This document shows positions 1 to 64,000 of a DNA stretch of 64,000 nucleotides, one piece after another; the stretch's first letter is position 1; each line of letters opens with the position of its first letter. The DNA is from Herbidospora cretacea (GTDB lineage Bacteria > Actinomycetota > Actinomycetes > Streptosporangiales > Streptosporangiaceae): NCBI RefSeq assembly GCF_001570605.1, contig NZ_BBXG01000014.1, forward strand, positions 62,001 to 126,000, read 5' to 3'. Below the pieces are notes generated by a model. It did no database searches, was not told the origin of the DNA, and saw only the letters and a program-made list of their open reading frames with translations. A program made the position numbers and the translations under genes.

Positions 1-3000
1 AGTACGCCGTTGTCCTCCCAGACGGTCGCCACGATCTCACCCGTGGCCGCGACCTTCACCACGACCAGGCTGAGCTCACCCTTGACGAAGATGCCGCCCT
101 TGAGCAGGAACGGGTTGGTGCCGAAGCCCACGAGCAGCTTGGCCGAGGCGGTCAGCTTGATCGGCCCCGCCGCCCACTTGATCTGCCAGCCCGCGCCGAA
201 CCCGACCGAGAAGCCGTCGAAGTTGAAGTCGGGGTTGCCGCCCAGCCGGTGGAGCCTGCGCTGCTCGACCATGAGGTAGGCGAAGGCGGAGGCGTTGAGC
301 GTGCCGGGCAGCAGCTTGATCGTCACGGGGTCGCCGGGACGGTTCTCGCTCACCACGCCGTCGGAGCCGATCCGCAGGTAGGCGTCCTTCTTCGGGACGC
401 TCGGATAGGGGAAGTAGCCGTCGATCGGCACCAGCAGTTCCAGCACCTTGGGGATGGTGTAGCGGCCCCGGACGCCGATCAGGACCGCCTCGTCGTCGAC
501 CGCGATCAGGCCGACGATGTTCAGGCTCGGGCTGGGCGGGTCGCCCTTGGCGCTGGGCTTGGCCGGGGGCTTCCTGATGAGCTTGGCGTCGATGCCGAAG
601 ATCACGGCGGGGTCGGGGAAGGCGACGACGAACATGCCGGTGGCGTTGAAGGTGAACGCGGTGTCCGGGAGCGTGCCGACGATCATGCCGAGGCCGACCG
701 CCCACTGGCCGCGCGCCGGGGCGAACTTGCTCTCGGCTGGAACGTTCCGGTACCAGGCCAGCTCACGGCCCACCGGGTCGTTGGGGAAGCCCGAGGGCAG
801 CGCGCGGGCGCCGTTGGCGACGAACTGGCCGATGAACCCGAACACGCCGAGCCCCGTCGCGCCGAGCGGGATGCCGACCGGCAGCAGCAGACCGAGCGAG
901 ATCGACACGAAGTCGGTGGCCGGGTCGAAGGCGAGCGTGCCCATGGCCTTCACACCGACGCTGACCAGTTCGAGCTCCAGCGCCGCCTGGAACGCGCCGC
1001 CGTCGCCGACGACCAGACGGCCCTCGCCGCGCAGCACGCCCGGGATGTCCACCCCGACCGCCAGGCCGCGCAGTTCCGCCGAGATCCCGTCGTCGCCGAA
1101 CACGAACCGGACCGTCGCCCCCTGCACCGAGACGATGCCCAGGTCCAGCGCGAACTCCAGGTCCAGCTCGAACCACGACGACCCGAACCCGGCCCTGGTC
1201 CCGGTCACCTGGAGGAGCTGCCCGAGCGGGCCGTCGATCTGCCAGCGGCCCGGATCGGCCAGTTCGAACGACGCGTCGTCGTAGACGAGGGCGACCTTCT
1301 CGTACCACTCGGTCTTGGCGTCGTCGAACTCCAGGCCCACCTTCTTGTAGCGGACCTTGAGCGTCGAGTCCTTGGTACGGGCCCTCCCGAGGCCGCCCGC
1401 GTCGAGGTCGAGTTCGAGGGAGGCGGTGTAGTCCAGCAGCACCCGGGTCCGGAAGCCCGTGATGTCGGTGAGGCCGCGCTGGCGGTGCTCGACCTCCGCC
1501 GAGTGGATGACGACCTCACCGCTCTCGGCCACGGTGGCCAGCGCCCCGGCGGCCACGGCGAGCGCGGCCAGCCGCACGGCCTGGCCGTCCACGCCGGCCG
1601 CGCCGATCCCGGCCAGCAGCGCCGGGGCCAGTGCCAGCGCGACGGCGAGGAACTCGGAGTCGACGGCGGCCAGGCCCTGGGGGTCCCCTGAGGAGGCGAT
1701 GCCCAGCGAGAAGACGGTCTGCCCGGACCGGGAGTCGTGGGTCCAGCGGCCGGTCAGCGTGTAGACCTCGGTCGACGGCTGCCCCTTGGGTTCGGACGGG
1801 GCGCGGACCGGCAGGTTCGCCTCGCCGCCGCCGGGCGCCGGCATGGTGACGACGTTCGTCGTGGCCCACTGGAAGGTGAACTCGGCCTGGGTCGGGATGG
1901 CGTCGGCCCACGCGGTGACGGTGGGCGAGTCCCAGCGGACGAGCAGCCGGACGAGCCAGGCCAGGCGGGGGTCGCGCGGCGGCGCCGGGGTCACCTCGGT
2001 GACGTCGGCGCCGGGCAGGTAGGCGCGGCGCAGGTCGGGGGCGTGTTCCTGGGTGTCGGTGGGCTGCGTCTGACCGGCCGGGTCGGCTCCGGCGGGCGGG
2101 GTGTAGGTGCCGCCGACCGCGTAGACGTCGATCCTGCGGTAGCGCTCGCGGGTCTCGTTGGTGACCGTCTGACCCCAGGAGCCGCGTTCCTGCGCCGAGT
2201 GTTCCTCTTTGATGAGGTGGGCGGCGGCCTTCTCGTCGTCGGTCAGGCCGGGGATCGCGTTCTGCGCCTGCTCCATGGCCTGGGACGGCGGGTCCTGTTC
2301 GCCGCGCGCGTGCACCGTGCCGAGACCGGAGAGCCAGCCGGCCACCGCGTTGGCCCGGTTGCGGGCGAGCACCTTGTTCGTCGCGTCGGCGCCGATGTCG
2401 CAGGCGCGGCCGATGACGACGAAGGTCGCGTTCTGGAAGAACCCCGCCCATCCTCGGATGGCCTCCCGGCCGGGGTCCTCCTGGTCGCGGGGCAGGTACT
2501 CGTTGAACACCGTCGGATCGCTGGTCTCGAACTCGAACAGGATCCGCAGCCGCCGGATCTCCTTCTCCTCGACCGGCGGCGGAGGCGTCTCGGGCTTGGT
2601 CCCGCTGCCCAGCTCGACGGTCACCTCGGCCAGCCCGCCGTCGGGCACGGTCACCGTGTTCCCGTCGAAGGTCGCCCGCTCCGGGAGCGGCGTCAGCGCG
2701 GCGTCCTTGAGGAACCCGCTCAGCCGGTACGTCTGCTCGACCGCCCGTACCTGCACGGGGTTGCCCGCGCCGTCGAACACGCCCTGCGCGGTGCCGACGA
2801 GGAGACGGCCCTCGCTCAGCACGTCGACCCTGATCCGGCGGGTGCGCCTGTCCGGATCGGTGACCACGATGTAGCTGGTGCCCGGCTCCTCGCTCGGGAG
2901 GAGCGAGAAATCGGGTCCGGTACGGGTGTGGGCGTCGGTCCCCTCGCCGTGCCGCCACTTCAGCCGGGCCGCGTCGGCCGGATTGAGCGCCGACTCGAAC

Positions 3001-4262
3001 TCCAGCAGCCGCAGCGCGTCGGCCGTACCGGAGACGAACACCACGTTCGCGAGATCCACCGACCCGACGTGCACGTTCACCTTGGCCGGGTGTCGGACCG
3101 CCGGCTCCGACTGGACGAAGGTGTAAGCCGTCGGCGCGTCGCTCACGCGTTCCCCGTCGACCTCTTCCGAGAACGTTCCATTCATGGTCTCGCCCACCGA
3201 GGTGGTGAACCAGCCGGAGTCGTTCGCGTTCACCCGCGTGCCGTCGGGGAGGGTCCAGACCATCCTCGGCTGGGTCGCCGCGCCGACCGCCGACGGGTTG
3301 AGCTTGGCGCGCATCCTGCCGGTGGCGGGCGTACCCGTCAGGAACGGCACGGTGAGTTCGCGGCCCGTCCCCTGCACCGGCCGGGCCTGTTCCGCTCCCG
3401 CGAAATCCTGGAGGAAGTCGACGGCGGCGGCGTTGATCGGCGTCCGGCCCAGCTCGACCTGGATCTCCCCCTGCAACCCGGCCGGGCTGCCGAGCAGCAC
3501 GTCGCGGACACCGATGTTGACCTTGTCCACGAGCGGCGTGTTCGGCGGCAGGAACAGCGTCGCCTCCGCGATCGAGATGCCCTGCCAGCCGGGCGTCTGC
3601 CCGCGCGCCACGATCTCGGGCGGGGTGACCTGCGTGGAGGCGTCGAAGACCAGGCGGTCGACGGTCATCCCGATGTCGGACCCGCCGATGAAGAAGCTCA
3701 CCGGGTCGAACGTGAGCCGGTAGACCGCGCCCGACGGCGCATCGGGATCGAACGGGTCAGGCCAGTCGACGAACCGGACCACTTCCCCCGAACCGCTCAG
3801 GTCGATCCGGACCACACCGGAGCCGACGATCCGCACCCCGCTGCGCGCCGGATCGGGCAGCAGATGCGCGGCCACGGCCGGAGCCGAGGGAACCAGCGTC
3901 GCCGGCCGCAACCCCGGCACCTTGATCGCGATGCGGTCGACCACCAGATCCAGGAAGACCGCGTCGCCCGCGGGTTCCAGATTCTGCCCCGCGCTTCGCT
4001 GAGCCCGCTTGCGCACCAGGTGGAACGGTAGGCCGGTGTTGAGGCCGGGCACCTCGACGTCCCAGTTGCGCAGCGCGGGGAAACCCAGATCGGCCAGCGG
4101 CTGGATCACCCCGGAATGGGTGATCGCGCCCGCGCTGGTGGTCGCCCGGTGGGAGACGACGGCGAGGTTCTCCAGTCGCGCGGCGAGCGCGGCCGGGATC
4201 AGAGCTCCCGCGCCGGCGAAGGGCGCGGCCAAATCGAGAAGGGAAATCCCGCGTTTTGCCAT
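1..4262 (-). CDS. Giant OmpA-domain, beta-rich protein (C-terminal part beyond window)
   Basis: About 1420 codons are open on the minus strand and run off the left edge, so the stop is not seen. The ATG at 4262 follows GGGGGTC, a good ribosome site, and starts MAKRGISLLD. There is no signal peptide or clear membrane helix. Roughly residues 565-710 hold an OmpA-C-like peptidoglycan-binding fold: a strand ILFEFETSD, then FVVIGRACDIGADATNKVLA followed by NRANAVAGWLSGLG, and a later RYRRIDVYAVG strand. Residues beyond about 1000 are rich in alternating beta patterns (GISAELRGLAVGVDIPGVL, GLLLPVGIPLGATGLG), which reminds me of DUF6603-type proteins; I could not verify that from memory. Proteins of this size with OmpA-like modules occur near contractile-injection or tail-like gene sets in actinomycetes, but no such genes are visible here. 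It is divergent from the cofilin-like gene at 4851. The function is unknown; the gene itself is certain. Confidence 0.85.
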   Translation of the reverse strand, partial: MAKRGISLLDLAAPFAGAGALIPAALAARLENLAVVSHRATTSAGAITHSGVIQPLADLGFPALRNWDVEVPGLNTGLPFHLVRKRAQRSAGQNLEPAGDAVFLDLVVDRIAIKVPGLRPATLVPSAPAVAAHLLPDPARSGVRIVGSGVVRIDLSGSGEVVRFVDWPDPFDPDAPSGAVYRLTFDPVSFFIGGSDIGMTVDRLVFDASTQVTPPEIVARGQTPGWQGISIAEATLFLPPNTPLVDKVNIGVRDVLLGSPAGLQGEIQVELGRTPINAAAVDFLQDFAGAEQARPVQGTGRELTVPFLTGTPATGRMRAKLNPSAVGAATQPRMVWTLPDGTRVNANDSGWFTTSVGETMNGTFSEEVDGERVSDAPTAYTFVQSEPAVRHPAKVNVHVGSVDLANVVFVSGTADALRLLEFESALNPADAARLKWRHGEGTDAHTRTGPDFSLLPSEEPGTSYIVVTDPDRRTRRIRVDVLSEGRLLVGTAQGVFDGAGNPVQVRAVEQTYRLSGFLKDAALTPLPERATFDGNTVTVPDGGLAEVTVELGSGTKPETPPPPVEEKEIRRLRILFEFETSDPTVFNEYLPRDQEDPGREAIRGWAGFFQNATFVVIGRACDIGADATNKVLARNRANAVAGWLSGLGTVHARGEQDPPSQAMEQAQNAIPGLTDDEKAAAHLIKEEHSAQERGSWGQTVTNETRERYRRIDVYAVGGTYTPPAGADPAGQTQPTDTQEHAPDLRRAYLPGADVTEVTPAPPRDPRLAWLVRLLVRWDSPTVTAWADAIPTQAEFTFQWATTNVVTMPAPGGGEANLPVRAPSEPKGQPSTEVYTLTGRWTHDSRSGQTVFSLGIASSGDPQGLAAVDSEFLAVALALAPALLAGIGAAGVDGQAVRLAALAVAAGALATVAESGEVVIHSAEVEHRQRGLTDITGFRTRVLLDYTASLELDLDAGGLGRARTKDSTLKVRYKKVGLEFDDAKTEWYEKVALVYDDASFELADPGRWQIDGPLGQLLQVTGTRAGFGSSWFELDLEFALDLGIVSVQGATVRFVFGDDGISAELRGLAVGVDIPGVLRGEGRLVVGDGGAFQAALELELVSVGVKAMGTLAFDPATDFVSISLGLLLPVGIPLGATGLGVFGFIGQFVANGARALPSGFPNDPVGRELAWYRNVPAESKFAPARGQWAVGLGMIVGTLPDTAFTFNATGMFVVAFPDPAVIFGIDAKLIRKPPAKPSAKGDPPSPSLNIVGLIAVDDEAVLIGVRGRYTIPKVLELLVPIDGYFPYPSVPKKDAYLRIGSDGVVSENRPGDPVTIKLLPGTLNASAFAYLMVEQRRLHRLGGNPDFNFDGFSVGFGAGWQIKWAAGPIKLTASAKLLVGFGTNPFLLKGGIFVKGELSLVVVKVAATGEIVATVWEDNGV

Positions 4263-4850
4263 AGCCTGACCCCCGTAGTGGTGACAAGCCCCGATGCCCA
4301 GGATGGGCAGCCCTCGCAATTTGAAGTCTTTTTCCTGCGGATGGCAATAGTTCGGACCGCTTCCTCCGCTCTGGTGCGCCGCCAGTGGCCCTCTCCAGTG
4401 CCGCTGCCTCGCGATTCGGCCGCGCGGCGGCAGAACTGATTGTTCCGAATACCGCTTGGGAGCGACGAATCCGGAGCTCCATCTCGTGGGCGCGATTGAT
4501 GAAGGCCGAAATGGAGCCCGGGGAAGCTATTGGCATCACGGAATGCCTTGCAGCCGCCGGGGTCGCTCACGCGTGAGGTTCAGGGCCCGTTCCGTGACAC
4601 ACCACGGATGGCCGTCTCGCGATCAGCAGCCTGCGGAGTTCTGGTCGAGCTCGGCCGGGAACCTCTCGGCCCGGCGGGTCGAGCAGGGTCGCCCGCAGAA
4701 ATGTCGCGTCCCGCCAGTGAACTCCCGTCAACAGCCTCACTATGGTTCCGGAATTCGATGGGCAATGTCGCCGAGAGCCACAACTTTGTGATCTTTCAAT
4801 GGCATCGGCGGCCCATTAGCGTGGGGCAGGCCGCGCGAAGGGAGCCGTTG
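4263..4850. other. Divergent intergenic region
   Basis: This 588-base gap separates two divergent start codons. Short ORFs on both strands have no recognisable product, no ribosome sites and atypical codon use, so I see no gene. It should hold promoters for both the giant OmpA-domain gene and the cofilin-like gene, but I cannot point to a convincing -35/-10 pair. Confidence 0.5.
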
Positions 4851-5948
4851 ATGTCCGGAAACCTCGATCTCGATCCCGATGTGATGACCGCATACTCCAA
4901 TGTGGTGGAATACCTGGAGTCCAGCTATGTGATCTACCGGATCGACGAGGCCGAATCGGTCATCATCCCGGAGAACGACGGGTCGCAAGACGACGAGGAC
5001 TCGGAGGACGGCGAGCCCGATCCCCGGACCTTCGACGATTTCCTGGCCGCGCTGCCCGCCGACGAATGCCGGTGGGGTCTGTGCGCGATGGACCTCGGTT
5101 CGTACGGCAGCCTGTGCAGTTTCGAGCCTGTCTTGTTCACCTGGCTGCCCGAAACCGCCCCCGCGGCCCAGAGGAAACTCTACGAGGAGTCCACGGCGAT
5201 TCTCACGCGGGCGTTCGACCGGGTGCTGGTGTTCCACACGGCCACCGACCACGCCGCCCTGTCGAATGGGGCGGTGCTCGACCGGCTGGTGGCCGCCGGG
5301 CCGTCACGCGGACTGCCCGTCCCCGACCGGGCGGTCTCCGTCGACCGGCTCGCCCCGAAGACGGGGCAGTTGCTCATGCAGATCCGCGACGAGGCCGGAT
5401 CGGAGACCGCGACGGCGACCTACGGGCACGTCATCTTCAAGATCAATCGGTTCTTCACGCTCGACGTGGCCCAGACCGGTGACCCCGCCGCACCCTACGA
5501 CGAGTTTCTCGCGGGCCTGCCCGCCGACGACTGCCGCTGGGGTCTCTACACCCTGGACATCCGAGACCTGGGCTCGGATTCCCACCCCACCCTCACCTTC
5601 TTCTTCACCTGGATTCCCGGCGCCGCTCCGGAGAAGACGAGAAGCCTTTATTACAGCGGCAGCGACGGAACCGCCATGGGAGCTTACGAGGCCAGCTTCA
5701 CCCCCACGGGAATCATGAGGGACAAGGTCGAGGTGATCGCCGAATATTACCTGGGCGATGTCTCCGACCATTCCGCGGTGTCCCGTGACGCGTTGTGGGA
5801 AAAGGCCCGCCGAATGTTCAAGCCGACCGAGGCCGAGCAGGAGTGGGACAAGTGGGAGGAGAAGAAAGTGATGCAGGAGGCGAGGGACGCGGAGCAGGAA
5901 GCCCACATCAGGCAGGCTGAGGCGGAGGAGGGCGGTATCTACTACTAG
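4851..5948 (+). CDS. Tandem ADF/cofilin-homology domain protein
   Basis: This 365-residue protein starts at ATG 4851 after AAGGGAG; the upstream in-frame extension has no ribosome site. It carries two ADF-H-like units. Unit 1 (about residues 11-148) has SSYVIYRID, then FDDFLAALPADECRWGL, VLFTWLPETAP and a helix running into ATDHAALS. Unit 2 (about 165-322) has GHVIFKI, YDEFLAGLPADDCRWGL, FFFTWIPGAAPEKTRSLYY and VSRDALWEKA. In cofilin the same order is YIIFKI, a YDxFLxxLPxDDCR motif, a VFIxWxPD strand, K-x-K-M-x-YASSKD and the ATD/SE helix, so the match is extensive and repeated. Residues 325-361 form a charged Glu/Lys/Gln coil. Two ADF-H units in one chain recall twinfilin. No signal peptide is visible. 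In eukaryotes this fold binds actin; the target here (a bacterial actin-like protein or a host's actin) is inference. It is divergent from the giant OmpA-domain gene. Confidence 0.85.
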   Translation: MSGNLDLDPDVMTAYSNVVEYLESSYVIYRIDEAESVIIPENDGSQDDEDSEDGEPDPRTFDDFLAALPADECRWGLCAMDLGSYGSLCSFEPVLFTWLPETAPAAQRKLYEESTAILTRAFDRVLVFHTATDHAALSNGAVLDRLVAAGPSRGLPVPDRAVSVDRLAPKTGQLLMQIRDEAGSETATATYGHVIFKINRFFTLDVAQTGDPAAPYDEFLAGLPADDCRWGLYTLDIRDLGSDSHPTLTFFFTWIPGAAPEKTRSLYYSGSDGTAMGAYEASFTPTGIMRDKVEVIAEYYLGDVSDHSAVSRDALWEKARRMFKPTEAEQEWDKWEEKKVMQEARDAEQEAHIRQAEAEEGGIYY

Positions 5949-5988
5949 CCTCGATCCTTCGCCCCTGGGAGATCGTCGCATGACTTGA

Positions 5989-7020
5989 TCAACCGAATCC
6001 GCGGGTCGGAACGTCTAGGGACAGATGTGCCGACAGGGAGCGCAGGAAGTCGAAGGCGTCGAAGGCCGCACCCGCGGACGCCACGCCGGTCGCCTTCGTG
6101 CGCCCGGTGAGGATGCGCTCGACGGCCTCGACCGCGAGCGGCGCCGTGATGGCGTAGATGTCCTGGCCGGTGGCGGCGATCCGGCGTTCCTCGTCGCCGG
6201 AGCGGACCAGGACGTCGACGACGAAGGTCTGCGCGGACCGCCCGCGCCCGTCGACGGCGGCCGGCGGCCGGGCGCCGGGAGCCGACAGGTCGGCGGCCGC
6301 CTTGACGGTCATGTACGTGCGCACCTCCGGCACATCCAGGTGACTGGGCACCGTGACGGCGTCGGCCATGGTGAACTCCCCGAAGACGTTCTGGGGGCCG
6401 AGCGGGGCGGGGAAGGACCACTCCAGGGTCGGCCGCGCGCCATCGTGATACTCCAGGCGTCCGCCGGTGAACCGGACGCGGCGGCCACCCCGTCGCCGGT
6501 CGGAGACCACGCCGGAGGCGAGCGTCCCGGCCGTGGGGTGCCAGCTGCTCAGGCCGTAAGCGATGTGCACCTCGTCAGCAGCCGTCCAGCCGCCCATCGC
6601 GGTGGTGACCAGCAAGTCGCCGAGGCCGCCGTAGAAGGCCATCGCCGGGACCACCAGCGTGCCGGCGGCGCGCTCGGCGAAGTCGGTGAACGTGTCGAGG
6701 TTCGCCTCCAGTTCGGCGGCCACGTCGACGTAGGGGATGCCTGCCCGCAGCGCCGCCTCGATGACCGGGCCGGCGGTCGCGGCGAAGGGGCCGGCGCAGT
6801 TGATCACGGCGGCCGCGCCGTCCAGCGCGCGGTCGAGCGAGGCCGGATCCTCCGCCGACGCCTCCCGTGCTCGCAGGCCGGGCTCCGCCTGCGCCCGCAG
6901 CCTGGCGGGGTCGCGGCCGAGCAGGAGCGGGACGTACCCGCGTTCACACAACTCCGCGACCACGAACCGCCCGGTGTGCCCGTAGGCGCCGAACACCGCC
7001 ACATTCTGCTTCGTTTCCAT
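5989..7020 (-). CDS. Saccharopine dehydrogenase-like NAD(P)-binding oxidoreductase
   Basis: This 343-residue protein starts METKQNVAVFGAYGHTGRFV, a Rossmann phosphate loop (GAYGHTG) of the saccharopine dehydrogenase / trans-acting enoyl reductase family. Further family marks are VINCAGPFAATAGPVIEAAL and the following GIPYVDVAAE, the usual place where the bound cofactor meets the second half of the fold. It is cytoplasmic, with no membrane segment. Its length is near the short end of the family. It is divergent, with 95 bases between starts, from an AraC-type regulator at 7116, so control by that regulator is likely. The substrate cannot be read from sequence. Confidence 0.85.
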   Translation of the reverse strand: METKQNVAVFGAYGHTGRFVVAELCERGYVPLLLGRDPARLRAQAEPGLRAREASAEDPASLDRALDGAAAVINCAGPFAATAGPVIEAALRAGIPYVDVAAELEANLDTFTDFAERAAGTLVVPAMAFYGGLGDLLVTTAMGGWTAADEVHIAYGLSSWHPTAGTLASGVVSDRRRGGRRVRFTGGRLEYHDGARPTLEWSFPAPLGPQNVFGEFTMADAVTVPSHLDVPEVRTYMTVKAAADLSAPGARPPAAVDGRGRSAQTFVVDVLVRSGDEERRIAATGQDIYAITAPLAVEAVERILTGRTKATGVASAGAAFDAFDFLRSLSAHLSLDVPTRGFG

Positions 7021-7115
7021 GTCTGCTCCTGGGTGTCGTCGTCAGTTGGTGATCCTGTCGCCGCCGGATCCGAGCGGCCAGTGTCGGAAACGACGTGATC
7101 CGTACAATTCCCGAC

Positions 7116-8063
7116 ATGAGTTCGTTTTCGCGGTCCGTCGCGGTCGCCGCCACCGACGGGATGCTGCACTTCGAGCTGGCCTTGGCCGCCGAGGTGTTCG
7201 GCTCCGCGCCCGACGCTCTGCCCGGCCCCTGGTACGAGGTCAGCGTGTGCGGCACCGGTCCCGTCCGCGTCGGCCGGTTCCTGCTGGAGCCCGACCGCGG
7301 CCTCGACTGGCTGGTGCGGGCCGGCACCGTGATCGTCCCCGCGCTGACGGACGTGGGGCAGGACCCGCCGGCCGACCTGGTCGAGGCGGTGCGGGCGGCT
7401 CACGCGTCGGGTGCGCGCGTGGTCTCGTTGTGTACGGGCGTATTCGTGCTCGCCGCGGCCGGTCTGCTCGACGGCCTGCGGGCGACCACCCACTGGGCCC
7501 ACACCGGGGAACTGGCCGCGCGCTTTCCCCGGGTGAAGGTCGACCCGGACGTGCTCTACGTCGACAACGGCAGGGTGCTCACCTCGGCGGGCAAGGCCGC
7601 GGCGATGGACCTGTGCCTGCATCTGGTCCGCCGCGACCACGGGTCGGCGGTCGCCAACCTCGTCGCCCGCCGCCTGGTCGTGCCGCCCCACCGGGCCGGC
7701 GGCCAGGCCCAGTTCGTCAGCACGCCGGTCCCCGCCCACGACGGCCATCCCCTGGCCGAACTGCTCACCTGGGTGATGCGACGGCTGGACCAGCAGCTCA
7801 CCGTGGAGGATCTGGCCCGCCAGGCGAACATGAGCTCGCGCCACCTGGCCCGGCACTTCCGCCTGATCACGGGCACCACCCCGTTGCAGTGGCTGCTGAC
7901 GCAGCGGATCCGCCGCGCCCAGGAACTGCTGGAGACCACCGACGACAGCGTCGAGGCCATCGCCTCGGCGGCGGGCATGGGAACGGCGACGACCCTGCGC
8001 CGCCACTTCCACCGCACGGTCGGCGTGCCACCGGACCTGTACCGGCGCACCTTCCGCGCCTGA
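7116..8063 (+). CDS. GlxA/FtrA-like AraC-family transcriptional regulator
   Basis: This 315-residue protein has an N-terminal class-I-amidotransferase-like (DJ-1/PfpI) sensor domain (about residues 4-165, with SVAVAATDGMLHFELALAAE and the nucleophile-elbow-like VVSLCTGVFVLAAAGLL) and a C-terminal double helix-turn-helix of AraC type (about 205-312, with LTVEDLARQANMSSRHLARH and ending VGVPPDLYRRTF). I chose ATG 7116 because the amidotransferase domain begins directly after it; GTG 7095 in the same frame is the alternative, and neither has a strong ribosome site, so the transcript may be leaderless. It probably controls the divergent oxidoreductase gene. Confidence 0.9.
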   Translation: MSSFSRSVAVAATDGMLHFELALAAEVFGSAPDALPGPWYEVSVCGTGPVRVGRFLLEPDRGLDWLVRAGTVIVPALTDVGQDPPADLVEAVRAAHASGARVVSLCTGVFVLAAAGLLDGLRATTHWAHTGELAARFPRVKVDPDVLYVDNGRVLTSAGKAAAMDLCLHLVRRDHGSAVANLVARRLVVPPHRAGGQAQFVSTPVPAHDGHPLAELLTWVMRRLDQQLTVEDLARQANMSSRHLARHFRLITGTTPLQWLLTQRIRRAQELLETTDDSVEAIASAAGMGTATTLRRHFHRTVGVPPDLYRRTFRA

Positions 8064-8415
8064 ACCGCCGCCGCGCATTCGATCGTGGCGTGCGGGCGCT
8101 GGCCGAGCGGCGGCGACATGGACGGGCGGATGGATCCTGTGCAAGGATCCGGCGCGCCCGCAATGCCCCGGATGCCACCGGCGAGGGAAGAGGCGCTGAC
8201 GCCGAACCGCCTGCGCCCCGCCTGACCCCGCACGGCACAGGCGGAGTCTGGTCACCATCCACCACCCGCCATAGGCGCCTCGGACCCTTGCGCCAAGTGA
8301 GCAGTGGTCAGGGGCTGAAGCATCCAGTACCGCCGGGGATCAGTCGGTCGAAGTCAGTTGGGCTGACCGGTTCCCGCAGCGCGGCAGCGGCCTGGTCGTC
8401 GACCACGACACGGTT
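8064..8415. other. Convergent intergenic gap
   Basis: This gap of 352 bases lies between the ends of the AraC-type regulator and the secreted hydrolase. Several overlapping shadow frames cross it, but none gives a recognisable protein or a ribosome site. I see no strong terminator hairpin. Confidence 0.4.
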
Positions 8416-9549
8416 TCAACGTCCGGGCTTGACCTGGGGGAACTCCTTCCAGGGCCGGTCGAGCACGGGCGACGGGCGGCCGTGCAGGAACTTGGTGAAG
8501 AAGGCCGAGGTCAGCCTGGTCACGATGCGCTGGCTGGTGCGGTCGCCGATGTCGCCGAAGACCGTGCGCCACGTCTCCGGGTCCTTCGGCTTGATCTGCT
8601 TGTCCAGGCCCCACTTGCGGACGCTGCCGCCGAGGTCGATGAACCGGTAGTGGCCCGCGTCGGTCAGGCGGTACCAGCGGTGCCAGCCGGTCAGCTTGGG
8701 CAGGAACGTCCCCCATGAGGGGTCCTGTCTCCGGTCGTGGTAGCTGCTGCCCAGGACGAGGAACGGCTTGTCGAGGCCCGTTCTCGCCGTCGGGCCGATG
8801 ACGAACCCGTCGAGGTTCACGCCCGCGACGAACCGCTTGTCGGACCGCATCACGGCCGCCGTGGTGCCGCCGCCGAAGGAGTGGCCGTACATGCCGACCT
8901 TCGCGGTGTCCATCGACAGGCCCGCGGGCGCGATGGAGGGAAGCCGGTCCAGCACCCAGCGGGTGTCGGCGACGCGGACCGCGAGCAGCCGGTTGAGGAT
9001 CGCCTGGTTGGCCTTGGAGAACGGGTCGCCGCCCGCCAGGCAGAATTTGGGGTCGCTGGTCTTCACGACCCGGCCGCCGGGGAACTCGACGGCGGGTGAC
9101 TCGTGCGTGCCGCCCAGGGCGACCACCACGAAACCCATGCTGGCCAGCTGCTCGTTCACCGAGGTGTTGTCGGTACGTGAGGCGCACAGCCCGTGGTGGT
9201 AGAAGATCACCCGGTGGCGTCCGGGAGCGGGTGCGGCGCCCAGGCGGCTGTGGGTGGTGGCGGTGAACGCCCCGGCGGGGACCGGATAGGTCTGCTGGAG
9301 CGCCGCGGCCTCGCCGGGCGGGGCGTAGGGGGCCAGGGGTTTCTTCGAGCCCGGCCGGGCCGGGTACCAAAGCTGGACCATGACCTCACGGGGCGCGCTC
9401 TTCGGGTCGAGCGGGTCGAGGCGGTGCGGGTCGGTGAGGTGGACGAGGGTCGTCCCGGTCGGCAGCGGGCCGGTCGGACGGGCCAGCGTGATCGCCGCCG
9501 GGGCCGGCATGAGAGTGGCGGCGACGATCAGGGACAGAGCTCCGTGCAC
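8416..9549 (-). CDS. Secreted alpha/beta hydrolase (chlorophyllase/PAF-acetylhydrolase-like)
   Basis: This 377-residue protein starts at GTG 9549, nine bases after AGGAG; the ATG at 9558 touches the AGGAG and is unlikely. A hydrophobic N-terminus ending near PAPAAITLA looks like a signal peptide. The chain has HRVIFYHHGLCASRTDN (oxyanion region), the nucleophile elbow MYGHSFGGGTTAAVM and a late DAGHYRFIDLGG, consistent with a Ser/His triad. The layout (substituted prodomain, VQLWYPA, elbow, GxxH) is that of secreted platelet-activating-factor acetylhydrolase-like or chlorophyllase-like esterases of actinomycetes. The two-component system at 9652-11438 is divergent and close (102 bases), so it may control this gene. 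Confidence 0.85.
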   Translation of the reverse strand: MHGALSLIVAATLMPAPAAITLARPTGPLPTGTTLVHLTDPHRLDPLDPKSAPREVMVQLWYPARPGSKKPLAPYAPPGEAAALQQTYPVPAGAFTATTHSRLGAAPAPGRHRVIFYHHGLCASRTDNTSVNEQLASMGFVVVALGGTHESPAVEFPGGRVVKTSDPKFCLAGGDPFSKANQAILNRLLAVRVADTRWVLDRLPSIAPAGLSMDTAKVGMYGHSFGGGTTAAVMRSDKRFVAGVNLDGFVIGPTARTGLDKPFLVLGSSYHDRRQDPSWGTFLPKLTGWHRWYRLTDAGHYRFIDLGGSVRKWGLDKQIKPKDPETWRTVFGDIGDRTSQRIVTRLTSAFFTKFLHGRPSPVLDRPWKEFPQVKPGR

Positions 9550-9651
9550 GTCGATCATCTCCTGCGGTTGGCTGGATCTCCGAGGGTAGGAAGGGGCCCG
9601 GCGGCAGGTCTTCCCCCACGGTGGGGAGGGCGTCCCCGACCGGAGGGGGAG

Positions 9652-10794
9652 ATGGCGGTGGGACCGCAGGTCAGAGACGTCGCGGGCGCGGGCGCGCTGA
9701 CGGGATTCCTCGTGCTGGGGCAGCTGTTCGTCGTCTGGCTGGTGCAGACCCGGCAGCCCGTGCCGCCGCCGCTGCCGCCCGGGTCGGTGGTGACGGTGTG
9801 CCTGCTGACGGTCGCGGCGGGCGCGGCCGTCGCGGTCCGGCGCCGGTGGCCGGTGGTCTCGCTGGGCGCGGCGACCTCGCTGGTCCTCGTGTGCGCGGCG
9901 GTCGAACTGTCCGCCCTGGGACCGGGGGTCGCGCTGGTCGTCTGCGCCTACACGGTGGCGACGCTGCGACCGTGGCGGCATACGGTGCCGATCTTGCTGA
10001 CGGCGGCGGCGGCGCACGCCGCGGGCGGCATCCTCGCGGGTTCCGTCCGGGGGTTGCCCACCTTCTGGGGTGTGCCGGGCCAGGACATCGACGCCATGAT
10101 CACCGCCACGGTCGCCAGCTACGCGATCCCCGGGACGGTCGGGTTCCTCGTCCGGCGGCGCCGGAGGCAGACCGTGGTGCTGGCGGCCGAGGCCGCCGCG
10201 CGGGAACGCGGCCGGATCGCCCGTGAGCTGCACGACATCGCCGCCCACGACCTGTCGGCGATCGTGGTCCAGGCGGGCGCCGCCGACCGGCTCGTCGACC
10301 GGGACCCCGAAGCCGCGAAAGAGGTCCTGCGGGCGATCCGGGGGCAGGGCCGCGGCACCCTGGAGGCGTTACGCGCCCTGGTCGGCATCATGCGCGACGA
10401 CGACGCGGGCGGCCGGTCACCTCAGCCCGGCCTCGACCGGCTCGGTGACCTGTTCGCGGTCGCCGAGGCCGCCGGGATGTCGCTGACCACGTCGATCACC
10501 GGCGATCCTCCCCCGCTGGGGCATCAGACCGACCTGGCGGCCTACCGGATCGTCCAGGAGGCTCTCACCAACGCCCGGCGGCACGCCCCCGGCGCGCCCG
10601 TGACCGTCACGGTCACCTGCGGCGACGATGTCCGGCTGGAGATCCGCAACCCGCTGACCGGCGGCGAAGCGGGACGGGGACACGGGCTGGCGGGCATGCG
10701 CGAGCGGGTGCGGCAGCCCGGCGGCACCCTCGACGCGGGCCCCTCGGGCTCCGAATGGGTCGTGGTCGCGACTCTCCCGGCAGGTGGGCGATGA
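9652..10794 (+). CDS. Two-component sensor histidine kinase (NarL/LuxR-partner type)
   Basis: This 380-residue protein starts at ATG 9652 directly after GGAGGGGGA. About four to five hydrophobic helices fill residues 10-165. The dimerisation/phosphoacceptor domain of HisKA_3 type follows, with RELHDIAAHDLSAIVVQAG; His194 is the expected phosphorylated residue. The C-terminal ATPase domain shows LAAYRIVQEALTNARRHAPG (N box) and GHGLAGMRERV (G box). Its stop overlaps the regulator's ATG (ATGA), so the pair is co-translated. The signal is unknown; the divergent secreted hydrolase is the nearest candidate target. Confidence 0.95.
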   Translation: MAVGPQVRDVAGAGALTGFLVLGQLFVVWLVQTRQPVPPPLPPGSVVTVCLLTVAAGAAVAVRRRWPVVSLGAATSLVLVCAAVELSALGPGVALVVCAYTVATLRPWRHTVPILLTAAAAHAAGGILAGSVRGLPTFWGVPGQDIDAMITATVASYAIPGTVGFLVRRRRRQTVVLAAEAAARERGRIARELHDIAAHDLSAIVVQAGAADRLVDRDPEAAKEVLRAIRGQGRGTLEALRALVGIMRDDDAGGRSPQPGLDRLGDLFAVAEAAGMSLTTSITGDPPPLGHQTDLAAYRIVQEALTNARRHAPGAPVTVTVTCGDDVRLEIRNPLTGGEAGRGHGLAGMRERVRQPGGTLDAGPSGSEWVVVATLPAGGR

Positions 10795-11438
10795 TCCGCG
10801 TGGTGCTCGCCGATGACCAGGCGATGGTGCGGACAGGTCTGCGGACGATCTTGTGCGCCGAACCCGACCTGACCGTCGCCGGGGAGGCCGTCGACGGCGA
10901 GCAGGCCATCGAGGTGGCCTGCCGGGTCCGTCCCGACCTGGTGCTGATGGACGTGCGGATGCCCCGGATGGACGGCATCCGCGCCACCGGGCGGCTCGCC
11001 CGCGAAGGGCTGACGGTGCTGGTCATGACCACGTTCGACCTCGACGAATACGTCTTCGGCGCGCTGCGCGCCGGGGCCGGCGGGTTCATCCTCAAGGATG
11101 TCGAACCCGACGACCTGGTCGAGGCCGTCCGGACCGTCGCGGGCGGCCACGGGCTGGTCGCGCCTCAGGTCACCCGGCGGCTGATCGCCGAGTTCGCGCG
11201 GACCAGCCCGCCCCGGCCCGACCGGCGCCGCATGTCCCGGCTGACCGACCGCGAACGCGAGACGCTGGTGCTGGTGGCCCGGGGGCTGTCCAACAACGAG
11301 ATCGCCGAGCACATGATGGTCGGCCCGGCCACGGTGAAGACCCACGTCGGCAGCCTGCTGGCCAAACTCGGGCTGCGCGATCGGGTGCAGGCGGTCGTGT
11401 TCGCCTACGAACACGGGGTCGTGCTGCCGGGTCACTGA
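10791..11438 (+). CDS. NarL/FixJ-family response regulator
   Basis: This 215-residue protein starts MIRVVLADDQAMVRTGLRTI. The receiver domain covers residues 1-120 with the phosphoacceptor Asp54 in LVLMDVRMP, the Thr in VMTTFD and Lys in FILKDVEP. A LuxR-type helix-turn-helix lies at about 148-212 (LTDRERETLVLVARGLSNNE, then VKTHVGSLLAKLGLRDRVQA). It overlaps the kinase gene by four bases and is its cognate partner. Confidence 0.96.
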   Translation: MIRVVLADDQAMVRTGLRTILCAEPDLTVAGEAVDGEQAIEVACRVRPDLVLMDVRMPRMDGIRATGRLAREGLTVLVMTTFDLDEYVFGALRAGAGGFILKDVEPDDLVEAVRTVAGGHGLVAPQVTRRLIAEFARTSPPRPDRRRMSRLTDRERETLVLVARGLSNNEIAEHMMVGPATVKTHVGSLLAKLGLRDRVQAVVFAYEHGVVLPGH

Positions 11439-11504
11439 GCGCAGCGGGCACCAGCATGCCGCCACCTCCGGCGCGGACCGCCGGCGACTGGCTCACCCGC
11501 AGGG

Positions 11505-12050
11505 TCAGGCCACGCCGAGGCCGCGCAGGAAGGCGTCCGCGACGAGGTCGGCCGCCTGCGGGGCATCCACTGCGGGGAACCGGTGGGCGATGCTGTCGAC
11601 GAGTGCGTCGAGGACCGCACGTGCCCAGGCCGCATCGATATCGGCGCGCAGGTAGCCCTCATCGCAAGCGCGCTGGATGAAGGCGCTCAGGCGCGCACTC
11701 TGCGCTTCACGGCGAGCGCTGGCTTCGGGGTCCTTCTGCATCATGCGGCGCGTGTCGACAGGCCACTCGCGGGCGACCGGGATGATCCCCTCCAGATAGC
11801 GGTGGAGAGCGACCGGCACCGGCGCCTCGGTCAGCCGCGCCTCGTCCAGCACCCGCTCGGCCGAGTCGAGTTTGGCCTGGAAGACGGCGCGCAGCAGCGC
11901 CTCCCGATTCGCGAAGCGGCGATGAACGGTGGTGCGGTCGACACCCGCCGCAGCGGCGATGGCCGCCATCGACGTGCTTGGATCCTCCGCCAGGAGGCGG
12001 GCCCCGGTGCGGAGGACGGAGGACAGGTTGCGTGCGGCATCGGCTCTCAT
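11505..12050 (-). CDS. TetR-family repressor
   Basis: This 181-residue protein has its TetR helix-turn-helix at about residues 22-55 (STSMAAIAAAAGVDRTTVHR then RFANREALLRAVF). The C-terminal ligand domain is helical and unspecific. It is divergent from the SDR gene at 12215, and an 18-base perfect palindrome between them is its likely operator, so it probably represses itself and the SDR/ALDH/MFS block. It ends convergently with the response regulator. Confidence 0.93.
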   Translation of the reverse strand: MRADAARNLSSVLRTGARLLAEDPSTSMAAIAAAAGVDRTTVHRRFANREALLRAVFQAKLDSAERVLDEARLTEAPVPVALHRYLEGIIPVAREWPVDTRRMMQKDPEASARREAQSARLSAFIQRACDEGYLRADIDAAWARAVLDALVDSIAHRFPAVDAPQAADLVADAFLRGLGVA

Positions 12051-12124
12051 GGTCCGGCGATCCTAACCAGCAGTGGTGATTACAGCGCCATCATCTCATG
12101 GTGAGATTCATCTCCTCCATATAT

Positions 12125-12142
12125 TGCAACATCGATGTTGCA
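12125..12142. promoter_or_regulatory. 18-bp perfect palindrome, probable TetR operator
   Basis: TGCAACATCGATGTTGCA is its own reverse complement. It lies between the divergent TetR (11505-12050) and SDR (12215) genes in an AT-rich stretch, where promoters are expected. Confidence 0.75.
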
Positions 12143-12214
12143 GTTGACGAAGAAACGACTACATTGAGGTCGCGCCCTGGAGGGCGGCAAGAACCGAGAT
12201 GAGAGGAGCACGCC

Positions 12215-13054
12215 ATGTCACGGACTTGGCTGATCACTGGTGGTTCCCAGGGGCTGGGCAGGGCCCTGGTTCTTCAGGCTCTTGAGGACGGTGATCGAGT
12301 CGTCGTGACGTCCCGCAGGCCGGAGGCTCTGGCTGATCTGAAGGCGAAGTATCCGGAGCGGCTGGAGACCGTGGCGCTGGATGTCACGTCGCCGTCCGAG
12401 GCTCGGGGCGTGGTGGCGGCCGCAGTGGAGCGATTCGGCACCGTCGACGTCGTCGTGAACAACGCGGGTTACGCCACCAGCGGTTCGATCGAGGACTTCC
12501 CGGAGGACGAGTTCCGGGCGCAGGTCGAGGCGAACCTGTTCGGCGTGATCAACGTGACCCGGGCTGCCCTGCCCGTACTGCGTGGCCAGCGGTCCGGGCA
12601 CATCGTGCAGATCTCGTCCATCGGCGGCCGGGTCGGCGGCACGCCCGGGCTCAGCGCCTACCAGACAGCGAAGTTCGGAGTCGAGGGCTTCTCCGAGGTG
12701 CTGGCGAACGAGGTGGCCCCGTTCGGCATCAAGGTGATCATCGTGGAGCCGGGCGGTATCCGCACCGGCTGGGCCGCCGGCGCCGCGAAGCCGTCCGGAC
12801 CCATCGCTCCTGACTATCAGCAGACGGTCGGCGCATGGCTGGAGCAGTTCGCGGCCTACAGCGGCAACGAGCCCGGCGACCCCGCCCGAATGGCCCGGGC
12901 CGTCATCGCCGCCGTGGACGCGCCCGAGCCCCCGCGCCGGCTCCTGCTCGGCAGCGACGCCCTGGAAATCGCTGTCAGCGCGGAAAAGGCTCGCCTGGCC
13001 GAGGCCGACACGTGGGCCGAAGCGAGCCGCTCCACCGACCACCAGACCGCGTAA
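12215..13054 (+). CDS. Short-chain dehydrogenase/reductase (classical SDR)
   Basis: This 279-residue protein starts MSRTWLITGGSQGLGRALVL, giving the classical TGGSQGLG cofactor loop. NNAG (about residue 87) and the catalytic Ser...YQTAK (Tyr and Lys spaced by three) complete the fold; VEPGGIRT follows. The ribosome site is AGGAG eight bases upstream. The gene is the first of a co-directional set (SDR, aldehyde dehydrogenase, MFS transporter). A second SDR at 43061 has the same divergent TetR arrangement. The substrate is unknown. Confidence 0.93.
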   Translation: MSRTWLITGGSQGLGRALVLQALEDGDRVVVTSRRPEALADLKAKYPERLETVALDVTSPSEARGVVAAAVERFGTVDVVVNNAGYATSGSIEDFPEDEFRAQVEANLFGVINVTRAALPVLRGQRSGHIVQISSIGGRVGGTPGLSAYQTAKFGVEGFSEVLANEVAPFGIKVIIVEPGGIRTGWAAGAAKPSGPIAPDYQQTVGAWLEQFAAYSGNEPGDPARMARAVIAAVDAPEPPRRLLLGSDALEIAVSAEKARLAEADTWAEASRSTDHQTA

Positions 13055-13068
13055 CGACCCTGCAGCTT

Positions 13069-13102
13069 CGCGTGCCGTCGGTCGCCTGCCCGACGGCACG
13101 CG
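13069..13102 (+). terminator. Strong hairpin terminator after SDR gene
   Basis: The arms CGCGTGCCGTCGG and CCGACGGCACGCG pair over 13 bases with an eight-base loop, 14 bases past the SDR stop. There is no U-tract, as usual in actinomycetes. It may attenuate rather than stop transcription into the ALDH gene. Confidence 0.7.
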
Positions 13103-13192
13103 GCCCCGGGCCCCGGTGACAGCGCGGATACCCGCTCGCTCCGGTGGTCTCGCCCCGCATCCACCACGTTTCACCCGAAGAAATCGACAGAC

Positions 13193-14647
13193 ATGACTCT
13201 TCGCGACAGGCTCTACATCGGCGGCTCCTGGGTCACCCCCAGCAACCCGGAACTGCTCGACATCCTTTCCCCCCACGACCAGTCGGTGCTGGGCCGCGTG
13301 GCCCAGGCCGCACCCGCCGACGTGGACGCGGCCGTTGCCGCGGCCCGCGAGGCCTTCGACCACGGCCTCTGGCCACACACCACGCCCGAGGAGCGGCAGG
13401 AGATCATCCGGCGCTACGACGCCCTGCGCACCGCCCGCGCCGACGAGGTCGCCACGGCCATCTCCGTCGAGAACGGCTCGGCCGGCTGGTTCACCAAGGT
13501 CGGCCAGTCCTTCCTGACCCGCCAAGTCAACGCTTACCTCAAGGCGGCCGAGGAGTTCGGCTGGGAGGAGGTCATCGAACCCTCCGACCCGTCGGTGGCC
13601 TTCGACACCATCGTGCGGCGTGAGGCGATCGGCGTGGTCGCCGCGGTCATCCCGTGGAACTCGCCGTTCTCCGCCGCCACCGCCAAGCTGATCCCGGCCC
13701 TGCTGGCCGGCAACACGGTTGTCTTGAAGGTCTCCCCGGAGAACTCCCTCAGCATGATGCTGCTGGCGGACCTGTGGCACGAGGCCGGGCTTCCCGCGGG
13801 CGTGCTCAGCATCCTTCCCGCCGACCGCGAGACCAGCGAGTACCTCGTCTCCCACCCGGACGTCGACAAGATCGCCTTCACCGGCTCCACGCGTGCCGGC
13901 CGGCGCATCGCCTCCATCGCCGGAGAGCACCTCAAGCGGGTCAGCCTGGAGCTGGGCGGCAAGTCCGCGGCTCTGATCCTGGAGGACGCGGACCTGGACG
14001 CCGCCGTACAGGGCCTGCGCTTCGGCTCCCTCGGCAACAACGGCGAGGCCTGCATCCTGCAGACCCGCATCCTGGTCCCCCGGAGGCGTTACGAAGAGGT
14101 CGTCGCCGCGCTCAAGGACATGGTCGAATCGCTGAAGGTCGGCGACCCTTCCGCCCCCGACACCTTCATCGGCCCGATGATCCGCCCCGACCAGAAGCAG
14201 CGTGTCATCGACTACATCAACATCGGCATAGCGGAAGGCGCCCGCCTGGTCACCGGCGGCCCGCACGTCCCCCAGGGCCTGGAAAAGGGCAACTACGTCA
14301 CCCCGACCCTCTTCGCCGACGTCGACAACTCCATGCGCATCGCCCAGGAGGAGATCTTCGGCCCGGTCCTGGCCGTCATCGCCTACGACGACGAGGACGA
14401 CGCCGTCCGCATCGCCAACGACTCCGAATATGGCCTCTCAGGCGGCATCTGGAGCGCCGACCCCGAGCGCGCCCTGGCCGTCGCGCGCAAGCTGCGCACC
14501 GGAACCATCACCGTCAACGGCTCGCCCATCAGCTTCGACGGCCCCTTCGGCGGCTACAAGGCCAGCGGCCTCGGCCGCGAGTACGGCAAGGTCGGACTCA
14601 CCGGCTACATCGAGCACAAGTCCATCACCCGGCTCCGGCAGCCGTAG
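13193..14647 (+). CDS. NAD(P)-dependent aldehyde dehydrogenase
   Basis: This 484-residue protein has full family length. The catalytic residues are Cys287 in NNGEACILQTRIL and Glu253 in SLELGGKSA. VIPWNSPF is the cofactor-binding motif (usual N of PWN), and EEIFGPVLAVI plus the C-terminal PFGGYKASGLGREYG are classic. It oxidises aldehydes to acids in the cytoplasm. It sits between the SDR and an MFS exporter, so the three may process and export one small molecule; the substrate is not evident. Confidence 0.95.
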   Translation: MTLRDRLYIGGSWVTPSNPELLDILSPHDQSVLGRVAQAAPADVDAAVAAAREAFDHGLWPHTTPEERQEIIRRYDALRTARADEVATAISVENGSAGWFTKVGQSFLTRQVNAYLKAAEEFGWEEVIEPSDPSVAFDTIVRREAIGVVAAVIPWNSPFSAATAKLIPALLAGNTVVLKVSPENSLSMMLLADLWHEAGLPAGVLSILPADRETSEYLVSHPDVDKIAFTGSTRAGRRIASIAGEHLKRVSLELGGKSAALILEDADLDAAVQGLRFGSLGNNGEACILQTRILVPRRRYEEVVAALKDMVESLKVGDPSAPDTFIGPMIRPDQKQRVIDYINIGIAEGARLVTGGPHVPQGLEKGNYVTPTLFADVDNSMRIAQEEIFGPVLAVIAYDDEDDAVRIANDSEYGLSGGIWSADPERALAVARKLRTGTITVNGSPISFDGPFGGYKASGLGREYGKVGLTGYIEHKSITRLRQP

Positions 14648-14738
14648 CCCACCGGAGAGGCGCCACCCGCATGCGCGAGACCCGCGACCTGTCCCGCGCC
14701 GTCGTCAAGACGCACCCGTTTCCCGGAGAGACAACCCC

Positions 14739-16145
14739 ATGCCCAGCAAGTCCACCCGCCTCATCTTCGCGGTCCTCGCGAGCGGGGCGGGCGTGTTCTC
14801 CATGCTGCAGTCACTGATCGCGCCGGCTCTGCCGACCATCCAACACGCACTGCACACCTCCCAATCCACCGCCACCTGGGTGATGACGGCCTACCTGCTG
14901 TCCGCCTCGGTGTGCACCCCGATCATCGGCCGGGTCGGCGACCTGGCCGGCAAGAAGCGCACCCTCGTCGCAGTCCTGCTGACCGTCCTCGCCGGCTGTC
15001 TGCTCGCCGCCCTCGCTCCGAACGTCGACGTCTTGATCATCGCCCGCGTCATTCAGGGCGCCGGAGGCGCGGTGTTCCCACTGTCCTTCGGCATCATCCG
15101 CGACCAGTTCGAACCCGGCAGGGTCAGCGGCAGCATCAGCAACCTGTCCGCCGTGATCGCCGCCGGCGGCGGTGTCGGCATAGTCGCTGCCGGTCCCATC
15201 GTGGCCGGGCTCGACTACCGCTGGCTGTTCTGGTTTCCCGTCGTCATCGTCGCCGTCACCGCCCTGCTGGCCCTGCGCCATGTCCCCGAGTCGCCCCGAC
15301 GGGCGAAGGGACGGGTCAGTTGGTCCGGCGCGGTGCTGCTGTCCGGATGGCTGGTCGCGCTGCTCCTGCCGGTCAGCTGCGGCAGCCGGTGGGGCTGGAG
15401 CTCCGCTGCTGTGATCGCGCTGTTCGCCGCGGCCGTCGTGCTCTTCGCCCTGTGGCTGTTCGCGGAGTCCCATTCCCGCAGCCCGCTGATCGATCTGCGC
15501 ATCATGCGCGTGCGGGCCGTGTGGGCCACGAACGCCGCCGCTCTGCTGTTCGGCGCAGGCATGTCTTCGGTCTGGTCGTTCCTGCCCGGCTTCGTACAGA
15601 CACCCCGCTCCGCCGGCTACGGATTCGGCGCCAGCGTCACCACGTCCGGACTGCTCATGCTGCCCATGCTGATCGCGATGTTCGTCGCCGGTGTGGTCAG
15701 CGGACGCCTGGAACCCAAGGTCGACGCCAGACGCCTGCTGATCTCGGGGGCCGTCTCCGCCGCAGTCGCCTGCGCCATCCTCGCCCTGTGGCACACCCAG
15801 CAGTGGCAGATCGCCGTCGCGGCGGGCGTCTTCGGCCTCGGCGTCGGTCTCGCCTTCGCATCCATGGCCAACCTCATCGTCGGCGGCGTACCTGCCGAGC
15901 AGACCGGCGCCGCGACCGGCATGAACGCCAACCTCCGCTCCGTCGGCGGCGCCATCGGAACCGCGATCACCAGCCTCCTGGTCACCAGCCACCTCCAGTC
16001 CTCCGGCCTGCCGTACGACTCCAGCTACATCCACAGCTTCTCCGCGCTGACCCTCCTCCTGCTCGGAGCCGCCCTCGCCGCCGCCCTCGCCCCGGCCCGC
16101 AAAGCCGTCCGTACGCCCCAGCTGACTCCCGCCGCCGCAGAGTAA
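14739..16145 (+). CDS. MFS drug-efflux transporter (DHA2/EmrB-like)
   Basis: This 468-residue protein starts at ATG 14739, nine bases after CGGAGAG. It is hydrophobic throughout, with about 14 predicted helices. The N-terminal half has ALPTIQHAL and WVMTAYLLSASVCTPIIGRV followed by GDLAGKKRT (motif A), and IARVIQGAGGAVFPLSFGII (motif C-like), all typical of proton-driven DHA2 drug exporters. It is downstream of the aldehyde dehydrogenase and likely under the TetR at 11505. Confidence 0.93.
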   Translation: MPSKSTRLIFAVLASGAGVFSMLQSLIAPALPTIQHALHTSQSTATWVMTAYLLSASVCTPIIGRVGDLAGKKRTLVAVLLTVLAGCLLAALAPNVDVLIIARVIQGAGGAVFPLSFGIIRDQFEPGRVSGSISNLSAVIAAGGGVGIVAAGPIVAGLDYRWLFWFPVVIVAVTALLALRHVPESPRRAKGRVSWSGAVLLSGWLVALLLPVSCGSRWGWSSAAVIALFAAAVVLFALWLFAESHSRSPLIDLRIMRVRAVWATNAAALLFGAGMSSVWSFLPGFVQTPRSAGYGFGASVTTSGLLMLPMLIAMFVAGVVSGRLEPKVDARRLLISGAVSAAVACAILALWHTQQWQIAVAAGVFGLGVGLAFASMANLIVGGVPAEQTGAATGMNANLRSVGGAIGTAITSLLVTSHLQSSGLPYDSSYIHSFSALTLLLLGAALAAALAPARKAVRTPQLTPAAAE

Positions 16146-16179
16146 ACGCCGCAAAGTAAACAGGGATGGACATCACCCT

Positions 16180-16700
16180 GTGAAGATCACCCCGGCCCCG
16201 GCCTCCGCGACGACGCTGGCCGACCCCGGCACCCCGTTCGCCGTCGTCGACGTTCACAGGGCCCGGCGCAACATCGAACGACTGGCGAAGCGGGCCGACC
16301 GGCTCGGGGTCACGGCGGCACCCCGTGTCCGGTCACCGTCTCCACCCTCGCCGAGGCCGAGGCGTTCGCCGACGGCGGCTACACCGACATCACGTACGCC
16401 GTCGGTATCGACCCGCACAAGCTGCCCCGCGTCATCGCCCTCCTGCGCCGCGGCGTCACCCTGCGCGTCCTGCTCGACAGCCGCGAACAGGCTGCCTTCG
16501 TCGCCGACGCCTCCCGTGAAGCCGGTCTCGTCGTCCCGGCGCAGATCGAGATCGACTGCGACGGCCACCGCGGCGGCCTCGGGGCCGATGCCCCCGGACT
16601 CGTCGCCCAACACCGCGGCTACCACGTCATCGACAGCGCCCGGCCCACGGACGCCGCACCCGCCGTCCAGGCCCACTGGGAGCGCATCACCGGCTGGTGA
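16180..16700 (+). pseudogene. Decayed D-threonine aldolase/DSD1-like gene
   Basis: The first frame from GTG 16180 reads TPFAVVDVHRARRNIERLAK, the usual N-terminus of PLP-fold D-threonine aldolase / D-serine dehydratase proteins. At about 16325 the homology jumps to another frame, reading TVSTLAEAEAF and then VGIDPHKLPRVIALLRRGVT through to a TGA at 16700. The segment that should carry the PLP lysine (RPHVKTHK) is deleted at the shift, and the C-terminal half (metal-binding domain) is missing. It is a clear pseudogene, unless the shift is an assembly error, which the missing lysine segment argues against. Confidence 0.85.
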
Positions 16701-16748
16701 CCAGCACCAGGACCGATGTCACCCTCCTCGACCCGGGTGCGGCATGAC

Positions 16749-17264
16749 TCATCCGGCCTTCGCCGCCTGCGCGCGGGCGGCGTCGGCGATCGCGCCGGCG
16801 TCGGCTCCGGTGCCGCTGACGACGATCAGATGGTCTTCGGTGAACACGGCGACCTCTGTCGTGTCGCCGCGCCGCACGAGGTTGGCCGGGCCGGGCCGGG
16901 ACTCCACCTTCCCCGTCGAGGAACACTCGGCGTAGAAGCGCTTGAAGGTCTGGAAGACGTCCGTGCCGGAGACGACGAGCTCCGAGACCGAAGCCCCGCC
17001 GGCCGCCTCGAACACCCGGAACCGCACGCGGGCCTCGGCCGGGGCGATGTCGCGCTTCCCGCACGGCACCATCGCCTCGTCGAGGTCGGCCCAGCGCGTG
17101 TCGCCGCTCGCGCCGGCTGTCCAGGGGCCGCCGGGGAGCTGCGCCGCGTCCAGGAGCACCTGCCGCGCCGCCGGACTGCTGGCCACGACGGGCTCCGGCT
17201 TCGCGGTGCAGGCGGACAGACCGGTCACCGCGACCGCGACGGCGACGAGTGCCCTTCGGCTCAT
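16749..17264 (-). CDS. Secreted lipoprotein, last gene of the Sec/Mau-like operon
   Basis: This 171-residue protein starts at ATG 17264, after AAGGAGG. A signal peptide of about 19 residues ends in the lipobox LSAC, so it should be lipid-anchored on the outer face of the membrane. Mature residues include two further cysteines (MVPCGKRD and YAECSS), compatible with one disulfide. There is no recognised domain. Its start overlaps the MauE-like stop by four bases (ATGA), so it belongs to the same operon and may be a partner of that redox module. Confidence 0.85.
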   Translation of the reverse strand: MSRRALVAVAVAVTGLSACTAKPEPVVASSPAARQVLLDAAQLPGGPWTAGASGDTRWADLDEAMVPCGKRDIAPAEARVRFRVFEAAGGASVSELVVSGTDVFQTFKRFYAECSSTGKVESRPGPANLVRRGDTTEVAVFTEDHLIVVSGTGADAGAIADAARAQAAKAG

Positions 17265-17761
17265 CCGGGCCTCCTTCCAGCAGACGACGACAGAACCGAC
17301 AGCGCCGACAGCGCGACGACCGCCAGCAGGGCGGTGAACCCGGCCAGGGCCAGGTGCGGAAGGCGGTCGAGCACGGCCTCCGGAAGGGGCACCGCTCCCG
17401 CCGCCATCACGGCGCTCGCGGCGCTCCACACGGCGCCGATGACCGCCTTCGCCGGGGACACGGGGGTGACCGCGTCGAGACAGCCACACGGGACCCGGCC
17501 GCGTACCCGCAGCAGAATCAGGAGATACCCGGTCAGCGCGGCGTGCCAACCGGCCGCCAGCGCCCAGACGGCCCGGCCGGGAGCTCCCCCGACCCAGACC
17601 GCGATCACCGCGACGCCGAGCACCGGTTCGGCGAGTCCGGCGGCGCGGATCACCCAGAAGGGCAGCAGGCCGTGCCGCCGCGTGACCTCCTCGGCGCGGA
17701 GGAACCCCGCCGCCACGAGGAGCAGCGCCCCGGCCAGCGCCACGTCCGCGACCAGGATCAC
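17261..17761 (-). CDS. MauE-like (DoxX/VKOR-type) membrane redox protein
   Basis: This 166-residue protein has about four to five transmembrane helices and a conserved RVPCGCLDAVTP loop; a CxC pair at this place is the mark of MauE-type proteins, which pair with MauD in making disulfides of methylamine dehydrogenase. It starts three bases after the stop of the putative selenoprotein. MauE function is known from the methylamine operon of proteobacteria; the client here is probably the Cys-rich Tat protein at 18475 (inference). Confidence 0.8.
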   Translation of the reverse strand: MILVADVALAGALLLVAAGFLRAEEVTRRHGLLPFWVIRAAGLAEPVLGVAVIAVWVGGAPGRAVWALAAGWHAALTGYLLILLRVRGRVPCGCLDAVTPVSPAKAVIGAVWSAASAVMAAGAVPLPEAVLDRLPHLALAGFTALLAVVALSALSVLSSSAGRRPG

Positions 17762-17764
17762 CGG

Positions 17765-18478
17765 TCACCACCCCATCAGCAGGACCAGCAGCGCGAGCAG
17801 GAATCCGGCCGCGCACCACCGGCCCACCCAGGCCAGCCTGCCCAGCAGGTGGCGGTCCCACCGGGCGGGGTCACCGCTCAGCGACCTTGTGAGCGGCATC
17901 AGCACCCGGCCCAGGCCGAACCCGAGCCCGGCCAGCAGGCCGGGCAGCAGGCCTCCGACGAGCACGAGGGTGAGCACCAGCGCGTGCGGGAGAGCGGTCG
18001 GGGTGAAGGTGCGCACGCCCGTGCCCATCTCGAAACCGAACTGGAAAGGCCCCTCGAACCGGCTGCGCGGGATGATCTCCTGCGGCACCAGCCTGCGGTT
18101 CTGGATCAGCCCGAGCGGACGTCCGGCCAGTTCGAAGGCGAGCAGCACGGCCGCCACCGGGATCAGCGCCCAGGTCCGCCAGGTCTCCGGCACCACCGAG
18201 ACGAGACCGCCGAAGGCCCCCGCGACCGTGCCCGACACCAGCGCGCCCAGGACCAGCCCGGAGGAGAACGCCGTCAGTTGTCCCCGCCAGACCGGCGAGG
18301 TCAGCAGATCCGCTGAGTTGAGGCTTCAAACGGAGCCGGACAGCGAGAACCCGGCGACCACCCCCATCAGCGCCCAGGCGAGGAAGTCCAGCCGGCCGGG
18401 CCAGACCGCTCCGGCCACCGCGACGACCGCGGTCAGGACGAAGAGGAGCCCGGCCGTTCGGGTGGCGGGCAGGGTCAC
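17765..18478 (-). CDS. Putative selenoprotein: membrane protein with Sec51 (in-frame TGA)
   Basis: Read through the TGA at 18326-18328 this is one 237-residue membrane protein. It starts at GTG 18478, overlapping the previous stop (GTGA), and has about six helices (near 9-26, 32-48, 68-92, 102-117, 161-190 and 215-236). The segment GFSLSGSV is followed by TGA and then, in the same frame, SLNSADLLTSPVWRGQLTAF. The part downstream has no usable ribosome site at its first start (GTG 18238), and the frame is open on both sides of the TGA with normal third-base GC except near the hairpins. A SECIS-like hairpin begins 25 bases after TGA. selA, selB and tRNA-Sec are upstream on the same strand. Neighbours are thiol-redox proteins, where Sec often replaces Cys. 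The alternative is a nonsense mutation. The family is unrecognised; EMGTGVRTFTP is a distinctive loop. Confidence 0.75.
18282..18300 (-). promoter_or_regulatory. Bacterial SECIS element (apical loop GGUCU)
   Basis: On the mRNA strand CCUCGCC pairs with GGCGGGG over seven bases (one U-G), closing the five-base loop GGUCU. The loop matches that of E. coli fdhF (AGGUCU). The loop begins 32 bases after the TGA, inside the range I recall for bacterial SECIS elements (about 16-37) and with G in the first two loop positions. A second hairpin, UCAGC-GGAUCU-GCUGA (18301-18316), abuts it and could act instead or stack on it. Confidence 0.75.
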
Positions 18479-18972
18479 GGGTTGGCCCGCGAGCAGATGT
18501 AGAAGGTGCTGCCCGCGCCGTACACCACGAAGCGGCCGTCGGCGCAGCGGTAGGGGGTGCTGCCGTGCGTCCAGCGCCAGGCGTTCTTCTTCGAGGCCCC
18601 GCTCGCGCCGCACTCCACGATCGGCGTGTAGTAGGAGTAGGCGTTGCCGTCGGTGCGGAACCAGCCGTCGCTGCCGCAGTAGCTGCTGGCGTAGGACCCG
18701 CCCACGCACACCCGCTGGGGGGTGCCGTCCTTGTAGCCGTCGAAGTTGGCGTAGCCGCTGTTGGAGCAGCCGGACCACTCCGAGCCCGCGGTCGCCGAGG
18801 CGCTCTTGATGCGGGCGGGCGGCAGGGCGCCCACCACGGTCAGCGCCAGGGCTCCGCCGAGCACGCCGACCGACTTGACCATCGTGCGTCGCGACACCCG
18901 GACCCGGACCGGCGGACGCGCCGCCACGTCCTCGTCGGCCGCCGGCACGTCGGACCAGTAGTCGGGGGTCAT
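18475..18972 (-). CDS. Tat-exported Cys-rich protein in Mau-like cluster
   Basis: This 165-residue protein starts at ATG 18972 with GAAGGAC before it. A twin-arginine signal is clear: SRRTMVKSVGVLGGALALTV, preceded by a long charged n-region, with cleavage near SASA. The mature part (about 105 residues) has six cysteines (GCSN, RVCVG, SYCGSD, VECGAS, YRCADG, YICSR) and several Trp/Tyr. It is flanked by MauD-like and MauE-like genes, as is the light chain MauA in methylamine operons, which is also Tat-exported and disulfide-rich. Direct sequence similarity to MauA is not evident. It could be a disulfide-dependent secreted enzyme subunit or a small extracellular protein; function unknown. Confidence 0.8.
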   Translation of the reverse strand: MTPDYWSDVPAADEDVAARPPVRVRVSRRTMVKSVGVLGGALALTVVGALPPARIKSASATAGSEWSGCSNSGYANFDGYKDGTPQRVCVGGSYASSYCGSDGWFRTDGNAYSYYTPIVECGASGASKKNAWRWTHGSTPYRCADGRFVVYGAGSTFYICSRANP

Positions 18973-18977
18973 GTCCT

Positions 18978-19484
18978 TCACCTCACGTTCGACGATTCGG
19001 GCAGATCCACCCCGAGGAGCCGGTCCAGGTCCGGGTCGGACCCGACCGCGCGGCGCCATTCCTCGACGCCGTCGGGCGTGTACTTGACGAGCGAGGGGGT
19101 CGCGCCGACCGCGACCGAACCGAGCAGGTCGGCGTCGATCACGGCCTCGACGTGCGGGGCCGGTTCGACCCAGGCCGCGCACGCCGCACCCGCGCTCAGC
19201 AGGACCAGGTGGCCGTCGACCCGCGGCGTCCCGGCCAGATGAACGGCGCGATCCCGGCAGCTCGGGCACTGCTCGGAGACCACGAGGACGAAGGTCGGCC
19301 GCCCGTCGGCGGAGGCGAAACGGGCCACCCGCCGGACGGCGGCCGGACCGGGTTCGGCGGCGGGTGCGGCCAGCACCGCCTGCTGGAGCTCGCGCACGAT
19401 CCTGAGCAGGGCGGAGATCGCGAACAGGGCGATCACCATGCCGAGGAAGGCGAACACGGCCAGCGAGTTGACGACGTTCTGCAC
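18978..19484 (-). CDS. MauD/TlpA-like membrane-anchored thioredoxin
   Basis: This 168-residue protein starts at GTG 19484, five bases after the previous stop. An N-terminal membrane anchor (about residues 6-27, AVFAFLGMVIALFAISALL) is followed by a thioredoxin fold with the active site VVSEQCPSCRDRA (CPSC) and the cis-Pro region SVAVGATPSLVKYTPDG. This is the MauD/TlpA type, which reduces or oxidises disulfides outside the membrane. It precedes the Tat Cys-rich protein by five bases, so that protein is the likely substrate. Confidence 0.85.
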   Translation of the reverse strand: MQNVVNSLAVFAFLGMVIALFAISALLRIVRELQQAVLAAPAAEPGPAAVRRVARFASADGRPTFVLVVSEQCPSCRDRAVHLAGTPRVDGHLVLLSAGAACAAWVEPAPHVEAVIDADLLGSVAVGATPSLVKYTPDGVEEWRRAVGSDPDLDRLLGVDLPESSNVR

Positions 19485-19489
19485 GGCGA

Positions 19490-20215
19490 TCAGCTCAGCA
19501 CGCAGGTGAGGGAGTCGGCGACGGCCGCGAAGCGCGGGTCCCCGGCCTCCCGCGCCGTCAGGATCGTGGTCGTCGAGGTGTTGACCAGGATGGCCGAGCG
19601 CAGGACCCGCCCGTCGTCGGCCCGCTCGTCGCGTTTCCACAACGCGCCGCCGCGCACCCGTTTGCCCGTGCCGCCGGGGGTGGGCAGCGATCCGGCCGGG
19701 TTCACCTGGATCGAGCAGACGCCTTCCAGGCTGTTGACCGCCAGCAGGCCGTCCATGCGGACCCGCGCGCCGAGCCGGGGGGCCAGGACGACGCCCTCCG
19801 GGGCGTCGCGGACGTCGAAGGCGGCGAGCAGGCCGATGAACACCTCGAACGGCACATTGGTCCCCTGGATGAAGGTGTAGACCTCATGGTGCGGCCCGAT
19901 CCACAGCATGGTCGTGCCGCCGTTCTCCGGGTCCTCGTGGGAGACCAGACGGGCTCCGTTCCACGACACCTCGCGGACGGTGAACCGGTCGTACTCGCCG
20001 AGGTGGCGGGCGATGAGCTCGCGCGCACCCGCGGCGCCGGTGTGGAAACGCTGGGCGCCGCTTTCGTTCCGCGCCCAGAACAGGTAGCTCCAGGCCATGG
20101 TGAAGGGCTCTGGACCGCCGTCAGCGGTGAGCGTCCGGCCATCAGGTGTTCGCGCTAACATCGCCACGGCACCAGAGTGAGCGGTGGGCGTCCACGGCCG
20201 CCATACGACCGCCAT
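19490..20215 (-). CDS. Hypothetical protein of the Sec/Mau-like operon
   Basis: This 241-residue chain has no recognised family, signal peptide or membrane segment. It is placed between a SARP regulator and the MauD-like gene, 12 bases after the SARP stop. The central part reads TTMLWIGPHHEVYTFIQGTN and then PFEVFIGLLAAFDV, a compact alpha/beta pattern. The start is uncertain: ATG 20215 is the longest, ATG 20161 and ATG 20098 are in frame, and none has a good ribosome site; the conserved-looking part begins at MAWSYLFWAR (20098). Confidence 0.7.
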   Translation of the reverse strand: MAVVWRPWTPTAHSGAVAMLARTPDGRTLTADGGPEPFTMAWSYLFWARNESGAQRFHTGAAGARELIARHLGEYDRFTVREVSWNGARLVSHEDPENGGTTMLWIGPHHEVYTFIQGTNVPFEVFIGLLAAFDVRDAPEGVVLAPRLGARVRMDGLLAVNSLEGVCSIQVNPAGSLPTPGGTGKRVRGGALWKRDERADDGRVLRSAILVNTSTTTILTAREAGDPRFAAVADSLTCVLS

Positions 20216-20227
20216 ACGACCGCCACA

Positions 20228-20977
20228 TCACAGGCCGGCGTCCTCCATGAGGATCCGGTCGTGCAGAGCCGTCAGCGTGGTGGACGGCCCGACCCCGATC
20301 TGCTCGACCAGGGCCGCCCGGCAGTCGTGGTAGGTCAGCAGCGCGTCGGCCCGGCGTCCGCTCTTGTGCAGGGCGAGCATGAGGCGCGCGCGCAGGTCCT
20401 CGCGCAACGGCGCGCGGGCGACCGCGATCCGGAGCTGGTCGATGGCCTCCTCGTAGGCCCCCAGGCGGATGCAGGCGCCGGCGAAGTCGCCTATCGCGGC
20501 CGTCCGGCGCTCGTTGAGCTGGGTGGCGGCGTTGCGCAGCGCCTCGGAGCTGTCGGCGAGATCCTGGAGCGCCGCGCCGCGCCAGAGCGCGAGCCCCTCC
20601 CTAAGCAGGCGGGCCGCCGAGGCGTCGTCGCGCTCGCCCAGCGCGGTGGCCGCGGCCGACCGGGCCGCCTCGAAGTCGGCCAGATCGAGCCGGTCCTCGA
20701 CGTCGGTCACCCGGTAGCCGCCGGGCTCGGTCCGGATCTCCACGCCGGAGCAGGCCAGCCCCTTGCGCAGGTCCGCGATGTAGGTCTGCAGGTTCCGCCG
20801 TGCCGACGGCGGCGCGCCGTCACCCCAGAGGACGGCGGTGCAGCGCTCGGTCGAGACCGTGTGAGGGGCATCGAGCAGCAGCAGAGCCAGGAGCTGCCGG
20901 TGCTTGATCCGGGTCACGGCGAGCCGGCCACCGTCCGCTCGCTGGATCTCGAAGTGCCCGAGCAGGAGAAATCGCAT
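20228..20977 (-). CDS. SARP/BTAD-type transcriptional regulator
   Basis: This 249-residue protein starts at ATG 20977 with TGGAG upstream. The N-terminal OmpR-like winged helix (about residues 1-95: MRFLLLGHFEIQR, IKHRQLLALLLLDAPHTV and LWGDGAPPSARRNLQTYIAD) is followed by a bacterial transcriptional activation domain of tetratricopeptide type (about 100-245: ALWRGAALQDL, LRLGAYEEAIDQLR-like helices, GVGPSTTLTALH). This is the small SARP form that activates antibiotic or secondary-metabolism clusters. It is 29 bases downstream of tRNA-Sec and first in the operon, so it probably activates that operon. Confidence 0.92.
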   Translation of the reverse strand: MRFLLLGHFEIQRADGGRLAVTRIKHRQLLALLLLDAPHTVSTERCTAVLWGDGAPPSARRNLQTYIADLRKGLACSGVEIRTEPGGYRVTDVEDRLDLADFEAARSAAATALGERDDASAARLLREGLALWRGAALQDLADSSEALRNAATQLNERRTAAIGDFAGACIRLGAYEEAIDQLRIAVARAPLREDLRARLMLALHKSGRRADALLTYHDCRAALVEQIGVGPSTTLTALHDRILMEDAGL

Positions 20978-21006
20978 AGAACTCCAGCCGACTCTGGGGG
21001 GAGCAG

Positions 21007-21099
21007 CGGAGACGGACGGGAATCGAACCCGCCGCGCCGAGGTCCTCGGCGCCACCGGTTTTGAAGACCGGGAGGGCCACCAGGCACCTGCACGTCCCC
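21007..21099 (-). tRNA. selC: Selenocysteine tRNA, anticodon TCA
   Basis: The 93-base sequence on the minus strand starts GGGGACG and pairs with CGTCTCC near the 3' end. The anticodon arm CCGGT-CTTCAAA-ACCGG carries TCA, which reads UGA. A long variable arm (GCGCCGAG...CTCGGCGC) and a T-arm with TTCGATT are present. CCA is not encoded. Length, anticodon and long arm identify tRNA-Sec. It lies 10 bases after selB. Confidence 0.93.
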
Positions 21100-21109
21100 G
21101 TTGATAACG

Positions 21110-22786
21110 CTACCAAAGAAACGTTCTGGAACCAGAGGTGTCCACGCGGCGGGTGACGCCAAGCCGGTCGAGGTGCTCCAGGAGGGGGACGGCGACCCGG
21201 CGGCTGGTGTTCAGCGCGATCCGCGCCTGCGCCACGGTGAACGGCCGGGGCAACCGGGACAGCACCGCGACCGCGTCGTCGGGCGCCTCGGGCGGCAGGA
21301 CGACGCCGGGCGCCAGCCGGACCAGCTCGCCCGCCGCCTCGGCGGCGGCCAGCGCACGCGCGTCGAGCCCCAGTTCCGCGAGCCGGTCCGCGTCCGGCGC
21401 CGCGAAGGGGTCGGCGGCCCAGCTCCGCCGTAGTTCGACGACTCCGGGGGTGCTGGCCGGCAGGACCAGCCGCCCGCGCACCACGCGGACGGAGGTGCCC
21501 TCGGCCAGGGCGTCCACGAGCGACCGGTCCGGCAGGCCGAGCGCCTGGCGCGCGGTCTCCGCCGCCATGCCGGGCTGGGCGGCCACGACCTCGGTGAGAC
21601 GGTGGCGGAGCCCTTCCCAGTGGGCCGGGTCGGCCATCCAGTCTCCCAGGACCGGCTCCGCGGCGACGGGCGTGCCCATGGCGGCCAGTTCGTCGCGCCG
21701 GGCCAGGCCGCGCCGGCGCAACTCGGCCGCGCCGTCCGGCCGGCCGGACATCCCGGCGAGCTCGGCGGCCCGCGCCTTCGCCGCTCCCCTGCGCCGCAGC
21801 TCCGGCGGGCGGACGTCCAGCACCACCGCGCCCCACACCCGGCGGCTGCCGGGATCACGCAGCAACGCCCGGTCGCCGACCCGTATCGGCATCGGCGCGG
21901 GCAGGCTGACCCGCACCGTGTCGGCACCGAGCGCGCGCAGCCGCGCGGGCTCCGCCGCCGTGCCGAGGTGCCACGTCACGTGCTCCGGCGGAGGATCCAC
22001 GCCGGAGACCCGGATGTCGAGCACCCGCACGTCGAGCCAGCGTCCCGGGGTCGTCAGGGTGTGCCCGCGCCGGGGGCGCGCGCCTCCGCGCAGGTTGACC
22101 GCGACCCGCGCGGGGCCGGTGACCTCGGTCCTCGCCACGTTGAGACTGTGCAGCCCGCGGACGCGCACGTCGTCGCCGCCGAGCCGGAGCACGTCGCCGA
22201 CCCGGATCACTCCCGCGCCGAGCGTCCCGGTGACGACGGTCCCCCGCCCTTCGACGGTGAAGACCCGGTCGATCCACAGGCGTACATCCGCCTCCGGGGC
22301 GAGGTCGCCTGTGGGGATGGAGGTCAGCAGAGCGCGTAGCTCCGGCAGGCCGTGTCCGGTGACCGCGCTGACGGCGGTCAGGGGAATGTCCTCCACGGTG
22401 CTGCCGCGCAGTCGCTCACGGCAGTGGGCCAGTACAGGTCCGGGGTCGGCGAGGTCCGACCGGGTGACGGCCAGCACGCCCCGGCTGACTCCCAGAGCGT
22501 GCAGGATCTCCAGGTGTTCCTGGGACTGCACCGCCCAGCCCGCGTCGGCCGCCACCACGAACAGCACCGCCGTGATCGGGCCGACCCCCGCCAGCATGTT
22601 GCCGACGAAGCGTTCGTGGCCGGGCACGTCGACGAAGGCGAGATCCCCCTCCCAGACGTAACCGAGGTCGATGGTCAGCCCGCGCCGGCGCTCCTCCTCC
22701 CACCGGTCGGGTTCCATGCCGGTGAGCGCCCGCAGCAGGGTGGACTTGCCGTGGTCGACGTGCCCGGCGGTGGCGATCACCCGCAC
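21110..22786 (-). CDS. selB: Selenocysteine-specific elongation factor SelB
   Basis: This 558-residue protein starts at GTG 22786 (MRVIATAGHVDHGKST), matching the family's usual start; GTG 22780 gives a GTGA overlap and is the alternative. The GTPase domain has GHVDHGKST (P loop), DVPGHERFVGNM (G3) and TRSD (in place of NKxD, as in SelB). The beta-barrel domains II/III follow (RVFTVEGRGTVVTGTL), and the C-terminal winged helices (about 390-558) that hold the SECIS RNA end in FTVAQARIALNTSRRVAVPL. It delivers Sec-tRNA to the ribosome at SECIS-marked UGA codons. It overlaps selA and precedes tRNA-Sec by 10 bases. Confidence 0.97.
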   Translation of the reverse strand: MRVIATAGHVDHGKSTLLRALTGMEPDRWEEERRRGLTIDLGYVWEGDLAFVDVPGHERFVGNMLAGVGPITAVLFVVAADAGWAVQSQEHLEILHALGVSRGVLAVTRSDLADPGPVLAHCRERLRGSTVEDIPLTAVSAVTGHGLPELRALLTSIPTGDLAPEADVRLWIDRVFTVEGRGTVVTGTLGAGVIRVGDVLRLGGDDVRVRGLHSLNVARTEVTGPARVAVNLRGGARPRRGHTLTTPGRWLDVRVLDIRVSGVDPPPEHVTWHLGTAAEPARLRALGADTVRVSLPAPMPIRVGDRALLRDPGSRRVWGAVVLDVRPPELRRRGAAKARAAELAGMSGRPDGAAELRRRGLARRDELAAMGTPVAAEPVLGDWMADPAHWEGLRHRLTEVVAAQPGMAAETARQALGLPDRSLVDALAEGTSVRVVRGRLVLPASTPGVVELRRSWAADPFAAPDADRLAELGLDARALAAAEAAGELVRLAPGVVLPPEAPDDAVAVLSRLPRPFTVAQARIALNTSRRVAVPLLEHLDRLGVTRRVDTSGSRTFLW

Positions 22787-24063
22787 GCGGCCACCACCGC
22801 GTCGAAGAGTTCGCCGTCGCGGTGCGGTGCGACCGCACGCAGGTCCAGCAGGCAGCGACCGCCCTCGACCCGGCCGACCACCGCCGGCCGGCCCGTCCGC
22901 AGCGGTCCGGCCAGCGCCTCGGCCACCGCCACCGCCGCGCTCGGGAGCGTGACGCCAGGCGCTCCCCCGCCGCCGACGGCCGCTTCGGCGTCCACCGCCT
23001 CGGCCTTCACCCCCGCCTCGGCCAGCCTTCTCACCAGCTCGTCGGCGCGGCGGCGCAGCACGACCGGGTCGGCGCTCAGGGCCTCGCGGGCCGGGTTGGC
23101 CGCGTGGGTGAGGGTGGCCTCCAGCGCCGCGAGCGTCAGCTTGTCGACCCGCAGCGCCCGGGCCAGCGGATGGCGGCGCAGTCGCTCCACCACGTCGGCC
23201 CGCCCGAGCAGCAGGCCGCACTGCGGGCCGCCGAGCAGTTTGTCGCCGCTGGCCGTGACCAGGTCGGCGCCCGCGCGCAGCCACGTCGCCGCGTCGGGTT
23301 CGTCGGGCAGCAGCGGTTCGGGCGTCAGCAGTCCCGAGCCGATGTCGGCGACCAGCGGCACGCCCAACCCGGTCAGCTCGCCGACGGACGGCGTCGCCGC
23401 GAATCCCTCGATGCGGTAGTTCGAGGGATGCACCTTGAGCACGAAACCGGTCGCGGGCCCGATCGCCCCGGCGTAGTCGGCCACGGATGTGCGGTTGGTG
23501 GTGCCGACCTCGCGCAGGCGGGCGCCGGTGGAGGTCAGCAGCTCGGGCAGCCGGAAGCCGTCGCCGATCTCGACCAGTTCCCCCCGGCTGATGACGATCT
23601 CCCGCCCCTGGGCCAGCGCGGTCGCGGCCAGCGCCAGCGCGGCGGCGTTGTTGTTGACGAGGTGGACCGCCTCCGCGTCCGGGACGGCCCGCGCGAGCGC
23701 GGCCAGAGCGGCCCGGCCGCGCCGGGCCCGGCGCCCGGTCTCCAGGTCGAACTCGACGTCGGTGGTCCCGCCCGCGCCGCGGATCGCGTCCAGGGCCGGG
23801 GCGGAGAGCGGAGCCCGGCCGAGGTTGGTGTGCAGCAGCACCCCCGTCGCGTTGAGCACCTCGCGGGGACCGCCGCCCGGCAGCGACCGCACCACCTCGT
23901 CGGCCACGTCGGCGGGGCTGATCTCGCCGTCCCTCGCCCGTCGTTGAGCCGCCCGGACGGCCCCTTTGACGCGGTCGCGTCCCATGAGCTCGACGAAGGG
24001 GGCGAGGCGGGGATCGTCCAGGAGCGCGTCGGTGCGCGGGATGTGGCGCCGCGAGTCGGTCAC
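22777..24063 (-). CDS. selA: L-seryl-tRNA(Sec) selenium transferase SelA
   Basis: This 428-residue protein starts at GTG 24063. The PLP-dependent fold shows VLNATGVLLHTNLGRAPLS, NNNAAALALA, EIVISRGELVEIGDGFRLP and the catalytic lysine region VTASGDKLLGGPQCGLL. It converts Ser-tRNA(Sec) to Sec-tRNA(Sec) with selenophosphate from SelD. There is no ribosome site before the GTG and an AT-rich block (TATATCC) about 10 bases upstream, so the mRNA may be leaderless. It is divergent from selD (48 bases). Confidence 0.97.
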   Translation of the reverse strand: MTDSRRHIPRTDALLDDPRLAPFVELMGRDRVKGAVRAAQRRARDGEISPADVADEVVRSLPGGGPREVLNATGVLLHTNLGRAPLSAPALDAIRGAGGTTDVEFDLETGRRARRGRAALAALARAVPDAEAVHLVNNNAAALALAATALAQGREIVISRGELVEIGDGFRLPELLTSTGARLREVGTTNRTSVADYAGAIGPATGFVLKVHPSNYRIEGFAATPSVGELTGLGVPLVADIGSGLLTPEPLLPDEPDAATWLRAGADLVTASGDKLLGGPQCGLLLGRADVVERLRRHPLARALRVDKLTLAALEATLTHAANPAREALSADPVVLRRRADELVRRLAEAGVKAEAVDAEAAVGGGGAPGVTLPSAAVAVAEALAGPLRTGRPAVVGRVEGGRCLLDLRAVAPHRDGELFDAVVAACG

Positions 24064-24111
24064 GATAAATCGGGATATACCAATCGGCCGATCCGCGCAA
24101 TGATCCCGATC

Positions 24112-25095
24112 ATGGTGAGACTGACCCAATACGCCCAAGGCGGCGGCTGCGCCTGCAAGATTCCTCCCGGCGAACTGGAGGACGTCCTGACCGGGCTGGG
24201 CGTCACCCCTGCCGACCCGGCCGGGGAACTCCTGGTCGGGCTGGAGACCGGGGACGACGCCGCGGTCGTCCGGGTCGAGGGCGGCACGGCGATCGTCAGC
24301 ACCGCCGACTTCTTCACCCCCGTGGTGGACGACCCCTACGACTGGGGCCGCATCGCCGCCGCCAACGCCCTGTCCGACGTGTACGCCATGGGCGGCCGGC
24401 CCCTCATGGCGCTCAACCTGCTCTGCTGGCCCCGCGAGACCCTGCCGTACGACCTGGCCCGCGAGGTCCTGCGCGGCGGCGCGGACGTGGCCGCGCAGGC
24501 CGGCTGCCACGTGGCGGGCGGCCACAGCGTCGTCGACGCCGAGCCGAAGTACGGCATGGCCGTCACCGGCCTCGCCGATCCCGCCGCCCTGATGCGCAAC
24601 GACGCCGGCCGGGCCGGGGTGCCGCTGTCGCTGACCAAGCCGCTCGGCCTCGGCGTGCTCAACAACCGCCACAAGGCGACGGGCGAGGTGTTCCCGCAGG
24701 CCGTCACGGTCATGACCCAGCTCAACGCCGCCGCGAGCGAGGCCGCACTCAGCGCCGGGGTGCGCTGCGCGACGGACGTGACCGGGTTCGGGCTCCTCGG
24801 TCACCTGTTCAAGCTGGCCAGGGCCTCGGGTGTCACGGCCGTGCTCGACAGCCGGGAGGTGCCCATGCTGGACGGAGCGCGCGAGGCCGTGCGGGACGGA
24901 TTCGTGCCCGGCGGCTCGCGGCGCAACCTCGACTGGGTGGCGGCCCACCTGACCGGCTCGGCCGACGAGGAGACGATGGTGCTGCTGGCCGACGCGCAGA
25001 CCTCCGGAGGGCTGCTGATCGCCGGGGAGGTGCCCGGCGCCCCGGTGATCGGCGAACTGGTGCCTCGCGGGGAGTTCCCGATCGTGATCAGATGA
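24112..25095 (+). CDS. selD: Selenide, water dikinase SelD
   Basis: This 327-residue protein begins MVRLTQYAQGGGCACK; the Cys/Lys pair near the start is the catalytic signature (Cys form, not Sec). ATP-binding marks are LETGDDAAVV, STADFFTPVVDDPYDWGRIA, AANALSDVYAMGG and AGGHSVVDAEPKYG. It makes selenophosphate from selenide and ATP. ATG 24112 is chosen; ATG 24100 is in frame. It is divergent from selAB and shares a very short promoter region with it. Confidence 0.97.
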   Translation: MVRLTQYAQGGGCACKIPPGELEDVLTGLGVTPADPAGELLVGLETGDDAAVVRVEGGTAIVSTADFFTPVVDDPYDWGRIAAANALSDVYAMGGRPLMALNLLCWPRETLPYDLAREVLRGGADVAAQAGCHVAGGHSVVDAEPKYGMAVTGLADPAALMRNDAGRAGVPLSLTKPLGLGVLNNRHKATGEVFPQAVTVMTQLNAAASEAALSAGVRCATDVTGFGLLGHLFKLARASGVTAVLDSREVPMLDGAREAVRDGFVPGGSRRNLDWVAAHLTGSADEETMVLLADAQTSGGLLIAGEVPGAPVIGELVPRGEFPIVIR

Positions 25096-25096
25096 C

Positions 25097-25137
25097 CCGA
25101 CCGCACCGGATCCGCTCAGCGTTCAGGGTGCGGTCGG
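25097..25137. terminator. Bidirectional hairpin between selD and TetR
   Basis: CCGACCGCACC pairs with GGTGCGGTCGG (11 bases, 19-base loop). It starts two bases after the selD stop and covers the end of the convergent TetR gene. Confidence 0.6.
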
Positions 25138-25716
25138 TCGCGAGGGTGCCCCCGCGGCGGTCATGACGCCGTGCACCACCCCGGCGATGCGGTCGGCCAC
25201 CTGGTCGGGATCGGGTCGTCCGGCGTCGAGCCAGGCGATGACCGCCTCGACGGTGAGCACCGGGATCAGGTCGGCGGCCCATTCCAGCCACGGGCCCGGA
25301 GGGAGGACGCGGGCCAGGTTGCGATGGGCGACCTCCCGGGAGGCGACTGCCATGAAGTCGGTCAGGTCGCGGAACTCGCGCTCGCGCGCGGCATGGCGGA
25401 ACAGCAACCGGAATCCGTCGGGATCGGCGCTCGCGGCCTCGACCAGAGCGGGAATCGCGCGGTCGTCGTAGTTGCCGGGGCCGGTCGCCTCGACGAGGCG
25501 GGCGCAGGACCGGTCGAGCACGGCCCGGTAGAGGTCGGCCTTGGATTCGAAGTGCCGGTAGAGCATGGCCCGCGTCAGTTCCGCCTCGGCGGCGATGTCG
25601 TCCAGGCCGGTGTCGGCGAACCCGTTGCGGGCGAAGGCGCGGGTGGCCGCGTCGAGGATCTGTTCGCGCCGCTCGGCGCGCCGCAACCGCCGGACCGGCG
25701 CCGCCTGGTCGACCAT
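25123..25716 (-). CDS. TetR-family repressor (P450 gene partner)
   Basis: This 197-residue protein carries ATRAFARNGFADTGLDDIAA, ELTRAMLYRHF as its helix-turn-helix (about residues 20-60). The ribosome site is AGGAGAG. It is divergent from the P450 gene at 25808, with 91 bases between, which contain inverted repeats. It probably represses that gene. Confidence 0.94.
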   Translation of the reverse strand: MVDQAAPVRRLRRAERREQILDAATRAFARNGFADTGLDDIAAEAELTRAMLYRHFESKADLYRAVLDRSCARLVEATGPGNYDDRAIPALVEAASADPDGFRLLFRHAAREREFRDLTDFMAVASREVAHRNLARVLPPGPWLEWAADLIPVLTVEAVIAWLDAGRPDPDQVADRIAGVVHGVMTAAGAPSRPTAP

Positions 25717-25761
25717 TCGGACTCTCCTCTTGTATCCCCCAAAGTGTACAAGTTAGATTCT

Positions 25762-25777
25762 TATACGTCGGAGTATA
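25762..25777. promoter_or_regulatory. Inverted repeat, probable TetR operator
   Basis: TATAC-GTCGGA-GTATA lies in the AT-rich gap between TetR (25716) and P450 (25808). A palindrome TGTACA at 25745-25750 is nearby and may be part of a second half-site. Confidence 0.5.
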
Positions 25778-25807
25778 CAAAGGAGTGTCTACTTATCGGG
25801 AGGTCCC

Positions 25808-26983
25808 ATGTCCACGCTTCCGTTCGAGCAGTCGGAAGGCCCGCTGCGCCGCTCCCCTGAGCTGCGCGAACTCCAGACACAGGGTCCGGTGCACGCGGTG
25901 ACCACGGCGGTCGGCGACCCCGCCTGGCTCGTCACCGGATACGAGGAAGTACGCCGGCTGCTCGCCGACGAGCGGTTCGGCCGGGCCCATCCCGAGCCGG
26001 AGCGCGCCTCCCGCAGCGGAGAGTCCGCCCTCTTCGGCGGCCCGCTCGGCGACTTCGACACCGAGCAGAGCGACCATCGCCGCATGCGCGCTCTCCTCCA
26101 GCCCCACTTCTCCCCCAAGCGCATGCGCGCCCTGCGTCCCCGGATCGAGGAACTCACCACCACGCTGCTCGACGAGATGGAGGCCGCCGGCTCCCCCGCC
26201 GACCTGCACAGCGCTCTCGCGCTGCCGCTGCCGATCGCCGTCATCTGCGAACTTCTCGGCGTGCCCTACGACGACCGCGACCGGTTCCGCGCCTGGAGCC
26301 AGGCCGCCGCCGACGTCACCGACCGCGCCCGATCCGAGCAGGGCTTGGCCGACCTGTTCCTGTACGGCCGCGACCTGGTCGCCCGCAAACGCGCCGAAGG
26401 CGACCCGGACGCCGATGTGATCTCCCGCCTGGCCGCCACCGAGGGCGTCAGCGACGACGAGGCCGCCATGCTCGGCATGTCCTTGCTGTTCGCTGGTCAC
26501 GAGACCACGGTCACCGCGATCGGTATGGGCACGTTGTGGATGATGTCCACTCCCGGCCAGTGGCAGGCCCTGGCCGCCGACCCCACCCGCGTCGACGCCA
26601 CGGTGGAGGAGATCCTGCGCGGCTTCGGTCTGGGCGGCAACGGCCTGGTGCGTTACGCCCGCACCGACCTCGACATGGAGGGTGTCCCGGTACGCGCCGG
26701 CGACCTGGTCCTGCTGGACACGGGCGCGGCCAACCACGACCCCGCCGCCTACCCCGAACCGGAGCGTTTCGACCCCGGCAGCCCCGTGGCGCCCCACCTG
26801 AGTTTCGGCCACGGGCCGCGCTACTGCATGGGCGCGCCGCTGGCCCGCATCGAGCTGAGCGTGGTCTTCACCCAGCTCGTCACCCGCTTCCCGGCCATGC
26901 GCTTGGGACGCCCCTTGGAAGAGATGACCTTCGACCCGAAGACCCTCACCGGCGGGCTGACCGCCCTGCCGGTCACCTGGTGA
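25808..26983 (+). CDS. Cytochrome P450 (bacterial class I type)
   Basis: This 391-residue protein has the heme-binding loop FGHGPRYCMGAPLARIEL with ligand Cys340, the I-helix LLFAGHETTVTAIG and the ExxR-type EEILRGFGLGGNG (EEILR). It lacks a membrane anchor, as usual for bacterial P450s, and needs ferredoxin partners not encoded here. The ribosome site GGGAGGTC precedes ATG 25808. The TetR at 25123 is divergent. The substrate is not evident; hydroxylation of a small molecule or drug-like ligand of the TetR is likely. Confidence 0.95.
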   Translation: MSTLPFEQSEGPLRRSPELRELQTQGPVHAVTTAVGDPAWLVTGYEEVRRLLADERFGRAHPEPERASRSGESALFGGPLGDFDTEQSDHRRMRALLQPHFSPKRMRALRPRIEELTTTLLDEMEAAGSPADLHSALALPLPIAVICELLGVPYDDRDRFRAWSQAAADVTDRARSEQGLADLFLYGRDLVARKRAEGDPDADVISRLAATEGVSDDEAAMLGMSLLFAGHETTVTAIGMGTLWMMSTPGQWQALAADPTRVDATVEEILRGFGLGGNGLVRYARTDLDMEGVPVRAGDLVLLDTGAANHDPAAYPEPERFDPGSPVAPHLSFGHGPRYCMGAPLARIELSVVFTQLVTRFPAMRLGRPLEEMTFDPKTLTGGLTALPVTW

Positions 26984-27017
26984 ATCAGCCCGTGCGACTA
27001 CTGGATCTAGGGAAAAG

Positions 27018-27032
27018 CCTAATGGCATTAGG
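27018..27032. promoter_or_regulatory. Palindrome CCTAAT-GGC-ATTAGG, probable TetR operator
   Basis: The perfect 6-3-6 inverted repeat lies 14 bases upstream of the TetR ATG at 27047. A TATATCC block follows at 27033, consistent with a promoter overlapped by the operator (autorepression). Confidence 0.7.
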
Positions 27033-27046
27033 TATATCCTGATGGC

Positions 27047-27634
27047 ATGAAGGCAAGCCCTTTGACGGTGGCCTCGATCGTCGAGGCGGCCGCCGACCTG
27101 GCGGACGCGACGGGGTTCGACTCGGTCACGCTGTCCGCCGTCGCCCGCCGGCTCGGAGTGCGGAGCCCCAGCCTGTATTCACACGTGAAGGACCGCGACG
27201 CGTTGCTGGAGGGGGTGACGGTCCTCGCCCTCACCGAACTGGCGAGCCGGGTGTCGGTCGCCGTGGCGGGACGGGCCGGGCGGTCAGCTCTTCAGGCGCT
27301 GGCCGACGCGCACCGCGACTACGCGCGCGAATCGCCGGGCCGCTGGGACGCGTTGCAGCGCCCCGTCGGTGAGGAAGCGGCCCGGTCGGCGGGCGCGCGC
27401 GACGTCGTCGCCCTCACCGCCGCGGTCCTGCGCGGCTATCCGCTGCCGGAGAGCGAGCACGTCCACGCCGTGCGGTTCATCGGCAGCACCGTCAACGGCT
27501 ATCTCCGCATCGAGCGCAACGGCGGCTTCGCTCACAGCCTGCCGTCCGCCGCCATCTCCTGGCAGCGGATCGTCGACGCGCTCGACGCCGCTCTGCGGGC
27601 CTGGCCCGCGCCCTCCGAAGGAGACCGACCATGA
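27047..27634 (+). CDS. TetR-family regulator (WHG-type C-terminal domain)
   Basis: This 195-residue protein has SVTLSAVARRLGVRSPSLYS as its helix-turn-helix and a C-terminal domain of the type with AVRFIGSTVNGYLRIERNGG. There is no ribosome site, so a leaderless start at ATG 27047 is likely. Its stop overlaps the ATG of the SGNH hydrolase gene (ATGA), so both are in one operon controlled by the palindrome at 27018. Confidence 0.93.
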   Translation: MKASPLTVASIVEAAADLADATGFDSVTLSAVARRLGVRSPSLYSHVKDRDALLEGVTVLALTELASRVSVAVAGRAGRSALQALADAHRDYARESPGRWDALQRPVGEEAARSAGARDVVALTAAVLRGYPLPESEHVHAVRFIGSTVNGYLRIERNGGFAHSLPSAAISWQRIVDALDAALRAWPAPSEGDRP

Positions 27635-28785
27635 TCACCACCGCCTTCGACGACCGGCTCGTCCGGGGGGTCGCCGAGCTTGAACGCACCCCGCGAGGCG
27701 TCCGGCTCCACCGGCTGCCCGGACGGGTGCGCGAACAGTTCCCGGATCCGCAGCTGTCGATGATGGAGGCGCAGCCCTCCGGCGCCCGTCTCGCGTTCAC
27801 GACCGTGGCGCGGACGATCGAGCTGGTCGTCCATCCCACCCGGGTCGCCTATCGGGGCGCGGATCGGCCGCGCGGGGGGATCGACCTGGTCGTCGGCGGA
27901 GAACTGGTCCAGGAGGTGCGGCTGGCCGACGGCGATCTCGTGGAGGTCGACCTCGAAACAGGGGCGACGCGGTTCCGGCCGGGTCCCTCGCAGACGGTGT
28001 CGTTCCAGCGGCTGGGCCCAGGTGACAAGGACGTCGAGATCTGGCTGCCGCACAACGAGGGGCTTGAGCTCGTCGAGTTGCGGACGGACGAGCCCGTCCG
28101 TCCCGTCGATGCGAAGGGCCCGTTGTGGGTCCACCATGGCAGCTCGATCAGCCACGGCTCGAACGCGAGCGGACCCACTCAGATCTGGCCCGTCGTCGCG
28201 GCCCGGCACGCCGGTGTCGAACTGCGCAACCTCGGCCTGGGCGGAAGCGCGCTGGTCGACCCGTTCACCGCTCGCGTCATCCGTGACTCCGCGGCCGACC
28301 TGATCAGCGTGAAGCTCGGAATCAACGTCGTGAACCTCGACGCCATGCGGCTGCGGGCCTTCGTCCCCGCCGTCCACGGCTTCCTCGACACGATCCGCGA
28401 CGGACATCCCGACACACCGCTTCTGGTGATCTCCCCCATCCTGTGTCCCATCCACGAGGACACCCCGGGACCGGGAGCCGTGGACCCGGCGACGCTGGGC
28501 ACCGACCAGGTCCGCTTCACCGCGACCGGCCGGCCCGGAGACCGTGAGCTGGGACGCCTCACGCTCCGGGTGATCCGCGACGCGCTCGCCTCGCTGGTCG
28601 AACGGCGCGGTGACGACCCGAACCTCCACTACCTCGACGGGACCGCGCTCTACGGAGAGGCGGACGCCGCCGAGCACCCCCTCCCCGACGCGCTCCACCC
28701 CGACACCGCCACGCACCAGCTCATCGGCCGGCGATTCGCCGACCACGCCTTCGCCCCAGGGGGTCCCTTCGCCTCACCACGGTGA
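27631..28785 (+). CDS. SGNH/GDSL-family hydrolase
   Basis: This 384-residue protein has an N-terminal beta-sandwich-like domain (about residues 40-170) and a C-terminal SGNH esterase fold. The nucleophile block is WVHHGSSISHG, then LRNLGLGGSALVDPF (Gly/oxyanion), KLGINVVN (Asn block) and HPLPDALHPDTATHQL (Asp/His). It is cytoplasmic by appearance, with no signal peptide. It is translationally coupled to the TetR gene. Such proteins often deacylate carbohydrates or small esters; the substrate is unknown. Confidence 0.88.
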   Translation: MITTAFDDRLVRGVAELERTPRGVRLHRLPGRVREQFPDPQLSMMEAQPSGARLAFTTVARTIELVVHPTRVAYRGADRPRGGIDLVVGGELVQEVRLADGDLVEVDLETGATRFRPGPSQTVSFQRLGPGDKDVEIWLPHNEGLELVELRTDEPVRPVDAKGPLWVHHGSSISHGSNASGPTQIWPVVAARHAGVELRNLGLGGSALVDPFTARVIRDSAADLISVKLGINVVNLDAMRLRAFVPAVHGFLDTIRDGHPDTPLLVISPILCPIHEDTPGPGAVDPATLGTDQVRFTATGRPGDRELGRLTLRVIRDALASLVERRGDDPNLHYLDGTALYGEADAAEHPLPDALHPDTATHQLIGRRFADHAFAPGGPFASPR

Positions 28786-28794
28786 CGCGAGACG

Positions 28795-29793
28795 TCAGAC
28801 CAGCCCCCGCCGGCTGGCCTGGGCGCCTGCCTGGAACCGGGTCTCGGCGTTGAGTTCGTCGAAGAGGTGGCGCAGCCGGCGGCGGAGGCTGCGCGGGCTG
28901 GTGCCGAACTGGCGGGCGATGGCGTCGTCCTTGAGCCCGGCCGCCAGCAGGGCCAGCAGGCGGCGGTCCTCCAGGCCGAGGTCCATGCGGTCCTCGTCCT
29001 CCTCGGGAGCGGGATCGCCCACCGGCTCGGGCGGGCTGGCCTGAGGGTACATCGGCACCGCTTCGCGCCACATGCGCTCGAACAGCTCGACCAGGGCGAC
29101 CACCATGGTGGATCCCCTGATCAGCACACTGCGGCTCAACGGTTGGTGCAGGTGGAGGTGCAGCGGCATGATCGCCACCCGCTGGTCGGCCAGCACCATC
29201 TTGAACGGCAGGCCCGGCAGCACCCGCGCCTCCTCACCCACCCTGAGCATGGTGTCCAACTGGTCGAGCGCGCCCTCGTGCTGGAAGGCCTCCGGCGCGT
29301 AGATGGTCCGGTAGCGCACGCCGTCGCGCAGGCGGTCGCTCTGGAGCGGGTTGCGGTAGTCCAGCACGTACGGAGGGCGATCGAAGGTGAGCACCTCGTC
29401 CTTGGCCTCCTGCTGCACCTGGCGGTACCACCGGGCGAGCACCTCGGGACCGGCCAGCACCTCGAAATGGCCGATGTCGTCCGGATCCTGGCCGACGGCG
29501 CGGAAGGCGGTCTCCAGCTCGTCGGCCGTGTCGGTGATCCGGTCCAGTTCGCCCTGGAGGCCGCGGACGAGAGAACGGATCGCGGTCCCCGGGCTGATCG
29601 CGGTCCAGCGGGGCGAGCGGCCCCACAACCGGTTGATCAGGCCCTTGGCCTGGAGTCTCGTCAGCGAGGACTGGATGCGGCCCGAGCTCTCGCCGCTCCT
29701 GGCGACGAGCTCCTGCAACGTGATGCCGGGAGAGGCCAGCACCGCCCGGTAGATCCGTTCGTCGAACGCGCTGATGCCCAGCACTTCCAGCAT
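28795..29793 (-). CDS. TrmB/LuxR-type transcriptional regulator
   Basis: This 332-residue protein has a TrmB-like winged helix at its N-terminus (about 1-75: MLEVLGISAFDERIYRAVL, ITLQELVARSGESSGRIQSS) and a LuxR-type helix-turn-helix at the C-terminus (about 265-330: LGLEDRRLLALLAAGLKDDA, IARQFGTSPRSLRRRLRHLF). The middle resembles a phospholipase-D-like sensor of TrmB proteins. The start is ATG 29793; longer in-frame starts reach 29865. It is divergent from the subtilase at 29884, so it likely controls that secreted protease, as this regulator type often does. Confidence 0.85.
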   Translation of the reverse strand: MLEVLGISAFDERIYRAVLASPGITLQELVARSGESSGRIQSSLTRLQAKGLINRLWGRSPRWTAISPGTAIRSLVRGLQGELDRITDTADELETAFRAVGQDPDDIGHFEVLAGPEVLARWYRQVQQEAKDEVLTFDRPPYVLDYRNPLQSDRLRDGVRYRTIYAPEAFQHEGALDQLDTMLRVGEEARVLPGLPFKMVLADQRVAIMPLHLHLHQPLSRSVLIRGSTMVVALVELFERMWREAVPMYPQASPPEPVGDPAPEEDEDRMDLGLEDRRLLALLAAGLKDDAIARQFGTSPRSLRRRLRHLFDELNAETRFQAGAQASRRGLV

Positions 29794-29883
29794 GGAGAGA
29801 TCATGGCCACTTCCGGCGGCTGCCGCAATAGGACACACAGGCACCATTGGCACCAGTGTTAACAAACAGTTAGAAATCTGGTC

Positions 29884-32800
29884 GTGCTACAGCGAACCCT
29901 CCTCACCGGCGTTCTGATATCAGCGCTGGTCACGGCCGCCGCCCCTGCTCAGGCGACCCCCTCCGCAGGCCCGGCCTCCCCCGAACCCGGGCGGGTACCC
30001 CCCAAGACGATCACCCTCATCACCGGGGACACGGTCACCCTCCGCCCGCTCCCCGGCAAGCAGACCCAGCTGGACGTCAAGCCCGGACCCGGCCGCGAGA
30101 AGATCACCTTCGTGCACCGGCGCGGCCAGGACGGCCTCAGCGTCGTCCCCGTCGACGCGATGCCCCTGCTGGCCGAAGGCAGGCTCGACCCCCGCCTGTT
30201 CAACGTCACCCAGCTCACCGCGTTCGGCTACGACGACGCCGCCACCCCCGCCCTCCCGCTGATCGTCACCTACGGCGGCGACGTCTCCCGCCTGCGCGTC
30301 GCCGGCGGACGCCCGCTGACCGCGATCGACGCGATGGCTCAGCGTGAGCCCCGCGCCGCGGCGGGCACCCTCTGGAAGTCGCTGACCGCCGGGGCCAGGG
30401 CCGCCGCCGCGCCGGAGAAGATCTGGCTGGACGGCAAGGCGAAGCTCTCCCTCGACGTCAGCGTCCCGCACATCGGCGCGCCGCAGGCGTGGGCGGCCGG
30501 GCACACCGGCGAGGACGTCAGCGTGGCCGTGCTCGACAGCGGCTACGACCCCGACCACCCCGACCTCAAGGGCCTGGTCGTCAAGACCGCCAACTTCACC
30601 GCCGAGCCCGACGTCCGTGACCTGAACGGGCACGGCACCCACGTCGCCTCCACCATCGCGGGCTCCGGCGCCGCCTCGGGCGGTACGCACAAGGGCGTCG
30701 CGCCGGGCGCGAAGCTGATGATCGGCAAGGTCTGCGAGCAGAGCGGCAATTGCCCCGACTCGGGCATCATCGAGGCGATGACGTGGGCGGCGGAGAACGG
30801 CGCCCGGGTCGCCAACCTGAGCCTCGGCAGCCCCGACGCGCCCGGCGACGACCCGCTGGAGCAGGCCGTCGACTTCTTGACGGAGAAGTACGGCACGCTG
30901 TTCGTCGTCGCCTCGGGCAACTCCGGGCCGCAGTCGCTCGGCTCGCCGAGCAGCGCCGACTCGGCGTTGTCGGTCGGCGCGTCCTACCGTGACGCCGACG
31001 TCGTCGCCGACTTCAGCAGCACCGGCCCGCGCGTCGGCGACGGCGCGGTCAAGCCCGACCTGATCGCCCCCGGCGTGGGCATCGTGGCGGCCCTGGCCGG
31101 GAGCGACTCGTACACCTCGATGGACGGCACGTCCATGGCCACCCCGCACGTGACGGGTGCGGCGGCGATCCTCGCCGGGCTGCACCCCGGCTGGAAGGCC
31201 GACCGCATCAAGGCCGCGCTCATGGCCTCCACCGCTCCCGGCGAGGAACTGGGCGCCTACGTCCAGGGCTCCGGCCGGGTGGACGTCGCCCGCGCCGTCA
31301 CCCAGCAGGTCACCTCCGAGCCCACGGCGCTGACCATGGGCGACTTCGAGCTGCCCGTCCCGCCCGCCAAGCGCACGCTCACCTACCGCAACGACGGCGA
31401 CGCCGCCGTCCGGCTGAACCTGAGCGTCGTCGCCAAGGACGGCCAGGGCGCGACGGTGACGCCGTTCACGCTCAGCGCCACCACGGTGGAGGTGCCCGCG
31501 CACGGCGCCGCGCAGGTCGAGGTGACCTCGGAGGCGTCCGCGATCGGCCGCTACAGCGGCACCGTCATCGCCACCGGTGACGGGGTGTCGGTGCGTACCG
31601 GCATCGGCATGCGGGTCGAACCGGAGAAGCGGCGGGTCAAGCTGACCTTCACCGGCTCGGACCGGAAGCCCGCCTCGGCCGCTTTCGCCGGTGTGATCGA
31701 CCTGGACGCCCAGGAGCAGACGAACTTCGACGTCTCCAGCGGCGGCCTGGAGCTCAAGCTGCCGAAGGGCCACCGCTACACGGTCGTCACGCTCATGCTC
31801 GACCACGACGGCACGCTCGTGATGGCCGCCGACCCGGAGTTCACTCTCAACGCCGACCGCGTCATCGCCGCCGACGCCCGCGCGGCCCGGCCGGTGGACG
31901 TGCGGACCCAGGAGCCGACGGCCCGCCTGGCCATGGGCATGCTCGGCATGCTCCAGCTCGTCGAGGGCAAACAGCCCTTCGGCGTGGACGTCGACCTGGC
32001 CCGGGACACCGACCGCGTCGAGGGGATCAAGGCCATCCCGTCGGGACGCATGGTGAGCAAGAAGTTCGCCTACTACCGGTGGACGCAGTGGGCCAAGCCG
32101 AACGGCGACGGCTACGACGCCAGCCCGTACTGGTACCACCTGATGAAGGCCGAGCCGGGCATCCCCGCCGACCCGGGGTACCGGCCGCGCCGCCAGGACC
32201 TCGCCGAGGTCGCCTCGGCGTACGCCACCCAGCAGGACGGCAAGCACGGCGAGCGCTTCGCCCTTCCGGTCCTGTACGGCAAGGAGCCGGCGTGGATGCC
32301 CTACGGCTCGTTGTCCACGTTCCCGCTGCCGTTCCGGCGCACCGAGTACTTCACGCCGGGCGAGACCACCTGGTACCCGTCGTTCATCCAGTACAAGGCG
32401 CTGGACGCCTGGGACAACATCGACCAGTTCTTCTTCGGCCGGATGACGTCCTTCCGGGCGGGCCAGAAGAGTTCCGACCGCTGGAACTCCGGCGTCTTCG
32501 CCGCCTCGCTGAACCCGGGCGACGACTCGTGGCGGGAGGACAACTACCTCCAGTTCGCCACCGGCCAGTTCGAGGACGCCGTACCGGGCCGGTACTCCTT
32601 CGGCGAGTACCAGAACCCGCGCGCCACGCTCTACCGCGACGGCAAGGAGATCTTCACCTCCGACTCCTACCTGCCCGGCACGGTCGACGTGCCCGTCGAC
32701 ACGAAGGAGAGCCAGTACCGCATCACCATGACGGCCGACCGGGCGGCGGCCATGACCCGCTTCTCCACCCGGGTCGACGCCGAGTGGACGTTCCGCTCGA

Positions 32801-33156
32801 AGACCCCCGAGCCGGGCACCCGGCAGGTACTGCCGCTGCTGGCCGTCAAGATCAGCCCGGAGCTGGACGACCGGAACCGCGCCGCCACCGGCCGGATGCG
32901 CATCCCGCTGACGCTCCAGCGCCAGAACGCCTCCCCCGCCCTAAAGGTGCACCCGCCGACCGTCGAGATCTCCTACGACGACGGCCGCACCTGGCAGTCG
33001 ACCAAGGTGCACGCCGCGGGCAAGGACGCCTGGGCCGCCGAGACCAACCACCCGGCCACCACGCGCGGGCGCTTCGCCTCCCTGCGCGTGAAGGTCGCCG
33101 ACGTCGGCGGCAACGCCTTCACCGAGACCGTCATCAGGGCCTACGAGATCAGGTGA
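29884..33156 (+). CDS. Secreted subtilisin-like S8 serine peptidase
   Basis: This 1090-residue protein starts at GTG 29884 with a signal peptide of about 25 residues (ending PAQA). A prodomain (about 40-180) is followed by the peptidase unit with Asp218 (VAVLDSGYDPDHPDL), His250 (NGHGTHVAS) and Ser417 (DGTSMATPHVTG); the oxyanion Asn is in VVASGNSGP. About 600 residues of beta-sandwich modules follow and no cell-wall anchor is seen. There is no ribosome site; the transcript may be leaderless, with promoter elements in AT-rich 29850-29880. The divergent TrmB/LuxR regulator is the likely controller. Confidence 0.95.
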   Translation: MLQRTLLTGVLISALVTAAAPAQATPSAGPASPEPGRVPPKTITLITGDTVTLRPLPGKQTQLDVKPGPGREKITFVHRRGQDGLSVVPVDAMPLLAEGRLDPRLFNVTQLTAFGYDDAATPALPLIVTYGGDVSRLRVAGGRPLTAIDAMAQREPRAAAGTLWKSLTAGARAAAAPEKIWLDGKAKLSLDVSVPHIGAPQAWAAGHTGEDVSVAVLDSGYDPDHPDLKGLVVKTANFTAEPDVRDLNGHGTHVASTIAGSGAASGGTHKGVAPGAKLMIGKVCEQSGNCPDSGIIEAMTWAAENGARVANLSLGSPDAPGDDPLEQAVDFLTEKYGTLFVVASGNSGPQSLGSPSSADSALSVGASYRDADVVADFSSTGPRVGDGAVKPDLIAPGVGIVAALAGSDSYTSMDGTSMATPHVTGAAAILAGLHPGWKADRIKAALMASTAPGEELGAYVQGSGRVDVARAVTQQVTSEPTALTMGDFELPVPPAKRTLTYRNDGDAAVRLNLSVVAKDGQGATVTPFTLSATTVEVPAHGAAQVEVTSEASAIGRYSGTVIATGDGVSVRTGIGMRVEPEKRRVKLTFTGSDRKPASAAFAGVIDLDAQEQTNFDVSSGGLELKLPKGHRYTVVTLMLDHDGTLVMAADPEFTLNADRVIAADARAARPVDVRTQEPTARLAMGMLGMLQLVEGKQPFGVDVDLARDTDRVEGIKAIPSGRMVSKKFAYYRWTQWAKPNGDGYDASPYWYHLMKAEPGIPADPGYRPRRQDLAEVASAYATQQDGKHGERFALPVLYGKEPAWMPYGSLSTFPLPFRRTEYFTPGETTWYPSFIQYKALDAWDNIDQFFFGRMTSFRAGQKSSDRWNSGVFAASLNPGDDSWREDNYLQFATGQFEDAVPGRYSFGEYQNPRATLYRDGKEIFTSDSYLPGTVDVPVDTKESQYRITMTADRAAAMTRFSTRVDAEWTFRSKTPEPGTRQVLPLLAVKISPELDDRNRAATGRMRIPLTLQRQNASPALKVHPPTVEISYDDGRTWQSTKVHAAGKDAWAAETNHPATTRGRFASLRVKVADVGGNAFTETVIRAYEIR

Positions 33157-33215
33157 ACCCGGGGGGCGGCCGTCGTAGGGTGTAGATCGCCCGAGTGATC
33201 CGAGAAAGGAGCGGG

Positions 33216-35255
33216 ATGCCGGACGTCCACCCGCTCCGATCCGGAGACCCCGAGCGCATCGGCGCCTACCGGCTGGTGGGCGTGCTCGGCGCCGGGGGCC
33301 AGGGAGTGGTGTACCAGGGGTTGGACGAGGCCGGGCACCAGGTCGCCGTCAAACTGCTGCATCCTCATCTGAGCCACGACAAGAACGCCACAAAGAGCTT
33401 CCTGCGCGAAGTGGAGGCGGCGCGCCGGGTGGCCGCGTTCTGCACGGCCGCCGTGCTCGACGTGGGTCTGCTGGACCAACAGCCGTACATCGTGAGCGAG
33501 TACATCGCCGGAGACACCCTCCAGGCGCTCGTACGCTCCGCCGGCCCCCGGACGGGAGGCGCGCTCGACCGGCTCGCGATCTCCACCCTGACGGCGCTCG
33601 CCGCCATTCACGAAGCCGGGATCGTGCACCGCGATTTCAAGCCGGGCAACGTGCTGGTCGGTCCAGAGGGACCCATCGTGATCGACTTCGGCATCGCGAA
33701 GGCACTGGATTCGACCACCCTGGCCTCAGGGCCGATCGGCACGCCTGCCTACATGTCGCCCGAGCAGTTCAGGGGCGACCGGGTCACACCCGCGTCCGAC
33801 ATCTTCAGCTGGGCGGGCACGATGGTGTTCGCCGCGACCGGCCGCCAGCCGTTCGCGGGACAGACCGTCCCCGCCCTCGTGAACGCCGTCCTCAGCGAGC
33901 GCCCCGACCTGTCCGGAATGCCCGCTCACCTGCTGGATCCCATCGCAGCGTGCTTCGCCAAGGACCCCGCGGCCCGCCCGTCGGCAGCCGATCTGCTGCG
34001 ACACCTGATCAGGCCGGCGGGCCCGGCCCCGTCTCCGGCGAGGTCCGAGCCCGCGCGCGTACCGGTGAACGACGCGGACACCCACCCGCATCAGACCAGG
34101 AAGATGAGTCGCCGGGTCCTGATCGGCGGTGCCGCCGCCGCGGGCGCGGCGGCGATCTCCGCTCTCGCCGTCTTCCGGGACAGAGACCGAATCCCCACCC
34201 CGAACGCCGGTGAACAGCACCGAGGTTCCTCCGTGACCGCGTCCCCTCCCCCTTCTCCTTCCCCTTCGCCGACCGCGTCGGCCGAGCCCTTCGGCACGGA
34301 GATCAGGGGGCCGATCCCCCTGGCCTCCGGAGACGGCGATCCGACGGCCGTCACCGCCGCCGGAGCCGTCGTCGCCTGCGGCACGTCCAAGGGGATCACC
34401 TTCATCTGGGACGCGAACACCACCACCCTCACCCGGCTCGGCGACCGAGGCCCCGCGGTCACCTCGGTGGCGATCGGCACCCACAGCGGCACGCAGGTCG
34501 TGGCCACCGGGCACACCGACGGGAGGATACGGCTGTGGAGCCTGACGGGCGCGAAGCTCGCCGTGCTCCGGGCCCGCGACCCCATCGTCGCGGTCTTCGC
34601 CGGTCACCGGGCACTGGCCGTCTCCCAGAAGTACGACAGCCTGCGTGACCTGCACAGTGTCGTGCGCCTCACCGACATCGCCACCGGTGAGCAGATCGGC
34701 GGCACGATCACCGACCACTTCCAGGGCATCAGCGGCCTGGCGTTCGGCCGGATCGACCAGGACGACGTGCTCGTCACCGGTGACGGCGCGGAACGGATCC
34801 GCGTCTGGAACCTCTCGACGGGAAGACTGAGGCATTCCTTCCGCACCGGCGACGTCGGCGGCATCGAACTGCTCGCCTGCGGAGAATCGGACGGCAGACC
34901 CATCCTGGTCTCCACCCACCTGGACGCCACCCTCCGCGTCCACGACCTGGTCACCGGGAAGAGCCGGAAGAAATGGTCCTTCAGCGACCGCAGCCCGGAC
35001 GACCGGGGCGCCGCCGCCCTCGCCACCGGTCACCGCGGCGACATGCCCATCGCGGTGGTCGCCCACAACCCGCTCGGCGGACGCATCACCGTACGGATCT
35101 GGAACCTCCGCGACGGCGCGGTCATCGGCGAACTCAGCTCAGCCCCCGGCGGCGCGACCGCCACCGTGGCCCTGGCCGAACTCACCGGCCGCTCCGTCGT
35201 CGTCGGCGCGACCGAGGACCGCACACTTCACGCGTGGAGCCTCGGCCGCACCTGA
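33216..35255 (+). CDS. Membrane Ser/Thr protein kinase with WD40 sensor domain
   Basis: This 679-residue protein starts at ATG 33216 after AAAGGAG. The PknB-type kinase domain (about 18-270) has GAGGQGVVYQG (glycine loop), Lys46 in VAVKLL, HRDFKPGN with Asp140 and DFG with Asp157; GTPAYMSPEQF is the activation-loop end. A linker with MSRRVLIGGAAAAGAAAISA (297-316) acts as membrane segment. A Pro/Ser-rich stretch (about 345-360) precedes a C-terminal outside beta propeller with WD-like repeats (for example ERIRVWNLSTG, RIRLWSLTG, TVRIWNLRDG). The repeat style matches the 14-repeat protein at 56391. Signal and substrates are unknown. Confidence 0.94.
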   Translation: MPDVHPLRSGDPERIGAYRLVGVLGAGGQGVVYQGLDEAGHQVAVKLLHPHLSHDKNATKSFLREVEAARRVAAFCTAAVLDVGLLDQQPYIVSEYIAGDTLQALVRSAGPRTGGALDRLAISTLTALAAIHEAGIVHRDFKPGNVLVGPEGPIVIDFGIAKALDSTTLASGPIGTPAYMSPEQFRGDRVTPASDIFSWAGTMVFAATGRQPFAGQTVPALVNAVLSERPDLSGMPAHLLDPIAACFAKDPAARPSAADLLRHLIRPAGPAPSPARSEPARVPVNDADTHPHQTRKMSRRVLIGGAAAAGAAAISALAVFRDRDRIPTPNAGEQHRGSSVTASPPPSPSPSPTASAEPFGTEIRGPIPLASGDGDPTAVTAAGAVVACGTSKGITFIWDANTTTLTRLGDRGPAVTSVAIGTHSGTQVVATGHTDGRIRLWSLTGAKLAVLRARDPIVAVFAGHRALAVSQKYDSLRDLHSVVRLTDIATGEQIGGTITDHFQGISGLAFGRIDQDDVLVTGDGAERIRVWNLSTGRLRHSFRTGDVGGIELLACGESDGRPILVSTHLDATLRVHDLVTGKSRKKWSFSDRSPDDRGAAALATGHRGDMPIAVVAHNPLGGRITVRIWNLRDGAVIGELSSAPGGATATVALAELTGRSVVVGATEDRTLHAWSLGRT

Positions 35256-35268
35256 CGCTGACGACAGC

Positions 35269-38200
35269 TCAGCCCTTGCGGATCAGGCCGTTGCTGGTCC
35301 AGCCCGTCACGACTCCCGCGGTCGAGGAGACCAGGTAGTCGTCACGGAGATCGCCGTTGAAGTCGGCCAGGAAGAGCTGGTCGCGGGTCGCGCCGACACC
35401 CGCGGCGATCTGGCCTTCGGCGATCCAGGTCGCGCCACCGCCGCCGCGGTTGTTCCGCCAGGCCCAGACCCGGGCATGGTCGTTGACCACCAGGTAGTCG
35501 TCCCGTCTGTCACCGTCGACGTCGGCGAAGTCGATCAGTGAGCCGGGGACGCCCAAGCCTGAGGCGATGTCACCCTGGGCCACCCACGAGACACCACCAC
35601 TCCCACCGGGGGTGTTGAACCAGGCCGTCACCTGTGCCTGCGCGCCGACCACGAGGTAGTCGTCGCGGCCGTCGCCGTTGACGTCGCCGAACCTGATCGA
35701 GTCGCGCGGCCCCGACCCTGAGGCGACCTCGCCCTTCGACTGCCAGGAGATCCCGGTGGGACCGCCGGGCACGTTCACCCACAGTCTCACCTGGCCCTGC
35801 GCGCCGAGCAGCAGGTAGTCGTCGCGGCCGTCGCCGGTCAGGTCGGCGAACCGGACCTCCTCGCGTGGCCCGGCCCCGGCGGCGACCTCGCCGAGGTACT
35901 TCCACGACGAGCCGTCGGCACGGTCGTTCAGCCAGGCGCGCACCTGTCCCTGCGGGCCGACGACCAGGTAGTCGGCCCGGCGGTCACCGTTGAGGTCGGC
36001 GAACCGCACCTCCGCCAGGGTCGCGCCGACGCCGGACGCGATCACCCCCAGCCGGTCCCACCGGTCGGACGTGGCGTACACGTCGCTCACCCAGGCCGAG
36101 ACCTGGCCCGAGCCGTTCACCACCAGGTAGTCGCTGTTGCCGCCGCCGTCGACGTCGGCGAACTCGACGTTGGCCAGCGAGGCCCCGACCCCGTCGGCGA
36201 TCTGTCCCTGGTTCAGCCAGCCCGCGCCGGACTCGCCGAACGTGTTGAGCCAGGCCCGCACCTGCCCCTGCGGCTGGACGACGAGGTAGTCGTCCCGGCT
36301 GTCGCCGTCGAGGTCGGCGAAGCGCACCTGGTCGCGCGTGGCGCCGACGCCGGAGGCGACCACACCGGCGTAGCTCCATCCCATCCCGCTCGGGCTCCGG
36401 GTGTTGAGCCAGCCCTTCGCCACGCCGTCGGCGTCGAGCACCACGTAGTCGTCGCGCCCGTCACCGTTGACGTCGGCGAAACGCACGGCGTCGCGGGAGG
36501 CGCCGACCCCCGAGGCGACCACACCTTGAGAGGCCCAGGAGACGCCATCGCCGGTGCCGGCGTTGAGCCAGCCCTGCGTCACGCCCTGGGCGTCCACCAC
36601 GAGGTAGTCGTCGCGGCCGTCACCGTCGAGGTCCGCGAAGCGCACGGCCTCCCGTGCCCCGGCGCCGGAGGCGACCTGGCCCAGCGAGCTCCAGGACGTG
36701 CTGCCCCCGGCGCGGTTGTTGATCCAGGCCCGGACCTGGCCCTGGGCGCCCACCACCAGGTAGTCGTCGCGGCCGTCGCCGTTCAGGTCGGCGAAGCGGA
36801 CCTCCTCGCGGGTGGCGCCCACGCCGGAGGCCACCTGACCGTCGTACCGCCAGCCGTTCATGCTGCTGGTCGTCGGGTTCTCGGCACCCTCCGTGGTCCC
36901 GCCGCCGGCCCCGCTGTCGGGGCCGGTGCCGCAGGCGCCGGGGAAGCCGTTCCTGGCGGTGAAGAACCCGCCGGTCCGCTGGACGCCGTCGATCGTCCTG
37001 GCGAAGGCCTCGGCCATCTTCCGGTAGCCGTTCGCGTTCGGATGGAGCGAGTCGGTCAGGTCGCCGGGAGTGACCGCGCCCATGTCGGCCAGGAAGACCG
37101 GCCGGCCCCGCCGTTGGAACTCCGCGACGATGCCCGGAATCGCCTCGTTGTAGCGCTGGATGCGGTTCATGGTCGTCGGGACCGTGGACGGGATGAGGGT
37201 GGCGACGACGACCGAGGTCTCCGGCGCCTGGTCGGTGATCCTCCGGATGAGTGAACGCAGCCGGTCGGGGGCGGTGTCGACCGCGACGTTGCGCGCCATG
37301 TCATTGGTGCCGATGTGCAGGGTGACCACATTCGGCCGGTGTTCACGGATGGCGCAGGGCGCGATCGCGTTGATCTGGCTGATCGTCCAGCCCGGATGGC
37401 CCTCGTGATCCCTGTCCGCCAGCGTGCCGTTCCGCTGGGCGCCGACGTAGTCCAGACCGTCCACGTCTCCGGCCCGGAGCAGGTTCGACAGGTGGGCGCG
37501 GTAACTGGAGTTGTCCGGCGTCCCGACTCCGTAGGTGATCGAGTCGCCGAGCGGGAGGACCCGCAGGTTCACGCTGGGAGAGCCCACAGCGCGCCATGCC
37601 GCGAGGAAGCCCTCGATGAAAGCGGGCGTCCCGCTCACCAGTCTCGAACCCAGTCGCTGCATGCCGGCGCCGGCCGCCTCCCAGTACTGGACGAAGGCCT
37701 TGCCCTGCTCGAACAGCCACTTACCTGCCTTCCCCAGGACGACGGGCAGCAGCTCCTTGGAGAACTTGCTGATCGCCCCTTCCCAGAGGACTCCCTGGAG
37801 GGCCGACATCAGGGCCTTCAACAGCGCGTTGCCCCAGGCTCCCGGGTCTGGCTCGGTTGTCTGGGAGATCACGATCGCCTGGTAGATGAGCTGCTGGAAG
37901 AACCCGGCGGCGCCGGCACAGAGCACGATGGCGGGCAGGGTCGCCGTGCCGGCGCTCGCCGCGGCGAAGGCGCCGACGCACAGCGACCGGATCACGATCT
38001 GCAGGACCAGGGTGGCGCCGTAGACCAGCGCGTCCGCCCACCAGCTGAGGTCCTGGGCCTGCGCCTCGGGGGCCTCGATCGTGAGCGTCAGGTGGGAACC
38101 CGAGAGGGCGAAGACGCCGTCGAAGTCCGTCTCCACCGAGAACGGGGCTCCCGGGAGAACCATGCCGTACAGGTTCGACCATTCGTGCGTGGTGTCGGTC

Positions 38201-38457
38201 AGCAGACCGGGACGGCTGTTGATGTCGTCCACCAGCCCTTGGAGCTGGTGGCGATCGACTTCCGCGGGGATCGGGATGGACAACGTCCGCATGCCGGGCG
38301 GGAGCTCGGCCGCGTGCGCCGTCTGCGCGGTGTGGGCCAGGTTCACCACCAGCGTGACCAGGGCGACGATCGCGATCGTGAGCCGCCGCCAGCCGCGAGG
38401 TCGTGGCGGCCGCCAGTACCCTCGCGCTTCGACGATGCCGACAGTACTGACAGCCAT
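35269..38457 (-). CDS. Secreted SGNH hydrolase with ten FG-GAP/VCBS repeats
   Basis: This 1062-residue protein starts at ATG 38457 with GGAGGCAGC before it and has a signal peptide ending near residue 49 (AHTAQTAHAA). Residues 50-290 are a poorly known region with a hydrophobic stretch (about 147-200). The SGNH esterase domain (about 297-495) has Ser306 in LPLGDSITYG, HIGTND and Asp469/His472 in DSLHPN. From about residue 540 ten repeats of about 50 residues follow, each with F-A-D-x-N/D-G-D-x-R-D-D-Y-L-V-V, the calcium-binding integrin-like FG-GAP/VCBS pattern. It is convergent with the kinase gene (13 bases). It likely binds and deacylates a polymer. Confidence 0.93.
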   Translation of the reverse strand: MAVSTVGIVEARGYWRPPRPRGWRRLTIAIVALVTLVVNLAHTAQTAHAAELPPGMRTLSIPIPAEVDRHQLQGLVDDINSRPGLLTDTTHEWSNLYGMVLPGAPFSVETDFDGVFALSGSHLTLTIEAPEAQAQDLSWWADALVYGATLVLQIVIRSLCVGAFAAASAGTATLPAIVLCAGAAGFFQQLIYQAIVISQTTEPDPGAWGNALLKALMSALQGVLWEGAISKFSKELLPVVLGKAGKWLFEQGKAFVQYWEAAGAGMQRLGSRLVSGTPAFIEGFLAAWRAVGSPSVNLRVLPLGDSITYGVGTPDNSSYRAHLSNLLRAGDVDGLDYVGAQRNGTLADRDHEGHPGWTISQINAIAPCAIREHRPNVVTLHIGTNDMARNVAVDTAPDRLRSLIRRITDQAPETSVVVATLIPSTVPTTMNRIQRYNEAIPGIVAEFQRRGRPVFLADMGAVTPGDLTDSLHPNANGYRKMAEAFARTIDGVQRTGGFFTARNGFPGACGTGPDSGAGGGTTEGAENPTTSSMNGWRYDGQVASGVGATREEVRFADLNGDGRDDYLVVGAQGQVRAWINNRAGGSTSWSSLGQVASGAGAREAVRFADLDGDGRDDYLVVDAQGVTQGWLNAGTGDGVSWASQGVVASGVGASRDAVRFADVNGDGRDDYVVLDADGVAKGWLNTRSPSGMGWSYAGVVASGVGATRDQVRFADLDGDSRDDYLVVQPQGQVRAWLNTFGESGAGWLNQGQIADGVGASLANVEFADVDGGGNSDYLVVNGSGQVSAWVSDVYATSDRWDRLGVIASGVGATLAEVRFADLNGDRRADYLVVGPQGQVRAWLNDRADGSSWKYLGEVAAGAGPREEVRFADLTGDGRDDYLLLGAQGQVRLWVNVPGGPTGISWQSKGEVASGSGPRDSIRFGDVNGDGRDDYLVVGAQAQVTAWFNTPGGSGGVSWVAQGDIASGLGVPGSLIDFADVDGDRRDDYLVVNDHARVWAWRNNRGGGGATWIAEGQIAAGVGATRDQLFLADFNGDLRDDYLVSSTAGVVTGWTSNGLIRKG
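35300..36860 (-). repeat. Coding tandem repeat: ten FG-GAP units
   Basis: About ten units of roughly 150 bases encode the FADxNGDGRDDYLVV motif of the hydrolase at 35269. Identity between units is high at DNA level, so slippage or unequal exchange could change the number. Confidence 0.85.
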
Positions 38458-38526
38458 GCTGCCTCCACTCGGGGGAACGGAACGGCGCCCGCCGGGGGCG
38501 GTTCCCCGGCGGGCGGTCACAGTCGG

Positions 38527-39072
38527 CTAGAAGCCGAACTTCCAGCGCTGGATGCCGTGGGTCGTGAACGTGGTGGCGGGGTAGACGTTGCCGTTCCCGT
38601 TGCTCTCGATGAACCGGTTCTGCGAGCCCCAGGGCAGGTAGAAGCCCACGTTGTTCCAGCCGGTGCCGTGCGCGTACCACTTGCGGTTGGAGACGGTGTC
38701 GTCCTCGTGGCACTGGTTGGACGTGCGGATCGTGTTGTTGCTGAAGTAGGCGACGCACCGGCCGGTCGCCTTGTTCTTCAGCGCCACCACGTCGTACTGG
38801 GGGCCGTTCGGGCCGCTGCGCAGGAGCAGCAGGGGCTCCCAGATCTGGTGGGCGTTGCTGCCGACGGGCAGGTTGCACGGCAGCGTGTACACGTTGCCGT
38901 TGAAGTCGCTGTCCAGGCAGCGCCCGGTCTCCCAGTTCCGCAGGACGTTGGCGCCGACGTAGGCGGCGGCCTCGGCGCGGTCGGCCCCCACCAGGCCCAG
39001 GGCCAGCGCCATGGACGCGATCATCGCGGCGGCGATCATTCCCCGGACGCGATCGATTCCGATACCTGACAT
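38527..39072 (-). CDS. Small secreted ricin-B-lectin-like protein
   Basis: This 181-residue protein starts at ATG 39072 with GAGGGAAC before it. The signal peptide ends near ADRAEAAA. The mature part has a trefoil pattern, with QxW-like units: NWETGRCLDSDFNGNVYTLP, QIWEP, KATGRCVAYFSN, RKWYA, NRFIESNGNGNVYPATTF and QRWKF. This recalls ricin-type lectins that bind sugars. It is 69 bases upstream of the SGNH/FG-GAP gene on the same strand, so the two may be co-transcribed and act on the same polysaccharide. Confidence 0.8.
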   Translation of the reverse strand: MSGIGIDRVRGMIAAAMIASMALALGLVGADRAEAAAYVGANVLRNWETGRCLDSDFNGNVYTLPCNLPVGSNAHQIWEPLLLLRSGPNGPQYDVVALKNKATGRCVAYFSNNTIRTSNQCHEDDTVSNRKWYAHGTGWNNVGFYLPWGSQNRFIESNGNGNVYPATTFTTHGIQRWKFGF

Positions 39073-40174
39073 GTTCCCTCGCTGTCGATTCAGGAAGGAC
39101 ACCCCCTCGCGGGTGTCGCGGATTCCCTAATCGCGCATACAAGCCGGACCGAAGTACCGGCTGGTGTACGAGAGATGAACAGACCCTCTTGCCGGGATGT
39201 CGATAACGACATCATTCGCCGAGTCGCCGGATGAGCGCACTCGGTGAGCAGGTTTCCGGATTATTAAGAGACGTTTGCCGACCGCATTCGAATCCACGTC
39301 CTGTCAACGTGAGAACGGCTCGCCGACACCATGAGAATCTGGCGCGCGCCGCCGTTTCCGGCGCGCGTAGCCGCGTGGCTGCTTGTCAACGTCCAAGACC
39401 TTACCGATCCCTTACGCACTTCACCTGCTGACTCATCTGTGGCGCAGCTCACCCAGCCGAGTCCGGGAATGGGGAGAAAATGAGGTGATGCCATAGCGCA
39501 GGGTGGAAATCTGCGCACTCAAGAAAGAGCAAAATTCATCTGCCGCTGTCAGGCGGCACACCAGTCCCCATCAGATTGATCGAAGCGGCGGATTCTTTGC
39601 CGCGGCATCTACGTGCGACCATTCCAGTCGGCCGCTATCTTGTGGATGGATCTCGTTCACATTCGCAGGAACTGGCTGGGGATGACGCAGAAGATGAACG
39701 ATAACGGCCCGGTGATCTCCTCCTTTCAGGCACGGTGCCGGAATCGCGGTAAAGCCCTCTCGTCTTTCGCGTGACCTGCTCCCGGTCGGGTGGCGGGTGG
39801 TGCCGGGACTGAGGGTGATCTGAGGACTCCCTTCCGTCTTGCTGGTATGCGGCCCGACTGGCTCGTCGGGCTTCCGCTCACTGGTGATACCGGTCGGGTG
39901 GAGTTCTCGTTGCATGCGGCCGAAGATTTCTGGCGCCTGCACCGTGGCTGCGGCTCGCGGAGCCGGGAGCCTGGAGACGCGACATGGGAGGCGACGCTGC
40001 CGCTCCACCGCCGATTGGGTGCGGTCGAGGGTATTCGGCACTGGTACCGGAGCTGGAGGCGATCTGCGCGACAGGATGGGTGACAGCCCTCACCGGCTCA
40101 GCGTCTTGCCCACGATCCGGTGGCCACCTGCCGCGGCTCATCAGGGTATGCCGGGGACTGCTCCGTCGGGCTCG
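39073..40174. other. Long intergenic region without a confident gene
   Basis: This is 1102 bases of lower GC than its surroundings. Several short ORFs are present; 39790-40083 (+, 97 codons) is the least bad, but it has no ribosome site, no recognised family and an Arg-rich end typical of antisense or non-coding GC-rich DNA. The left third should hold the promoter of the lectin-like gene. No tRNA or repeat is visible. Confidence 0.5.
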
Positions 40175-40714
40175 TCAGCTTCCCGCTTTGATCCCGGCCA
40201 GCAGCATCTCCAGCAGCCTTTCGATCGCGGCCTCCCGGCTGATCCCCCGCGACCCCCGGACCGACGCGATGGCCAGCATCGCCACCTGTACATCCCGTGG
40301 AGACACCCCCGCCCGTTCGACCAGGTCCCGCAGCAGCAGCGCGTTCGCGCGCCGGTCATCCCCGAACGGGTCTCCCGCGTCCCGCGTGCCGAACAGCGCC
40401 TGGACCAGCCCCACCGACCGGGCCTGGTGGGCCGCGAAGCGGCGGATGGCCGAGTCCAGGGCCGTCCACGGGTCGGGTTCGGCGTAGGCGGCGCGCATGT
40501 CGGCGCGGCAGGCGGCCACGTGGTCGGCGAGGGCGGCGGTGACGAGGTCGGTGCGGGTGGGAAAGTGGCGGTAGATCGTCGCGACGCCGAGCCCGGACAG
40601 GCGGGCGATCTCTCGGGTCGGCACGTCCAGGCCCTCCCGCGCGAAGGCGTCACGGGCTACGGCGACGATGGCGGAACGGTTCGACCGGGCGTCCACCCTC
40701 TCTTTCCGAGACAC
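40175..40714 (-). CDS. TetR-family repressor
   Basis: This 179-residue protein starts at GTG 40714 with AGGAGGTG eight bases upstream. The helix-turn-helix is VPTREIARLSGLGVATIYRH with FPTRTDLVTAAL following (about residues 28-62). It has a helical C-terminal domain of the type found in regulators of quinone oxidoreductases. It is divergent from the gene at 40807, with a double palindrome between. Confidence 0.93.
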   Translation of the reverse strand: MSRKERVDARSNRSAIVAVARDAFAREGLDVPTREIARLSGLGVATIYRHFPTRTDLVTAALADHVAACRADMRAAYAEPDPWTALDSAIRRFAAHQARSVGLVQALFGTRDAGDPFGDDRRANALLLRDLVERAGVSPRDVQVAMLAIASVRGSRGISREAAIERLLEMLLAGIKAGS

Positions 40715-40742
40715 TCCGCCCGCACCTCCTCTCACTTCGTCC

Positions 40743-40775
40743 TGTTCCGGAACATGTGCTTCGGAACCGTGTTCC
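40743..40775. promoter_or_regulatory. Two adjacent palindromes, probable TetR operator
   Basis: TGTTCCGGAACA (40743-40754, perfect) is followed by GGAAC-CGT-GTTCC (40763-40775). Both share the GGAAC half-site, with centres about two helical turns apart, between the divergent TetR and oxidoreductase genes. Confidence 0.75.
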
Positions 40776-40806
40776 ACCCAGTGTCGTCCACGAAGGAGAG
40801 GCAACC

Positions 40807-41712
40807 ATGCTGGCAGTGCAGTTCGACCGATTCGGCCCGCCGGACGTGCTGGAGATCGGTGTCGCGCCGGACCCCCGTCCCGGCCCGGGACAGGTGCGCA
40901 TCAGGGTCAGGGCGGCAGGCGTCTCGCCGGTCGACCTGGCGCTGCGCGCGGGAACGTCCCCGGGGAGCAAGAACCTCGCGCTGCCGCACATCCCGGGCGT
41001 CGACGCCGCCGGAGTGGTGGACGAGGCCGGTCCGGGTGTCGTCGACGTCTCCCCTGGTGACAAGGTGTTCGGCACGGTAGCCCTCGCCGCTCTCGGCGGG
41101 GCCACCGCCGAGTACGCGATTCTCGACTTCTGGGGACGCAAACCGGAACAGATGTCCTGGCACGAGGCGGGCGGGGCGGGTTCCGGGGTGGAGACCGCGA
41201 CCCGTGCGCTGGACCTGCTCGATGTCCGCGACGGCATGACCCTTCTCGTGCACGGGGCCGCGGGCGGCGTCGGGAGCATCGTCGTGCAGCTGGCCGCCGC
41301 ACGGGGTGCCCGGGTTCTGGGGGCGGCGCGAGTGGAGAGCCATCCGTTCCTGGAGTCCCTCGGTGTCCGGCCGGTGAGCCTTGAAGACGTCTCGCAGAGG
41401 GTGGACAGGGCGCTCGACGTCGCCGGAGCCGGGGTCCTGGACGACCTCATCAAGATCACTGACAGCGCGGACGACGTCGTCACCCTGGCCGACTTCGCGG
41501 GTCCGTCCAAAGGCGTCCGCCTCTCCATGGGGCAGCCGGCCGGGCAGGTCGATGGCCGTCACGGGCTGGCGGACGTCGCGGCGCTCGTCGAGCGGGGGCT
41601 TTTCCGGGTTCCCGTACGCGAGGTCTTCCCACCCCACGACGCGGCGGCGGCCCATGCGCTGGCGGCGCGGCCTCCCCGGCAAGGAAAGGTGATCATCGAG
41701 GGCACCGTCTGA
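40807..41712 (+). CDS. Zinc-free quinone oxidoreductase (MDR superfamily)
   Basis: This 301-residue protein has the start MLAVQFDRFGPPDVLEI, the GroES-like N-terminal domain (RAAGVSPVDLALRAG, PHIPGVDAAGVVDEAG) and the Rossmann motif LLVHGAAGGVGSIVVQLAAA (GAAGGVGS). It lacks the zinc-binding residues of true alcohol dehydrogenases, as in quinone oxidoreductase or enoyl reductase types. It ends HALAARPPRQGKVIIEGTV, the family C-terminus. The ribosome site is AAGGAGAGG. It is controlled by the divergent TetR in all likelihood. Confidence 0.92.
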   Translation: MLAVQFDRFGPPDVLEIGVAPDPRPGPGQVRIRVRAAGVSPVDLALRAGTSPGSKNLALPHIPGVDAAGVVDEAGPGVVDVSPGDKVFGTVALAALGGATAEYAILDFWGRKPEQMSWHEAGGAGSGVETATRALDLLDVRDGMTLLVHGAAGGVGSIVVQLAAARGARVLGAARVESHPFLESLGVRPVSLEDVSQRVDRALDVAGAGVLDDLIKITDSADDVVTLADFAGPSKGVRLSMGQPAGQVDGRHGLADVAALVERGLFRVPVREVFPPHDAAAAHALAARPPRQGKVIIEGTV

Positions 41713-41779
41713 CCGTGATCCTTGGCCGCCCAGTCCCGGAAGGCTGCCTTCTCCCCGCTGATCCCGACGAGCTGCCAGC

Positions 41780-42304
41780 ATGGGGCGCGTGACCCGATAC
41801 GTGGCCCTGTTGCGCGCCGTGAACCTCGGCAGCCACAAGAAGATCGCCATGCCCGACCTGCGTGAGCTCTGCGCGAGCCTGGGCCACAGCGATGTCCGGA
41901 CCTACCTGCAGAGCGGCAACCTCGTCTTCTCCACCACCGAACCAGCGGCCGAGAAGGTCGCCCACGACCTCGAGGAGGCGCTCGCCACCCGACTCGGCCT
42001 GACGACCGAGGTCATCCTGCGAACCACGGACCAGATGCGAGCGGTGATCGACGGCTGCCCCATCGAGGTGAACGACCCGACCAAGGTGTCAGTGCTGTTC
42101 CTGCGCGACACACCCGCGCCCGGCTGGCTCGACGGACTCGACACCGCTTCGTTCACCCCTGAACAGATGTGGGCGGCGGGCCTCGACATCTACTTCCACC
42201 TGCCCAACGGCACCGGCCGGGCGAAACTGCCCCCCGCTGTCGGACGCCGCCTCAAGACCCCGGCGACCATGCGCAACTGGCGGACCGTCACCAACCTCGC
42301 CTGA
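41780..42304 (+). CDS. DUF1697 family protein
   Basis: This 174-residue protein has the family marks RYVALLRAVNLGSHKKIAMP, LRTYLQSGNLVFST-like (VRTYLQSGNLVFSTT) and TPEQMWAAGLDIYFHLPNG with a final TMRNWRTVTNL. The function of DUF1697 is not known. It is cytoplasmic. It follows the quinone oxidoreductase by 67 bases and may be co-transcribed. Confidence 0.92.
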   Translation: MGRVTRYVALLRAVNLGSHKKIAMPDLRELCASLGHSDVRTYLQSGNLVFSTTEPAAEKVAHDLEEALATRLGLTTEVILRTTDQMRAVIDGCPIEVNDPTKVSVLFLRDTPAPGWLDGLDTASFTPEQMWAAGLDIYFHLPNGTGRAKLPPAVGRRLKTPATMRNWRTVTNLA

Positions 42305-42345
42305 AGAATCGATCACAGTCTTCCCGCTCGGCCACACCGCGTGCT

Positions 42346-43002
42346 CTAGCGGGCCAGGCGGTCCAGCAGTTCGCCGAGCAGCGCGCGTTCGCCAGGGGTG
42401 AGGTCGCCCGGGTCGTCGCCGACCAGCGCGCGCAAGGTCAGTGCGGCGCTCGCACGGGTCGCGGGGGCGTCGGCGGAGGGCGTGTGCAGGACTCCGGCCA
42501 GCGCGGCCTCGCGGACGCGTCCGGACAGCCCGAAGTCCGGCTCCGACTGGCTGATCAAGGTGAGCGTGATGCCGACGTTGGCGGCGAGCACCTGTTCGGC
42601 GGCGTCGTCGGCCGGCACCTTGAGCAGGCCCTGGGCTGCGGCGGCGGTCAGCCGCTCGCGCAACGCGGCGTGTGCGGGAGCGGTGACGGCGCAGGGCTTT
42701 CCCGGCTCGACGCGGCCGTAGAGCAGCCCGTAGAACGACGGGTGCTCCAGCCCGAACCGCACGTGCCTGTCCCAGCCCTCGCGCAGGTCGTTCAGCGGGT
42801 CGCCCGAGCTCTCGACCGCCGTGTACTGGGTGAAGCCGTGGTTCACCACGGCGTCGATCAGGCCCTGCTTGCTGCCGAAGTGGTGGTAGAGCGTCGGGGC
42901 CTGCACCCCGGCGCGTTCGCACACCGCCCTCGTGGACACCGTGCCGCCGCCCTCCAGCAACTCCGCCGCGGCGAGCAGGAGTCGATCCCGTGCGTTCTGC
43001 AT
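42346..43002 (-). CDS. TetR-family repressor (SDR partner)
   Basis: This 218-residue protein has TVSTRAVCERAGVQAPTLYH, HFGSKQGLIDAVV as its helix-turn-helix (about residues 20-55). The C-terminal domain is of the type with EHPSFYGLLYGRVEPGKP. It is divergent from the SDR gene at 43061 (58 bases), with overlapping palindromes between. Confidence 0.94.
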   Translation of the reverse strand: MQNARDRLLLAAAELLEGGGTVSTRAVCERAGVQAPTLYHHFGSKQGLIDAVVNHGFTQYTAVESSGDPLNDLREGWDRHVRFGLEHPSFYGLLYGRVEPGKPCAVTAPAHAALRERLTAAAAQGLLKVPADDAAEQVLAANVGITLTLISQSEPDFGLSGRVREAALAGVLHTPSADAPATRASAALTLRALVGDDPGDLTPGERALLGELLDRLAR

Positions 43003-43006
43003 GCTT

Positions 43007-43046
43007 GCTATAGTAACTCATATAGCGCTACATTGCCTGCTATAGC
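43007..43046. promoter_or_regulatory. GCTATA-type inverted repeats, probable TetR operator
   Basis: GCTATA-GTAACTCA-TATAGC (43007-43026) and the perfect GCTATAGC (43039-43046) lie directly upstream of both divergent start codons (TetR ATG 43002, SDR ATG 43061), so binding would block both. Confidence 0.75.
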
Positions 43047-43060
43047 GAAAGGAGAAGTCC

Positions 43061-43891
43061 ATGAGGACTTGGTTCATCACCGGTGGGACGCCCGGAGGGT
43101 TCGGCCTGGTCTACGCCGAGGCTGCGCTGGCACAGGGCGATCAGGTGGCGGTGACCGCGCGTCGGCCCTCTGAACTGCAAGAATGGGCTGAACCGTACGG
43201 CGACCGCGTGCTGGTTCTCCAGCTCGATGTCACCGATGCCGAGCAGGTGCGCGCGGCGGTCAGGACGGCGGAGAAACGGTTCGGCGGGATCGACGTGCTC
43301 GTCAACAACGCGGGCCGTGGCTGGTTCGGCTCGGTCGAGGGAGCTCCTGACGAGACGATCCGCCGCACGTTCGACCTCAACCTGTTCGCCGTGGTCGAGG
43401 TGATCCGCGCGGTCCTGCCAGGTATGCGGGCACGCGGCGACGGCTGGATCGTGAACATGTCGTCGGTGGCGGGCCGCGTCGGCGCGCAGGGGTTCGGCTA
43501 CTACTCGGCGGCGAAGTTCGCGCTCGAAGGACTGTCGGAGACACTGCGCCAGGAAGTCGAGCCGTTCGGCGTGCGCGTGCTCGTCGTGGAGCCGGGAGCG
43601 TTCCGCACCAAGGCTTTCGCCGGCTTCCAGGACGAGCCCGTCAACGAGACCGTCGACGCCTACGTGCCGATGGTCGAGGGCGTCAAGGCGGCGTTCGTGG
43701 CACACAACGGCAAGCAAGAGGGTGACCCCGAACGCGGAGTGCGCGCCGTGATCAGCGCGATGAACGCACCCGTTCCGCCGCAACGGATCGTGCTCGGCAA
43801 CTCTGGCTACGACGTCGTCGTCGCGATGCACGAAAACGCGCTCGCGGAACTGCGCGCGAACGAAGAACTCTCACGCGGTGCCGACTTCTGA
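43061..43891 (+). CDS. Short-chain dehydrogenase/reductase
   Basis: This 276-residue protein has TGGTPGGFGLVYAEAALAQG (a TGxxxGxG loop, with PGGFG), LVNNAGRGWFGSVEGAPDE, a catalytic Ser (NMSSVAG) and YYSAAKFALEG (Tyr-x-x-x-Lys). It is of the subgroup with VLVVEPGAFRTKAFAGF. The ribosome site is GAAAGGAG. The TetR at 42346 is divergent and the NTF2-like gene at 44038 is downstream. It resembles the SDR at 12215 in both sequence type and layout. Confidence 0.94.
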   Translation: MRTWFITGGTPGGFGLVYAEAALAQGDQVAVTARRPSELQEWAEPYGDRVLVLQLDVTDAEQVRAAVRTAEKRFGGIDVLVNNAGRGWFGSVEGAPDETIRRTFDLNLFAVVEVIRAVLPGMRARGDGWIVNMSSVAGRVGAQGFGYYSAAKFALEGLSETLRQEVEPFGVRVLVVEPGAFRTKAFAGFQDEPVNETVDAYVPMVEGVKAAFVAHNGKQEGDPERGVRAVISAMNAPVPPQRIVLGNSGYDVVVAMHENALAELRANEELSRGADF

Positions 43892-43961
43892 TCGTGCTGC
43901 GAACGCGAGGAGCCTCATCGGAGTGGATCGAGTCACCACCCACAACCGACCCGACGAAGCC

Positions 43962-43989
43962 TGACCTGCTCGGCACCTCGAGCAGGTCA
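43962..43989 (+). terminator. Hairpin after the second SDR gene
   Basis: TGACCTGCTC and GAGCAGGTCA pair over 10 bases with an eight-base loop, 70 bases after the SDR stop, and before the NTF2-like gene. Confidence 0.6.
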
Positions 43990-44037
43990 ACGTGACGCCG
44001 AGGTGCTGCGGGCACCCGAGAAGACCGGAGAGCAGAA

Positions 44038-44361
44038 ATGAACGACATCATCCTTCCCAAGGCTGTCGAGAACTTCATCGCGGCCACCAACGCACACGAC
44101 GCGAACGCGCTGTCCGCGGTCTTCGGCGACGGGGCCACCGTGCGCGATGACGGAACGACCTTTGCCGGCGAGATCGAGATCCGCAAGTGGATCCAAGAAC
44201 ACCTGATCAACCCCAAGATCGTGATCACGCCGATCTCGTTCGCGGGCGACCGTCTGGTGGCCTCCGGGGACGGTGAGTTCCCCGGCGGCCCCCTGTCCTT
44301 CGCGTTCGTGTTCGGCATCAAGGACGACCAGGTCACCGACCTCGCGATCGACCCCGTCTGA
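44038..44361 (+). CDS. NTF2-like/SnoaL-like small protein
   Basis: This 107-residue protein has the usual marks of the fold: VENFIAATNAHDANALSAVF, DGATVRDDGTTFAGEIEIRK and WIQEHLI, FVFGIKDDQVTDLAIDPV at the end. GGAGAG precedes the ATG. Such proteins are small enzymes (isomerases or cyclases) or ligand-binding proteins. It may act with the SDR upstream. Confidence 0.88.
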   Translation: MNDIILPKAVENFIAATNAHDANALSAVFGDGATVRDDGTTFAGEIEIRKWIQEHLINPKIVITPISFAGDRLVASGDGEFPGGPLSFAFVFGIKDDQVTDLAIDPV

Positions 44362-44411
44362 CCCATCGGCCGGGGCGGTTTGAGGGCTGCCCGGCCATCA
44401 GATAAGCGCTT

Positions 44412-44680
44412 ATGGTGCGAGGAGGCGAGCTGACCGACAAGGTCCCGCAACGGATCGAGGCCCTGCTGCCCGCAACGGCCGACCGGGACGGCCCCAGCGT
44501 GATCGCCGCCAGGGCATCAACGGGTCTTGTGGCGGTTGCGGCGTCCGGAAGAGGCCGAGCGGGAGACCCGGGCGGTGCTGGACATCCGTACCCCCGTGCT
44601 GGGGCCCGAGCACCCCCACATCCTGGGCAGCCGGGACGACCTCGGCGACGCGCTGCGAGCACTCGGGAAGGCGGCTTTGA
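44412..44680 (+). pseudogene. Remnant of a tetratricopeptide-repeat protein
   Basis: From about 44520 one frame reads RRPEEAERETRAVLDIRTPV and LGPEHPHILGSRDDLGDALR, a single near-perfect unit of the actinomycete TPR type (EAExExRAVLxxRxRVLGPEHPxTLxSRxNLGxALRxLG). It breaks off into unrelated sequence after LRALGKA. Upstream, a different frame from ATG 44412 has about 37 plausible codons, so a frameshift or deletion separates the two. It is a fragment of a longer gene. Confidence 0.5.
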
Positions 44681-44756
44681 CTGTGTCGTATTCATCGTCA
44701 CACCGCAGTCCACCGCGACACACTTCTTCGCTGCTGGTGCGGCAGACCGCCCTTCG

Positions 44757-45536
44757 TCAGTAGGGGAACCATTCGCCGGGAGGGACCGTGGCCGTGTCGC
44801 TCGCCGCCGGTTCGGGGACATCCGTCTTCGCGCCCCACCCGCTGAGAAGGGAGTCGGTGAAGTCGGTCCTGGACAGCGTCTCCAGGAGGCTTGAGGTCGC
44901 GGACGTGTGGATCCGGCGGACCAGGCCGTCCTGGCCGATCCACAGCCGCCAGGCGATCGTGTTCCCGGCGTCCTTCCCGGTCGGCTTGGTCCGGTTGTAA
45001 CGGGCCGCAGGCGAGAGCCGGTAGAGCTCCGCTTCGGTGATGACGCCCCGGTAGATGGTCGTCCGGGTGCCGTCGTAAACACCGCCCCGGCCCTTGCTGG
45101 TGGCCTTGGCCAGGAGCGCCTTGATCGTGGCGGGCTCGGTCGGGCTGATCCGTCCTGATTCCAGGTGAGGGCTGTACCGTTTCCCGTCCTGCCTGAGCCA
45201 GTTCTTGTCGGGAGGGGCCACACAGGTCAGCTCGTAGTGCTTGCAGTAGGCGCGCCCCCTGAAGATCCTCCGGATCGGTGGCGGGTCGAAAGGGGTAGCC
45301 GGCTTGTAGAAGGCGCGCCTTTCCACGGCCACGAGCCCGCCGCTTCCGAATTCCGCGCGGAACTTGTGAAGGGTGCCGGGCTGCTGCTTGCCGTCGAATT
45401 CCGACCAGTACCTCGTCGTCATCGTGACGCCGTCACCGGCCTTGAACTGGGCGCGGAGCGCGTCGGGCGGGGGCGTGAACGCCGTAGTGGACAGCAGGGC
45501 CGCCGCAGCCACCGCGATGCGAAACAGGAGCCTCAT
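44757..45536 (-). CDS. Hypothetical secreted protein
   Basis: This 259-residue protein starts at ATG 45536 with AGGTGGA before it. A signal peptide of about 20 residues ends near TTAFT. The mature part is rich in beta pattern (TMTTRYWSEFDGKQQPGTLH, AWRLWIGQDGLVRRIHTSA), reminiscent of LolA/LppX-like carriers seen in actinomycetes, with a threonine-rich tail. Two cysteines (YCKHYELTC) could form a short disulfide. There is no recognised domain; neighbours do not help. Confidence 0.8.
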   Translation of the reverse strand: MRLLFRIAVAAAALLSTTAFTPPPDALRAQFKAGDGVTMTTRYWSEFDGKQQPGTLHKFRAEFGSGGLVAVERRAFYKPATPFDPPPIRRIFRGRAYCKHYELTCVAPPDKNWLRQDGKRYSPHLESGRISPTEPATIKALLAKATSKGRGGVYDGTRTTIYRGVITEAELYRLSPAARYNRTKPTGKDAGNTIAWRLWIGQDGLVRRIHTSATSSLLETLSRTDFTDSLLSGWGAKTDVPEPAASDTATVPPGEWFPY

Positions 45537-46063
45537 TCCACCTGGTGATCACGACGGTCGGTCACGAACGTGTCGCGGAGATCAGCAGGAATTGTGGAGG
45601 TTTCGAAAGCCTCCCGCGAGGCCGGTCTCCATATAACGGACGTCGCCGGAAGCGTTGGGGAGTAGTTCCGCCCATGGCGCGCGGCGACTCAGAAGGTGCG
45701 CTGCGAACCCATGGCGGTCGGCCCGTCGTAGTCGCTGGTGAGAAGTTCCTCCGGGACGACCACGTAGCCCAGTTCGGTGAGCGCCTGTTCGACTTCCGCG
45801 AGACTTGCATCCAACTGCCCGGAAGCGTAACGTCCCAGGTAGAGAAAGCTTTCATTTTGCAAGCCAGGGTCGGCCGAACCGTCATGAGACAGTTGCCGAG
45901 ACCGGCGGCCCATCGTACGGCGACGCCCCTGTCCCGGCCCCGCCCTTGAGCGAGATGCCGAACCGGCCCGGACCGGTGACGGGCTTCACCACGACACGTA
46001 TCGAGACACGCCGGACCGCGAGATCCGTAACCGGTCGCAGATGGACATGAGGAGGTCGGGAAG
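45537..46063. other. Region of weak coding evidence between secreted protein and 4-OT gene
   Basis: Apart from the small minus-strand ORF at 45689-45913, I see no gene in these 527 bases. The right end must hold the promoter of the tautomerase operon. Confidence 0.4.
45689..45913 (-). CDS. Small hypothetical protein
   Basis: This 74-codon ORF has an ordered middle: SFLYLGRYASGQLDASLAEV, followed by EQALTELGYVVVPEELLTSD. The pattern (amphipathic helix, then a GYVVVPEE strand) looks like a real small protein, but I cannot name a family and there is no ribosome site before ATG 45913. It is either a short gene or the end of a decayed one. Confidence 0.4.
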   Translation of the reverse strand: MGRRSRQLSHDGSADPGLQNESFLYLGRYASGQLDASLAEVEQALTELGYVVVPEELLTSDYDGPTAMGSQRTF

Positions 46064-46288
46064 ATGCCACTCATCAGGGTTGACGTGCTGGAAAGAACGT
46101 TCGACACCGAGGAGAAGGAGCGGATCGTCCGTGACCTGACCGACGCGATGGTCAAGATCGAGGGCGAGAACCTGCGCCCGATCACCTGGGTCCTCATCGA
46201 CGAGGTGAAGGGCGGTGAATGGGGAATCGGAGGGAAGCCCTACACCGCGGAAGACGTGCAGGCGCTCGCCAAGGGCACGGAGGCCTGA
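46064..46288 (+). CDS. 4-oxalocrotonate tautomerase family protein
   Basis: This 74-residue protein starts [20 protein letters not shown]; Pro2 becomes the N-terminal catalytic proline after Met removal. The sequence [20 protein letters not shown] and [20 protein letters not shown] fits the family fold (normally a hexamer). GAGGAGG precedes the ATG. It lies 110 bases before the haloalkane dehalogenase gene, so tautomerase and dehalogenase may act in one degradation step; this is inference. Confidence 0.93.
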
Positions 46289-46398
46289 TCATGCGGCGGC
46301 CGCACTCCGGTCCCCGCGGTGCGAGCGGCCCGCCTCACAGCGAGAGCACTCCACACTCCCGCCGCACCGTTGAACTTGTTGTCAGAGGGAGGCCGAAG

Positions 46399-47280
46399 AT
46401 GAACGCCCGTCCCTACGCGGAGAAGAAGTTCGCCGAGATCAACGGCGTCCGGATGGCCTACATCGACGAGGGCCAGGGCGATGCGATCGTGTTCCAGCAC
46501 GGCAACCCGACCTCGGCCTACCTGTGGCGCAACGTCATGCCACACCTCGAAGGACTGGGCCGGCTCATCGCCTGTGACCTCGTCGGCATGGGTGACTCCG
46601 GCAAGCTGCCCGACTCCGGCCCGGACCGCTACTCCTACCGGGAGCACCGGGAGTATCTGTTCGCGCTGTGGGAGCACCTCGATCTCGGCGACGACGTCGT
46701 CTTCGTCGTGCACGACTGGGGGTCGGCGCTCGGCTTCGACTGGGCATACCAGCACCAGGACCGGGTCGCCGGCATCGCCTACATGGAAGCCATCGTGGCC
46801 CCCGCCACCTGGAACGACCGGCGGGAAGAGGCGCGGCGGACCTTCCAGGCCCTCCGCTCGCCCGCCGGCGAGGCCATGGTGCTCATCGGCAACGCGTTCG
46901 TCGAGGAGGTACTGCCGTCGGGGATCCTGCACGAGCTCGGCGAGGAGGAGATGGCGGTCTACCGCGCGCCGTACCTCGAGCCGGGCGAGAGCCGCCGCCC
47001 CACGCTGAGCTGGCCCCGCCAGCTCCCGATCGAGGGCGAGCCCGCCGACGTGGTGCGGATCGTCACGGAGTACGGCCGGTGGCTGGCCACCTCCCCGGTC
47101 CCCAAACTGTTCGTCAATGCCGATCCCGGCAAGATCCTCATCCGCGGTCCGCGCGCGTTCTGCCGCACCTGGCCCAACCAGACCGAGGTGACGGTGCCTG
47201 GCGCGCATTTCGTCCAAGAGGACAGCCCGGAGTTGATCGGCGCCGCAGTGGCGGACTTCGTCCGCGGCATCCACAAGTGA
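46399..47280 (+). CDS. Haloalkane dehalogenase (HLD-II/DhaA-like)
   Basis: This 293-residue alpha/beta hydrolase starts at ATG 46399 after GAGGGAGG. Catalytic residues fit DhaA/LinB: Asp106 in [13 protein letters not shown] (nucleophile), Trp107, Asn36 in [13 protein letters not shown] (halide), Glu130 in YMEAIVAP (general acid) and His270 in [11 protein letters not shown]. The number and order of these residues match the HLD-II subfamily. It hydrolyses carbon-halogen bonds to alcohols in the cytoplasm. It is downstream of the 4-OT gene. Confidence 0.93.
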
Positions 47281-47795
47281 CAGCGGGTGCGGCGACCTTG
47301 GGGTTCGTCCTTGAGAACCCTGCGCGAGGCGCTCGTCCGGGTCCCCCAAGCCTGTGGCTCCGAGTATGGGCCTCTCAGGAGCGCGACGGCGGGGGCTCGG
47401 TAACGCAGGCACCCTGCCTGCGCGGACGAGCGGTCGTCGTCACCGAACCCTCCTCATCATGCGAGCTGAAGGGCCGTCGTGACGGCGTCTGCCAGGGCAC
47501 GGAGCGGGACGCCGGGGACATCGTGATGGCCGGTGGGGCGGCGCTGATCGGGATTGGCGCGAGATCGGGCGCGTGTTCGGCCGGCAGGGTCAGCGCCCGC
47601 CATTCCCGTTCGGGCCGGCCGCCGAGAGCCTGAATCGCTTGACCACGACCTCGGATCCCATCATGACGTCATGAGTGTTCCGTTCTCCGGCCAAGAATTC
47701 TCCTTTAAAGGCGTCAATTACCGACATTTAAATAAATGTCAGTCGGCGTCGTTAGTCTCTGCTCGTCCTTGTCATGATCGACAGATGGGAACACT
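47281..47795. other. Intergenic region with AT-rich palindrome
   Basis: No gene is seen in these 515 bases. The right part (47690-47780) is unusually AT-rich and contains the palindrome at 47723-47740, so it is likely the promoter of the gene at 47796. Confidence 0.5.
47723..47740. promoter_or_regulatory. AT-rich palindrome, possible operator
   Basis: GACATTTA-AA-TAAATGTC is a perfect inverted repeat, 56 bases upstream of GTG 47796. No divergent regulator gene is next to it, so the binding protein is unknown. Confidence 0.5.
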
Positions 47796-48758
47796 GTGGG
47801 ATTACCCAGTAAGGCTGGGCGGCTGGCGGCCGTCGCGGTGCTGGTGTGCGGTGCGTTCGCGCCCGCCGCGCGGGCCGATGTGACGCCCGCGGCGGTGCAG
47901 AAACTGACCCTCGCCTTCGAGCGTACGACCGCGTCGAAATGTCCGGTGAACTTCGAGGTCTACGGCACGTTCCGAGGGGTGCCGAAAGGTCAGCAGCTCA
48001 TCCAATATCGGGTCGTCGGCACCGAGACCTGGCAGGACGTCCTGTCCCCCAAATGGCACAGCGGCCGTTTCACCGCCCTGCTCACCACGATCGACTGGGA
48101 TTACGACTTCGAGAACCCCGACCCGACGTCGGTCCGGATCGAGGTCAGGCAGCCCGACGGTCTCGTCTCCAACGCCCTGTACTACTTCGAGTGCGGCCCG
48201 CCCGCTCCCGACGAGACGTTCGGCGAGACCGCGGAACCCGTCGTCCGGACTACATCCGGCGGCCCGCTGGCCGAACTGGTCGCCGACGCCTACCTCGACG
48301 CGGCGGCGCGTTCCGGCGCGGACGCCGCCCTGGTCAGCAGGTATGGCTTCCACCTCGACCTCGACGCCGGCCCGGTCACCTACGAGGAGATCTACGCTAC
48401 CCAGCCGGGCGGTTTCGCGATCGACGCGTGGCAGGTCACCGGCGCCGCGCTGAAGACCGTGCTCGCCCATCCGAACGCGCGGGGCTGGGTGCTCACCCCG
48501 TCGTCCTCGCTCCGCTACACGCTGGAGGGCGGCGCCGTCACCGAGCTCACGCTCCACGGCGAACCGGTGGCCGACGACCAGGTGCTCACCATCGCGGCCA
48601 ACTACCTGCTGGTGGGCGGCTACGAGGGTTTCCCGCGCTGGCCCGGGGTGAGCGCCGTCTATCGCGGCGGCCCGGACGACCGGGGCGCACTGGCGACGTA
48701 CATCGCGAAGAACTCGCCGATAAGCGCGCCCGCCGGGGACCGGGTCACCATCAACTGA
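47796..48758 (+). CDS. Secreted protein with 5'-nucleotidase C-terminal domain only
   Basis: This 320-residue protein starts at GTG 47796 with GATGGGA nearby. The signal peptide ends near PAARA. Residues about 30-145 are a beta-sandwich-like region of no recognised family with two cysteines. Residues about 150-315 match the 5'-nucleotidase C-terminal domain: LAELVADAYLDAAARSGADA, GPVTYEEIYATQPGGFAI, TGAALKTVL and YLLVGGYEGFPRWPG. The metallophosphatase domain that carries the active site is absent, so it cannot hydrolyse nucleotides; it may bind them. Confidence 0.75.
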   Translation: MGLPSKAGRLAAVAVLVCGAFAPAARADVTPAAVQKLTLAFERTTASKCPVNFEVYGTFRGVPKGQQLIQYRVVGTETWQDVLSPKWHSGRFTALLTTIDWDYDFENPDPTSVRIEVRQPDGLVSNALYYFECGPPAPDETFGETAEPVVRTTSGGPLAELVADAYLDAAARSGADAALVSRYGFHLDLDAGPVTYEEIYATQPGGFAIDAWQVTGAALKTVLAHPNARGWVLTPSSSLRYTLEGGAVTELTLHGEPVADDQVLTIAANYLLVGGYEGFPRWPGVSAVYRGGPDDRGALATYIAKNSPISAPAGDRVTIN

Positions 48759-49148
48759 ACGATGGCGCCGGGCGGAGGGAATTCCGCCCGGCGCATTCAT
48801 GGCCGCCCCAGAGATCGCCGAGCCGATCCTGGGCGGGCACCTCCGGGACGAGGGAGACGGTACGGAGCATGGCCTCGATGCCGTACTTCACGTCAGGATC
48901 GGCCGGGCCACCATCCCGCAGGGCGTGGCTCAACATGGTGCATGTCCAGTTGGCAGCTCCTTGGCTTCGCCATTCTCATCTGAGCTGGGACATCCCCAGA
49001 CGGCATCGGTGCACGTGAGTGTGGTCGGGCCGGTCGGTGCCAGGGTGCGACCCTGGCTCGCGGGGGCGGAAAAGTCCAGGGTGAACGAATCCCCCCGAGG
49101 CCCGCAGAATGACGGTGTCGTCGTCTCAGGCCTGACAAGGAGCTTGGC
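48759..49148. other. Intergenic gap with a possible gene fragment
   Basis: A terminator hairpin (48765-48794) opens the gap. On the minus strand 48936 to about 48800 reads HALRDGGPADPDVKYGIEAM and LRTVSLVPEVPAQDRLGDLW, which looks protein-like but has no ribosome site and runs into the neighbouring gene's end; it may be a gene remnant. The rest holds the promoter of 49149. Confidence 0.4.
48765..48794 (+). terminator. Hairpin terminator
   Basis: GCGCCGGGCGG and CCGCCCGGCGC pair perfectly (11 bases, eight-base loop) six bases after the stop at 48758. Confidence 0.75.
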
Positions 49149-49724
49149 ATGCGTTCAGCACTCCCACGCGCGCTGATGGCGGCGGTCATCGCCCTCGCAG
49201 CGGTCCTTGTCCCGGCCGGGCCCGCGTCCGCGGGCATCTGGCAGCTCTCCGACGGCTTCGAACCGGTGTCGAACCCGGCCGCCCGGTGGGCGTTCACCGA
49301 CCAGGGCGACTGCGACGCCCCGTACTTCCAGAGCGTCGGGGTCGCCTCGCCGCGTACGGGCACCGGAATGGCCGGTCTGCGCGTTCATAACAGCGGTGGC
49401 TGGTGCTCGCTCAGCCGGACCATCGTCCTCACCCCGGTGCCCGCCCACCCCGGCGCCCGCTGCAGCGCGGGCGTCTGGCTGGACCTGCGCAACGCCGCGG
49501 CCACCTTCAACCTGGAGGTCATCAACCCGGCCAACTGGACCTACATCGCTCTGAAGACGGTACCGGTGGATCAGACGGTGGACCCGGCCTGGGAGCTGCA
49601 CACGGTGAGCTGGACCGCGCAGCGCTCCGACGTCGTGCTGCGGCTGACCGTGGGAAAGGCCTTCAACCACACGTTCGCCGCACGCGCAGAACTCGACGAC
49701 GTCGTCGTCCAGTGCGCCTACTGA
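49149..49724 (+). CDS. Small secreted beta-sandwich-like protein
   Basis: This 191-residue protein starts at ATG 49149 with AAGGAGC seven bases upstream. The signal peptide ends near ASAG. The mature part reads like a carbohydrate-binding jelly roll (GFEPVSNPAARWAFTDQGDC, GMAGLRVHNSGGWCSLSRTI, FNLEVINPANWTYIALKTVP), with four cysteines. There is no named family. It probably binds a polymer outside the cell. Confidence 0.8.
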   Translation: MRSALPRALMAAVIALAAVLVPAGPASAGIWQLSDGFEPVSNPAARWAFTDQGDCDAPYFQSVGVASPRTGTGMAGLRVHNSGGWCSLSRTIVLTPVPAHPGARCSAGVWLDLRNAAATFNLEVINPANWTYIALKTVPVDQTVDPAWELHTVSWTAQRSDVVLRLTVGKAFNHTFAARAELDDVVVQCAY

Positions 49725-50569
49725 CTCGAAAGTGGCACCAGCTGGTTGGCTGGCCTGTTTCTGTCGCCGCACGCCCGAGCGGATGTCACCAAGCCTGGAC
49801 GGGGACCCGGCGGGCGACTACCAGTTGCCCGAGTTGCGCATGACATCGGTCCGCTCAGCGCCGCTGGGAGCTCGGTGCCCAGCGGGCCGAGTCTGGTTGT
49901 CGAGCGTCGCGCCGACTCCGCGCACTTGACCAAACTTGATGTTGGGTGAGCGGCAGTAAGACCTGCCGCTCACGACGCCATCAGGCGATATGCGCGATGC
50001 CATTCCCTGAATCATGAGAATTGGGCGCAGCGCCATTTACCGGGGGCGATACTGCCGGATTCGAGTTATCGGAAGCCCAGCCGCCTACGCGGGCCAGAAA
50101 AGAACGTGACCCCATCAGAATCGGGGGCAGCCCTTGCCACTCCCCCACCTCCGACATAGGTGAGAACCGTGGTGAAGTGGGGCTCGCCTGCGGCGTCAGC
50201 TGGCCCAGACGTCAGGCCCAATGGCCAGTCGCTGCGGGGACGGCCCGCCACGCCGGCCCCGAAACGCCAGTCGGGCGAAGGGCTGTAGCCGCCCGGCATG
50301 TCGGTCCAGCCGAACGCGCGGATCGCCGACCAGATCCGGACTCGCGGCTCCATCCGGCCGGTAGTGGGCGTGAGTGACAGAATTTCGGCGTTCGAATTGT
50401 CATTAATTCGACGTTCCACACGTCCGATCGCTCCGCCTGTCGAATGTTCACCATGACGAGGCCGCATGTTTGCGGCGGGCTCGGTGTGCGTCTGATGACA
50501 CTTCCGTGAGCCCGCCGTCAGCATGGTCGCGGGCCCGTCCCGCACTTCGACCCGGAAGGTCTCTCGCCG
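49725..50569. other. Long intergenic region
   Basis: These 845 bases hold a hairpin (49946-49973) and several shadow ORFs without ribosome sites or recognisable products. The end near 50500 should contain the promoter of the nuclease gene. I see no gene. Confidence 0.5.
49946..49973 (+). terminator. Hairpin, likely terminator
   Basis: GTGAGCGGCAG and CTGCCGCTCAC pair perfectly with a six-base loop, 221 bases after the stop at 49724. Confidence 0.5.
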
Positions 50570-52255
50570 ATGAATTCCAGGCTCCGCGCGCTCACGGGGG
50601 CCCTGGCCGCCGCCATGGCGCTGGCCATGCTCCCGACCACTCCGGCGGCGAACGCCGCCACGGTTCCGTCGCAAGGATCGACGACGCAGCTCGACGTCGG
50701 CAACTGGAACATCGAATGGTTCGGCGCGACCGGCAACGGCCCGGCCAACGAGGCGCTTCAGCAGCAGAACGTCCGGGACGTCATGGCGGGCGCCGGCATG
50801 GACGTGTGGGGCCTGTCCGAGATCGTCAGCACCTCGGCGTTCAACACCCTCGTGGCCGGTATGCCCGGGTACACCGGGGTCGTGGCCAACGATCCAGTCG
50901 TGGTGAACGGCGCGCAGTACTACTCGGACTTCAGCAACGCCGAGCAGAAGGTCGCCCTCGTCTGGCGCTCCAGCATGGCGACTCTGGTGGGCGCGAAGGT
51001 CATCCTGACCGGGCAGAACAGCAACTTCGCCGGACGTCCGCCGGTGGAGTTCACGTTGCGCGGCACGTTCGACGGGGTCACCCGTGATCTGGTCTTCATC
51101 GTCGTCCACGCGAAAGCCGGATCTGACCAGGCCGCGTGGAACCTACGCAACCCGGCGTCGCAGGCGCTGAAGTCGTACCTCGACTCGACCTACCCCACCC
51201 AGAACGTCTTCGTCGTCGGTGACTGGAACGACGACGTCGACACCTCCATCACCTCCGGGAAGGCCTCGCCCTACGCCAACTTCGTGGGCGACACGGCGCG
51301 CTACACGTTCCCGACGCGGGCCCTGTCGCTGGCGGGCGTGTCGTCGACGGCGGGCTACCCCGACTTCATCGACCACCAGCTCATCACCAACGAGGTGCAG
51401 GCGAAGTACGTCGCCGGCTCGGCGAAGGCCTTCCAGCCCCAGGCCTACATCCCGAACTACGCGTCGACGACCAGCGACCACTACCCGGTGTTCGCCCGCT
51501 ACGACTTCGTCCTCGGCGGTGGCGGCTCGAACCAGCCGCCCACGGCGTCGTTCACGCACTCGTGCACCGCCCTGAGCTGCGCCTTCACCGATGGCAGCAC
51601 CGACTCCGACGGCACCGTGGTGAGCCGCGGCTGGAACTTCGGCAACGGCCAGACCTCGACGGCCGCGAACCCGGCCGTGACCTACGCGTCGGCCGGAACC
51701 TACCCGGTCTCGCTGACGGTGACGGACAACGGCGGGGCCACCCACACCACGACCAGGAATGTCACCGTCACCACCGGCGGCGGCGGGCCCGCCAACGTCA
51801 TGATCAACGAGGTGCTCGCCAACGAGCCAGGCAGCGGCACCGCCGGTGAGGCCGTCGAGATCGTGAACACCGGTGGCACGGCGATCAGCATCGCCGGGTG
51901 GACCGTCCGCGACGCGTCGGCGGTGCGGCACACGTTCGCGGCCGGTACGACGCTGCAGCCCGGCAAGGCGATCACCGTGTTCGGCGGAGGCTCCGCGATC
52001 CCCGGCGGCATCGTGGCGGTGGCCGCCGGCACGGGTGACCTCAACCTGTCCAACAGCGGTGACCAGGTGATCCTGCGGGACTCGTCGGGCACGACGGTCA
52101 CGTCGATGACCTACTCGTCGAGCCAGGCGAGCTCCGACGGGGTGTCGATCAACCGAAGCCCTGACGGCTCGGCGACCGGCGCGTGGGTCAAGCACGACAC
52201 CATCAGCTCGCTGTCCAGCTCGCCCGGCCGGCGCGCCGGCGGAACGGTGTACTGA
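50570..52255 (+). CDS. Secreted endonuclease/phosphatase-family protein with PKD and lamin-tail domains
   Basis: This 561-residue protein has a signal peptide ending near PAANAA. The N-terminal EEP (DNase I-like) domain (about 40-310) has VGNWNIEWFG, GLSEIVST, FIVVHAKAGSD, VVGDWNDDVD and TTSDHYPVFARYDF, which include the metal and His residues of the fold. A PKD domain follows (about 320-405, NQPPTASFTHSCTALSCAFT, DGTVVSRGWNFGNGQTS). The C-terminus (about 410-555) is a lamin-tail domain (VMINEVLANEPGSG, EAVEIVNTGGTAISIAGWTV). This is typical of extracellular nucleases. It is convergent with the inhibitor gene. Confidence 0.92.
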   Translation: MNSRLRALTGALAAAMALAMLPTTPAANAATVPSQGSTTQLDVGNWNIEWFGATGNGPANEALQQQNVRDVMAGAGMDVWGLSEIVSTSAFNTLVAGMPGYTGVVANDPVVVNGAQYYSDFSNAEQKVALVWRSSMATLVGAKVILTGQNSNFAGRPPVEFTLRGTFDGVTRDLVFIVVHAKAGSDQAAWNLRNPASQALKSYLDSTYPTQNVFVVGDWNDDVDTSITSGKASPYANFVGDTARYTFPTRALSLAGVSSTAGYPDFIDHQLITNEVQAKYVAGSAKAFQPQAYIPNYASTTSDHYPVFARYDFVLGGGGSNQPPTASFTHSCTALSCAFTDGSTDSDGTVVSRGWNFGNGQTSTAANPAVTYASAGTYPVSLTVTDNGGATHTTTRNVTVTTGGGGPANVMINEVLANEPGSGTAGEAVEIVNTGGTAISIAGWTVRDASAVRHTFAAGTTLQPGKAITVFGGGSAIPGGIVAVAAGTGDLNLSNSGDQVILRDSSGTTVTSMTYSSSQASSDGVSINRSPDGSATGAWVKHDTISSLSSSPGRRAGGTVY

Positions 52256-52262
52256 CCGGCCG

Positions 52263-52296
52263 GCATCCGGCCGGGCGGCGCCACCCGGCCGGATGC
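52263..52296. terminator. Bidirectional hairpin terminator
   Basis: GCATCCGGCCGGG and CCCGGCCGGATGC pair over 13 bases with an eight-base loop, between the convergent nuclease and I36 inhibitor genes. Confidence 0.85.
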
Positions 52297-52315
52297 TCCC
52301 CCGCTACGCGGGACG

Positions 52316-52693
52316 CTAGTCGAGGACGACGTAGCGGAAGGAGCTGTACTGGTCGTTGTAGGGCTGCGCGCTCTCGATACGGCTGTGGCCCAGGTTCTCG
52401 AACCGGCGCGCGTGGCCGCGCCAGTAGGAGTCGGTGTAGAACATCGCCGCGTTGCGGCTCTGGTGCACGCTGACCCGCGTGATGCTGTCGTTGACGCTGG
52501 AGCCGTCCGTGTAGGTGTTGTTGGAGAAGTTGTTGTCGGCGGTGGTGAAGCCGGCGACGACGTCGCCGGACGCGTGCTTGTACACGCAGACGGCGTCGGT
52601 GCAGCCCGCGGCCTGCGCCGGGGTGACGTTCACCACGACGGCCGTGCCGGCCACGAGGGCCACGGCCGCCAGTGAACGAGTGAGACGCTTCAT
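52316..52693 (-). CDS. Peptidase inhibitor family I36 protein
   Basis: This 125-residue protein has a signal peptide (about 28 residues, ending AQAA). The mature part has ADNNFSNNTYTDGSSVNDSI and NAAMFYTDSYWRGHARRFEN, the Greek-key (beta/gamma crystallin) units of I36 inhibitors such as SMI of Streptomyces, which block metalloproteases. It has two cysteines close to the N-terminus. A plausible target is a secreted protease of the same cell. Confidence 0.9.
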   Translation of the reverse strand: MKRLTRSLAAVALVAGTAVVVNVTPAQAAGCTDAVCVYKHASGDVVAGFTTADNNFSNNTYTDGSSVNDSITRVSVHQSRNAAMFYTDSYWRGHARRFENLGHSRIESAQPYNDQYSSFRYVVLD

Positions 52694-52759
52694 GTCGGTT
52701 CGATGCCTTCCTTCGAGCGGAAACCGAGCCGGGAGAGCCCCGATCCGGTGACTATGGGG

Positions 52760-53599
52760 TCATTTCGCCGGGACGACCGTCCTGGCGGCGGAGACCAGGG
52801 CCGCGATCGTGTTCCTCGCCTCGTCCAGTTCGGCGCGGTTCTCGGAGACCGCCCGTCGCTGGTAGGCGGCCTCGACGGTGGCCCAGACCTGGACGACGTG
52901 GGTCTGGCGCTTGCACCGCACGTCGGAGACGGCGACGGTGATCTCGCGTGGCGTGGGGGCGTCGGTCCGGAAGGCGGCGTCGTTGTTGGCCGCACGCGGA
53001 TTCGGATAGGTGTGGCCGAGAGCGGCCATGCACGACGACCACTCCGCGAAGGCGGCGGCGACCCGGCTGTCGCGCACGGACTGTTCCCAGCTCAGCCCCT
53101 TCAGGTCCGTGACCCGCCGCATCGCCGTGCGGGCCTCCTCGGAGGGAGCGAGTCCGGCCAGCGCCTCGCCCTCGCAGCCACCCGGCGGGACGCCGTCACC
53201 TGCGGCGCGTCCCCGGCCGTCGGCGGCGGCGGTGTAACCGGCGCTCTGGGTGATCGGCGGGCCGAAAGGCTCCGGGGGTGGGTGGTAGCCGCGGGTCTGG
53301 GCGGCCTGCTCGTCCTCGAGCAGGTAACGCTCATGATTGAGCGGGATCGTGGGCGCCGCGTCCCGTACGGGCACGGTGAACCCGAACCGGGCCATGCACC
53401 GCCGGAACAGCTCAGTGCGGGCCCGCGCCACCACGGCCTGGTCCTGCGGCGACAAGTCGTAGGCGTCGAGAGGCAGGACCAACGGCCGCGCGTCGGCGCG
53501 CAGACCAGGGTCGAGCGACGGCTCCGACTCCACCGTGGCGCATGCAGCCAGCGACAGCAAAAACGAAAAAAGGCAGCACTGAATAGCCCGCGAAAGCAC
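52760..53599 (-). CDS. Probable secreted lipoprotein
   Basis: This 279-residue protein starts at GTG 53599 with AGGGGGC upstream. The signal peptide has the lipobox LAAC (about residue 20). The mature part is polar with a conserved-looking middle (LSPQDQAVVARARTELFRRC, SWEQSVRDSRVAAAFAEWSS, CMAALGHTYPNP), including several cysteines. The pattern of the short Cys-Met helix (WSSCMAALGH) is common in actinomycete lipoproteins of unknown role. Confidence 0.8.
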   Translation of the reverse strand: MLSRAIQCCLFSFLLSLAACATVESEPSLDPGLRADARPLVLPLDAYDLSPQDQAVVARARTELFRRCMARFGFTVPVRDAAPTIPLNHERYLLEDEQAAQTRGYHPPPEPFGPPITQSAGYTAAADGRGRAAGDGVPPGGCEGEALAGLAPSEEARTAMRRVTDLKGLSWEQSVRDSRVAAAFAEWSSCMAALGHTYPNPRAANNDAAFRTDAPTPREITVAVSDVRCKRQTHVVQVWATVEAAYQRRAVSENRAELDEARNTIAALVSAARTVVPAK

Positions 53600-53779
53600 A
53601 GGTCAGCCCCCTGTCTGTGCCGGTCGGAAACCCCCGGATCCACATACTTTCAAGCACGGGGCTATTTCGTCATTGCCTTTCCACGCCAAGCAATTGCCAT
53701 TGGCTGCCAATTCAGCCGATGAAATAATGAAGTGCCGCAGCGTCGTGGAAGTCGGCAGCCGGGGTTCCGGTCCGCGGCT

Positions 53780-54412
53780 TCAGGCCCCTCGGTCGGAGCT
53801 GCGCATGTCCCCGCCGGACGGAGTTCCCTCGGTCAGCCCGTAACGGAGCAGCACCGCGCCGTTGCGCGAGGCGACGGGAGGTTCGAGGAGGGCGAGACTG
53901 GCGGGCACCGCACCGCCGTCGAACACCTTCTTGCCCTGGCCCAGGACGATCGGGTAGATCCACAGGTTCAGCCGGTCGAACAGGCGCTCCCGCAGCAGCG
54001 TCTGCACCAGGTTGAGGCTGCCGATGACGTGGATGTTCTGGTGGCTCTTTCTCAGGTCCTGTACGCCCGCCACCAGGCCAGGGCCTAACTGCGTCGAGCC
54101 TGACCAGGTGAGATCGGGGGTGCCGCGGGAGGCGACGTACTTGGGGATGCCGTTGAAGAGGGCGGCGATGCCGCCGTCCACTCCCTCGGTCTGGCTGGGC
54201 CAGAAGGCGGCGAAGATGTCGTAGGTGCGGCGGCCCAGGAGCAGGGCGTCCATGCCCTCCATCCCGGCGCCGACCTGCCGGCCGACCGTGTCGTCGAAGA
54301 GGGGCGCTTGCCAGCCGCCGAAGTCGAAGCCTTCGGGGTCCTCGTCGGGGTTACCCGGCGCTTGGGCGACGAGGTCGAGCGTGGCGAACAGGTCGATGTG
54401 GATGGTGCCCAT
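53780..54412 (-). CDS. Dihydrofolate reductase/RibD C-terminal domain family protein
   Basis: This 210-residue protein starts MGTIHIDLFATLDLVAQAPG, with MDALLLGRRTYDIFAAFWP, KYVASRGTPDLTWSGST, HVIGSLNLVQTLLRERLFDR and LNLWIYPIVLGQGKKVFDGG, all marks of the DHFR-like family (YwjB/RibD type). GAGGAG precedes the ATG. The exact substrate is not known; NADPH reduction of a pterin-like or other molecule is likely. Confidence 0.92.
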   Translation of the reverse strand: MGTIHIDLFATLDLVAQAPGNPDEDPEGFDFGGWQAPLFDDTVGRQVGAGMEGMDALLLGRRTYDIFAAFWPSQTEGVDGGIAALFNGIPKYVASRGTPDLTWSGSTQLGPGLVAGVQDLRKSHQNIHVIGSLNLVQTLLRERLFDRLNLWIYPIVLGQGKKVFDGGAVPASLALLEPPVASRNGAVLLRYGLTEGTPSGGDMRSSDRGA

Positions 54413-54756
54413 GAGGTTCTCCTCGGTACGCCGGTCCGATTAGTCGAGCATTCGTTCGAGGATCTCACGGAGTGAGCGGCCAGGACATGTTCCCGAATGC
54501 GGTCGCAGCAAGCCGATGACCCGACTGCCGGGTCGCTCGGCCGCCCTCGCCCCCTGAGACCCTTCCGACATGTGCCTTTCAAGCTAGTTTCAGCCGGCGG
54601 AAGCAGGGCGGATTCATCGGCGCAGCTCAACGGGCCCCGCTTGACCCCGATCTGCGGAGAATCCTGCCCCGCCTTGTCGGGCTACGGCGACCTCATCAGA
54701 ATCAGTTCAGTCTTCAACTAATTAGTCGGAGGCCCCCTGCACGGATGAGGAGAGGC
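54413..54756. other. Intergenic region
   Basis: These 344 bases lie between divergent genes. There is an AT-richer part near 54700-54735 which likely holds the promoter of 54757. I see no gene. Confidence 0.4.
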
Positions 54757-55173
54757 ATGAAGCGCACCATCTTCGTACTCATCGGCGTCCTCGGCGCCAT
54801 GCTCACCGGCATCAATCCCGCGTCCGCGGCCACCTCCCCGGTCGACTGCTCCGCCGGCGGGTACACGCGGGCGTACACCAGCTACATCCCCACCAACATG
54901 CAGCGGGGAGCCATCGATGGGCGCAGTTACAACATCGGCGCCGCGATGACGTACGACTTCGAGATCTGCCTCGACATCCCGGACACCTCGACGTTCACGA
55001 TCGAGGTGCGGATCTGGAACAACGGCACCCAGAGCACCTTCGTGGACGACCGGCCCGGCGACAAGGTCTTCCGCTACTCGCTCGCGCCGAGCAGCTTCTG
55101 GCAGGTCTACGGCACGATGACCGGACCCGGCAGCACCTACATCTACTACACCTGGCACGAGAAGCGGCTCTAG
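54757..55173 (+). CDS. Small secreted hypothetical protein
   Basis: This 138-residue protein starts at ATG 54757 (GAGGAGAGG before it; ATG 54745 is in frame). The signal peptide ends near ASAA. The mature part reads beta-rich (TYDFEICLDIPDTSTFTIEV, GDKVFRYSLAPSSFWQVYGT) with two cysteines (VDCSAG, EICLD). There is no named family. It is divergent from the DHFR-like gene. Confidence 0.8.
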   Translation: MKRTIFVLIGVLGAMLTGINPASAATSPVDCSAGGYTRAYTSYIPTNMQRGAIDGRSYNIGAAMTYDFEICLDIPDTSTFTIEVRIWNNGTQSTFVDDRPGDKVFRYSLAPSSFWQVYGTMTGPGSTYIYYTWHEKRL

Positions 55174-55244
55174 CCGCACCCCGGTCGTCAGAGAAGGTCT
55201 CCTGCCGGCGCGGGAGGCCTTCTGCCGTCCAGGGCGACCGACGG

Positions 55245-55817
55245 CTATCGGGACGGGGGCGCCGCGAAACGGGCGGCGAGTTCGGTCACGCGGCGGGCGC
55301 GGTGTTCCGGGCGCATGCGCCCGGCGCGCTCCAGCAGGCTGATGCCGTGCAGGGCCCCCCAGAAGAGCTCGGTCGCCGTGCCGTCGCCGTCGTCGCCGAT
55401 CGTCTCCGCCAGCACCGCGAACCCCGCGCGCAGGTCGGCGTCGGTGTCTTCGTGGGCGAACCTCGCCTCGATCGGCAGCTGGAACATGGCCTCGTAGACC
55501 GCCGGATGCTCGTTGGCGAAGTCGAGGTACGCGACGGCGACGGCCTCGATCGCGCGCCTCCCCCGCTTGCGCCCGAGCGCGGCCCGGCACAGCCGCGTCA
55601 GTTCGACGAAGCCCTCAAGTGCGACCGCGAGCATGATCTTCGCCTTGCCTCCGGGGAAGTGGCTGTAGAGCACGGGCTGGGTGTAGCCGATGGTGTCGGC
55701 GAGGTGCCTGGTCGTCACCGCGGCCCAGCCGTCGGCGTCGGCGCGCTCGCGAGCGGCGTCGAGGATGCGCCGGCGCCGTTCGTCGGTGCGCTGCTGACGT
55801 GACGCCTGCTCTGCCAT
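55245..55817 (-). CDS. TetR-family repressor (DUF1772 partner)
   Basis: This 190-residue protein has VTTRHLADTIGYTQPVLYSH, FPGGKAKIMLAV as its helix-turn-helix (about residues 34-65). The C-terminal domain is of the WHG type (YLDFANEHPAVYEAMFQLPI). It is divergent from the DUF1772 gene with 87 bases between; a double palindrome there is the likely operator. Confidence 0.94.
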   Translation of the reverse strand: MAEQASRQQRTDERRRRILDAARERADADGWAAVTTRHLADTIGYTQPVLYSHFPGGKAKIMLAVALEGFVELTRLCRAALGRKRGRRAIEAVAVAYLDFANEHPAVYEAMFQLPIEARFAHEDTDADLRAGFAVLAETIGDDGDGTATELFWGALHGISLLERAGRMRPEHRARRVTELAARFAAPPSR

Positions 55818-55856
55818 CGAGCCTCCCCTTGCGGTGCGTGAACCCTCGATCTATGT

Positions 55857-55887
55857 TAGCACTGCTAGCTTTTCTAGCGTCGCTAGA
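55857..55887. promoter_or_regulatory. CTAGC-type palindromes, probable TetR operator
   Basis: TAGCA-C-TGCTA (55857-55867) and TCTAGCG-T-CGCTAGA (55873-55887) share the CTAGC element and lie between the divergent TetR and DUF1772 genes; the second ends 17 bases before the DUF1772 start. Confidence 0.8.
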
Positions 55888-55904
55888 TCTGAAGGGGATC
55901 TCTC

Positions 55905-56357
55905 ATGACATCCGGACTCGCCGTCATCGCCACCACCGTCGTCGGCCTCATGGTCGGGGTCGAGTGCGCGGTGGCCTTCGTCGTCAACCCGATCGTGCTG
56001 CGTCTCCCGGCGGGCGCGTCACTGGCGGCCCGAGCCGACGGCGGGCGCATGCTGGGGCGCGCGATGCCGTTCTGGTACATCGGCTCGCTGCTCCTCACCG
56101 CCGCCCTCGCCGCGGTCTCCTGGGGTACGACGACCGCCACGACGTCCCTCGTCGCCGCCGGGCTGCTGGCCCTCAGCGTCGTCATGTCCGTCACCCTGCT
56201 GGTGCCGATCAACAACCGGTCGAAGACGTGGACCGCCGACGACCACCCGGACGACTGGCGGGAGCAGCACCGGCGCTGGGACCGGCTCCACCACGTCCGC
56301 GTCGCGATCATCGTCGCGGCCTTCGTGCTGGTCGCGGTCGCGGCGGTGACACTCTGA
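55905..56357 (+). CDS. DUF1772 membrane protein
   Basis: This 150-residue protein has four hydrophobic helices (about 3-28, 55-75, 80-103 and 130-149) and the family's VNPIVLRLP and SVTLLVPINNRSKTWTADDH followed by DDWREQHRRWDRLHHVR. The ribosome site is GAAGGGGA. The role is unknown; such genes are often next to a TetR. The divergent TetR likely represses it. Confidence 0.9.
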   Translation: MTSGLAVIATTVVGLMVGVECAVAFVVNPIVLRLPAGASLAARADGGRMLGRAMPFWYIGSLLLTAALAAVSWGTTTATTSLVAAGLLALSVVMSVTLLVPINNRSKTWTADDHPDDWREQHRRWDRLHHVRVAIIVAAFVLVAVAAVTL

Positions 56358-56390
56358 CGCGCGCAGGCCGATGATGTGCCACATTGGAAC

Positions 56391-58379
56391 GTGATCAAGA
56401 AATTAATGCGCTGGTTCGGTGGGCTTCTGGTCGTCGCCCTCGTGGCCGTGGCCGGGCTCCTCGTCCTGGTGTACACGACGGGCCAGCGTTCCCTCGCCGA
56501 GCAGATCGGGCCTGTCTTCCCTGGTCATGGCGGTGATGTCACCGCAGTCGCGTTCGGCCGGATCGACGATGCCCCGGTTGCGGTCACCGGCGGCGGCGAC
56601 GGGACCGTCCGCGTGTGGGACCCGGTCACCGGCCGGCAGCGCGGCCCTTCCTTCGCCGGTCATGCCGGCCAGGTGAGTTCGGTGGACGTCGGCCGGGTGA
56701 ACGGCACGCCGGTCGCCGTCTCCGGTGGCGACGACGGCACCTTGCGGGTCTGGGATCTGGCCGCGCGGAAGGAGTTCCGTCCCGTCATCGACGGCCGGGC
56801 CGAGAGCCTCACCGCGGTCGCCTTCGGTGAGGTGGAGGGCACACCGGTCGCGATCGCCGGTGCGGGTGACGGCACCGTCAGAGTCTGGAACCTGGTCACG
56901 GGCCGCCCGCACGGATCTCCGCTGACCGGGCACGACGAACCCGTGGACGCCGTGGCGTTCGGGCAGGTGGACGGGGTCCCGGTCGCACTGTCCGGCGGGC
57001 GGGACGGCATCGTCAAGGTCTGGGACCTGACCACCGGCGTGCAGCGCGGGACCGCGCTGGGCTCCTACAGCACCTGTTCCTGCCGCGCCGTCCTGTCGGT
57101 GGCCTTCGGCGAGGTGAAGGGGGTCCCCGTCGCCGTCGTCGGCCAGAGCAGGGCCGTGCGGGTCTGGAATCTGCGGACGGGCGCGGTGCACAAGCGGCTG
57201 CGGGGAAAAACCGGGGACGTTCGAGCGGTCGCGTTCGGGGTCGTGAAAGGTGTTCCGGTCGCGCTGTCCGGCGGTTACGGCACTCCGCCGCGCATGTGGA
57301 GCCTGCACACCGGCAGGAAGCTGCCGGCGGCCGATCCTCGGGCGGACGGATCGGTTCTGGCGCTGGCTCACGGACGGATCGGGGGGATCGACGTCGCGGT
57401 CACGGGGCTCAGCGACGGAACCGTGAAGGTCTGGGACCTCACCACCGGTGAGCCGCGAGGCCCGGCCATGGCAGGGCATCGGGGTGGTGCGCACGCGGTG
57501 GCGTTCGGCGAGGTCGACGGCGTCCAGGTCGGCATCTCGGCCGGGGACGACGACGCGGTGCGGGTGTGGGATCTCGCGACCGGCGGGCAGCGGGGCCCGG
57601 CGCTGCTGGGTCACCAAGGCGATGTGTACGCGCTCGCGTACGGCGAAGTGGGGGGCGCGCCCGTCGTCGTCTCCGGCGGGTACGACGGCGTCCTGCGCGT
57701 CTGGGACCTGAGGACCGGGGAGCAACTTCAAGCCCTCTCGGAGGGTGACTCGATAGCGGCGGTCGCGTTCGGCCGGGTCGGCGGAGAGCCCGTCGTCGTG
57801 TCGGCCGGGTACGACGACGTGCTGCGGGTGTGGGACCTGACGACCGGCGTCCAGCGTTTCCCGGCGATGGCGGGCCACTCCGGCAGCGTGCGGGCGGTGG
57901 CGGTCGGCGAGGTGGACGGAACGCCGGTCGCGGTCTCCGGCGGGGACGACCGCGCCCTCCGGATCTGGGACCTGACCACCGGGAAGCCGCGCGGCGGGCC
58001 GCTCAAGGGCCACCGCAACACCGTGCGGACGGTGGCGCTGGGTGAGGTCGACGGCAAGCCGGTCGCCGTCTCCGGCGCCCACGACCAGGTCCGGTTCTGG
58101 GATCTGGCGACCGGCGCGGAGCGAGCTCCCGCGTACGACGTCAGTGGGGGCGCGCTGGCGATGGCAACCGGGCTGGTGGACGGAAAACTCGTCGCCCTGT
58201 CCGGCGGCTGGGACGGCACGGTGCGACGGTGGAACCCGGCCTCCGGCCGGCAGTCCGGCTTCGAGACGGAGATCCTCACCGGCTTCGTGCACGCGGTGGC
58301 GGTGGGGCGGGCGGACGACTCCCCCGTCGTCCTCACCGGCGACGACCTCGGCGCGGTCCGCTACTGGCGCATGGAGTGA
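56391..58379 (+). CDS. Membrane-anchored protein with 14 WD40 repeats
   Basis: This 662-residue protein has a single N-terminal membrane helix (about residues 8-30, FGGLLVVALVAVAGLLVLVY) and then 14 repeats of about 44 residues, each with F/VGxVxGxPVAVSGGxDGTVRVWDLxTG. Fourteen units would make two seven-bladed propellers. The start is uncertain: GTG 56391 is chosen, GTG 56376 is in frame, both without a good ribosome site. The propeller faces outside. The same repeat style is fused to a kinase at 33216, which suggests a common ligand type or scaffold role. Confidence 0.9.
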   Translation: MIKKLMRWFGGLLVVALVAVAGLLVLVYTTGQRSLAEQIGPVFPGHGGDVTAVAFGRIDDAPVAVTGGGDGTVRVWDPVTGRQRGPSFAGHAGQVSSVDVGRVNGTPVAVSGGDDGTLRVWDLAARKEFRPVIDGRAESLTAVAFGEVEGTPVAIAGAGDGTVRVWNLVTGRPHGSPLTGHDEPVDAVAFGQVDGVPVALSGGRDGIVKVWDLTTGVQRGTALGSYSTCSCRAVLSVAFGEVKGVPVAVVGQSRAVRVWNLRTGAVHKRLRGKTGDVRAVAFGVVKGVPVALSGGYGTPPRMWSLHTGRKLPAADPRADGSVLALAHGRIGGIDVAVTGLSDGTVKVWDLTTGEPRGPAMAGHRGGAHAVAFGEVDGVQVGISAGDDDAVRVWDLATGGQRGPALLGHQGDVYALAYGEVGGAPVVVSGGYDGVLRVWDLRTGEQLQALSEGDSIAAVAFGRVGGEPVVVSAGYDDVLRVWDLTTGVQRFPAMAGHSGSVRAVAVGEVDGTPVAVSGGDDRALRIWDLTTGKPRGGPLKGHRNTVRTVALGEVDGKPVAVSGAHDQVRFWDLATGAERAPAYDVSGGALAMATGLVDGKLVALSGGWDGTVRRWNPASGRQSGFETEILTGFVHAVAVGRADDSPVVLTGDDLGAVRYWRME

Positions 58380-58399
58380 ACCTGAGCGTGATCCGGTTT

Positions 58400-58430
58400 G
58401 GAACTGTACGAAACGGTATCGTACAGTTCC
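58400..58430. promoter_or_regulatory. 31-bp inverted repeat, probable TetR operator overlapping a leaderless promoter
   Basis: GGAACTGTACGA, a seven-base spacer, and TCGTACAGTTCC form a perfect 12-base inverted repeat that ends three bases before the TetR ATG at 58434. A -35-like TTGGAA (58398) and -10-like TACAGT (58422) with 18-base spacing fall in the repeat, so the mRNA should start almost at the ATG. Confidence 0.85.
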
Positions 58431-58433
58431 GGT

Positions 58434-59048
58434 ATGTCGACGGACCCACCGCCCCGTTCCCGCATGAAGCCCGAGCGGCTCGCCGAACTGTTCGACGCCG
58501 TCCGCGAGCTGCTGCTGGACGTCGGCTACGAACGGCTCACCTTCGACGCCGTGGCGTCCCGGGCCCGGACGAGCAAGGCGACCCTCTACCGCCATTGGGC
58601 AGGGAGCAAGGCCGACCTGGTCATGGCCGCGCTCACCCAGCACCGTCCGGCCCTGCCCGACCACGCCGGGGCGGCCTCGCTCGACGAGGTGTTCGCCGAG
58701 ATGGCGCGTACCGACGGCATGCCGAACCGCGACCTGCGCATGGGACTCATGCTGCTGCACGCGGCGGCGGCCGACCCCGCCTTCGGCGCCGCGCTGCGCA
58801 AGGAGATCATCACGCCCGGCGTGGACGCGCTGGCCGGGATCTTCGAAGCCGCGGCCGACCGCGGCGAGATCGTGCGCGACGCGCCGCTGTTCCGGCGGCT
58901 GGCCCACGTGATCCTCGCCGACCTCGCCTTCTCTCCCCTGCTCAGCGGCCAGGAGGATGACGCCGCGTCCCGGCGGGAGCTGTTCCGGACCGTCATCCGG
59001 CCGGCGCTCACCTTCACCGGCCATCCCCGCGACGGAAGGTCGTCATGA
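58434..59048 (+). CDS. TetR-family repressor (self-regulated, PanE-like partner)
   Basis: This 204-residue protein starts at ATG 58434; the longer in-frame start (58398) would lie inside the operator. The helix-turn-helix is LTFDAVASRARTSKATLYRH with WAGSKADLVMAAL (about residues 30-65), and the C-terminal domain is of the TetR_C_16/AcrR type. Its stop overlaps the next ATG (ATGA). The 31-base inverted repeat directly upstream should give autorepression. Confidence 0.95.
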   Translation: MSTDPPPRSRMKPERLAELFDAVRELLLDVGYERLTFDAVASRARTSKATLYRHWAGSKADLVMAALTQHRPALPDHAGAASLDEVFAEMARTDGMPNRDLRMGLMLLHAAAADPAFGAALRKEIITPGVDALAGIFEAAADRGEIVRDAPLFRRLAHVILADLAFSPLLSGQEDDAASRRELFRTVIRPALTFTGHPRDGRSS

Positions 59049-59929
59049 GGATTCTCGTGTACGGCGCCGGGGTCGTCGGCAGCGTGTACGCCGTCCAGCT
59101 GCACGAGGCCGGGCACGACGTCTCCCTCCTGGCCAGAGGCGAGCGCCTGGCGTCCCTGCGCCGCCACGGCGTGCGGCTCGCCGAAGTCGGCAGCCCGACC
59201 GTCAGGCGGATCCCGGTGCCGGTGGTCGACCACCCGGCCGACGGATACGACCTGATCACCGTCCTGGTCCGCACCCATCAGGTCGACTCGGTGCTGACCT
59301 CGCTCGCCGATGTCGACGGTGACGTGCTGTTCCTGCACAACTGGGCGGCCGGGGCGCGACCGCTGGGCGAGGTGATCGGCCACGAGCGGGTCCTGCTCGG
59401 CTTCCCCACGGTCGGCGGCACCATGGACGGCGACGTCGTCCGCCACCGCGCGGCCGACGCCCTCACCCGCCGGGTCGCGATGCCGATCGGCGAACCCGAC
59501 AGCCGCGTCACCCCCCGGCTGGAACGCATCGTGAAGACGTTCCGAACTGCCGGGATCAACGCCAAGGCCAAGCCGCAAATGGACGCCCGGCTCAGAACCC
59601 ACGCCGCGTTCGCGGTCCCCCTCGGGCAGACGGTGCGGGCGGCGGGCGGCCCGGTGGCGCTGGCCGACGACAGGGACGCGGTCCGGGGCATGCTTCACCA
59701 GATGCGGCGGAACCTGGCCGCCCTCCCGACGCCGCCGGTCCCGCGCGGCTTCGACGCGCTGCGGACGCTGCCGGAAGGGCTGCTCGTGGGGGTGTTGCGG
59801 CGTTTCCTGCGGAGTCCGACGGCCGTCCACAGCGGGCTCAGCAACACCTCGCCCGCCGAGGGGGCCGAACTCGAGCGGCTGGCCGAACAGTTGCGGGTCT
59901 GCTCTCTCGTGAGGGCGCCGGAGCAGTGA
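59045..59929 (+). CDS. ApbA/PanE-like ketopantoate reductase family protein
   Basis: This 294-residue protein starts MRILVYGAGVVGSVYAVQLH, the Rossmann GAGVVGS loop of 2-dehydropantoate 2-reductase proteins. It has ITVLVRTHQVDSVL and VLFLHNWAAGARPLGEVIG (in the place of the usual QNG), and a helical C-terminal half. The usual catalytic Lys-Asn/Glu pair is not easily seen, so it may reduce another alpha-keto compound. It is co-translated with the TetR gene. Confidence 0.85.
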   Translation: MRILVYGAGVVGSVYAVQLHEAGHDVSLLARGERLASLRRHGVRLAEVGSPTVRRIPVPVVDHPADGYDLITVLVRTHQVDSVLTSLADVDGDVLFLHNWAAGARPLGEVIGHERVLLGFPTVGGTMDGDVVRHRAADALTRRVAMPIGEPDSRVTPRLERIVKTFRTAGINAKAKPQMDARLRTHAAFAVPLGQTVRAAGGPVALADDRDAVRGMLHQMRRNLAALPTPPVPRGFDALRTLPEGLLVGVLRRFLRSPTAVHSGLSNTSPAEGAELERLAEQLRVCSLVRAPEQ

Positions 59930-60018
59930 AGCCGCTGGGACCTGCCGGCCGACCCGCCGACGAGGTCGGCCTCACACGGTCCTCGCCCCCAGCACGACCC
60001 GCCGCCCGAGATGTCGCG

Positions 60019-60771
60019 CTATTCCACGTCGACGGTGACCTCCTGCCAGTCGGTCCACTCCGACACGAGGCCCTGCTGCTCCGCCTTGGCCCGCCAGCGA
60101 ATCTTCCAGCCGTCGTGCAGCACCCCCTCGGGCACCGTCACCCTGCCCTGCTCACCTGAGGGGACGTCCATCTCGTCATAGCCACTCCAGATCGGCCCCG
60201 TTCCCTGCTCCGGCGCGGACGGATCGTGCTCGACCTCGAACCCCACGTAGATCCAGTGGTCGTAGGGGTGGACGGCGGTGACGCGCAGTTCGGGGGTCAG
60301 GCTCGTCGTCACCGTCGCCCCGCCGGCCGGCACCCCGCAGGGGGAGGCGACGGTCTGCGCGTTCTCGGCGGCCAGGCCGGGGCGGTTGCCCCAGTGGAGA
60401 GGAGCGCCGGACCACGGTCCGGTCACCCGGGCCACCTCGACGCTCTCCCCCTCGCCGTAGCCGCCGCAGTCGGGCGTGACCGTGTGGGAGACCCGCAGAG
60501 TGGCCGAGGTGATCACCCCGGGCGGCAGTGTCGAGATGTCGAACTTCAGATAGGCCGCGCCTTCGGTGTCGTCGGGGAGGGAACCGACGGAGAGCACATC
60601 GCGGTACGGCGACGCCGGATATGCCGCGGTGTGGGCGGAGGTCACGCCGACATTGGCGATGGGCCGGTAGATCCGGGTGACCTCGGCGGTGTAGGCGTGC
60701 GCCGGGGCGGCCGGGACGACGGTGAGCCCGGCCACCGTCGCCACGGTGAGCAGCAGGGATTGCGCCTTCAT
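60019..60771 (-). CDS. Secreted DNRLRE/CBM96-like protein (short form)
   Basis: This 250-residue protein starts at ATG 60771 after AAGGAGC. The signal peptide ends near APAHA. Residues about 35-150 have a DNRLRE-like jelly roll (DVLSVGSLPDDTEGAAYLKF, LPPGVITSATLRVSHTV, and HWGNRPG); the C-terminal 100 residues are a beta-sandwich with SLTPELRVTAVHP, YVGFEVEHDPSAPEQGTGPI and VTVPEGVLHDGWKIRWRAKA. In actinomycetes these two modules usually precede RHS repeats; here they stand alone. It is a paralogue of the gene at 60840, 68 bases upstream. Confidence 0.85.
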   Translation of the reverse strand: MKAQSLLLTVATVAGLTVVPAAPAHAYTAEVTRIYRPIANVGVTSAHTAAYPASPYRDVLSVGSLPDDTEGAAYLKFDISTLPPGVITSATLRVSHTVTPDCGGYGEGESVEVARVTGPWSGAPLHWGNRPGLAAENAQTVASPCGVPAGGATVTTSLTPELRVTAVHPYDHWIYVGFEVEHDPSAPEQGTGPIWSGYDEMDVPSGEQGRVTVPEGVLHDGWKIRWRAKAEQQGLVSEWTDWQEVTVDVE

Positions 60772-60839
60772 CAAGCTCCTTGAAAGCGGATGACAGTGCG
60801 TTCTGACACCGAATTGGCGAGGACCGACAAATGCCGTCG

Positions 60840-62156
60840 TCATTCCACATCAATGGTTAATTTCTGCCAGTCGGAAGTCACTTCCAGCGGCGACCCCGAC
60901 GTCGCCCGGACCCGCCACCGGACCTGGTAGCCGTCCTGGAGCAGCCCGGCGGGCACGACGGCACTCAGCTCCTCCGGGGTGGCGCGCACACCGGGGATGC
61001 CGGTCCAGATCGGCCCGGTGCCCTGTTCCGGGACGTCCGGATCGTGTTCGACCTGGAACGTCACCTTCCAGACCCCGCCGTCCGGCTGGAAGACCACGGC
61101 GCGCAGTTCCGGGGTGAGGCTCGTCGTCACCCCGCCGGGGAGAGACGGGACGACCTCCGTCGAGCTGATCTCCGGTCGGGGGACGGTCACGACCCCGTAC
61201 TTCCAGTCGGACCAGCCGGAAACCGTTCCGTGGTCGAGGTTGTGGGCGCGGCCCCGCCACCGGATCTGATGACCGTCCTGGAGCAGCCCCGCCGGGACAC
61301 GCACCTGCGCCGGCGGTGTCCCCGGCACGGGCGAGGCCACCGTTCCCGTCCAGATCAGGCCCGTCCCCTGCGCTGGGGCGGCGGGGTCGTGCTCAAGCTG
61401 GAACTCCGCCGCGAGGGCGCCGCCGACCGGGTCGGACACGTAACCGCTGAAGGAGGGCCGCGCCGATCTCACGATGGTGCTGAGCCCCTTCTGGATCGAG
61501 GGCTGGACGCCGGTCTTCACCAGAGCGGGCGCGGAGTAGGCGTCCATGGTGATCGTGAGCACCGGCCTGTCGATCTCCTCGTTCTCGCTGGACGCGAGGA
61601 TCCAGTAGCCGTCGCCGGTGATCTCGTCGGCGGGCTGGAGGACCAGGCCGTGGTCGGCCGCGCCGTCCCGCCACTCCTGGACGAGGTCGGTGACCGGCCA
61701 GGTCATGTGGTTGGGATAGATCGCGCACGGCTGGCCGGTGACCTGGGCGCCGTCGGGGGTCGACCCGGGCGTGTTGCCCCACCACAGGAAGTCCGGGTCC
61801 CAGGCCTCGGTGACCCGGCGGACCTCCAGGACGTTCCCGCCGTCGGGATCGCACCCCGGCGCGGCCGAGGCGGTGACGCGTAACGACGCCGAGAGGATCT
61901 CACCGGGCGGCAGCGACGCCGTGTCGAACTTCAGATAGGCGTGGCCCCGGGTGGAGTCGGGGAAGTCGCCGACCCCCAGGGACCCGCTGCCGGGCGAGGC
62001 CGGGTGTTCCTCGCTCCAGTTGCTGCCCGCGACGGCGACGTCGGCGACGGGGGTCAGGTGCAGGGTGATCTCGGTGGGGTCGTCGGCCGCCGCGGCGGGG
62101 GCGACGGCTAGGCCGGTCGCCAGCACGACGGTGACCAGCACGGGTAGTGCCCTCAT
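60840..62156 (-). CDS. Secreted DNRLRE/CBM96-like protein (long form)
   Basis: This 438-residue protein starts at ATG 62156 after AAGGAGCC. The signal peptide ends near PAAAA. A DNRLRE-like domain (about 35-205, with GHAYLKFDTASLPPGEILSA, WWGNTPGSTPDG and MTWPVTDLVQEWRDGAADHG) is followed by two copies of the beta-sandwich module (FQLEHDPAAPAQGTGLIWTG and FQVEHDPDVPEQGTGPIWTG). The arrangement resembles N-termini of actinomycete RHS/polymorphic-toxin proteins without their RHS part. It precedes its shorter paralogue at 60019 on the same strand, likely in one transcript. Confidence 0.85.
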   Translation of the reverse strand: MRALPVLVTVVLATGLAVAPAAAADDPTEITLHLTPVADVAVAGSNWSEEHPASPGSGSLGVGDFPDSTRGHAYLKFDTASLPPGEILSASLRVTASAAPGCDPDGGNVLEVRRVTEAWDPDFLWWGNTPGSTPDGAQVTGQPCAIYPNHMTWPVTDLVQEWRDGAADHGLVLQPADEITGDGYWILASSENEEIDRPVLTITMDAYSAPALVKTGVQPSIQKGLSTIVRSARPSFSGYVSDPVGGALAAEFQLEHDPAAPAQGTGLIWTGTVASPVPGTPPAQVRVPAGLLQDGHQIRWRGRAHNLDHGTVSGWSDWKYGVVTVPRPEISSTEVVPSLPGGVTTSLTPELRAVVFQPDGGVWKVTFQVEHDPDVPEQGTGPIWTGIPGVRATPEELSAVVPAGLLQDGYQVRWRVRATSGSPLEVTSDWQKLTIDVE

Positions 62157-62261
62157 CAGGCTCCTTGGGATGCGGAGATGATCAATGGCATCGCGCAAGG
62201 AAACTAACAAAATTCCTTACTGGACGAAATATCGACATTTTCCGTCACTTGTCAGAAATGG

Positions 62262-62295
62262 CCGATGGCCCGGGAGAAGTTTCCCGGGCCATCGG
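62262..62295. terminator. Hairpin terminator of the surface-protein gene
   Basis: CCGATGGCCCGGGA and TCCCGGGCCATCGG pair over 14 bases with a six-base loop. It starts ten bases after the stop of the minus-strand gene at 62305. Confidence 0.85.
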
Positions 62296-62304
62296 TGAGA
62301 ACCG

Positions 62305-63687
62305 CTACTTCATGGGACGGCAGGGCGGCGTCTGGAAGACGACGCCGTCGAGGAAGTTGCCGAACGCGCCCCCGCCCGCCGACGAGACGGCCTGGAAGGA
62401 GAACCGCGTCGTGGTCTGGCCGGCCGGGACCGTGTACGTGCCGGTGTACTGCCGCCAGGCGGTGTTGTCGGTCGCGATGTTCGGCGAGGTGGCCCCGGTC
62501 GGGGTCTGCGCCACAGTCGCGCCGGGAGCGCCGATGAGCACCTGCATGACGTCGGTGCCCGCGCGGCCGCGGTGCCAGATCGACCAGCTCATGACGGTGC
62601 CCGGCACGGTCGGCACGTCCTGGTAGAGGGTCGACGGCTGGGTGGCGTTGAGCTCGGCGAACTGCTGGCCGTCGGCCGCGGGCACGCCCTGGTAGCCGCT
62701 GCGCCAGATCTCCAGGAACCCGTCGGAGGCGGTGGTGCGCCAGCCGGCGGCCGGGTTGGTGGACGCGTCGGGGATGTCCCAGCGGGCCGAGGTGACGGCC
62801 GGGGACTCGAAGCTGCTGTTGGCCAACCCGATCGGGTTGGTGACACAGGTGACCACGACGGTGACGACCGCGGTGCTGGTGCCGCACGGCGTGTCGATCG
62901 TGTAGGTGAAGGTGTCGGTGCCGCTCAGGCCGGTCGGCGGCGTGTAGAGGACGCCGTTGCCGGAGACCGTCGCGGTGCCGTAGGCGGGCTTCCCGACGGC
63001 GGTGATCGTCGCGCCCGCGCCGATGTCGTTGGCCAGCACCGGGATGGTGACGGCCGTGTCCTGCGGAGTGGTGGCGGTGTCATTGACGGCCGTCGTCGGC
63101 GAGATGGCCGCGCCGTTGACGATCTGGATCGGCGGGGCCTGGGTGTTGTTGCCGAGCTGGCCCGGGAAGGCGATGACGCTGCTGATGCCGCTCGGGCGGA
63201 TGCTCATGCTCCGGCCGGCCGTGCCGGGCTTGACGCGGAAGGTGAGGACCTTCGCCGCGGGGTCGCTCTTGGCGCCCGACGTGATGGTCAGGGTGGTGCC
63301 GCTGATGGTGCCCGTGCCCGACTGGCCGATGACGTCGGCGCTGGCGAGCAGCGAGGAGATGTCCCAGCGCGTGGTGTACGTGGTCACGAGCAGCGGCCAC
63401 TTGTTGGTGCGATGGCCCAGGCGGAGGGTGAAGGTCGAACCGGGCGCGATCTGGCCGCCCCACAGCGCGGGCGTGGTGTCCACGGCCACGTTGCCGGTGC
63501 CGAGCTGCATCCCGATGACGTTCTTCCAGTAGTAGTTCACCGGGTAGTTCGCCTGGCCCTGCCGTACACACTGAGCCGCTTTGGTCCGCAGGTCGGGGGC
63601 GGCCGAGGCGGTGCCCGAGACCGCCGACGCGGTCGCCAGGGTGAGCAGCGCGGCGGCGAGGGCGGACGTGCGGCGTGCTGACTTCAA
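62305..63687 (-). CDS. Secreted protein with cadherin-like repeat and carbohydrate-binding-like domain
   Basis: This 460-residue protein has a signal peptide ending near TASAA. Residues about 35-200 form a beta-rich region ([40 protein letters not shown]) seen in actinomycete surface proteins. An Ig/cadherin-like unit follows (about 205-290, [37 protein letters not shown]). The C-terminus (about 297-455) is a jelly-roll like domain ([55 protein letters not shown]). It likely acts at the cell surface or binds a polymer; no enzyme motif is seen. Confidence 0.85.
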
Positions 63688-63856
63688 GACGAGCTCCGTT
63701 CTCGTAGATCAACTCGACGGGAACGTTACTTCTCGCGTTCGCGACATCGCGCAAGGTGACACAACCAGTTGATCATGCCGTTACGCCTTGACGATCTCGC
63801 CATCACCTCCGGCTGCCTAAGGTGATGGACCGTTACCGATAGTGAAGAGGTGCCGC

Positions 63857-64000
63857 ATGCCCGTCCCCGTCGTCCGAGGAGTTTCCGCACTGATCGCGAC
63901 CGGTGCGCTGATCGCCGGCACGGCCGTGCCCGCGCTGGCCATCGACGGCCAGTGGCCGCCCCCGACGGGGAGACCCGGCGAGGCGGTCACGGTACGGGTG
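63857..64000 (+). CDS. Secreted protein, N-terminal part only
   Basis: ATG 63857 follows GAAGAGGTG and starts MPVPVVRGVSALIATGALIA, a signal peptide that ends near PALA. Only 48 codons are seen before the right edge (to residues TVRV), so no domain can be named. It is divergent from the gene at 62305, with 169 bases between. Confidence 0.7.
   Translation, partial: MPVPVVRGVSALIATGALIAGTAVPALAIDGQWPPPTGRPGEAVTVRV

What the first reader, a model, noticed from the sequence alone, without database searches (positions are those of the whole stretch)
17765..18478. Unannotated selenoprotein: membrane protein with an in-frame TGA and a textbook bacterial SECIS
Seen: one reading frame of 237 codons is broken only by a TGA at codon 51; both sides are hydrophobic, in phase and tightly packed between neighbours. 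32 bases after TGA is the loop GGUCU closed by a perfect 7-bp stem (18282-18300); a second hairpin with loop GGAUCU lies between. No usable ribosome site exists for a downstream restart. Known: GGUCU is the E. coli fdhF apical loop type and Sec occurs mainly at redox Cys sites. Inferred: Sec51 lies in a MauD/MauE-like thiol module. I do not recall a selenoprotein family of this kind.
Basis: partly seen in the sequence, partly recalled or inferred. Interest (0 to 1): 0.93.

Follow-up and report, generated by a model that had tools for sequence, protein, structure and literature searches.

The report
Overlooked membrane selenoprotein family in actinomycetes
The gene that looks broken by a stop codon is very likely intact: it belongs to a large, apparently undescribed family of membrane proteins in actinomycetes that insert the rare amino acid selenocysteine at that stop, probably to handle disulfide chemistry at the cell surface.

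Summary
Confirmed and extended. On the minus strand (18478-17765) a 237-codon frame is interrupted only by TGA at codon 51. tRNA-Sec, selB, selA and selD lie within 7 kb. Of the best 80 of 190 relatives in GTDB contigs, 79 carry TGA at this codon; one lacks the N-terminus in frame. Strong SelA matches occur in 23 of 23 genomes with the close family and 54 of 126 without it. A homologous sister group (E 2e-20) shows Sec/Cys exchange: SelA in 55 of 57 TGA genomes and 0 of 9 Cys-only genomes. Its post-TGA hairpin is in 28 of 29 TGA genes and 0 of 5 Cys genes. The window's hairpin alone is weak evidence. Through the sister group the Sec site aligns with the first redox Cys of CcdA/DsbD; one member (L221) is fused to MauE. 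Best reading: a single-Sec, CcdA-like membrane redox domain acting on a co-encoded Cys-rich exported protein (inferred). I found no prior report; a 2026 table of 119 families lacks it.

The parts
17765..18478 (-). Selenoprotein gene (237 codons plus stop): membrane protein, Sec at codon 51
18326..18328 (-). TGA codon 51, read as selenocysteine
   Evidence: TGA in 79 of 80 loci kept
18282..18300 (-). SECIS-type apical hairpin: 7 bp, loop GGUCU, 32 nt after TGA
   Evidence: 6-bp consensus stem kept in 55 of 58 distinct sequences, one A.G in the other 3 (three loci with a codon deletion left out, their GGTCT hairpin lies at 29 nt)
18301..18316 (-). Second small hairpin between TGA and the apical hairpin
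17261..17761 (-). MauE-family membrane protein (CGC motif)
   Evidence: PF07291, 36.4 bits, cut-off 27; motif read; found by tblastn in 17 of 80 loci
16749..17264 (-). Small lipoprotein-like gene (label by eye)
   Evidence: found in 16 of 80 loci; no Pfam hit
18475..18972 (-). Cys-rich protein with a Tat-like RR signal (by eye); 6 invariant Cys in its alignment; probable client
   Evidence: found by tblastn in 29 of 80 loci
18978..19640 (-). MauD/thioredoxin-like gene with CPSC (label by eye, start uncertain)
   Evidence: found in 23 of 80 loci; no Pfam hit
19490..20215 (-). Uncharacterised gene conserved beside the cluster
   Evidence: found in 23 of 80 loci; no Pfam hit
21006..21099 (-). selC, tRNA-Sec
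   Evidence: ARAGORN; RF01852, 75.2 bits
21110..22780 (-). selB
   Evidence: SelB-wing_3 and GTP_EFTU over their cut-offs; TIGR00475 E 5e-68, 230 bits, just under its cut-off of 242
22777..24063 (-). selA
   Evidence: PF03841 E 4e-98; TIGR00474
24112..25095 (+). selD (Cys form, GGCACK)
   Evidence: TIGR00476 E 1e-106; start

Best explanation
The gene encodes a selenoprotein. UGA51 is decoded as Sec by the SelB and tRNA-Sec encoded next door, guided by the hairpin after the codon (about 0.96). The protein is a membrane domain related to CcdA/DsbD in which the redox Cys of the first core helix is Sec and the second CcdA Cys is absent (about 0.8). It works with MauE (CGC) and a CPSC thioredoxin-like protein as a membrane selenol/thiol relay: Sec51 attacks or receives a disulfide, MauE or the thioredoxin-like protein resolves it, and disulfides of the co-encoded Cys-rich exported protein are made, isomerised or repaired (about 0.5, inferred). 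The direction of electron flow is unknown.
For: selABCD in the window. TGA at the homologous codon in 79 of the 80 loci kept out of 190, none with Cys, and in 26 of 28 matches of the first search; of the two weak partial matches without TGA, one proved to have a TGA just upstream. SelA: 23 of 23 close-family genomes against 54 of 126 others, Fisher p 4e-8; one congener, G006, lacks both. Sister group: SelA in 55 of 57 TGA genomes and 0 of 9 Cys-only genomes, p 1.5e-9; hairpin in 28 of 29 TGA and 0 of 5 Cys genes. Synonymous constraint peaks at the site; codon 61 always ends in G. Sec formate dehydrogenases of other genomes of the same bacterial family use the same GGTCT loop in 5 of 9 loci read. 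Homology: A4-A7 E 2e-20, A7-CcdA E 2.5e-9, Sec site on the SPC Cys. Model pLDDT 93 with helix breaks just before Sec51 and around T157. MauE fused to the Sec domain in L221.
Against: No protein or selenium data. Hairpin energy is ordinary under synonymous recoding, and base-pair covariation is slight. The window family does not match CcdA directly (Prob 1.6), and Foldseek finds no PDB match with E at most 0.001. No second conserved Cys, unlike CcdA. The client role of the Cys-rich protein rests on gene order; its fold is unresolved (pLDDT 59). SelA or SelB lies in the fetched flanks of 34 of 80 loci (31 of 62 with full 8-kb flanks), so adjacency is common, not general. Two TGA genomes (G688, G701) show no SelA; their completeness is 68% and 73%. 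A third, G650, shows only a SelA fragment at a contig end and is counted as positive. SelA also occurs in 54 relatives without this family.
Confidence: 0.72

Rival explanations
1. The TGA is a true stop and the gene is a pseudogene or encodes a 50-residue peptide, with the downstream half decaying or separately started.
For: A GTG ORF of 157 codons exists downstream. Over longer distances (L061, L062, L064) dN/dS rises to 0.37-0.66 before the TGA and 0.20-0.40 after it.
Against: 79 of the 80 loci kept have TGA and both halves; dN/dS is 0.07-0.28 before and 0.13-0.29 after TGA in five congeners; no TAA, TAG or sense codon at the site in those 79; in the sister group Cys-only genomes lack SelA (9 of 9).
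Confidence: 0.02
2. The TGA is read through by another route (near-cognate Trp insertion, or a regulatory stop), not as Sec.
For: No direct proof of the inserted residue.
Against: In homologues Cys (TGC), not Trp, replaces TGA; link to SelA; selABCD next to the gene; the hairpin is absent in the 5 TGC genes compared.
Confidence: 0.03
3. It is a selenoprotein, but Sec51 serves transport or handling of metal or sulfur species, not disulfide exchange.
For: Membrane selenoprotein transporters are listed (YeeE/YedE family, GUxSG, PMC13188914 Table 1). The broken-helix, pseudo-symmetric layout of the model recalls transporters (comparison from memory). No second conserved Cys.
Against: Fusion with MauE in L221, Cys-rich RR-signal gene directly upstream in many loci, sister-group homology to CcdA/DsbD.
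Confidence: 0.2
4. It takes part in making a cofactor in the Cys-rich protein, as Mau proteins do for the methylamine dehydrogenase light chain (recalled), beyond plain disulfides.
For: MauE neighbour; partner with two invariant Trp, W132 and W134.
Against: The partner has no Pfam or NCBIfam hit up to E 0.1, so it is not a recognised light chain; no meaningful PDB relative; the Trp spacing differs from the TTQ pair as I recall it.
Confidence: 0.12

Closest known systems
CcdA / DsbD membrane domain (PF02683)
   Same: The sister group aligns over 170 columns with the site on the SPC Cys of the first CcdA helix (Prob 96.2, E 2.5e-9).
   Different: Sec in place of that Cys, no second conserved Cys, an extra N-terminal helix in the model; the window family itself matches neither PF02683 nor the CcdA profile.
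Methylamine utilisation proteins MauE, MauD, MauF
   Same: Adjacent MauE, MauE fused in L221, CPSC thioredoxin-like neighbour, Cys-rich exported-looking partner.
   Different: No recognised methylamine dehydrogenase subunit among the neighbours scanned; no MauF sequence was obtained for comparison.
TsoB, rhodanese/DsbD fusion-like selenoprotein (NF045694)
   Same: A listed selenoprotein tied to DsbD (PMC13188914 Table 1).
   Different: Two Sec in UxxxxU and a rhodanese part, by its table entry; the NCBIfam scan of the window protein gave no hit.
Sec formate dehydrogenase of actinomycetes (TIGR01553)
   Same: Same recoding logic and the same GGTCT loop in L256-L260, 5 of 9 loci read; the other 4 have AGTTT.
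   Different: Unrelated enzyme; loop 18 nt after TGA instead of 32. No TGA in the 15 formate dehydrogenase-type matches of the window's genome.

Membership tests
Selenoprotein (bacterial) | In-frame TGA conserved in homologues | tested here: met
   79 of 80 loci kept of 190
Selenoprotein (bacterial) | Cys or Sec at the same site in related proteins | tested here: met
   Sister group SP[U/C]G aligned to U51 by hhalign; no Cys form within the close family
[quoted passage not shown]
   32 nt, GGUCU, 7 bp, -11.8 kcal/mol
Selenoprotein (bacterial) | Hairpin more stable than synonymous recodings (my own stricter test, not part of the family definition) | tested here: not met
   z -0.6 in the window, mean z -0.55 over 77; synonymous-codon conservation is strong instead
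Selenoprotein (bacterial) | Host has SelA, SelB, tRNA-Sec, SelD | tested here: met
Selenoprotein (bacterial) | Selenium shown in the protein | not testable with these tools
   needs 75Se labelling or mass spectrometry
CcdA/DsbD membrane domain | Profile match to PF02683 | tested here: not met
   no Pfam hit; direct hhalign Prob 1.6; only the sister group matches the CcdA profile
CcdA/DsbD membrane domain | Redox residue in the first core helix | tested here: met
   Sec51 aligned through the sister group
CcdA/DsbD membrane domain | Second redox Cys in the fourth core helix | tested here: not met
   no second invariant or nearly invariant Cys in A4 or A7; invariant Thr in the second helix break
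Known NCBIfam or Pfam families | Match to a curated model | tested here: not met
   none for the Sec domain
Methylamine dehydrogenase maturation (Mau) | MauE present | tested here: met
   PF07291 above cut-off; fusion in L221
Methylamine dehydrogenase maturation (Mau) | Methylamine dehydrogenase light chain as partner | tested here: not met
   Cys-rich partner has no Pfam or NCBIfam hit and no meaningful PDB relative
Methylamine dehydrogenase maturation (Mau) | Homology to MauF | not tested
   no MauF sequence was obtained; a plasmid search with a MauE domain gave one weak hit

The most novel reading that the evidence does not exclude
A superfamily of CcdA-like membrane proteins runs through the actinomycete phylum in which a lone selenocysteine, not a Cys pair, is the dominant and perhaps ancestral redox residue, forming a dedicated export-side redox system with MauE and a Cys-rich Tat-type protein. 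In the window's organism (genus Herbidospora by its nearest named relatives) this one gene may be the reason the Sec machinery is kept.
Probability: 0.5. Interest if true: 0.9.

Novelty: new variant of a known kind. Interest (0 to 1): 0.84.

Why it matters
Gene callers easily truncate or miss selenoproteins. This family appeared in 23 of 149 relatives' genomes, and the sister profile matched 65 other genomes of 396 sampled across the phylum, 53 of them with TGA read at the site. Yet no model for it was found in NCBIfam or Pfam, and it is not in the inventory of 119 families that I read. It offers a reason for a selABCD set in a genome where no Sec formate dehydrogenase was found. It also makes a biochemical question testable: why a CcdA-type membrane relay would use one selenol in place of two thiols, and which exported Cys-rich protein needs it.

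Tried and rejected
Hairpin as stand-alone proof: rejected, since synonymous recodings fold almost as well. Covariation: weak, two pairs with both sides changed, one of them inside the loop; I rely on codon constraint and on the difference between TGA and TGC genes. Structural match to PDB: none with E at most 0.001. Sequence match to PDB for the Sec protein and for its Cys-rich neighbour: none meaningful. The AlphaFold model of the neighbour was poor (pLDDT 59), so I did not search with it. Its likeness to the methylamine dehydrogenase light chain is recalled and was not supported by Pfam. The C-terminal parts of L220, L227 and L228 look like beta-propeller repeats by eye; not tested. One search read minus-strand loci on the wrong strand; one search repeated them correctly. 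The script missed about half of the sister loci; their residues were read.

Rows dropped. SelA count: 9 of 86 matches (E above 1e-20) were treated as not SelA. Sister table: G711 (run of N), G640, G729, G530 and G600 (cut or short matches) are unresolved; of the 65 non-window genomes, 53 have TGA and 7 Cys only. I added G102, G245, G338 and G391 (TGA) and G199 and G106 (Cys); G114 (cut) and G337 (28-residue match) were left out. G558 carries a TGA and a Cys copy and is counted as TGA. Seven further close-family genomes (G238, G269, G364, G385, G387, G429, G443), all with TGA and SelA, are not in the Fisher tests. SECIS alignment A6: L105, L119 and L127 left out for a codon deletion; identical sequences merged. 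Hairpin count: L214 is counted as positive with a 4-bp variant; L215 is negative. Upstream Cys-rich gene: the filter, which itself demanded RR and at least 4 Cys, gave 52 of 79 loci, 5 of them wrong frames by eye (L095, L106, L112, L125, L132); L082, L090 and L094 have it by eye, and L119 and L127 have a CxxC thioredoxin-like gene instead. L100 and L135 were left out of A9.

Full report
1. Observation. The candidate lies on the minus strand. From GTG at 18478 one frame runs 237 codons to the stop TGA at 17767-17765 and is broken only by TGA codon 51 at 18328-18326. Its start overlaps the stop of the upstream gene (GTGA), and the longest MauE ORF begins at 17761. Thirty-two bases after TGA starts a GGUCU loop on a 7-bp stem with one G-U pair, at 18300-18282, -11.8 kcal/mol. 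A smaller hairpin lies at 18316-18301. The apical hairpin meets the bacterial SECIS constraints quoted in PMC13188914 (passage seen).

2. The window holds a full Sec machinery beside the gene: tRNA-Sec at 21006-21099, selB at 21110-22780, selA at 22777-24063 and selD at 24112-25095. In the window's genome this is the only SelA match. None of the 15 matches to a formate dehydrogenase model there contains a stop, and two of those genes carry Cys at the Sec site. A second model gave a capped list that shows no TGA for this genome in the rows printed. Other known selenoprotein families were not searched one by one.

3. Conservation. Among 149 genomes (own included), 26 had a match; 26 of 28 matches contain TGA, and reading them shows it at the same place. 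One of these, L032, is divergent, with TGA in FGTAUGMN. In one scan of GTDB species contigs 190 stretches encode a relative, and the best 80 were kept. A pattern found TGA at the site in 76. Reading the other four showed TGA in three, while in L077 the N-terminal part is not in frame. So it is 79 of 80, with no Cys and no other codon. Organisms named include Herbidospora, Acrocarpospora, Nonomuraea, Actinoplanes, Streptomyces, Micromonospora, Amycolatopsis, Actinomadura and an Acidimicrobiia bin. Nine matches in seven further genomes of a class-wide sample also read TGA.

4. Selection on the codon region. Across 79 aligned sequences, excess synonymous-codon identity averages 0.22 over codons 52-66 against 0.08 elsewhere (Mann-Whitney p 0.009; the sequences are related, so p is only a guide). 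The twelve top 15-codon windows of the gene all start between codons 44 and 58, the highest at 47. Codon 61 always ends in G: its codon identity is 1.0, with 0.29 expected. The 6-bp consensus stem is kept in 55 of 58 distinct sequences, with one A.G in the other three; covariation is slight. Three loci with a one-codon deletion, left out of that count, keep the GGTCT hairpin at 29 nt. Against this, folding energy is ordinary under synonymous recoding (window z -0.6; P of a 7-bp apical stem 0.10; mean z -0.55 over 77), though better than dinucleotide shuffles (19 nt: z -2.74). The hairpin taken alone is weak evidence; its conservation is the argument. dN/dS against five congeners is 0.07-0.28 before and 0.13-0.29 after the TGA. 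Against three more distant relatives it is 0.37-0.66 before and 0.20-0.40 after.

5. Link with the Sec machinery. All 23 genomes with a clear family member have a strong SelA match, against 54 of the other 126 (Fisher p 4e-8). One genome of the same genus, G006, lacks both. SelA or SelB lies within the fetched flanks in 34 of 80 loci, and in 31 of the 62 with full 8-kb flanks. Sec formate dehydrogenases of other genomes use the same GGTCT loop in 5 of 9 loci read and AGTTT in the other 4.

6. Sister group and the Cys test. A profile of distant relatives found matches in 66 of 396 genomes across the phylum, one being the window itself. Reading the other 65 gave 53 with TGA, 7 with Cys only and 5 unresolved. 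The commonest motifs are WSP[U/C]G.SML and [GS]P[U/C]G.SM. With six genomes added, SelA is present in 55 of 57 TGA genomes and 0 of 9 Cys-only genomes (p 1.5e-9). The two exceptions are 68% and 73% complete, and one positive (G650) is a SelA fragment at a contig end. In the WSP[U/C]G.SML set a hairpin right after the codon is present in 28 of 29 TGA genes (one as a 4-bp variant) and 0 of 5 Cys genes. One of these Cys genes, L206, encodes the same residues SMLSSI with a codon that breaks the hairpin. Profile comparison joins this group to the window family (Prob 99.3, E 2e-20), with the Sec site on the P[U/C]G site. The sister profile finds the window gene as its only hit in its genome (E 3.4e-13).

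7. What the protein is. It has no Pfam, NCBIfam or PHROGs hit up to E 0.1. AlphaFold gives a confident model (pLDDT 93, pTM 0.91, with Cys at 51). I read its helices as seven membrane spans, two of them broken: at residues 45-49 just before Sec51, and at 154-162, where T157 is invariant. The layout suggests a CcdA-type inverted repeat plus an N-terminal helix (inference). The sister profile matches a DsbD/CcdA profile (Prob 96.2, E 2.5e-9) with its Sec site on the SPC Cys. The window family alone does not, Foldseek finds no PDB match, and a second conserved Cys is missing. It plausibly works like a CcdA-type domain but cannot be filed as one.

8. Partners and mechanism. On the same strand lie, in order, an uncharacterised gene, a CPSC thioredoxin-like gene, a Cys-rich gene with a Tat-like signal, the Sec gene, MauE and a lipoprotein-like gene (labels other than MauE by eye). 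Directly upstream of the Sec gene a Cys-rich RR protein was picked out in 47 of 79 loci, after removing 5 wrong frames from 52 (the filter demanded RR and Cys), and by eye in L082, L090 and L094. In its alignment of 46 rows six Cys and two Trp are invariant. In L082, L090 and L094 it carries repeats that look like peptidoglycan-binding domains. In the sister group a similar Cys-rich RR protein lies upstream in 12 of 25 loci examined and a CxxC thioredoxin-like protein in 3 (by eye). In L221 the Sec domain is fused to MauE (PF07291 E 2.2e-24); several others show the same CGCFG tail by eye. I infer a membrane relay: Sec51 exchanges with the CGC pair of MauE or with the CPSC protein and keeps the disulfides of the Cys-rich exported protein in order. 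Shown: gene order, one fusion, conserved redox residues. Inferred: the electron path, its direction and the client.

9. Known or new. The inventory of 119 families in PMC13188914 (Table 1; section 7, parts 1 and 2 of 3 read) holds no such family. The nearest entries are TsoB (rhodanese/DsbD, UxxxxU) and the YeeE/YedE transporter (GUxSG). PMC12013277 and PMC9312934 were seen only in passages; none mentions it. Nine paper searches (seven on selenoproteins; two on Mau), seen as listings, gave no report; preprints and most subscription journals are not covered. I rate it a new variant of a known kind: a selenoprotein family new to the sources searched, with an unusual single-Sec membrane site.

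Noticed in passing
No Pfam or NCBIfam family for the Sec domain in those tested.
   Followed up: partly
L032:1501-2121: Very divergent relative (E 2.5e-6) with TGA in FGTAUGMN and no obvious GGTCT hairpin; possibly another Sec family.
   Followed up: no
L062/L064 (Nonomuraea sp. G32), L065/L123 (Nonomuraea sp. SBT364): Two TGA-bearing paralogues in one genome, with different sets of window-gene relatives around them.
   Followed up: no
L082, L090, L094 (upstream gene): The Cys-rich RR-signal protein carries C-terminal repeats that look like peptidoglycan-binding domains, hinting at anchoring in the cell wall (by eye).
   Followed up: no
L220, L227, L228: Cys-type sister proteins have a C-terminal extension of about 190 residues that looks like beta-propeller repeats by eye, with a Cys-rich RR-signal gene just upstream.
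   Followed up: no
G001, G003, G004: Three genomes of the window's genus have a second, different SelA on another contig (E about 1e-120); another selenoprotein may be hidden there.
   Followed up: no
L190:2129-3631, L193:479-1513, L201:2103-2936: In the WSPUGESML subfamily the upstream gene is thioredoxin-like with CxxC (GCSVC, GCTTC, GCLTC), supporting a thiol role.
   Followed up: partly
L230:3-686: The gene upstream of one Cys-type sister protein looks like a rhodanese domain by eye.
   Followed up: no
window 20228-21055: A BTAD-type regulator ORF (PF03704) lies between the cluster and selC; the longest ORF start would overlap tRNA-Sec, so the true start is probably later.
   Followed up: no
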